Below, one piece after another: positions 1-64,000 of a stretch of DNA of 64,000 nt. The notes below the pieces were generated by a model. The model was not told the origin of the DNA. It was given only the letters and a program-made list of their open reading frames with translations, and ran no database searches. The stretch is from contig CAIIXF020000003.1 of the NCBI GenBank assembly GCA_903813345.2, positions 27,729,248 through 27,793,247 of the forward strand. Direction: 5' to 3'. The DNA comes from Owenia fusiformis (taxonomy: Eukaryota > Annelida > Polychaeta > Sabellida > Oweniidae). The stretch's first letter is position 1, and every line of letters starts with the position of its first letter. Both the position numbers and the translations under genes were made by a program.

Positions 1-42
1 AGTAGGACCATAAATTAATAGAACCTCTTAACCTTTTACACA
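1..42 (-). mobile_element. Edge fragment of a MITE, head-to-head with the next copy
   Basis: The first 42 bases are a near-perfect inverted copy of bases 44-88 (agtaggaccataaattaat against its complement ending tatggtcctact). The two arms meet at the shared word ggtgtaaaag. It reads as the end of a second element copy in opposite orientation, cut by the window edge. Confidence 0.55.
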
Positions 43-212
43 GGTGTAAAAGGGTAGGAGGTCCTATCAAATTATGGTCCTACTCTCCATTGATTTATAT
101 GGTGACCTAAATACAACTCTCCTTCATTATCTTATACGCAATCAGGGCCAGTAAGGGCCGTTAAGAAAGGGGACCATAATCCCTGGGGGACCATCATTTC
201 TTTCACACCGGG
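43..212 (+). mobile_element. Short MITE (about 170 bp), copy 1
   Basis: Short imperfect terminal inverted repeats (ggtgtaaaag at the left, ctttcacacc at the right). A second copy in reverse orientation lies at 24241-24401; the shared core includes tctccattgatt and aatcagggccagtaag. It has no coding capacity. Superfamily not determined; no clear target-site duplication was seen. Confidence 0.6.
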
Positions 213-222
213 TGTAATGTTT

Positions 223-3200
223 TGTCCAAATTTTCTTTCCTCAAAATTAACCAAAGCATAATTCGAATCGTAAAGTTTTTCTGCACAAGTACACACGTGG
301 AAAAATATGGAGTCATGCCCTGCATCTGAAAATCCAGGATTTGGCTACGTGATAATCTTCAATATAATTGATTGATCGGTGTTGTTATACATAAACAAAA
401 TTGCTGAAAGCGAAAATGACATCCATCATATATTCTGGTATTTGTTGACACATAGAAAATGAAGCTTAAAATTATAAACTATAAGACTATCACACGAGCT
501 ACACAAACCGCAAAAGCTCGACTCTTTATACAGGATATTCTTCAGCAAATGTTTGTATTTCAATTGGGATAAAAGTTTGGTCAATCATCAAGAAAGTAGA
601 TTTCTAAGTATTACGAATACTCATTTCAGGCCTGTCGCCATTTTGTTAGCGAAGTGGGTCTGTTGTCTTAACTCTCAGTTTGAGTTCCTCTACAATGTAA
701 ATATTGTACTCTTTTTGTTTCCGATGTAGGCACACAGCCACATCCTATTCCATTCTTCAGTCATATTAATTTTCTTATAGTTCCTACAGGCCGAGGCGCA
801 ATTTATTGACATATTCACACATATTTCGACATTATATATTGTCTATAAATATTTTGTTACTCTTGTCTAGCTCTGCGGTTGTAAATCGGTCAAAATAATA
901 CAGTTTTGTGTATCATGTACTAGATATTATCAGTTATATTTTATTGGATTCACAATTAGTTAAATGTATAAAAAAACTAGTAATTTGCGGTATATCAAAC
1001 AACGTCAAATCGCTAATTGTTCATAACAGAATATTCTCTTTAAGATTTTAACTTTTTATTGTAAATTATCATAGATGAACGTATGTTACATCAATTTAGT
1101 TTTGTTTATAATTGTTCGTTTTATTGGACTTTTTTCGATTGAACTTAATTGTTTCAAGAGACCAATTAACTATTGTTATTAGACAATACACCGACATTAA
1201 CACACAGCATATAAACAATTTACAATTGTTAACACTGTTTCTGATCGGATGTTTGTTTGGTATCATGCATAGATACGGGTAGAGTACATTACGTCACTTT
1301 GCATACAAATTGTATAAAACATATGGATATTTTCAAACTAAAGAAAACTTAAACTGTTTTCGATAAAACTTGTTTTGAATGATATCATGAAGCTTTTGAA
1401 TTTAGAGCCTCTGGTCATTATAGAACCACTATCAATATTAAAAGGGAATCGCTGTAATGGGAATTCTTGAAATAATAACTCATTAGCAGGACAAAGAAAG
1501 CTAAAATAAAAACTGTGTTGCCCAAGGTTAAACCACTAGAATTGGAGGAGGCTTAAACGGGTACAGATGAAAAAACAAATGACATCAATAAACTCATAAA
1601 CTGATGAAATATCGTTATTTTGAAAATGGGCAGTTCGAAAATGTATATTAAACTCTAAAGTCTAATAATAAAAATGTAGATACAACACTATAACTGTAAC
1701 TCAGATATAGATAATATACTAAGTAATATATAAAATGAGTTAAATGCGACATTGAATAGGTAATGAACCCTAAATACTTGACAATATGATTCTTTTACAT
1801 TAAATAACTAACTCATTTCTTTTCCTAACAGCTTTATGCTACAATCTGTAAATTAGATTAATAAAAAGTAAGAATAATATACGAGGCGAATCAAATCAAC
1901 AGTTTGAAAGATATTACCGTATTAATGTTACATAAATAAAATTCTTCAAACCACCCATTATTGAATTCGTTGCTTTTACGGATTATCAGGAATGCTTTAG
2001 TGGACCATTGGTGATGAAATGGCCAATAATTGTAACTAGGAAAACAACTAATTAATCAGATTGATATACCACAAACGATCAGTTAGTATCCTCTCAGTCA
2101 TGTTTTTCGAATTTGTATATTTTGATGGCAATGCGGGCTGATCCTCAATATTCAATCTCAAAATAGTAGCTTTTGATATTAACTTCACGAGACGAGAATA
2201 TTTTTTGTTTTAACGAGACCTCTGATGGCGTCAAATGAATCGATGCTACTCGTCTTTGAAGAAGCTCTTTTAACGGCGCATACCCATAAGTCATCTCTGC
2301 TAAGTGCTCCCCGGATGGGAGCAATAATTGTATAAAGCAACATCACATCCTAAAGTCGGCCATCTTGCTATTACCATAGGTATATTCCCGGCGGTCATGC
2401 AATACCCGTAAACATCTTAAGATGCTCTCTCGTTTTGGTTACAAGCTACGAAAGGCGCTAATGAAAATGTGACGGTAGTAGAAACGCGTATCGGAGGCAG
2501 CAAATATTTGTAATATTGAAAACCGTTCTATGCGCCTTTTAATTAGTCTGGTAGCGAAGTCTCAGCTGGTAGTAAGTGGTTCTCAAGCCAAGCTACAGGT
2601 ACGAAGAGAGGCAATGATATACGTGATTATTAGCAATCTTATACGACACAACTACCACTTACGAGTTACATATACCACTTGTATGATGACGCAGAGACGT
2701 TGGATTCATACCGAGAATGAAATGAAGTGAAGGTAAATGCTACTTGCCGAGAGATGGACAAATCACAGTTGGAACCAATGACAACGCCAACTTTAGTACG
2801 GGGCTTATACATTAACGTGTTATGATACATACATGAATACATTTAGTACAATATTCAGCATGACGTATAAAGAAAAGAAACACAGTCGGTAAATTAAGGA
2901 AACACTTTTTTCAAGGATGACCTAGCGGCAACAAGTCATCAATTCAACATTAAGCAGTTTCTGACGGTCCATTAAGATCCTCGTTTGAAGGCCTTTACAG
3001 GAAACGGGAGGCCCTTAGGAGGATGTTTAAGGAGTCATATTGACCATCACACCATAGCAACTGAAAACAAGGATTAACATCATAGGATGCGCTTTCATTA
3101 CAATAGACACAAATCTCTCTTCAGCGATGACAATAGTAGAGGTTTAACTATAATACCTGTCGCGGCTTACACGTATGTCTAATAATATGAGAAAATAGCC

Positions 3201-3339
3201 ATATTTTTATATTGTAAAACTTGACAATAATAAATCTAAGATATATCAGATATCGGTAGATAAGGGCGTATGTACTTAAAAGATATAACTACTTGATGTA
3301 ATGGACTTTTTCTATAAGATAAGTACTTATCGTTTTCAG
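223..3339. other. Upstream region of the Trk-like gene, no gene seen
   Basis: AT-rich sequence without a convincing exon or recognisable element; open frames are short and look random. At the right end, a pyrimidine-rich stretch ending in ttttcag (3338-3339 = AG) lies directly before the Trk start codon. This is a good splice acceptor, so a non-coding 5' exon probably lies somewhere in this stretch or further left. The promoter was not located. Confidence 0.4.
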
Positions 3340-3340
3340 T

Positions 3341-5881
3341 ATGCAATTACTCTACTCACTGATAATTGCTTTCGTTCTCTCTGGTCAAGTTGGAGCAGAA
3401 AACGACGTCTGTGACACTCAAATATGTGAGTGTAAGAAAACAAAAGAGAGATCGGAAACTAAAAATTTATTATCATGCACGAAAATGAACACATTGTCGT
3501 ACCTTCCACTATTATCCAGTGAGAAGAAAATGGAAAGCATTACTGACATAGATATACAGAACCAAGAAGCGTTTACCCATTTAGGTGCCGATTATTTGAA
3601 GTACTATGTCAACCTCAAAAGACTTACAATCATTAAAAGTGGACTTATCTACGTAATGCAGGATGTCTTCAAACGCAACTTACGTTTGGAGTATATAAAC
3701 TTGAGATTTAATCAGATTAGCTTATTTAGTTGGAAAACCGTGGAAGATTTGAGACTAAAAATGATGCAGAGACATCAGGAGAAATGGCTCCGTGTAGATC
3801 TGGATGGGAACCCTCTTGTATGCAATTGTAGCATAAAGTGGTACCAAAGAGAAGATCAAGGACTGTCCCTCTCAGAAGATGCAAGGTGTTTTGCAACAAA
3901 AAACATGACTATCAACAATGTCCGCGTCACCGATGTGGCAATCGACAATTGTGATGTCCCCGCTATTGCTGTAAAGCCGCCGAAACTTTCTGTGAACGAA
4001 AGTGCGGACGTCGAGTTTGTTTGTACGTCCGATTCAACGCCAAAGGGCCGTATTAGATGGAAAACAAACCGAATCGCATCAGAATTCCTTGTGATCGCGA
4101 ACGACACAAAAACAACACTCCGACTATATAACGTGACAACATTAGACAACCGTTATATAAAGTGTATGGCAGAAAATGAAGCTGGGACCAACGAGGGATC
4201 TGTTAGGCTTATTGTAAAATCCCCGCCAAGTATAGCTTATCTGAAGCATGACAAAAACGGTATTTTTACCCAGAATTGTATACTGTTTCAAATCATCGGC
4301 ACTCCTCGGCCCAAGCTCACTTTTCTCCACAATGGTGAAGTATTAATCAGAAATGACACTGTTGTAACAACTAGGAATTACTCGATTAAATCTATTGATT
4401 CTAAAATTAACAACCTCACTGCTTGTCTAGAAATTGATATGCCCTCCCATAGACACAATGGGCAATATACCCTGATCGCCAGAAACGACTACGGAATGGA
4501 TCGCATGTCGACGAGTGTCAAACTGATTGATATGCAAATTTTTGATCCGAATCGGCGACCTCGTCTGCCTTGCAATGCTCCCGGGTGTGATATAGCGTTT
4601 AGAGCCAGAGCAATTAATACTCCCACCCGTATGTCTATAACTGATATACCGGTGCCAGTAAGCAATCCATCGAGTCAACTGCAAAGTCCAAAGGATGAAA
4701 TCGTACAAATAGCCATCCCAGTTGCCCTGTGCGTTCTAGTTCTATTTTGTATTGTCGCAGCCATTATTGTCTTCCGTCATTTACGGCGTAAAAAGAACGG
4801 CAACAATAGGGCTAGAAGAGGCGACTTCTTTACATCCACCGACTCAAGGCGCCCATTGACATCAGGGGGACATGTGGCGGGTCACGGGGACGTAATATCT
4901 CAAGAAGATATGCCTCTCAATTCTGTCCACGTGGTAGAAAATCCAAACTACCTTAGAAAGGATAAACCGAAGAACAGCGCAGTTATCCATCAAATCAAGC
5001 GCGCACAAATAGAGTTCATACGTGAACTAGGCGAGGGTGCATTCGGTAGGGTTTACCTTGGGAAGTGCATGCATTTGCAAACAGGAGACACCACAACGAT
5101 GGTCGCTGTGAAAACTCTGAAAAACAGCTGTGACGTTGAAGATGTACGGACCGATTTTGACCGTGAAGCAGAACTTTTGACTAATCTCCAACACGATCAT
5201 ATTGTGGCGTTTTATGGAGTGTGTACCGAGTCTGATCCACTTATGATGGTCTTCGAATACATGGAAAACGGAGATCTAAATAACTACCTTCGATCACGTG
5301 GCCCCGACGCTATATTTTTATGTAAGAATTTGCCAAGTAACTTACCGAGTAAACAGCTGACAATCCCAGAATTGTTGCACATTGCTAATCAAATTGCCTC
5401 CGGAATGGAATATCTTGGTTCCCAACACTTCGTTCATCGAGATCTGGCTACCCGGAACTGTTTGGTAGGAGACCGCCTCGTTGTTAAAATTGGAGACTTC
5501 GGGATGTCAAGAGATGTTTACAGTACCGATTATTATAGGGTTGGTGGGCATACAATGTTGCCTGTGAGATGGATGCCTCCGGAGAGTGTTCTCTACCGAA
5601 AGTTTACAGTTGAATCAGATGTTTGGAGCTATGGGGTTGTATTATGGGAGATTTTTACTCTTGGGAAGCAGCCTTGGTATGAACTATCGAATCACGAAGT
5701 GATTCAACATATTCAGAATAAACTGCTCGAATGCCCTAGATTGTGCCCTGATGATGTGTACAGAATAATGCTTGGTTGTTGGAGGAAGCAGCCGCAGGAC
5801 CGCCTTACAATGACTGAGATCAGAAAAATGTTACAGTGCATTTCTGAGACGTTCCCGGAATATCTGGAGCTCATTGATTAG
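3341..5881 (+). CDS. Trk-like: Trk-like (neurotrophin-receptor type) receptor tyrosine kinase, single coding exon
   Basis: Predicted single-pass neuronal growth-factor receptor of 846 aa. Seen in order: signal peptide (1-19); cysteine cluster (24-46); one or two degenerate leucine-rich repeats (about 89-125); LRR C-cap with CNC at 161-163 and closing C204; Ig-like domain 1 (Cys228/Cys275, Trp240); Ig-like domain 2 (about 295-396); membrane helix (about 454-478); juxtamembrane NPNY (Tyr537), matching the Trk Shc-docking site; kinase with GEGAFGRV (564-571), Lys591, HRD (699-701), DFG (719-721), and the YxxxYY activation loop typical of Trk/insulin-receptor kinases (Tyr727, Tyr731, Tyr732). The last residues, PEYLELID (Tyr841), match the Trk PLC-gamma docking tail. 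All catalytic residues are present, so it looks active. The start follows a splice acceptor (AG 3338-3339). The whole coding region is uninterrupted, which is unusual because Trk genes normally have many introns. ROR/MuSK are less likely given the LRR-Ig layout and docking tyrosines. Confidence 0.93.
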   Translation: MQLLYSLIIAFVLSGQVGAENDVCDTQICECKKTKERSETKNLLSCTKMNTLSYLPLLSSEKKMESITDIDIQNQEAFTHLGADYLKYYVNLKRLTIIKSGLIYVMQDVFKRNLRLEYINLRFNQISLFSWKTVEDLRLKMMQRHQEKWLRVDLDGNPLVCNCSIKWYQREDQGLSLSEDARCFATKNMTINNVRVTDVAIDNCDVPAIAVKPPKLSVNESADVEFVCTSDSTPKGRIRWKTNRIASEFLVIANDTKTTLRLYNVTTLDNRYIKCMAENEAGTNEGSVRLIVKSPPSIAYLKHDKNGIFTQNCILFQIIGTPRPKLTFLHNGEVLIRNDTVVTTRNYSIKSIDSKINNLTACLEIDMPSHRHNGQYTLIARNDYGMDRMSTSVKLIDMQIFDPNRRPRLPCNAPGCDIAFRARAINTPTRMSITDIPVPVSNPSSQLQSPKDEIVQIAIPVALCVLVLFCIVAAIIVFRHLRRKKNGNNRARRGDFFTSTDSRRPLTSGGHVAGHGDVISQEDMPLNSVHVVENPNYLRKDKPKNSAVIHQIKRAQIEFIRELGEGAFGRVYLGKCMHLQTGDTTTMVAVKTLKNSCDVEDVRTDFDREAELLTNLQHDHIVAFYGVCTESDPLMMVFEYMENGDLNNYLRSRGPDAIFLCKNLPSNLPSKQLTIPELLHIANQIASGMEYLGSQHFVHRDLATRNCLVGDRLVVKIGDFGMSRDVYSTDYYRVGGHTMLPVRWMPPESVLYRKFTVESDVWSYGVVLWEIFTLGKQPWYELSNHEVIQHIQNKLLECPRLCPDDVYRIMLGCWRKQPQDRLTMTEIRKMLQCISETFPEYLELID

Positions 5882-5927
5882 ATTCCGACGCGTTAAGAGA
5901 TAATATATAAGACACGATTTTCAACAA

Positions 5928-5933
5928 AATAAA
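5928..5933 (+). terminator. Candidate polyadenylation signal of the Trk-like gene
   Basis: AATAAA 47 nt after the stop codon, just before a TTAA-flanked MITE starts at 5959. The 3' UTR would be very short if this site is used. Confidence 0.5.
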
Positions 5934-5958
5934 AAAAGTTGATCATTTTTTATCTTAA

Positions 5959-6448
5959 CACCCCAGTCACATTTGTCGCACGGCGGCCGCAAGTCGACCG
6001 CAGAACAATTAAATCGGTGAATTTCTGCGGCGAGCGTAGAAAAACTACGCTCGCCTTGCGGCCTCCGTACGGCGAATGCAGATTTTTACAGGCCGCAGGG
6101 AAGGCGTAGAAATTATAACTCGGAGTTATAATATTTGTTCATTTCTGAGGTCCCCGTAGAAATCAACTGGCTCAACAAGATTGAATCATTATTTATCAAT
6201 GTTTCACGATCACTTTTCATTTGATATTACATCCTAGCACTATGAATAACGTTTTTAAATTGTCCTGATGTAAATAAAATGAAAAAAGTATTATTTATCG
6301 ACAGAAATTTAAAATTCACCGTGCGGCTGCCGTGGGAAATGTGACTGCAAAAGTATGAGAGCGCAGAAATTCTGCGGCGAGCGTAGAAAAGCTACTGGCC
6401 GCAGAAATGATAGACCGCAAGGTCGCCGTAGGAAATGTGACTGGGGTG
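5959..6448. mobile_element. 490-bp MITE with TTAA target duplication (piggyBac-like)
   Basis: Ends CACCCCAGTCACATTT and its complement AAATGTGACTGGGGTG, directly flanked by TTAA on both sides (5955-5958 and 6449-6452). TTAA duplication is the hallmark of piggyBac-type transposition, but the superfamily call is inference because no transposase is present. Internal sequence is rich in gccgcag/ctgcggc inverted words, for example ttctgcggcgagcgtagaaa near both ends. Confidence 0.75.
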
Positions 6449-6452
6449 TTAA

Positions 6453-7439
6453 GCTGCCTAGCAAATATTATGGCTGACCATCACTCTCATAATATGAATA
6501 TTAATTTGGCAAATATTAAACATTTTAACTAACACGGATTTCCCCCTTTTGTGTGATGTGATCGAAAGTTGTGTACAATGTAATGTTTATGGTAAATCAT
6601 CTATATATAAAAACCAAGAACATTTGCCATGCAGCTTTTAGATTTTGATACGATTGATTAGCACATTTTAACTTGAAAAACTGATATGGTATTATGGAGT
6701 AAGAGAGGGTGCTCTCGTATTCTCGTATCTTAGAAACCGACAATTAATTGTTAAACACTCTTATATACAATCAAACATACAAGGCACTCTCAACTCCAAC
6801 AGTATGGAAACCGATAGTTAATTTTAGACCAAGTGTTAAATAATAATTGAGAAGCGCAATTTGCATTTAAAAACAGATTTTAATGTTTTCAAATTGAGAC
6901 CTCCGTTTCCCAAACATATGAAGGCGTTGTATATAATGTTTTGTTCCTCAAGGCTCCATTTTGGGGCCGACTCTGTTAATAATGTATTAAAATACCATGT
7001 AATAAAATGTCAAAAAAAATTCACATTTAAACAGTTTTATTTGCAAATGGTACAACTATTGCCTTTGAGAAATACAATGGTAATCAAGACTAACTTAAAA
7101 AAAAAGAATTTACTTATATGATTCATATGTTGAAGAAAGCAACATTTTTAAATTCCCTTGGTAGTATTGTAAATTGATATGATATCGCTAGATATTATTG
7201 CACTATGAAATCCTGTGTTGTTTTTAAGTACGTGAGGTATGCTATTAATTAGCAAGTTTCTTATACATTCCCAAACTATATATTGTGATAAAAAATGTGA
7301 AGCTGACATAGTTACATTACTAATCAAGTCTACTTTTATATTTTCAAAATAAGTATTTGGGGTTAATTGATAACTACCTTAGGTTAATATAATGATAAGA
7401 AATAAACAAGGCAATTAAATGAGAATGTCACCACCTGCG
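6453..7439. other. Intergenic, no gene seen
   Basis: AT-rich. An 86-codon open frame at 6861-7121 has low-complexity composition, no recognisable domain and no splice context, so it is not called. Confidence 0.4.
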
Positions 7440-8042
7440 AAACAATAAGAAATGAGCATGTCCAACTACATGCTGCATGTCAATAACAGGGCAGCAAATC
7501 CAAAATTACCAGAATATACATAAATATCCACCCAGACCAATTATAACGGAAAAAGAAACTTACAAAATGTAATTTACAAGATAAAAACAATAAGAGTGCA
7601 AGGTCCTAGAATATGGAATTTGTTAACAGATAAGATCAAACTTCGCCATTACTTGCCAAATTCAAGATAAATCATGAGAAATATCGAATCAAAAAAATCA
7701 ATAATGCCTGACTAACTTTTCTTTTGAGGTTAGGCGCACTTTACTATATGCCTGCTATTTTTGTGTTGTCGACTAACGTATTATAAGTCTCCTTAAAATT
7801 TTGACTTGTTGTATAGCCACTTAGAATTGTTATAGCCACATTTAAGTGACCGGTGTTCAGGATCTGTGACAAATTGTTACATTTCTGTAATTGCTTGTGA
7901 AGTGGAGGACTTTGTGGTGAATTTTTGTCATGTAAATTCCTTGTTTTGTAAATGTTCACTCTTTTTATTGATTTTTAACTTAGAGATGTAAACCCTGGTA
8001 TTTTTAAATGTTGTATACTAGATATGAAGTATGAATTAAAAT
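7440..8042 (+). pseudogene. 3' end of a jockey/CR1-like LINE, decayed
   Basis: Around 7583-7670 the + strand reads IRVQGPRIWNLLTDKIKL, the conserved C-terminal motif of many LINE reverse-transcriptase ORFs (usually ...GPxlWNsLPd.ik). Upstream, HVQLHAACQ-like debris fits the decayed region before it. Stops and frameshifts interrupt everything. A 3' UTR-like stretch follows, with AATAAA at about 8037-8042. A fossil 5'-truncated insertion. Confidence 0.6.
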
Positions 8043-9779
8043 AAAGATCTTGTATAAAACAGTTGAAAGTTCTGTATTTTGTGCATGAAGAATTAAAGGT
8101 ACAAAATGGAATCAACATGTGTGTACATGTATGTCAATCAACCCGTTTTTAGCCTATGGAGTCGAACCTCGCAAAATCGTAAAATTGATTTTAATCAGAA
8201 TAACTAACGAGCAATAACTTTTGATGATATATGAGGAAATGTCCATAAATTGTCAATAGATGTCTCGATAAATCCTTGGAGCAGCTCAAAGTGTGTTAAT
8301 AAAAACTGGAAATTGATTTCTTATTAATAGCCTTTAAAGTTGTTTACTACATATGCGAATACTGAAGTCACGTTTTCGTTCACTGATGCTCTTGTATCAT
8401 TATTACAAAGTTAGAGGGTTCTAGTTTTGTGTCATTCTGTATTACTTCTAATTGATTTACAAATTGGCAAACATGTCGAATTTAAAACGCTCAAAATTGC
8501 ACTTATATAATCAAATTTTCATCAAATAATACCGTTTTCTCTGCAGGATTTTGAAATCAGACTGACATACGATAGAAATTCAAATATGAAAAATTTAATG
8601 AAAAGCACATCAATATTCAGTTTATATTTAGTCGACGAATAAGCAATAACCTTTGATAGCGGGCCTGCTTACAGGTAAATTCATGTAATATTTTGAAGTT
8701 GTAATTAGATCTAGGTCAAATCAAAGTCAATGAGTAACTTTTTAAAAACTGCCACGATTTTACATATTATGTAGATAGTAAAGTGTTATTTTGTATGATA
8801 ATAAATAGATATATATTTCTGCGTCTTAAACCTTCAATTACTTTCACATTTGATTACATGAAAAAATGGCGTGCCAAACAATAATGTTGCTCCCAATTAT
8901 AGAGTTTCGAGAGCCAAAATCAAAACGGAATATCTAAAATAGCCATCGTAAAGCAAAACCGAATACCATTTTTTGCAAGCTTTAATTTAAGTGTTTCTGC
9001 TAATTTAACAAAGACAATGTTAAGCTTGTCACATTCAAATGGGTCGCACACTGTCAATATTTCTGAAGTATTGGATAATTCTGGTTGAAAATACTAAGAA
9101 GAACGCAATTTTGAATACAGTAACATTTTGTACAACAAAGATAAGACCATAACGGGAATATTCAATGTAAACACAAGTAATCTGATCCAACAATACGTAC
9201 TATTTTCACCTGTATTTACGTTTAATAATTAGTTCTATGACTTTTGTCTGACCTATGACTGAAATATGGAACTTAGTTACATAGACGATTGAATGAACAG
9301 ATACACAAAAGACTGATTTATTAAATGCTGGAATTGATTTCAAATTCTCAAATTAAGTGCACTCATAGATATTAAAAATGAATATGGTTGTTTACACACT
9401 TTTTAAGTGCATCAAGATATTAATTTGTTCTGGAGACAAAACTTCATATTTGTGATTTCAATTGTCTTCCAGATTTGACATAAGCTCTGATATTGACATT
9501 CATGTTCGCCCCGACACGACTGGATGCAGACTTTAAGGGTTAGAGAGGATATGAAAAAATGAGGGTAAATCGAAATAAAATTAGATTACAAAATAGGGAT
9601 GAGCGGGAGTAAAAGCAAACATCCTGTTATTAGAGTGGTTAAATTGAAATTAAAACATGTAGATCAGAAAAATAGTTTTAGATATGGGGAGTATAGAGAT
9701 GTCAGGTAATTCACTGGTTGGCTCCTATTGTGGATGATGTTAAGGAATGACCAATCACAGACAGGGCATTCAGCAAAAA
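8043..9779. other. Intergenic, no gene seen
   Basis: AT-rich sequence with no supported exon, RNA gene or recognisable element. Confidence 0.35.
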
Positions 9780-9960
9780 TAGAACCCGCCCGGGTCCGAA
9801 GGAATATCATGGCGAAGGTATTTTAATAGTTCTTTGTACTCTTTTAGTCTCTTGTAAAGGCAATATCAATCTATCCTAGCGCCATCTATTCAACAAGAAC
9901 AACTAAAAACAGTTAAACCAATCGATTGCGATTTCTCTATATTCAATTTTTAAACGGAAG
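9780..9960 (+). repeat. Diverged copy of the tcatggccaagg repeat family
   Basis: Shares atcatggcgaaggta, the following agtctcttgtaaaggcaat and tagcgccatctattcaacaa with copies at 49525-49890 and 55450-55760. This is the most diverged of the three. Family unknown. Confidence 0.5.
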
Positions 9961-10299
9961 AGAAAATCTATTAAGAAAAAGATGGCGGAGTCGTTGTGCG
10001 AAAATTGTTTAATTTAACTAGACACACAAGAAAAGAAAGCACTTAAAGTTGTATTAAAGTTGTACTATTATTATCTTATCTCTATTTAGCACAAATAACA
10101 TCCCTTTTGTTATTTTGACTTAACAAAGCTTGTGATAAAACCCACACAGCACGATTTATTAAGATAAGACTTTCAACCTCTGAAATGTTGTTTTTTCTGC
10201 GCACTTTTTGAGGTCACCTGACCAAGACAGTTTTGACGTAACGTGTGCCAAGTTATTCTGGCGCCAACCCCAAGTCCTACGAAAACGTCGTAAAACGGG

Positions 10300-10985
10300 C
10301 TCAATCTGGCTGTGGTCGGGAAATATGTCTAAAATAATTAGATAATTCGTTCATAAACTGTCTTCAATACGTCCATCTCATTCGCAGTTCGTTCAGGTCG
10401 CACCACGTCGGTGTGCAACGTCGTATAACGCGTCCCTTAGTCTAGAAGGTCATCATGACCTGATTACAGAACGGTATGGTCGCCATCGAATTTTGAATCG
10501 ATCAAATCACACTCCCCGTCCGGGAAAGTCCATGAAGCTCGTAAACAGACCGTAGAACGTTTTAGCTACGTTCATTCAGTTCGCACACAGTTTAAAACCA
10601 GTTTTGAAGAATGCAGTGGCAATTTGTTTGGTGTGATAGCTATATTTTTGCTAACTCGTTCATAAGCAGTCTTAAATACATTCTCAATACGTCATCAGGC
10701 AGTTCAACTCGTTGTTAAAACGTCCCTAGTAAGATTGAAGTACGACGGTTCCGTTCGTAGTACGTCCAGCTCGTCGTTAGTACGTTGTCATTCGTTCTAA
10801 TTGTAGAACGTATCGACCACGAGAACATATTGAGCATGTTCTAAGTTCTAGAGGACCTACCCGTTCGAGTACGTTCGATGAAGTTTGTAAATAGACCCCA
10901 AACGGTTCTTAGTACGTCCAGTCCGTTCGTACACAGTTGAAGCCCGTTTTCGAGAACGTAGTGAAAACTAGTTTGGTGTGATAGT
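10300..10985. repeat. Two-unit diverged tandem repeat (about 342 bp each), cgttcgt-rich
   Basis: Unit 1 (about 10300-10641) and unit 2 (about 10642-10983) align in order: cgttcataa...cagtc or tgtc near the start, taaacagacc/taaatagacc in the middle, and tttggtgtgatag at the end (10625 and 10971). The units are rich in acgt/cgttc words unlike the AT-rich surroundings. Probably a transposon relic; no coding sequence. Confidence 0.5.
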
Positions 10986-11442
10986 ACGGTCTATAGAAAA
11001 GTTGTTGTTGAAAACTACTACGAAGGCTGAACCAAAGTAGAATGAATGAGTGAAATGAACTTTTGAAATTGTTGATTGTTCACCATCTTAAAGTGTGGCC
11101 TTCATACGGTAAGATAGCATAGTTCAGAGACAGAGGACTTTGGAATACTTTAACCCTATTGTCTGCAGGGGGAGTCAATTCGATTTTTTGCAAAAATTAC
11201 AATTAACAAAATATTATAATGTCAATCACCCCGAGGCATTATAGATATATTCACCAATACAGAAAATACATAGAAGGCAAAAATTGATTGGAAAATAAAT
11301 GCAAGAGACAAATTGATAAACGTGATAAAAAGTAAATGATTATGAAGGATCACATGATGATGACTTGAAGGTGACAGTAGGAAGTGAAAAAATGTTTTAC
11401 AAAAATGTTTTTTTAAGTTTGTTCATTTTCTGTTCTATGATT

Positions 11443-11720
11443 CTATAAAATTTGCAACTGCATGTGCCAGAAGATCATTTGATCAGAATTTCCAAACTGA
11501 TGCAGTTTAACTTTGGTTGCAATATTCATGTGCTTAAAACAATCTGACACATTGAATTTTGCAAGGTCTGCGAAAAGTTTGTTCCGTTGCTGGTTGTAAA
11601 GGGTGCAATTGAGAAGAAAGTGTTTGCTATCTTCCATTTTAATTCCACATGAACAATCTGGGATAAGACGTAATTGAAATTGTGAGCGAAGAAGTGAGCG
11701 TTGAGGAATAAATCAACTCT
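11443..11720 (-). pseudogene. LINE ORF C-terminal zinc-knuckle fragment
   Basis: On the minus strand the frame reads IPDCSCGIKMEDSKHFLLNC followed by a Tyr/Arg-rich stretch. This is the C-x-C-G...ED..HFLL.C signature at the C-terminus of many non-LTR retrotransposon ORF2 proteins. The frame then runs on for about 50 residues. Only the end of the element survives. Confidence 0.6.
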
Positions 11721-11734
11721 CAGTCTATTTAAGT

Positions 11735-11819
11735 CCTTTATTTATTTATTTCTCCATTTCTTTCTCTCTTTCTTTCTTTCTTTCTTTTTTTCTTTCTTTC
11801 TGCTTGCTTGCTTGCTTGA
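11735..11819. repeat. Microsatellite (TTTA)n / (TTTC)n / (TTGC)n
   Basis: A run of tetranucleotides: ttta x3, then imperfect tttc x about 10, then cttg x4. Simple sequence next to a LINE fragment. Confidence 0.9.
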
Positions 11820-11964
11820 GATATACATTTTGATAGTTGGAATGTTACGTGCATATTATATTATATATTTTCATCTTGAATGGAATTCTTTAGAGGGTAT
11901 TTCAAATACAAGGAATCTTTCATTTTGGATAAGGATTGATCAATGTGATTCCAAGAACTCATAA

Positions 11965-12542
11965 GTTGGAATAATGGAACATTTGATAACCTGGCTGATA
12001 TACGCGTTCAACTTTTGAAAGTGCCTAAGTTCAGTTCTTGAAGAACTCAACCTTGATTTTTGTTTCAATTAAAAGATAATAGATTATTTGTTTAATATGA
12101 AGCATACAAATGTGGGCAAAAAATAACAAATTGTAATAAAATATAAAAAATGTTCACATCCTAGGTCACATTGAATTAACAAGTAATAAAAATAGGGAGA
12201 GGAGAGTTAAATGACCCCTTACGACTTACTTACTTACTAAAAGGATTGCAGACATAAGGGTTGTTGAGCCTACTTTAAATGGTTTACATATTGACACAAG
12301 TACAGTAAAGCAAAACAAACACTAATAGCTAAAACAGACTACTGTTTGCTACTTTGACTCTTTCACCTCGTCTAATAAATGTTTTGTGTTGAATTTGTAT
12401 TTGGTCAGAGTGAACCCATTACCCATTCTAACTCCTACTGTAACGCTAAACTTGTTAAGACTCAATACACTTTTATTCTACGCTTAACCTTAAAACGTTT
12501 CACCTACATGTACTAACTGAATTATTAAGTTGGAATTTCAAG
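11965..12542. other. Upstream region of carboxylesterase gene 1
   Basis: No separate gene seen. The last 25 bp (ttattaagttggaatttcaag before the ATG) match the sequence just before the first exons of the paralogue at 58218, 61881 and 62406, so this short proximal piece is an ancestral part of the 5' UTR. No MITE adjoins it here, unlike in the paralogue. Confidence 0.5.
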
Positions 12543-35066
<22,524 letters not shown>

Positions 35067-35278
35067 TGTGTGAGTCACAAAAAGATACAATACATCACCC
35101 ATTCAAAATGACACCTTTGATATCGCAGCTACATTTTCCATTTTTGAAATAGCTTTGTTGATACTATTAAAATCTTCTTTGTCACGCTTTATGTCATAAG
35201 GTAGTTGAATCCTGGCAAAATATGGTTCTATGCTATAGCAAAGGAGCAATGATTTGACGAATGTTCAGCTTTAGATCA

Positions 35279-35342
35279 AATAAAGTTCCTGATATCACAC
35301 TTTTGAAAAATAAGTTTTTACTTTGTATGAATATTAAATAAA
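35279..35342 (+). terminator. Two candidate polyadenylation signals of esterase gene 1
   Basis: AATAAA at 35279-35284 and again at 35337-35342, about 215 and 270 nt after the stop codon. Confidence 0.55.
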
Positions 35343-37691
35343 CTTTATGGATTTAATGAATACTATCCAGTTATGGCATATTTTAGTATATCTCAGTAAT
35401 CTTGTACATGAGTACCAAGATTAAAGATTAACATCAATTACTAAACTCTCCAGTCTCTGCTAAAATTGAAAACCCCTGTTCCCATTTTCTCCTATTTCTT
35501 TACATCGGGGTTCAACATTTGTTCCAAACACAATGTGAATCAAGTTTTTTGCGCTACCATTAATGTGTTATTTTTTAGGTCATCCTGTATATGTTTAAAT
35601 ATGTTCACCATTATTTTAAAAAACTCACTCTGTACTATGAACGAACCGTCAACAAACTTCGCAATAAATAAAGTTATCAACAGAGATTATTATTTTACAT
35701 TAATATAATGAACGTTTTATTTCACTTAAAGATCCTTAAGCATGCACATTACTGCCATAAAGACAACCAAGAGATGACATATTATAGTATAAATGACACA
35801 TGAGCTGATATTCTTAACAATACATAGACATAAACTATTATCTTACATCCATATAATACTTTGAAGATGAATACATATTCGATAAGACTACAATGCATTC
35901 AGTTGTCTAAAGAGAGATCTCTATGGTACAATAATGGTATGTAATTAAAGAGATATCCGTGTAACGTCCGTGGAGTAGATTATTTGAATGTGTTCGTCAT
36001 CCCGTTTACAAATTCCATGTACCTATTTCTAACTACATGATACCAAATTTGTCACCACGTAGAATTCCCAAACATCCACCTTTTTGGTTCCATCCGGTTT
36101 TAAATACTATGAACCTTGATACATGCATGTGTGTGCCACAATTTAAAAAAAGGTTATCCGTCACAAGTGGAATATTAAAGGTAACTTTACAAACTGATAT
36201 ATATTTTACCCTAGCATTTATCAAATTAGTCAAATGACAATACATATATATAGACATGTACATGTATATACATGTGTAAATACTAAATACAGTCATACAA
36301 CTCTCGCAGTAAATGCATTAATATGGTAATAATAAGATATACAACAATTAGAAAATTTAGTTTGTAAAAAACGAGCGAAATGTCTCTTGTTTCTGTTTAG
36401 AACTGAAGTCTTGGCAACCAGACTCGCTTCCGTTGACATGTACAAATTAAATTAAATTACCTTTAATTTGCTATTTCATTTTGCATTCTTGCTATGCTTA
36501 CCCTTTGACGTCATAACAACGTTTCATATATTCAAATGGTTATATACATCAGATTTCTGTATTTTATCTCATATATTTTATATTCATACTACATAGTTAA
36601 ATACCATGAGCATGGTGAATGGTTGAATATATTATCAGATCAACAAAACTTCAAAACCCGAACATCGATCATCTTTTCAGATGAAAGTAATCGGTATTTT
36701 CCGTGTTGATGATCGTAAATATAAAACTTTTGATTTTTATGTAACTCACAGTGGCTGATTTTGTAATATGCATTGAATCGATCCATATTTAATCGGTTTT
36801 ATAACAATATATCATGATTAGAATAACATTACAATAAATAATCAAAGTTGATCGTAAATGTTATTAGCACAAGAATACAGTTCGAAGAAACTGCACTGTC
36901 GATGGTTTTCTCAACATACCTCAATGAAAGATGTATATTTTACAATGGTATATTTTCACAGACATTATTTACAATTTGGATTTATTGAATATAAACACTT
37001 TCAATAATTTTTCTTAGTTTTTTTTTATCTGATTGGTGTATGTAAAATTGTATAGTACTCAAACGATACCATACGACAAAATAAGCGTGTGAGAATTAGT
37101 TGTTTTTTCCAAAATTTGAACGATCAATTATTAATATGGATATGCATGCGCTACCATAAAAATATCAAAAATGGTTACAGAACACAGAAAAAGAAAACAT
37201 CTTAATCTAAGAGTACACTAGAAATATAATACCACATTTTTCTGATTTTATTTCCCTGGAATAAACTCAAATGGGTATTTTATTAGCTTCTAGACGAATA
37301 AATATGTATTCCACACAAATTGACTTGATGTTTCCATTTGGGTTGATACAATAACAACAATTTTCAAAGACAAGTGTACTTTTTCTTTACCTCATTATTA
37401 CAATATACAAAGTAACAATTATAATTGTATTATCATGTAAAATTGAGTCAAACACTCAAAACATAATACAAATTTGAAAATTTGCCCTGGATTTTTTGTA
37501 AAATTGCTATACGTAGAAAAAATCATTAAAACACCAATAGCATAAATAGAGTAAGTTAAAATAATGTTTCAAACATTACCCATATACGATAGGCTACCAG
37601 TTTTTGAAAGGTAGACCAAAACACAAACTGCAAACATATTTTTATTTTACATATTAACATATTCTTTTATGTCCTTTGCGTTTTAAAACTA
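35343..37691. other. Intergenic between convergent genes, no gene seen
   Basis: AT-rich; short frames only. It separates the esterase (+) from the cysteine-rich gene (-), which converge here. Confidence 0.4.
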
Positions 37692-37697
37692 TTTATT
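37692..37697 (-). terminator. Candidate polyadenylation signal of the cysteine-rich gene
   Basis: AATAAA on the minus strand, about 300 nt beyond the stop of the distal last exon. Other A/T-rich candidates are nearby. Confidence 0.35.
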
Positions 37698-37999
37698 CCA
37701 ATGAACTGTTTGACGGGTAACTGTACCCATTTTCAATTTAGCAAACAGCTCATCAATATGTCTTTACCATTCACTTTACTGGTTTGAGTCTTAACATTGG
37801 AATTCTGCGGGAAAATGTTTCATAATAGTACTGAAAAAGTTGGGCTTGAATTTGATGAGTAACATTATAAAAGATCGGATAAGATGTATCTAACATCGTA
37901 AACATTAAATCCAGAAAATTTTCGAAAAAGTGTCCATATGGGATGATCATATTTGCCCGACCATAGTTAGAAGCGTTTCTTTGTTACTCCCTAGCCCTA

Positions 38000-40900
38000 T
38001 TAATGTACATCGTTATTGGCACAGCTCCAATGGTACCACGTGTCAACATTGCTCTTGTCTGGATCAGATCCCTTAACACACGTGCATATACCTCGTGGTG
38101 ATCGCATTGTTGCACCTTCTTTTACATGTTTGTTTTTAGTTGGATGCACACAACCTGTAAGTTAACAATATTTGGTTATTCAACGATTCAGGTAACGACA
38201 GACAAATTCACAGTCTCTCTAACGGTATCGTATGGTGCCGTTTTGGGCATGATACTACACAGTACCGTAAATATGGTAATGTAGACTAAAACTGCTCAGC
38301 ACAGTACCGTGAACACTGTGCAACGCAATACTCGAACAGTATCGCACGGTACCATACTCCAAATGTGACGTACGGTACAGTGATTTCGGACTGCGCATTG
38401 TGGATGAACCGAAACTCTTATCCTCTAAAAAGACAGAATTTGAGGCACCAACAGATTGTGATTGTTTGTGCTTAACAATCAATATATCTATCTATAGTCT
38501 TAAGGTTTCCCTTTTGGCCATTGCACTTACAAATATATGAGCTATTGATTTGGTTACACATGGAATGTGTAGAGAAAGTAAATGCAATGAAATAATCAGT
38601 TTTCTATTGTGCATTGACCCTTTGATCGAGGATAGTGGTACTTTGTTTGATGATTTCCAAGAGAATGCTTAGATGATTTCAAAGTTCTATTTTGATGAAA
38701 AAAATGCCAATGAACAAACCCTTTGGATGGCAAACGCTGCGGGGAAGTTGATGTGGAGTTGGTATATATACTCCAAAGTTATCCATTAAAAGGTTCGGCA
38801 TACTTCCTGGCATAACGTCCTTAGCTAGAAAACATTTACACGAATGTCTTTTTGTTGTCCAACTTTCACCAATTTCGTGTACTTTTGTAATAGTCTTTTT
38901 CATTCCATCGTCTCCAATCCGTTTCCTTTTGCTAAAACAGACTGGAAAAAAGTGAAGCCTAACATTATTGAAGTCAAATACTAGGGTTGTCCCACAAGTA
39001 ATGCACAATATGCTCTAACTTTATGATATTTTTCCATGACATTTTCAGTAAATGTTCCTTGGAGACATTTTGATTATTCTAAAAATGTTCATGTTGATTG
39101 ATAAAACTATATTGAGTTTGGGTAGGGTGGGCAGGTTATACAGTCACATCAAAAGAAATAAAAATTGAAAATATGAAATAATTAATCAACAAATACCATT
39201 TTGTGTAGCTATAAGAAGTATGCTCAAAAATACATTTTAAATAAGATACAAAATTTGAATGAGCAAATTCTAGATTTAATGGATGTATATTGTATATTTC
39301 ACATTTTCTCAAAATATTGCCCTTTGCATGTTATGTACTTTTGATACCTGTCAGGTCAAACACTCTTGGCAATTTCGTCCACTGTGACTTGTGGAGTTTT
39401 TGCCTCCCATGTTTGGAGTTGTCATTCAGGGTCAAATCATATCTTTTAAATCTCTTCTGCCACCTCATAATTATAGTTCTATCTGGTATATACTCCTTAT
39501 ATAGTTTCTTCATGGTAGCATAAGTTTTGCGTGGCTGTGAGTCATAGTGAAGTATGAAATTAGGCCACCAAACGCAAGGCTTTCTATTATCAGGTGGGAA
39601 TTGCAGCCATTTTTGCAATTTCGTGACTGTATTTGAATTCGTGACTGTTGAAATATGGTTTTATGACATCTCAGTGCTAAATGTCATTATTTGTACTTGG
39701 TTAACCTCATGCTGAATAAATCTAACAATTTCCCAAACATTTTGATCATTTAAAGGAAAGAAATATTAATAAAATAACACTTTAGATCTTTTCATAATTA
39801 GAAAAATTGGTACCTGCCCCGCCGACCCCTACCCCCATGTTGCTATAGCAACCATATTAAGACTTAATATTAATGTTTGATGGTGAAACTTCAGGATATA
39901 ATAGATAATACTATCGTTATATACACAAAATTTCGGCTGAATTGAAGAATATTAAAGAAAGTTAGAGAATATAGTGCATTACTTCTGGGACAACCCTCGT
40001 ATAGTTCCGTCTTTACAGATATGGTTCAGATTGAGATATTAGATTGTCACGAATATATGTGTATTGGTACTACACTGCCTGTTTCTCAAGAAGCCAGTAG
40101 CTACCCAGAGCAGAAGCAATGCGCATATAGTACAAAAGTAAATATAATGGCGTCATCGTTGCAAAATACATTGTACATGGACGTATATAACTGTTTTGGT
40201 ACGTACCCTTTGGACAATTTCTGACAGTGCTACATGATTTTTTAGCATCCAACCTAACAATACAACTGCTGTCTTTGTAAAAAGACAACGTATCCCTGTT
40301 TGTGGATTGGTTCCAGCATCTAAAATTACATTTCCATTGGTGAGGTATTTCTTATATATTAGGCGGGGCTTGACAGTACACAATACAATTGTGTTTAATA
40401 AACAATGCCAATATGTCTGTCATTAGACCACAATGTAGTGCTTAATGCCTTGGTCACATAGGCTCCGCCGGGCGATGATCGCCACTCATCGGCCGATTTT
40501 TAGACATCGTACGGGCGCCGGCAGAGTTTTATCGCGGAGATAAAAGTTGCCGATGTCTTGGCGATTTTTTCTCAACCAAACTCATCGGTACCTACCCGGC
40601 CGTGTCCCGCCCGATCATCGTACGATTATCTTACGGCGCCCGGTGGCATCGCAAGGTCATCTTTGGATTTTGCGTGCTGATTTGTTGGATAAATCTTAAT
40701 AATGATTACTTATAAAGTGATATAAAGGTTTTAAAAATAATGAGGTAAGGAATTATAATTACTACACACTGTCAGAGATTTTTATAAAACATAAATGGAA
40801 CGATTAAGCTTACTGTATATAAAACAATGGCACACATTTGAATGGCTGGGTGGGTGGGTTGATCTAGTCGTTCTTATATTGGCATTAATCGTGTATGTCT

Positions 40901-43900
40901 GTCATACACATTGAATAGAGTGTTACATTTTTATGCGTATATTCACTCATGCATATACCATTACAAATCATTTATTTTAAAAACCTTCGGAATGTTTTTG
41001 TGAGTACAGTAATTTCAAGGGTCACAATTTTACTACGATTAAAAATTACGTCTCAATTACAACGAAATATGCCAAAGGCTAATGATAGAGGGGATAAGGC
41101 CAATGGGCCATATATGAGGAAGGCCTTGGGAAGACAGGTGGAAAAAGACAATAACAATGCTACTGAGCTGGTGGATGATGAAGATTTAGATGTGTCTATA
41201 GGGAAGCGGGTACTCCACTTGAAACAGAAGAAATATGCCAATTTCTTTGAAGCCATATTTTTATGACCAAACTAATTCTCTTTACAAGAATAAATATGGA
41301 GAAATAGGGAATTTTGCTAATAGCATCGGATGGACAGGTAGTATTTTTTATATGAAAGATCTAAAAATGAATTAAGATCAGGGTGCACTTTGATGAAAAG
41401 ACCACGTCCAGTATGGCAAGTGATTTTAGACGGTCATATCTTTCACCATGAGTACCTTCTGGGCACAAATAGAGTGTTTTTATTAAAACAATATGTTTTC
41501 TTTCAATCGAAGTACCCATGATGATAAAAATATCAATCAAACAATTCGAAAAATGATGAATAGGGACCCCATGTCAACATTTTTTCTAAATATTGAACCT
41601 ATTTACTCAAAAGAGGATCTTCTTTTTCTGATTTTTATTGCATGAAAACATTATTATCCTGGAAGTCCTGTTTATCAAAGTATTTCGTTTTCAAATGTTG
41701 CATTCACGCCATGTGGAACAGCCATACTGGGTCATACAGGGATTAAGTATAAATCTAGAGGCCTGTAAATCGACCGATGTCCTGGCGGGTCCCGTACGGC
41801 CATCGGCCGATAGCCTTGCGATACCCGTGCGATGTCTTTCAGATTCAATTGATTGCGGGCGCCGTACGATGCCTGTACTAATGTGACCATACTCACGATT
41901 AGATCAAGACATCGGTGAAAAGTCACCGGCGCCCGGTCGATTTATAAATCGGCCGATGACTACTCATCGACCGGCGCCCGGCGGCTATGTGACCCAGGCA
42001 TAAATGAAACCCTATTCAGGAATCAAACTATAATATGATCAAATCGACATTCAAATCACTAATGATAAAAACATGGGCTTTCCATTAGAAGGGTATACAA
42101 CTCTGTGTAATAACATGAAACCTTCAAAATGAGCAATGCCGCGCCATGCTTCACTTTTATGGTAATATTTCAAAAAGTATTTGATAAATGTATATGTTTT
42201 AGTATTATTTTGAATAAAATTCAATTTTCAAAATGATTATAGCATAAACTATATTTAATCTCATGTAAAAGTAAAAAAAGACTAATAACAATAAGCGGTA
42301 TCAAGATGTTCCCTTCGAGTATTGCATTGTGGGTTATTATTCAAGAACACATTCCAATAAAAATATAATTTGTGGGAGAATGTTCACTTTCTGTATTGTC
42401 ATAATTATGATGAATTCCATTTTTTATTAAATTATCAACATGTATGAAGATAATCATGTTTTTATTTTACAGTTATTTCTTTAAATCATCCATAAAAAGG
42501 AAAAAATACGATTTTCTTGGAATGTTTACTTTCTCCAATTTTGAAAACCCAAAGGCATTGCTTATGTATGAAATATGGGAAGTGCCTACTACTACTACCC
42601 TTCTAGTTGAAAACCCATGATAAAAATTATAAAATTATACTGAAATATTACTTATTTCAAATCTCATTTGGTTTGTTAGAACCAAATGTATTCATGTCGA
42701 CCTTGAAAATATTTAAATATTGGTACAATTTTTAACCGCATATAAGTTTGCCATGTCATTTCATGTAGGTTAAAGGACAGACATGTTTAGTATTACACAT
42801 CTATTATTTTCCTTACATACCATGTTCTATCTGACACCTTTGTTTATTGAGCACTGTTTGTCCCATGCATTCGCCTACAAGTTATTTGTTTGAGCAAAAC
42901 ATTTACCTTGTAATGCATACAGGTGTTTACCTATCCATGAATAAAAGATATAACAGCTACTCTTATTATCTAGATATAATGTTAAATTCTTATTTATTGT
43001 TATAGAGTTAATAGTCTGCCTTTCCATGAATCATTTATGATACTTGGGATGTACTATGGTTTGCACTTTGTAAGTATGGAGATTACTTTAACAGAAGGGG
43101 ATATTAATTTGCCATCATTTAACAAATGCTTGGTAGAAAAGGCATCCGGTTTAGAATTAAAAAGGCAATTTGTAACGAGTTAAGAGAAACCTGTCAATTA
43201 AAATAATAATTGTTTTCCAATATTAATGCTTACAGCATTCTTCGGGCTTATGTCCGATTAATAATGATGTAATGGATTTTTCAGTTCTAATGAATTTGAA
43301 CGAACATGTCTTAATCGTTAAATCTGGTAACTTTCACCTTTAATCAGATTTCTCAATTCCTCCTAAGATAATAAATAAGATTCGACATAAAAACATATTG
43401 AGACAGTACTGAATACTTTCCAAGTAAACGATAGACAATCTTAACAATTCTACAGTTTCATTGCTGGCCATGGTAAGAGTTTAAGGATAAATGTAGCTAA
43501 TTGTATTACTAGAAGCATTACATTCTATGACTGCAAGTCTGATTGGTTAGCTCAAAAGATGATTGATTTTTTAAACTATTGAAAAGTATATTGAACTTAC
43601 AGCCTTCAGGGTTTAGTGAGGCACACCGTGCCAATCGACCATTTAATGTAACATTTATTTCATTCAATTGATTTAATTACAAATGACACAATGACAAATA
43701 CATATCAAATATTTACGAGATAATACAACACCAACAAATTTACTTGGTCAGTTTTTGGATCTTCAAAGTACAGTTTCTTTGTACTTTATGTTTCCATTTG
43801 CATTTTCATCAACATATTTCATAAGTGTGACTAATTTGAGCACACTTAAAGGTGACATAAGAAAATACTCAATACAGAGCACTGTGAATCCTAAAAATGA

Positions 43901-44046
43901 CGAAAAAATAGCAGTTTAGTGGACACTTACCGTAAAATATCCTCATCGTTGACATATACTTGTTTATGTAATCTCTTTAGATCTTTATTTTTAGCACAGG
44001 TTGTGTCCAATACAAGGAATGTCAGAAATATTATTGCTAAATCCAT
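38000..44046 (-). CDS. Small secreted cysteine-rich protein, three coding exons (distal last exon)
   Basis: Family not firmly recognised; a VWC-like single-domain protein is my best guess. Minus-strand coding exons: 44046-43931 (116 nt), 40319-40207 (113 nt), 38154-38000 (155 nt). Sum 384 nt, 127 aa. Splice sites: ttttctttcag before the first coding exon (acceptor AG at 44054-44053, 6 nt before ATG), donor gtaagtg, acceptor aattttag, donor gtacgt, acceptor cttacag. Phases 2 and 1 join without a stop. Protein: signal peptide MDLAIIFLTFLVLDTTCA (1-18), a short basic segment (KNKDLKRLHK), then 8 cysteines: four in exon 2 (CWNQ, SSC, KSC, RNC) and four in exon 3 (GCV, GICTC, WSC). Even cysteine number fits disulphides in a secreted protein. 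Introns carry a mariner-like element and a 1.55-kb DNA transposon. No single ORF reveals it. Transcripts are needed for the 5' end. Confidence 0.8.
38200..38400. repeat. Short palindrome-rich patch (gtacggta words)
   Basis: Several near-palindromic cggtacc/acagtaccgt words in about 200 bp, just upstream of the distal last exon in the intron. Possibly a decayed MITE. Confidence 0.3.
38679..38941 (-). CDS. Alternative last exon of the cysteine-rich gene (homologous to 38000-38154)
   Basis: On the minus strand, acceptor cttttttccag (AG at 38943-38942) opens a frame in the same phase (1) as the distal last exon. It runs 263 nt to TGA (38681-38679). Joined to exons 1-2 it gives 163 aa. Its protein starts CFSKRKRIG and reads KVHEIGESWTTKRHSCKC; the distal exon reads KHVKEGATMRSPRGICTC. 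In both, the Gly lies ten residues before CxC, with an Arg at +7, and each exon supplies four cysteines. The exons are therefore duplicated, probably mutually exclusive, 3' exons. It could instead be a cassette using the gtatgc donor after MPG, but that would leave an odd number of cysteines. Confidence 0.62.
38981..39999 (-). mobile_element. Mariner-like element with transposase remnant (1,019 bp)
   Basis: Left ctagggttgtcccacaagta and right tacttctgggacaaccctcg are terminal inverted repeats, with TA on both sides (38979-38980 and 40000-40001). A helix-turn-helix fragment of mariner transposase lies on the minus strand. The element sits in the last intron of the cysteine-rich gene, 40 bp before the proximal last exon. 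Confidence 0.82.
39331..39618 (-). pseudogene. Mariner transposase N-terminal helix-turn-helix fragment
   Basis: A 95-residue frame containing YATMKKLYKEYIPD...MRWQKRFKR...SKHGRQK. This matches the second helix-turn-helix of mariner/Mos1-type transposases (y.tv.rw..rF..gd..l.d..rsGRp). The catalytic DDD domain is absent. The same segment, more decayed, is on the plus strand at about 59990-60200. Confidence 0.65.
40446..42000. mobile_element. 1.55-kb GC-capped DNA transposon, TAA-flanked (PIF/Harbinger-like)
   Basis: Left TGCCTTGGTCACATAGGCTC and right complement of TGCCTGGGTCACATAGCCGC. TAA lies on each side, fitting the 3-bp TWA duplication of PIF/Harbinger (inference). Both ends are rich in ggcgccggc, gccgatga and cgtacg words; the interior is AT-rich and holds a 65-codon frame. 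It sits in the first coding intron of the cysteine-rich gene. Confidence 0.7.
41069..41266 (+). CDS. Unidentified 65-aa frame inside the 1.55-kb transposon
   Basis: Starts MPKANDRGDKANGPYMRKAL and is charged throughout (ELVDDEDLDVSIGKR...LKQKKYANFFEAIF). The composition looks coding, in contrast to the flanking AT-rich DNA. Not recognised. It may be a remnant of a transposon accessory or transposase protein, or host sequence captured by the element. Confidence 0.35.
   Translation: MPKANDRGDKANGPYMRKALGRQVEKDNNNATELVDDEDLDVSIGKRVLHLKQKKYANFFEAIFL
42001..43930. other. Intron of the cysteine-rich gene, no further exon found
   Basis: Searched on the minus strand for extra cysteine-coding exons with correct phase. 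One donor-like site (gtaagt near 43600) lacks an in-frame acceptor. Otherwise AT-rich. Confidence 0.4.
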
Positions 44047-44052
44047 AATAAA

Positions 44053-45744
44053 CTGAAAGAAAAATTGAAACAGTGGAACGCAAAGTAAATTAAGTTCTTA
44101 TTAATCACAATATCATATCTACAGGGTGGGATAATGAAATGGGACACCATTCTAGGGCAGATGTGAATCAAATGTTATGAGAATTTGGCCTATTACAGTT
44201 TATTAAGCATTTGTGAACATATATACAGTATATTTTTTATCAAATGATGCATGTATTCATTGTTTTGTGCTTGATAAAATACATCTAGTGTAATTTTTTT
44301 ATATTCCACAATCCAGGATGTTTTCATTACTCATGAACTAGCATCGTTAATGTTAATTAATTTGTAACACTATTGAAAAATACAATATGAAAATTAACAT
44401 CTAATTGACAAAAAGCCTAAAATCAGGATTTTAATGCAAGAAGGGTCTGAGCTCAGGGGAGAGACTAAATATATTAATTCGTATACTACAACCTTTTGAG
44501 AGTTTAATGCCTTGTGATTTGAAGCAAAAACAATTGTAAGTTTCGTTTTTCTAAATTGAGAGCTAAAATTTCAAATAAAGACTTTGGGAATTTTCTTTAT
44601 ATTTAAGAATAAAATCACATTTAAAAAGTTGTAACATTACAATCAAAGATAAGCATAGCATATGCACCATTGAAGTGCCATAGCATCATTTTGTACATTA
44701 CATGTCATGTGTATATGTATGATCCTAAGTGCTTTTGAGAATGATAAAAAGTTCCCGTTTTAAAGCCCACCTTGTACATGTCTGAGTATGAAATGATAAA
44801 TTACAGTGAAAAGATTTTTTGAATATAGAAAACTTCATCTAAATACCCAAAAAGACATAAACTACAAGCAGCTACTTAAATCCATTTGTATAAGTTTTAT
44901 ACATCATTCCAGTTTATTGGTGTCATTTTACATTCGACTCTATATTTTAAAATACTCAGAAACAATAAATCATGAACGAAATTGTGTAACGTTATAATTC
45001 GTTATATACAAGTATTATCAGAATTGTGTAATCCTTACCTTAAAAGCTCTTCTTGTACAATAGTGCATTTTGTAAAAATTAAAGAAACTGCCTTATCGCT
45101 TAATTGAATATATCTTACAATAGTCTTCCTTTTAATGATCAGACGTTACTGCTCATCTATATACTTTTGCACATTAATGACCTTATCGCAAAAGCAGCAA
45201 AGAGTGATCTACTATTTGATCTCATTCATATCCCATATAACTGTAGATCGATCACGTTAGTTTTAGTTTCCCACATTAGTTTATTTTAGTTCATTACTCT
45301 ATTTCTTTGTGCTTTACTGCATATGGAGAATGATGTCCGCATAGATATGTTTGGCGTTTAACACATCCGTGGGAGTGACCTTGAATACTCTTAGAAAATC
45401 GATTCATCTATAAATATCAAAATAGATTAATAATTAAATGCCATTTAATATCCAATAAACTGATAAAAATCAAATCGACGTAACAGCTCCGACTATACAT
45501 TTGTACCGGATGGTTCTTATCATAAGAACAATATTTCAATATATTATTAAACAGTTTAATAGATAACAACCAAGGCGTAATCGCCCCGGATGGTATGCGC
45601 GTTTCTTTTTATCCGGGCATAAGAGAACTTCCATTTTTATAAATCTAAAGGGTGTTTCAGGATATCACAAATAAGGATTTAGGCGTTTAATGTAGTTCCT
45701 TAACTTGAGGTGGTATACGTTTTGTTCCCTTGAATTACCGACTA
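44053..45744. other. Upstream of the cysteine-rich gene; possible 5' UTR exon end
   Basis: No coding exon seen. On the minus strand agcttttaag|gtaagg (donor at 45038-45033) could end a non-coding first exon that joins the acceptor at 44053. A lone MITE-like end, cagggtgggataatgaaatg, is at about 44124. Confidence 0.3.
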
Positions 45745-46425
45745 GAACTATATTTTATTACATATTTTATCAAATCAATTATAAATTGTAACTGCATAAA
45801 ACTTTATTTTATGACAAATTTAATCAAATTAATAATATGTATAAAACTATTCTATTACATTTTTAATCAAATTAATAATATATTATGGTGCATAATACTT
45901 TATTGAATTACATATTTAATCAAATCAAAATATGTTGTAGTGTATAAAACTATTCTATTACATTTTAATAAAATTAATAACATATTATGGTGCATAATAC
46001 TTTATTGAATTACATATTTAATCATATCAAAATATATGCTGTAGGGTATAAAACTATTCTTTTACATTTTTAATCAAATTAATAACATATTGTGGTGCAT
46101 AAAACTCTATTGTATTGCATATTTAAGCAAATCAAAATATATTGTAGTGTATAAAACTATTCTATTACATTTTTAATCAAATTACTAACATATTATGGTG
46201 CATAATACTTTATTGTATTACATACTTTTAAAATCAAATCAAAACAAATTGTAGTGTATAAAGCTATAGTACATTTTTAATCAAATTAATAATATATTGT
46301 AGTGCATTGAACTTTATTTTATTATTTAATCAAACTAATGGTATATCTTAGTGTATAAACTTTATTCTATTACATATTTAGTCAAATTAGTAACATATTG
46401 TCGTGCATAAAAATTATTCTGTTCG
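45745..46425. repeat. AT-rich satellite, about 13 units of about 52 bp in a two-unit higher-order pattern
   Basis: Units begin tataaaact or taatacttt and contain ttacatttttaatcaaatta. Alternating unit types end tattatggtgca and tgttgtagtgta, giving an approximately 104-bp higher-order period. Divergence increases towards both ends. Confidence 0.85.
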
Positions 46426-49400
46426 TTTTTACAATTGCGACGTATGTTCCAAATGTGGAAAGGAAAGCATGACTTATGGTGCATGGTATGACTCCCAAAT
46501 ATGAAGAATCTGTAACACAATATAGTGCAGCAACATTTGAACCAATATTTAAGGAGGTTGATGACTTGATTCTTTAAAAATCCCGTTTGCTGGGAAAAAC
46601 GTCGGTGTTTTGGGTTGAAATATGCCTCTCATTACGAGAGGTCAAATAACGTAAATATTTTCATTCGAACTTTTACATATATTTCATAAGACTCAAAACG
46701 TTAATGTAAGCATATTTACAATATACTGGATAATCATTGTGTCAAACATGATACTAATTCCAATTGTAATTTCTCGTGGTTAATTAGTGTAATTATATAA
46801 ATGTGCTTATTATATTTTGTTTATTATTTCAAATATTGGTCAAGCATATTCGACAAAATTTTGTGAATTATTTGAAAAAAAGCATAAATTCAAATATATT
46901 CTGTTTTTACTTTTTTAAGCTTTTATCTAAAGATTTAATACTTATCATCGCTAGGAGTCAAACAATAAATAATTGCCTATGTTTTATAAAATATAAAACA
47001 ATGACAAATACGTAAAATATATAACTATATATGTTTATATATTTAGGGGGCATTTCTAATAGTTTATAAGAGATAATCAAACGCCTTGCATTTCTCTTTC
47101 GACGTACGGTACGCCCCCATTTATTGATAGTTGACCCCTGACGGTGACAGTCCATATCTCAAAATAAATTAAGACCCATTTTGTTGATGTGCTGATTATG
47201 TAATTTTTGTATTTCTAAGAAAAATAATATCAAATTTATACCTGATAATCCTAAAACATATACTTAAAATGTATTTCATGTACTCCAAAATGTAAAAAGG
47301 GGAATTTAGTTTTTATTAATATTTTTGACCCCTGTTAATGACACGCATAATTCAGCCTAAAACCCCGAAGAACATTAAACGTGTATAATAAAAAAAACAA
47401 TACTGTGTAGGTATGTAAATATTAGGCCAAATATCGCTGCTTTATATTGTGTTACCAGCTCCTTGATTAAAGGCCTGGGGCAACAAGGACTGCAGAGAGA
47501 AAATTCGAAAATGTTTATTCTTTCTGAGCTATCAGGTCAATATTTGGCTTAACACCTTCTTTGACATACCTATTTTTATATGTATGGATAAACTATCAAT
47601 TTCAGCATTAAGAAGTATTAATTTAGTTCAAAAGCTTCTATAAAGGGAGTCCAACTTATAGATTTTAAAGATCCACCAATTTTCAAGAGGAATATCAGCT
47701 GAAATAAAGTTCATCCAGTTTTTTGTAGATAATGAAAATATATGTTAGTCTTGATAAAATATCCAAAGTTGAATATATTTTGACACTGGTCGATGATCGT
47801 TAAATGACCCCCTGTACTAATTGTTGCACCTTTAAGCGTCCTTGGAATTTCATACTATGGACTACTATGTTTATGCGTATCGATGTACGTTACACGAACG
47901 TGAATCGAAATTTGGCGTTTCGAAAATTGTACTTATACTTATAGAAGTGTATAATATTCAACCGATCAATTCTTGTGCTCTTCTCACAGAAAATGAATTG
48001 TTTTCTTCTAGTATGTCTTGTTAATAAGCATGATTGTATAATAATCTGAATTCATGCCACGTATCACCATGATCCACAACCCATAACTACGAGATTACGG
48101 GTTACCCTTATAAATTAAAAAACGTGTTAATAAGCGATGGCTCCTTATAAATGGATAGATTCAGAGCTGCGCACCAAATAATGGCATAGCACACACACTT
48201 TATACATTATAAACATTAGGGATTTAAAAACAGGCCGTTGTTGCGAAATCTCTCTTTTGTGGTTTTTTAATACTTACTGCAAGGTTGATGTTTGCAAATA
48301 ACCTGTCTATCACCAGTCTCAGAGTTGTTTATCTCTTAACAATACAATCCTATTAATTAGAATTTTCATGACACATGGCACAATGCATAGAGAACGTACC
48401 AAGTCGGGGGAGAGATTACTTACGTACACACCAAAGTGATTATTACCTACATGAATTCTGCAATGTCGTACATCTTATCGAAATAATTAATATTATGAAA
48501 TAGTCATAAATAACGCCGTGTGATAAAAGGCGGATATCCGCATCGATGTTGAGATCTAGACGGAAACGGAATGACAATGTAGATATTATTTTGTATATGA
48601 TATATTTTCTTATTCGAGCTAGATGTTTGAAATTTTGATTTTTGGGGCCATTTGATATTACATTATCTGTTATCCTGTAGGCTCTTTAATGCTCACTAAT
48701 AGCCTAACATCGAATAATTATTTTTTGCCATTAATATTTACTTTTTAAGCTATTCATAATAATTGTTCACAACCATTTTATGATTTTAACGGTTTTAACA
48801 GCATCTCATACGTTTCATTTTGTTATTCCTAATCTTTCTCCAATTACCTCTCTTTGGTAAAAGATTAATGCCTTATGCACTTCCTCTGTAGAAAATAATT
48901 ATAATTGTCTTTTTGTTTGATTAAGATCATACAAAGCTCACTCAAACAGTTTAGCCGAATGGATGTGGTAATTGCATCTTATCTATAATTGTATGCTATT
49001 GTATTCTTTCTATTTTGCCACAAAATAATGTAATAATAGAGATTACCTTTTCTGCGCGTTAATAATTTAATTTAGAGGAGATATAAAACAAGGGCAGAGA
49101 GACTTTGCGAGGGTCGTTTAAATAATACAAAAGCTTTTTATATTATTTTTGTCGGCGTGTAAAAAATAGCCCAGGTACTGTGAACACTGGGTGGTTCAAC
49201 ATATCATTCTCAGAGTAATATGTAAACTTTTTCAACTTTAGGATTCCTTCAGTGGTAAATAGTGTATTTCAAGGTACTTTATTAAGCTACAGCCCATGTT
49301 GATGGATACTGAAGGAATTGTTATATCAGAATGCTACTAGATACCATGAACAGGTAGCTTTAGAAACTGTTGACATACCTGACGCCCCCCCCCCCCTCCA

Positions 49401-49524
49401 ACAGATTATATATGGTTGGGAGATGTACAGCACCTGTGGTAAATCAAAGTTCAAGAGTTACCTTTTAAATATCTCATAATATTTTTTCCGTTAATTTTAT
49501 TTTTCCAAAGGAAGATAATAAATG
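46426..49524. other. Intergenic, no gene seen
   Basis: AT-rich; short frames without domains. A polyC run lies at about 49383-49396. Confidence 0.35.
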
Positions 49525-49890
49525 TGTATATTCCCCGGTGGGGTTCTTACCAAAACGACTATCATGGCCAAGGTATGTTATTAGGGCTTTGTGCTATTTC
49601 CGTCTCTAGAAAAGGTAATATCGATCTCTCTCTTCTAGCGCCGTCTATTTAACAATAAACTACTCAAAACTGTTCAACATTCCAAGAATTCAAAATCAAC
49701 TAGTAGTAACACAATATAATGAACTTTATTTCATTTTAAAGAATGCACATAACATAACATATTAAACATGACCAAACCAATATACAAGAAATCAAGCTTT
49801 ACAGTTGAATAGTGCAATGTAAGTTTGAATTCATCATGGACCATTCACCTTTCATCGGAGTCAGTGTGGGTTTTAAGTAAAAAGGACCAT
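49525..49890 (+). repeat. tcatggccaagg repeat, left copy
   Basis: Shares ttattagggctttgtgctat, ctcaaaactgttcaacattc and cattcacctttcatcggagt with 55450-55760, in the same orientation and order. A third, diverged copy is at 9780-9960. Confidence 0.75.
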
Positions 49891-50587
49891 TTTACTGGCT
49901 GCTAAAATAACTAATGGCCGAATGATATACCTATTGCCTAGTACTCATGGTTTATACATTACAAAAAGCATATTAGCCAAATTAATCAATTACAAATCAA
50001 TACATTTAAGAGGTAAATTTTAAAGATTTGGATAATGAAGGTAACAAAATTTAATTTCTTTTTAGGGAACATACCTGTAAAATTGATACATTTATTAGGG
50101 ATATACCAGTGTAACCCTTACGACAATGGTGATATATTTTTAAATTACAGAAATAGAAAATTAACACCTCTATGAAAAGCTCGTTTGTTAACTTCACGTT
50201 TGACAAGTGTTCTGTATTAAATATGAAGGACGCGGAATGACGATATATGACGCTTTACGACTTAGTAATCCTTAACATTGGGTAAGACTACAATATAAGC
50301 CAAAGTGGTTTAAACTTTAGATGGGGACTTTAACGTTTCGTTATATCAAAATAAACATGAGAACACCTTTTTTAGAATAAGCAAATAAAAAAATACCACA
50401 ATCCATTGGAAATAATTGCGTAATTTTCGATTCAAAACGTGTCAAAATGCGAAAATGAAAAAGATATGTTTTTAATGGAAAAACGTTTCAAAAATTCACA
50501 AATATTGTTGGGGTAGGGGTAACACTTTAAGTGAAAAAAGTAAGAGAAAATGTCCTGAGTGTACCAATATTCGAACCAATGTAACTG

Positions 50588-51187
50588 GATAACGGCAACT
50601 CCGCGGAGTAGCAAATCCCAACGAACAAAATATCAATTACCGAATTCCAATCAATTATACTCATTACTTTGGTTAAAATTGAAAAAATTACATTTTAGAA
50701 TTGTGAATTCCTGCAAAGCAGCCATTTTGAATTTTCTGAGGTACAAATCTGAAAAATAATACCATAATTGTGATCTACTCCAAAAATCCTTCAATTTGAG
50801 TATAATATAGCCATACTTTGAAGGGATCGAAAAATTATTGCGAAATCGACGTACATTAGACGGCCATTTTGAATTTTACGAGGCTCGAATCAGAAAAAAG
50901 ATACAAAATTTGCAATCTACTCTTAATTGCCTTTCATTTGAGTATAATAAAGCTATACTTCAGAAAGATCTAAAAATTAGTGAACATTTCTGTTTTCCTG
51001 ACCCCCAATATACGGCCCCTGGGGGTCAGGATGAAAAACGCGGAATATATGTGAAATAGATAAATGTTGTGAATATACTACCAAAATTTCAAATAATAAT
51101 ATTAATTACTTTGGTTTAGAATGAAAAATTTATGATTTTTGCGAAAAAGTCCCGTCATTTTTAAAGCGGCGGCCATCTTGAAATTTT
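50588..51187 (+). mobile_element. Dispersed tccgcgga element, copy 2, right end lost
   Basis: Closely matches 19564-20160 (from ggcaactccgcggagtagca to aagcggcggccatcttgaaa) with small indels. The GGAC tail and right end are missing where LINE A debris begins. Confidence 0.8.
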
Positions 51188-51269
51188 TTTCCCTATTGTT
51201 AACAGTAGTTAATAAGCCCAAAGTGGGCTGGGTAAAATTGTAATTAATTTTCATATTTTATAATTAAAT

Positions 51270-51917
51270 TGTAAAATAAAATGTCTTTACTTTTTGTCAG
51301 CTTTGAAATTCAATTTAATTTTTTCAAGTAAATTATCTTGGTTAAATGACTGGTAAAGAGAAGTGTTGTCTGCGTATATGTGATATTTACTGTGTAAGTT
51401 TTCAGGAAGATCATTTATGTAAACTGGGAACAGTAAAGGACCGAGAATTGATCCTTGGGGGACGCCTGAGTTTTATAATTCATATCTGAAAGGTTCGATT
51501 ATTGTCCATCAAGCACTTCGAATTCTTTGACACGTCGATATGAGAGATACGTGAGATATGAATTTAAAAGGGATATGATGGAAGGGCCAATACCATATGA
51601 TTCTAACTTTTTGGCAGTAATGAATGTGGTGTGTCAAATGGCCAGGAAGAAAACCGCTTTGTAGACTGTAAAACCGATCATTTCTGAAGAGATGGTCAAA
51701 TATTCTATTGAAGATAACGCATTCAGCTATTTTTGACAATCAACAAAGAAGAGTAATTTGACGAAAATTTTTGACACCAGTTTTATCACCTTTCTATGAA
51801 TTGGCAAAATGTGACCAAGCTTCCATTTTTGTGGAAATGAATTAAGGGTAAAGATTTTGTTTATTAATTTTGATAAAGGCGGCGCTGAAAGATCTGGCGC
51901 TGCCATTTTTAACATGC
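51270..51917 (-). pseudogene. LINE A (jockey/CR1-like) reverse-transcriptase fragment, downstream half
   Basis: On the minus strand: NSFPQKWKLGHILPIHRK, then after a frameshift LSKIAECVIFNRIFDHLF, then SGVPQGSILGPLLF, VYINDLP and YADN. These are reverse-transcriptase motifs in the right order, but the catalytic YADD is YADN (codons 51376-51365) and frames are broken. Dead copy; the upstream half is at 54839-55445. Confidence 0.82.
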
Positions 51918-54834
51918 TTTTTGTTTGTTTGTTTGTATCTTTATTTCCTCCAATTCTGAAGAGTACAATTTCTTATAAAATAAAATAAATTAGCAAAAAG
52001 TTATATACATTATATACATATAAGGAACATAATCAGTAATCACATCACATCCAGAGCACCCCCTATTAAACGGCCGGACGCCAGGCTACCGCGTTGACCC
52101 GTAACCGCAACAGGCCCAATGCTCTGGAGTTATTTTGACTATTTGAGATACGCAAATTACATTCTGCTTTCACATGTATACATTTTATGAACATTCTTCG
52201 CAATTAATATGTACTGATCAGGTGCCAATTGTTCATTTTCACCAAATATTAGTCTTAGAATTTGCTCATTACTTTGATTCAATATCAGCGAGTGATTTTT
52301 AACTATATCTAGAATGATTTTTCGTTCGGCTGAGAAATATTTACATTTTAACATGAAATGTTCCAAGGTCTCATCCTCTTCACCACAAGCTTTACATAGT
52401 CGCCCGTTATGTCTGTCTTTCATGTCGCCCCATTTGCCTGTGATAGCACATAGATTACTCCCTCCAGTTAGTAGGATCATCATTGTCTTACATATGCGAA
52501 TATATTGGCATTCGCGAAATGCAATTTTCCACCACACTATTGGTGTGCCAAAGCGTATTACATTCCTATATAGGGAAGCGTTGTGATTGAACATACACTG
52601 TATTTTCCACTGCCACATTGCATATTCTCTTGTATTATCTGACACCATCTTCTTCCATTCGCATTTACTTGGTACCATTCCTGTATCTATCATATCATAT
52701 ATTTTGTGCTGAATGCCTAGACGTTCAGCTACTCTCATGCAATCACCAATAGGGGACACTAAAGCTAGATCACGTGTTCTGTACGCTATGATTCTCATTA
52801 TCGCGATCATCTTATATACATTGTTCATTGGTAGAGATAACAATTGCCACACTAACATGATTTTGTCTACTACGATCTTTGACGTTACGTCTCTCCAACC
52901 AAGTTGTTGTATGGTTGCCTGGTTGCTGGTCGTGATAGGAAGCCCTTGTATCTTCTTTGCTATTCCCCTGTGTGCTGTCTCTAGCCTGTCATAGTCAGTA
53001 TCTTTAAGAGGCAAAAGACTCATTCCATACGTCATAGTGGGGAAACATATTGACCAGCAAATCTTTGACGCTGTTAGAGGATTTGTTGGATTGTTATTGC
53101 TGGCTGTAGTTCCTAAATAGGCAATCATTGCTCGTCTTCCTTTCGAGATACGTGTGTCCATGTATTCTTTTACTGAATTGCTATTTGTAAGTGGCAGCCC
53201 AACATGATCTATTGAATTCTCGATGGGAATAATGTGATTCCCTAATTTCAGAATTGGTTTTGGGGGGTTTCTCTCTCTACTAAACACAACGGCCTTACAT
53301 TTCTTTGGGTGAAACTGAAATCTCCATTTGCAGCTATAATCAAAAACTTTACGCAGTAGAACCTGCATTGTATTACCATGATATGCTAATAAGTTCATGT
53401 CATCAGAAAACGTGGGGCAGCTACATACAACATTTCCTATAGAACATCCAGTCATACTATCACATATCTCATTTAATAGTTCATTGGTGTACCTTGCGTA
53501 TAATTCCATTGACCAAACACCACCTTGGTGCACACCCTGCTCCACAGGAAACAGATCTGAAATATTTGCATTTTCACTTAGAAACCGAGATATTGCTTGG
53601 GGAATATTTAAATCCTCTTTAACTGCTTTAAACATTGAGTCTATGTTCACATTCAATTTAATAGCACATTTATATCCATCATAACAATTTCTTAGCATTC
53701 TCCATAGTTTGCCGTTTATTCCCTGTTTATACATTTTATGATACAACCCAATATGCCAAACGCCATCAAAAGCTTTTTTAATGTCTAATGACGTCACAAT
53801 GACATTATTACCGTTTTCTAAACCTGTTGCTATTGCTTCTCTTGTAACAAGAGATGTGTGAAGACTAGAACATTTGGCCTTGTTAACACCTTGCATGTTT
53901 GAAACCTCTTCTGTTTGTGCACATAATTGGCTTCTTGACATCATAATTCTCTCGAACATTTTCATGTACGTGGTCATCAATGTAATGCCACGATGGTCAT
54001 CTTTTGATAAGATGTCCTTGTTACCACCCTTGAAGAGAGGTATGAGCAGTCCTAGCTTAAAACTTTCTGGGACATATTCAGTGCGTACCATCTCATTGTA
54101 CAGAAGTGTTAGAGCTTGGATTAATAAATCTCCCCCATTCTTAATGTGCTCCGGTGTAATTTGATCCCACCCGGGAGCTTTCCCATTTTTTTACTTGGAT
54201 GTGATTAGATGTACTTCATTGCACGTTAATGCCTCTGTGAAAGCTCCGTCGTCATTGTTAAAACTGTCTCGTTTCATTTCATCTACTTCATTATTAATCA
54301 TCTTTTCAAATTCGCTGTCATATGGTGTATCTTTCTTGAGGGACACTAGCTTCTCAAAATAGGACTTCCATTCCATTAGTACTTCATCGGGCTCAGTGAG
54401 CACTAGTCCTTCATCATTTCGTATTGCGATGGATTTACACAAATTACCCTTGCGTTGTTTGATCAAGTACCAAAACTTGTTTAAGGATAAATCTGCAGCG
54501 TCATCAATTTCCTTTTGACACTTAATTTCAAAATCATATTGAGCCCTACGGATTGCCTTTCTAAACATTCTTTTTGCGTCCTTGTAAGCCTTCCAATATG
54601 CATTTTCTGGCTCTCTAGATTTTCCATAGAACTTCCATCTATTCCACGTCATTTTCTTTTGTTTCAAGCATTCTTTTACAGTCTCCGTCCAATATGGTTT
54701 TAAATGTTTGTTGAACCTTGATTTTGGTAAGGACTGGGAGGTTACATCATTAATTATATCGGACAATTCATTAAAAAATAGTTCAATGTCCATGTTTGAC
54801 ATACTGCCACTTTTATTCATATCTCGTATCTCGT
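51918..54834 (-). mobile_element. LINE B, 5'-truncated non-LTR retrotransposon nested in LINE A
   Basis: Full extent of the insertion on the minus strand. The 3' end is at 51918, with AATAAAG then a short (CAAA)n/A-rich tail; the 5' end is truncated at 54834. It is flanked by ATGC on the top strand (51914-51917 and 54835-54838), a target-site duplication. Removing it restores a continuous LINE A reading frame. No endonuclease domain is included. Confidence 0.85.
52157..54820 (-). pseudogene. LINE B reverse-transcriptase ORF, interrupted by one in-frame stop
   Basis: Two frames, 54820-54191 and 54190-52157, are in the same phase and separated only by TAA (54193-54191), at a point where related proteins carry a Leu before KNGKAPGWDQI. 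A TTA-to-TAA change is the simplest cause. Seen: pre-RT segment (KPYWTE...RRAQYDFE...KFWYLIKQRKG), KNGKAPGWD, LIPLFKGGNK, SLDIKKAFDGVWH (first catalytic Asp), EQGVHQGGVWS, TFSDDM (FSDD instead of the usual F/YADD, both Asp kept), a thumb region, and a C-terminal zinc knuckle (CKACGEEDETLEHFMLKC). More than 850 codons are otherwise open, so the insertion is young. The N-terminal endonuclease is missing. A jockey/CR1-group LINE is likely; clade not resolved. Confidence 0.85.
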
Positions 54835-54838
54835 ATGC

Positions 54839-55445
54839 TGTTACTGATCTGATCAGGACCCGTGACTTTGTTTGACTGGATAAAATATTGACAATGTTTT
54901 CAGTTCTTGGGTCTATGTGGATGTTACATAAATCATCATTACGATGAAAATTTTTAATAAAATGAGATAAAAATAAATTAGCCGTGTCATGGCCTTTAAC
55001 AATATATTTCCCATGTTGGTCAAAAAGTTATGGTATTTTTGATTTGCCGAGAAGTTTGGATATTATGGCCCAGTATGACATACTGCCATATTTAAAAGTT
55101 GATAATTTCTTTCGCATGTTTCAGTCAAATGCATCTTCAGCCTCATTTATTGCTTGATTCACGAGGGTATATTGTTCATTATATTTGTTTAAGTATGTGA
55201 AATTGTGAGATTTTCGATATTTGGAATTGTTTATTCCTTTTGTTAATCATAAGCTTTTTACATTAACGATAGTATTAGGAATTCGGTCCAAAAATTGTCA
55301 AAAGCTTGTTGCTAAAATTTTCAACAAGGATTTCGATGTTGTTTGAAGGTTCAATGAGGTCATCAAATCGGGCTCTCCTGGTGGCAAGAGATAGGTCCCT
55401 GCGGTCCCTCGGGTTATACACAGATTTTCCTTGGGATAAACTCTG
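54839..55445 (-). pseudogene. LINE A fragment, upstream half (pre-RT region)
   Basis: Minus strand reads debris such as ATRRARFDDLIEPSNNIEIL, MSYWAIISKLLGKSKIP, HGKYIVKGHDTANLFLSHF and, one frame over, KVTGPDQISNS at the junction. This is the linker and pre-RT region expected just before the fragment at 51270-51917. Two in-frame stops and at least one frameshift. Confidence 0.75.
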
Positions 55446-55449
55446 TATC

Positions 55450-55760
55450 CAAGACCCTTATATATTCCCCGGTCGGGTCCTTACCGAAAGGACTTTCATG
55501 GCCAAGGTATGTTATTAGGGCTTTGTGCTATCTACGTCTCTAGAAAAGATAATATCGATCTCTCTTCTAGCGCCATCTATTCAACAATAAACTACTCAAA
55601 ACTGTTCAACATTCCAAGAATTCAATATCAACTATGACTTTGAGTATAGTCAATATACAAGAAATCAAACTTTTACAGTTGAATAGTACAGTGTAAGTTT
55701 AAATTGATCATGGGCCATTCACCTTTCATCGGAGTCAGTGTAGGTTTTAAGTAAAATAAC
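55450..55760 (+). repeat. tcatggccaagg repeat, right copy
   Basis: Direct copy of 49525-49890, starting tatattccccgg. Together the two copies bracket the LINE nest. Confidence 0.75.
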
Positions 55761-56024
55761 CCATTTTAAGAACATAAAATGAAGTATTCAAGATCATTTC
55801 TTACTAGAAGTCATTCTAGCTTACTCATCTCGACCTATTGCAATATAAATGTTACAACTGAATTGACATATGTTAATATACGACACTTAAGGGCACAGTC
55901 TTATCAACGTTTAAGATAATGTTTTGTGGGACAAGGAGATAGTGAAGACAAACCGTACTTAGACAACAAGTCCCCAAGTTGGCATCGTGCTCTATCAACT
56001 GTCATATTACACTCTATGCAGACT

Positions 56025-56655
56025 GTGCTATACATAGTTCAAGCGGTACGGATATCATGTGAGCAAGGTGCGGATATTAACGGTGATTTTTGAATTTTTT
56101 AAACAGCATTCATTCAATATTGGTGATCGAGATGACCTATCAATACAAATTATATTTGCATTTTTAGAGTAAAAAAATTTCTGTGTGATTTATACAAAAT
56201 GGGAAAGATTTTACAAAAATGTGCTACCTCTAAACATGCGGTTCGGATGTCCGCGGATGTCCATAAAGTGACGATATTTGCACCACTTGTTTAGAGGTAG
56301 CACATATCTGATAAATGTTTTTAATTTTTTTTTAATTCACATAGAAAGCTTATGACTTTCAAAAATGCAAAAAATAATTTTTAATAACTCTGATCACTAA
56401 TACTGAATGAGGCTGTAAGCTATGTAACAAAAGCAGTAATTACAAATTCTTGAATACTAAGTGCGTGTTTAAAGAATGAAGAATACAACTAAAGACAAAA
56501 TTTCTCTTTTATTAGGTATCCTCGGCAAATGGATGACAATAATTGAGTACCCAACATGCCTTAGTATATGAAATATCACAAATTCAAATTCAAAGTGACC
56601 GTTAGTATCCACACTTGCGCACGTGATATCCGCACCACTTGTTTTCGTATAGCAC
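56025..56655. mobile_element. About 630-bp MITE with long terminal repeats and internal hairpin
   Basis: Left tgctatac...aagcggtacggatatc pairs with right gatatccgcaccacttg...gtatagca, about 65 bp per arm with mismatches. Inside, tgctacctctaaaca pairs with tgtttagaggtagca. Partial relatives lie in the first intron of esterase gene 2 (about 58590-58960 and 62715-63000). It ends about 45 bp before the dead exon 1 copy. Confidence 0.65.
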
Positions 56656-56702
56656 TCTGTATAGGGTGTAGTAGTACTGATTTATTAAGCTGAAATTTAA
56701 AA

Positions 56703-56748
56703 ATGGCGAGGGATGTCAATCTATTTCTTATATTGATATTTTGTAAAT
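56703..56748 (+). pseudogene. Decayed copy of the esterase first exon
   Basis: atggcgagggatgtcaatct... encodes MARDVNLFLILIFCKS, clearly homologous to the first exons at 12543, 58218, 61881 and 62406. The conserved splice donor (g|gttagta) is lost; the sequence reads through gtaaatctgaag into random codons. Probably inactive. Confidence 0.7.
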
Positions 56749-57047
56749 CTGAAGTCTTTTGGTTTTACCAGTATTCTTTTTCTTTCACGCAAGTTTTCTC
56801 ACTAACTAGAAGAGCTTACTTTAATCTGAATCTGCTTTCATGGTTAACTGAGGAATGTGTCTGGAATCATAGGAAAGTCAAATTGTTCAAGAACCATATC
56901 AATTCTTGAGTTTTTTTTAATATTTCACCACTTTTTCAATAGTTCTAGCTCTGGGTTTTTATCATGATCCTTGAAAAAACAAATTCCGAAAGGCAAATCG
57001 TTTTTTTATATCTCTTAATAGGTTTTCTGAGAAATTAGAGTTAACTG

Positions 57048-59120
57048 CTCGGCTCTTTACTCAGCTATCTATATCTAGATCAAATCAATCTTGAGTCTTA
57101 GATTTAACTTTCAATTGTTCAATTTACCATTCTAGTTATATTACATGTATATATTTGACGCTAACATAGTTAACGGTTTATGGGAATAATACATCATGCT
57201 ATAAGCGAGTTGCGAAATCTCTCTGATGAACTTTGGACTTTGTTTATATTTTATTGTATTTTATAACTCAAGCAATGTTTATTATTTCAACTGAGACTTT
57301 CACCATATACATTCGTTTTATGCTGAACTCATATTCGGTCATGACGGGCTCATCCTTACTCCTGTTAAGACCGAATTGACTAACATTTACTCAAACATGT
57401 ACAGGGTGTCCAATTAATAAGATGAACAATTTTTTTTACTCTCTTAGTGTTGCACCAATTTTTATAAAACATTAAGGAGGTTTTAACCCAAACCTTTTAA
57501 CCTTTATTTCATAAATTTCAAGCTTTGCCCATTCGATTGGCATGGTTACTATAGCAACCAAAACAAACAATTGCAGTAATAGTCATAAAGATAATTACGC
57601 ATTTTTGAATGCAAAAGGACAAATTAAATTCAACTGACATACATATGTTACCAATGTGATATGGTTGTTAGGTGACTTCTGTGATAACATAATGATTTTT
57701 TGTTGTATTTTATGAGGTCATCGATATATCTTTCTTAAACATGTTCTTCAGGTTGGATTATTAAATCACAAAAATATTTTTTCTTCTTTTCACAACCTTT
57801 ATTTTACTAGGACGTTTCGGATCCTGTCTGGATCCCTTTTCAACTGTATAAAAACTGAACTGAAGCGCTACAATACAATGAAATAAAAACACTATTACGT
57901 CATATTAATTCACCAAAAAAGTATGATAATAATATGAACAGGGATCAAGAAAACTATAAATTGGAGGGAATTTGGAATGAATTTTTGGTGAATTAATCCA
58001 GCCTTTTTGTTGTTTCAGTTACTATACTAACCATGAGTCACACCAATCAAATAGGACATTTTCGAAGTTTGCAGAATCCATGTGAAAAGGTTTATTTTGC
58101 ACCTTGTACAAATGACATTAAGATTGGTGCGATATTAAGAAAGTTACAGTTTCATTCATCTTATTTATTGCTCACCCTATACATGTCCTGGTTGAGCTAT
58201 TAAGCTGGAATTTCACAATGGCGAGGGGTGTCAAATTACTTCTTATATGGATATTGTGCAGAGGTTAGTATCTTTATGCAAAAAAATCCTGTATCGTTTA
58301 TATCGGATATATAAAAGCATGAACGAATTTACAACCCCATCCTATTCACATAATCCACGAAGATAAAGACTGAGTGCATTATCAGAATGGGTTGGTATAT
58401 ACACGATTGCTTTAACGAATATGATGCAACAAACTAATTTAACAAAATCATGATTCTAGAATAATTATGCGCATAGCTGATATCCTAATATTTGGAGAAT
58501 ACTAACTGAAGGCAGGCAACTTTAATTCACAACAGTGGTGCTCAGTAGCACTAATAACATGTAATAATCATCCTATGTAGATTGTACGAAAACAAGCGAT
58601 GTGGATATCATGGGCGCACGGTGCGGAAATTAGGGGTCATTTTTGAATATGGATTCGTGATATTTCACAAACTAAGGCACGTTGGGTATTTAGTTATGTT
58701 TCATAGTGAAAGTTGAAAGGTTTCAGTGTGGTTTTATACAACATGGGAAACATCAAACGAAAATGTGCTACCTCTGAGCAAGCGGTGCGGATATACGTTA
58801 AGTGACGATAGCTGCATGCTTGTTCAGAGTTTCAAGATATCTGACCAATGTTTTCATTCTTTTAAAATTCACACAGAAAATTTATGAGTCTCAAAATGCA
58901 AAATGGGTCATCTTGATCACCAATTGAAGGCTGTAAATGGTGTACGTCTTTGAGATGATAATACATTTTAAGATATCTTTTTGAGTACATTTCAAATCAA
59001 TTCTCAATATAAAGCGTTCACGAAAAGGTATCTGAAATGTCTAAGTGCGATGTTACATAAGTACGTTAAGATAAACTTGTCCTTAACAATCTTGGAACAA
59101 GATATATAATCAATAATATA
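57048..59120 (+). repeat. About 2-kb segmental duplication, unit 1
   Basis: Aligns in order with 60499-63175: ctcggctctttactcagcta start, MITE, exon 1, intron sequence, and end tatataatcaataata. A mariner-like element is inserted exactly at the end of this unit. The unit carries esterase first exon 1a. Confidence 0.8.
57402..58179 (+). mobile_element. TA-flanked MITE upstream of exon 1a
   Basis: Left cagggtgtccaattaataag, right complement cttatttattgctcacccta. TA at 57400-57401 and 58180-58181. Its right edge is 37 bp before the start codon of exon 1a, so it contributes or borders the proximal promoter. Confidence 0.75.
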
Positions 59121-62100
59121 CGAGGGTTGTCCCAGAAGTAATGCACTATATGCTCTAACTTTCTTTAATATTCTTCAATTCAGCTGAAATTTTGTGTATA
59201 TAACAATTGAAGTTTTATCTATTATATCCTGAATTTCAGCATGAAATATTAATATTAATTATCACATGCTCTGTAAAATTCCAGTAATCTGATTGGTTGA
59301 TTACCGTGTGAGTTTTCCCGTCTCACACGGCCGTCTCACACGTTACTAGAGGCAACCAGTGATGATCAATAGCAACGATGTGACGTCACTGATTATATCA
59401 CTTCTAGCTAAGGAAAACAATATGACGTCATAATATTTCACAAACAAGTACGAATACAACGGTATGACGTCATATTGTTTCAAAGCGAAATCAAAAATTA
59501 TAATAGTTACCAGAAGTACACCAGGTACTGAACACAATCATAACTGACCAAATCAAAATGCTTCAAGATTCCTAGACATGTGATAAAATCGTCATCACAC
59601 GTTTCAGCTTATGTGATACAGGAAATATTCCACTCGGGTAACAATGTATCACCACTCAAGCTTCGCTTTCGTGGATGATACAGTATTACCTTTCGTGGAA
59701 TATTTCCTGTATCACATGCTGAAACGTGTGATAACTGATAGTCTTAATATGATTGGTATAGCAACATGGGGGTAGGGGTGGGCGGGGCAGGTACCAATTT
59801 TTCTAATTATGATAAGATCCAAAGTGGAATTTCATTTCATCTCTTTCTTTTAAATGACCAAAATGTTTCGGAAATTGTTGAATTTATTCAGCATGATGTT
59901 AACCAAGTACAAATAATGACATTTAGCACTGTCGTGTCATAATACCACAGTTCAATAGTCACAAATTCAAATACAGTCCAAGTCAAGAAATTGCAAAATG
60001 GCTGCAATTCTCACCTGATAACAGAAGGCCTTGCGTTTGGTGGCCTAATTCCATACTTCACTTGGACTCACAGCCACGCAAAACTGAAACTTAATGAAGA
60101 AAGTAAAAAAGGAGTATACACCAGATAGAACTACACTCATGAGGTGGCAGGAGAGATTTAAAAGAGATGACTGGACCCTGGATGACAACTCCAAACAGAA
60201 TTAAGATTCTACGCCATTTTGAAATTTGCACTTGTCAGTATGCACATTAATGCAGATCGATCAAACATACTTTCAAAACGTCCTACCCACCTATCTACCT
60301 ACCCTACCCTAGCTACCTACTTTCCTACCTACTCAGCAACTTATACTTAGCTACTTACTCAGCTATTAACTCAACTACTCAATCAGTTACTAGCTTAGCT
60401 AGTTACCCAGCTACCTAGTACCTACTCACCATTTTTTCAGCTATTTACTCAACTACTACTAAGGTACTCATTCACTTAGTTACTCAGTTACTTTGTTACT
60501 CGGCTCTTTACTCAGCTATCTAGATCAAATCAATCTTGAGTCTTAGATTTAACTTTGTTCAATTTACCATTTTAGTTATATTATATATTTGACGCAAACA
60601 TAGTTAACGGTATACGGGAATAATACACATGCTATAAGCGAGTTGCGAAATCTCTCTGATGAACTTTGGACTTTGTTTATATTTTATTGTATTTTATAAC
60701 TCAAGCAAGGTTTATTATTTCAACTGAGACTTTCACCATATACATTTGTTTTATGCTGAACTCATATTCGGTCATAACGGACTCATCCTTACACCTACTG
60801 TTTTAAACATGTTAAGACCGAATTAACTTACCTTTACCCTACATGTACAGGGTGTCCAATTAATAAGTTGAACCATATTCTTACTTTCTTAGTGTTGCAC
60901 CAATTCTTATGAAATATTAGGGAGGGTGTAACCCAAACCTTTTAACCTTTATTCTGTAAATTTCAAGCTTTTCCCATTCGATTGGCATGGTTGCTATAGC
61001 AACCGAAACAAACAATTGTAGTAACAGTCATAAAGATAATTACGCATTTTGGAATGCAAAAGGACAAATTAAATTCAACTGACACTGGATGCATACATAT
61101 TTAACCAATGTGATATGGTTGTTAGGTGACTTCTGTGATGACATAATGATTTTTTGTTGTAGTTTATGAAGTCATCGAGATATTTTTTCTCATAAGAACA
61201 TTTATACATCACGCACATTGGAGAAGTTTCTGCTGCAGAAGACAATGCTCCCGCACATACAGCATTGCTCACTAGTGATACTACTAGGACTACCCCTACT
61301 CGGAGACCCCCTATATTCCACTGACCTGGAGATCAATGACTTCTATTTATTTATATGCTGAACTCAATCGTGACTTGAGGGGAAATGCATTCGCAAGGAC
61401 AGATGAACTCAGATCAAATGCCTTGGGAAGACTTTAGGAAATGAACAAGAATGGCTTTGAAAGTGTGTTCTGAGAGAATGTGTGACAAGGCATGACAAAG
61501 CTATAGCTAAAGATGGACACAATGTTGAACAGCCTATTTTCATAAATATGGGACTTTAAAGCTGTTTTATATGTTGTATTTGTGGCAGTTATATACCTGG
61601 AAATGAAAATACAAGCAAAATTAAATATTATGTTTGAAAAGTTGTGACATAAACAAACCTGTCCCGCCTTTTTGTTTAATCGGTTACTACAGTTACCATG
61701 AGTCTGAACAATCAAATAGGACATTTTGAAATTTGCAGAATCCATGTGAAAAGGTTTATCTTGCACCTTGTACAAATTATATTAGATTGGTGCAATATCA
61801 AGAAAGTTACAGTTTCTTTCATCTTATTTATTGTTCACCCTGTACACGTCCTGGTTGAGTTATAAAGCTGGAATTTCACAATGGCGAGGGGTGTCAATTT
61901 ACTTCTTATTTGGATATTCTGCAGAGGTTAGTATGTTTATGGAAAAAATCCTGTATCATTCTATATCGGATAATAAGCATGAGTGAATGAACAACCCCAT
62001 CCTATTCACATAATCCACGAAGATAAAGACTGAGTGCATTATCATAATGTTGAATAGCCTATTTTCATAAAAATGGGACTTTAAAGCTGTTTTATATGTT

Positions 62101-63829
62101 GTATTTGTGGCAGTAATATACCTGGAAATGAAAATACAAGCAAAATTAAATATTATGTTTGAAAAGTTGTGACATAAACAAACCTGTCCCGCCTTTTTGT
62201 TTAATCGGTTACTACAGTTACCATGAGTCTGACCAATCAAATAGGACATTTTGAAATTTGCAGAATCCATGTGAAAAGGTTTATCTTGCACCTTGTACAA
62301 ATTATATTAGATTGGTGCAATATCAAGAAAGTTACAGTTTCTTTCATCTTATTTATTGTTCACCCTGTACACGTCCTGGTTGAGTTATAAAGCTGGAATT
62401 TCACAATGGCGAGGGGTGTCAATTTACTTCTTATTTGGATATTCTGCAGAGGTTAGTATGTTTATGGAAAAAATCCTGTATCATTCTATATCGGATAATA
62501 AGCATGAGTGAATGAACAACCCCATCCTATTCACATAATCCACGAAGATAAAGACTGAGTGCATTATCAGAACGGGTTGGTAGTCATGATTCTAGAATAA
62601 TTATGCGCATAGCTGATATCCCAATGTTTGGAGAATACTTATTAACTGAAGGCAGGTAACTTTAATTCACAACAGTGGTGCTCAGTTCCATTAATAACAT
62701 GTAATAATTAATGTACGGAAATAAGCGATGTGGATATCATGTGCGCACGGCCGGTGTGGAAATTAGCGGTCATTTTTGAATTTGGATTCGTGATATTTCA
62801 CAAACTAAGGCATGTTGGGTAGTCAATTATGTTTCATATTGAAAGTTGAAATGTTTCTGTGTGGTATTATACAACATGGGCAATATCAAACGAAAATGTG
62901 CTACCTCTGAACAAGTGGTGCGGGTATACGTTAAGTAACGATATCTGCAAATAGGTCATCTTGATCACAAATACTGACTGAAGGCTGTAAACGGTGTACA
63001 ATTTTGAGATGATAATACACATTTTAAGATATCTCTTTGAGTACATTTCAAATCAATTCTCAATATAAAGCGTTCACGAAAAGGTATTCGAATTGTCTAA
63101 GTGCGATGTTACAGAATTACGTTAAGATATACTGGTCCTTAACAATTCCTTTGGGGACAAGATATATAATCAATAATATTTTTTCTTATTTATACACCGA
63201 CACGTGCCAATGAATGTGACATGAATAAATATTTCCATTCTAAATTATCGATAAATGTTGTCATCTACAGCTGCACTACAGCTGCAATTTTTGGTAACTG
63301 AACAACTACAACACAACTGTTAACAATTTAAGTTAATAATAAAGTTTTCCTTGGTGGTCTAACATCGGACGAGATGATAACCCGTTTTGAGCATTGAGTA
63401 TTAGAGGTAAACTATGGATACTTGTAACCGTAAGTCGGCATGTATTCAACAGTAAAGATACAGTTAAGTTTAAGTTTAAAATATTTTATTTCTGTGTCAC
63501 AGGTTGAAAAACTACATTTCAATAACATATTATAATAAATACTTTTTTGAAATATGGAAATGTTTCGATATGCTAAAGATAAATTATCACCATTTTCTTG
63601 TATATAGGGGTTAATGTTGTCTCTAGCTCAGACGAGAGGACAGTGGTGCCTCTGGTAAGCACAGCAAATGGTAAGGTACAAGGAACAATGAATCATGCTG
63701 TAGACAGTAGCAGACCTGTATATGCATTCTATAGTATACCATATGCAGAGCCACCAACAGGAAGCAACAGGTTTCAACCACCCATACCAGCTAAACCATG
63801 GACTGGTACTAAGGATGCTACAAAAATAC
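58218..63829 (+). CDS. Carboxylesterase gene 2, partial (first exons and exon 2)
   Basis: Paralogue of the gene at 12543-35066. Three usable first exons of 46 nt (58218-58263, 61881-61926, 62406-62451) each encode a signal peptide (MARGVNLLLIWIFCRG or MARGVKLLLIWILCRG) and end with donor gttagta in phase 1. Exon 2 is 63608-63829 (222 nt, same length and phase as in gene 1), from acceptor tatatag to donor gtaagg. It encodes VSTANGKVQG, YSIPYAEPPTGSNRFQPP and AKPWTGTKDATKI, about three quarters identical to gene 1 by eye. The catalytic exons lie beyond the window. Only one first exon can be used per transcript, since each starts with ATG and has no acceptor. Confidence 0.85.
59121..60205 (+). 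mobile_element. Mariner-like element, 3'-truncated, with nested insertion
   Basis: Starts cgagggttgtcccagaagta after TA (59119-59120) and matches the reverse of 38981-39999, including the gcaacatgggggtaggggt block and the decayed transposase helix-turn-helix. The right terminal repeat is missing. Interrupted at 59259-59734. The uninterrupted site is seen at about 63175. Confidence 0.75.
59259..59734. mobile_element. 476-bp element nested in the mariner-like copy
   Basis: Absent from the sister mariner copy at 38981-39999, so its borders are visible by comparison. Ends ttatcacatg and cgtgtgataa. The right third is a strong hairpin: atcacacgtttcagcttatg...ggaaatattcca pairs with tggaatatttcc...catgctgaaacgtgtgat. 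No coding sequence; superfamily unknown. Confidence 0.65.
60279..60498. repeat. Degenerate CTAC/CTTAC simple repeat
   Basis: About 220 bp of imperfect ctac, ctcagctact and cttactcag words between the two duplication units. Confidence 0.8.
60848..61842 (+). mobile_element. TA-flanked MITE upstream of exon 1b
   Basis: Same family as 57402-58179 (cagggtgtccaattaataag ... ttgttcaccctg), TA at 60846-60847 and 61843-61844. Longer than the first copy. It again ends 37 bp before a first-exon ATG. Confidence 0.75.
61521..62570 (+). repeat. 525-bp tandem duplication carrying esterase first exons 1b and 1c
   Basis: 61521-62045 and 62046-62570 are nearly identical. Each contains the MITE right end, 37 bp of leader, exon 1 and the start of intron 1. 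The matching minus-strand frames at 61434-61775 and 61956-62300 are shadows of this duplication, not genes. Confidence 0.9.
63176..63607. other. End of intron 1 of esterase gene 2
   Basis: AT-rich intronic sequence ending in the exon 2 acceptor (AG 63606-63607). Nothing else recognised. Confidence 0.45.
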
Positions 63830-64000
63830 GTAAGGCTTTAAATTCCAATGCCAAAATCCCTAATTTACACATTTCACTTAATTGTTTTTGGGGTCCTTTT
63901 GGACACCAGAGCACATTCTTTGCAATAATTATATCTGAAATAATTATTCTCTCTACAGGAAAGTCCATCTAATCCTCAATTAATTCATTTTCTTTCTGAT

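Follow-up and report, generated by a model that had tools for sequence, protein, structure and literature searches.

In the plasma of oysters, dominin, which has an SOD domain, and segon, which is without known relatives, are reported to form particles, as excerpts of PMC6530089 describe. According to the same excerpts, Oe-EcSOD resembles segon in its N-terminal part and dominin in the SOD part that comes after it, a statement that its authors give as "analysis not shown". Why an SOD-domain plasma protein should have an SOD-less companion is the question that segon and dominin pose, and the gene described in this study bears on it. This gene (W) belongs to Owenia fusiformis and is located on the minus strand of the 64,000-nt stretch of DNA that was analysed (the window). 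It has four exons, and its full product of 201 residues contains 13 cysteines, 12 of which are in the mature protein (Table 1).

The reading that we favour, and that we hold to be fairly likely, is that W encodes a three-module, probably secreted protein from its four exons and represents a stand-alone arm of an extracellular-SOD family, the SOD part having been lost together with a splice donor. This would connect a small, secreted orphan protein with the extracellular SOD system, and would make W a test case for an enzyme's accessory region becoming a separate gene.

Table 1. Positions of the exons of gene W, of nearby motifs and of the flanking genes in the 64,000-nt window.
Feature	Position	Strand	Description
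Exon 1	43931..44046	-	116 nt; ATG, presumed signal peptide and short linker; donor phase 2 (ACG/gtaagt); local features only
Exon 2	40207..40319	-	113 nt; module 1, four Cys (C..Y..C..C..CP); phases 2/1; HMM without W E=2.7e-6
Exon 3	38720..38941	-	222 nt; module 2, four Cys (C...G.W......CxC...C); phases 1/1; HMM without W E=1.9e-7
Exon 4	38000..38154	-	155 nt; module 3, four Cys (GC.HP...CxC.KG.DP...C), then stop; HMM without W E=8.1e-14
Nearest AATAAA, possible poly(A) signal	37692..37697	-	about 300 nt past the W stop; motif only
Six bases from AG acceptor-like run (tttctttcag) to ATG	44047..44052	-	sequence only
First carboxylesterase	12807-13055, 33123-33626, 34140-34403	+	frames
Second carboxylesterase	begins 63583	+	

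Exons of gene W and the paralogous module family

A preliminary description of this DNA had proposed a hidden gene of several exons whose cysteine-rich product is probably secreted, and our analysis supports it. The three minus-strand exons put forward at that time (44046-43931, 40319-40207 and 38154-38000), with GT-AG borders, phases 2 and 1 and 127 codons in all, proved to be exact. They are not the complete set, since a fourth exon of 222 nt (38941-38720, exon 3 in Table 1) had been overlooked and the product has 201 residues instead of 127. The length of this exon is divisible by three, and the three-exon model therefore kept the frame and hid the omission. The eight cysteines counted previously are those that lie after the presumed signal peptide; the 127-residue product has nine.

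Exon 3 is bordered by cag/TCTG and AAAGG/gtttgt. Its acceptor (cttttttccag) is pyrimidine-rich, and its donor is not a strong one. The intron between exons 2 and 4 contains 45 open AG..GT segments of at least 90 nt in phases 1/1, many of them nested. The maximum number of cysteines in any of these segments is four, which is reached in two segments with a common donor, exon 3 being one of them. An alternative acceptor at 38980 (261 nt), in-frame and with four cysteines, was rejected because its tract has 6 pyrimidines in 12 positions against 11 in 12 for 38941. The mature protein of 183 residues (20.9 kDa) is basic (pI 9.41), with a lysine/arginine-rich stretch encoded by exon 3, and consists of three consecutive four-cysteine modules with one exon each. 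Up to six disulfides would be expected in it.

When the genome was searched with the 201-residue product, eight matches were obtained at E<=10, four of which were the exons of W themselves. Three others, from the same contig, were related to exon 4 (E 3.8e-5, 0.001 and 0.151), and the last was a weak match to the N-terminal part of W on contig C2 (E 0.262). From the flanks of the exon 4 matches, three relatives (A1, A2 and B) were obtained, in all of which three module exons are arranged 2-3-4. Searches with these relatives led to six further loci (C, D, E1, E2, F and G). The family comprises at least ten loci in the genome, W included, all family counts being minimum values, as only the best candidates of the genome search are scored. 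Among the 30 possible module exons of the ten loci, 28 are intact and all 28 have exactly four cysteines, the modules having been cut out manually so as to span the first to last cysteine or a few residues more; exon 2 of D was not found and exon 3 of E1 is damaged. The preliminary description had envisaged homologues with the same cysteine spacing in related genomes; within this genome, the ten loci share the cysteine order and the CxC motif, but the lengths between the cysteines vary. W is 30-36% identical to A1, A2 and B. The intron phases are 2, 1 and 1 in these four loci and, by eye, in C, F and G, those of D, E1 and E2 having been checked only in part. W thus has the features that define the family, namely three module exons, four cysteines in each and phases 2, 1 and 1. 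The pI calculated over the modules ranges from 4.75 to 9.41 across the ten loci (D and E1 incomplete), and charge is therefore not a family trait.

Profile HMMs built without W were run against 2,416 six-frame ORFs (>=18 aa) of the window. This test is circular to some extent: W had led to A1, A2 and B, and these in turn to the other six loci. In it, exons 2, 3 and 4 of W ranked first both with profiles from six loci (A1, A2, B, F, G and C; E values in Table 1) and with profiles from three loci (E 4.5e-4, 2.8e-8 and 1.3e-15), and the next real ORF and the top-scoring reversed decoy had E values of 0.16 and 0.17, respectively. A plus-strand match to exon 4 of B at 24007-24090 of the window (E=0.001) has no Pfam match and no adjoining module exon, and was taken as chance. 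By the evidence of the sequence, exons 2 to 4 of W are real, exon 3 included.

Exon 1 was assigned from its ATG, a hydrophobic stretch and a matching donor, all of which are local features of the sequence. By hydropathy, the N-terminus of the product is hydrophobic (best mean Kyte-Doolittle value 3.19 over 11 residues) and is followed by TCA-K. Exon 1 was the sole signal-peptide-like exon with a phase-2 donor that the scan of 9 kb upstream selected. The same scan gave no convincing first exon in seven relatives: none in A1, A2, F, C and E2, and doubtful candidates in B (two) and E1 (one), the stretch covered being shorter than 9 kb for F, C and E1. The protein is probably secreted, and the evidence for both exon 1 and secretion comes from one gene. 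An intron in the 5'UTR, or else a trans-splice site, may end at the six bases before the ATG (Table 1).

W is flanked on either side by a carboxylesterase gene of the plus strand. In the first of these, a likely C-terminal stretch was recognised by eye at about 34.9 kb, so that this carboxylesterase gene seems to end before W. No sign of a functional link between W and these flanking genes was observed.

SOD exons and the end of the third module

A genome scan for Sod_Cu (PF00080) gave 39 exon matches, some of which adjoin the modules of A1, A2, C, D, E1 and E2. The scan, which may miss weak matches, found none in the window and none near B, F and G, and tblastn with the SOD exon of A1 produced no window match at E<=1; since the genome search may miss weak matches, this absence is not proof. 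The first SOD exon scored 47.9 bits in A2, 57.6 bits in C and 25.9 bits in A1, with a cut-off of 28.9. In five of the six SOD-bearing loci (A1, A2, C, D and E2), the third module exon, which has a phase-1 donor, can be joined to a phase-1 acceptor, and after the join the SOD exon starts with YAHC, FAIC, YAKC, YARC and YARC, respectively. More than one candidate acceptor was present in each of A1, A2 and E2, and the choice was made by the protein start. E1, a damaged copy, has no in-frame matching acceptor for this join. As judged by eye, what we take to be the histidines of the copper site in the first SOD exon are retained in A2, C and D, and some of them have been lost from A1. The SOD exons beside the modules and the compatible joins indicate that, in most of the members found, the module set forms the N-terminal region of a family of extracellular Cu/Zn-SODs in this animal.

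The end of the module set differs between members. In the relatives, the last cysteine of module 3 is followed by a donor (TGTGCAA/GTAAGT in A2, TGTGTTC/GTGAGT in A1 and TGTGAAA/GTAAGT in D). At this place W reads TGTGCCAATAACGATGTACATTAA (TGTGCCAATAACG...), where there is no GT and a stop follows, and B reads TGTCCTCTGAGAAC..., likewise without a donor. Both W and B, its closest relative, end inside the third module exon. A tree of eight of the ten loci, built from few columns and with D and E1 left out as incomplete, grouped W with B (UFBoot 86) and C with E2 (100), and the other inner nodes had values of 33, 37 and 41. A loss of the donor in the line of W and B is the simplest reading of the SOD absence. 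Donor loss is not always the cause of such absence, because F and G, without an SOD match, retain the donor and possess another exon, marked by CCGC.RM.IDP. Neither CCGC nor RM.IDP of this C-terminal module has a match in the window; DP.T.V, the loosest form of the pattern, matched once, on the strand opposite to exon 4, and was taken as chance.

Nature of the modules and alternative readings

Modules 2 and 3 look like repeats: around the G...CxC core, hhalign aligned 23 columns of them with a probability of 82%. Module 1 aligned to neither of them by hhalign. The G..W......CxC core recalls FN1 and VWC domains, the latter being the resemblance noted in the preliminary description, and it is unlikely that the modules are divergent VWC or fibronectin type I protein proper. 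In favour of such an origin, member F, and no other, gave a match to fibronectin type I (PF00039) below the cut-off (E=0.035, 14.7 bits against 27) and one to Fn1_2 (E=0.25). VWC (PF00093) reached a best E value of 0.6 in one of four members and was absent in four further members scanned, and the vWF C4 domain ranked 13th (E=5.6) when Foldseek was run with the model of exon 3. However, unrelated families score alike in other members (MarR 0.25, CATRA-N 0.2), and no curated Pfam-A cut-off was reached by the modules of the eight loci scanned out of ten. Nothing in Pfam matched the 201-residue or the 127-residue product of W at E<=10, so that the VWC resemblance of the product is weak. SVWC, whose Pfam number we take to be PF15430, was not among the Pfam-A matches of the members scanned. 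The models used with Foldseek, built from single sequences without alignment, were strand-rich both for exon 3 (pLDDT 75.5; the other four models 38-46) and for exon 4 (pLDDT 80.5; all five at least 76), and they gave 61 and 119 matches at E<=10, respectively, none of them at E<=0.001. A resemblance to HER-1 (phmmer E=0.0085 against 1szh) was set aside as chance, since a four-member profile missed HER-1 and had a dehydratase as its best match (E=0.04). The 12-cysteine module set, which is above no Pfam cut-off in the members scanned, may merit a model of its own.

The other readings concern what the gene produces and how it arose. Skipping of exon 3 would preserve the frame, given its 222 nt, and the donor gtttgt is not strong, but exon 3 has counterparts at the same place in all nine other loci (that of E1 damaged), in the same phase where checked, and it is recovered by a profile built without W. 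It is therefore extremely improbable that a 127-residue hormone- or immune-like peptide from three exons is the main product, and the hormone-like character suggested previously has found no support. W might also be a decaying, non-functional paralog stripped of its enzyme domain, as it has no donor, its SOD domain was not found and another copy, E1, has a damaged module 2 exon. We regard such decay as very unlikely, since W keeps 12 cysteines, open exons and GT-AG borders at 30-36% identity, which is hardly expected under neutral decay. The direction of change deserves more weight. The absence of an SOD match near four of the ten loci, the phase-1 joins between modules and SOD, and the different C-terminal exon of F and G, by which this end seems to have been exchanged between members, are all compatible with an ancestral stand-alone three-module secreted protein to which SOD exons were added later, elsewhere in the family, by phase-1 exon shuffling. 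This order of events is possible but rather doubtful, because W and B end in module 3 exactly at the donor site of the others, for which read-through after donor loss is the more natural explanation.

Proposed role of W and comparison with known systems

If W is an arm whose SOD part was lost with the donor, its role can be considered from that of its relatives. The modules of the SOD-bearing relatives would form a binding or assembly arm, which would bind a partner or surface and place the SOD there. W would supply this arm without the enzyme, as a plasma or matrix partner or as a competitor of the SOD-bearing relatives, and is perhaps a secreted binding or assembly protein. A wider proposal, to which we give only tentative credence, is that the three four-cysteine exons, two of them FN1/VWC-like, define a new animal extracellular family that might serve as an exchangeable targeting arm, joined to SOD, joined to the CCGC module or alone. 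The stand-alone form would then have arisen from one donor loss, which would have converted an enzyme into its own adaptor or competitor.

Among the titles and abstract openings returned for open-licence PMC papers, and in excerpts of PMC13017621, PMC9118643 and PMC6530089, no description of an SOD with such an N-terminal region was found. VWC, SVWC and fibronectin type I domains resemble the modules of the W family in being short and in having G..W ahead of CxC, but the modules of the family have four cysteines each and none is above a Pfam cut-off. CSRPs, as characterised in excerpts of PMC13017621, are animal proteins that belong to the SOD superfamily and are secreted or located at the surface. 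They consist of tandem SOD repeats, whereas in the W family the cysteine modules come first and one SOD domain was seen in each SOD-bearing member; the CSRP architecture, which was considered, is a different one. Cavortin/dominin and other mollusc extracellular Cu/Zn-SODs have an extracellular SOD domain, as do the SOD-bearing relatives of W, but none was detected in W itself, and a 12-cysteine N-terminal part of three modules goes unmentioned for the mollusc proteins in the excerpts of PMC9118643 and PMC6530089. Segon, compared by description only, is like W a secreted protein without SOD, found in plasma according to the excerpts of PMC6530089, and differs from it in calculated mass (30,484 Da against 20.9 kDa). 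It is conceivable, as a guess that could easily prove wrong, that W works as an arm alone among its SOD-bearing relatives, in parallel with segon beside dominin in oyster plasma.

Variation among the paralogs

The loci F and G, two members of the module family in which no Sod_Cu exon was found nearby, have a common extra frame with the motif CCGC.RM.IDP, which lies downstream of the three modules, where SOD would stand. In A2, a locus with a Sod_Cu exon, module 3 is separated from that exon by a long tandem repeat (L011 3140-4833, minus strand), and all three minus-strand frames of this repeat are open or in long open pieces. The module 2 exon is damaged in E1 (L018, on C152, about 4160-4288) and intact in the neighbouring copy E2. 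Contig C152 is small, and it may represent either a haplotig of the C/D loci or a recent duplicate of them.

Surroundings of the gene in the window

The four-exon gene (44046-38000, minus strand) is flanked by the frames of two carboxylesterase genes. Its intron 1 contains two GC-rich stretches with common words, noted by eye (about 41780-42000 and 40460-40660), and this pair is possibly a short mobile element. Two adjacent long frames at 52157-55027 (minus strand) resemble, also by eye, a LINE-type reverse transcriptase.

Frames in the window and in paralogs F and G
Feature	Location	Strand	Basis
CCGC.RM.IDP frame of F	L021 about 6762	+	motif shared with G
CCGC.RM.IDP frame of G	L022 about 2900	-	motif shared with F
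Carboxylesterase frames, first gene	window 12807-34403	+	COesterase, Pfam
Carboxylesterase frames, second gene	window 63583-63972	+	COesterase, Pfam

Likeness to known receptor and SOD proteins

A single stop-to-stop frame of 852 codons occupies 3323-5881 (plus strand) of the window. The Pfam scan identified an Ig domain and a tyrosine kinase in it, with a leucine-rich repeat below the cut-off, and its predicted product is a Trk-like receptor. The lack of introns seems unusual for a receptor kinase of this kind, and the frame may be a retrocopy. Elsewhere in the genome, the Sod_Cu scan revealed an open frame of 700 aa with three Sod_Cu matches (C5:18744860-18746197, plus strand), which looks like a single-exon repeat SOD of the CSRP type.
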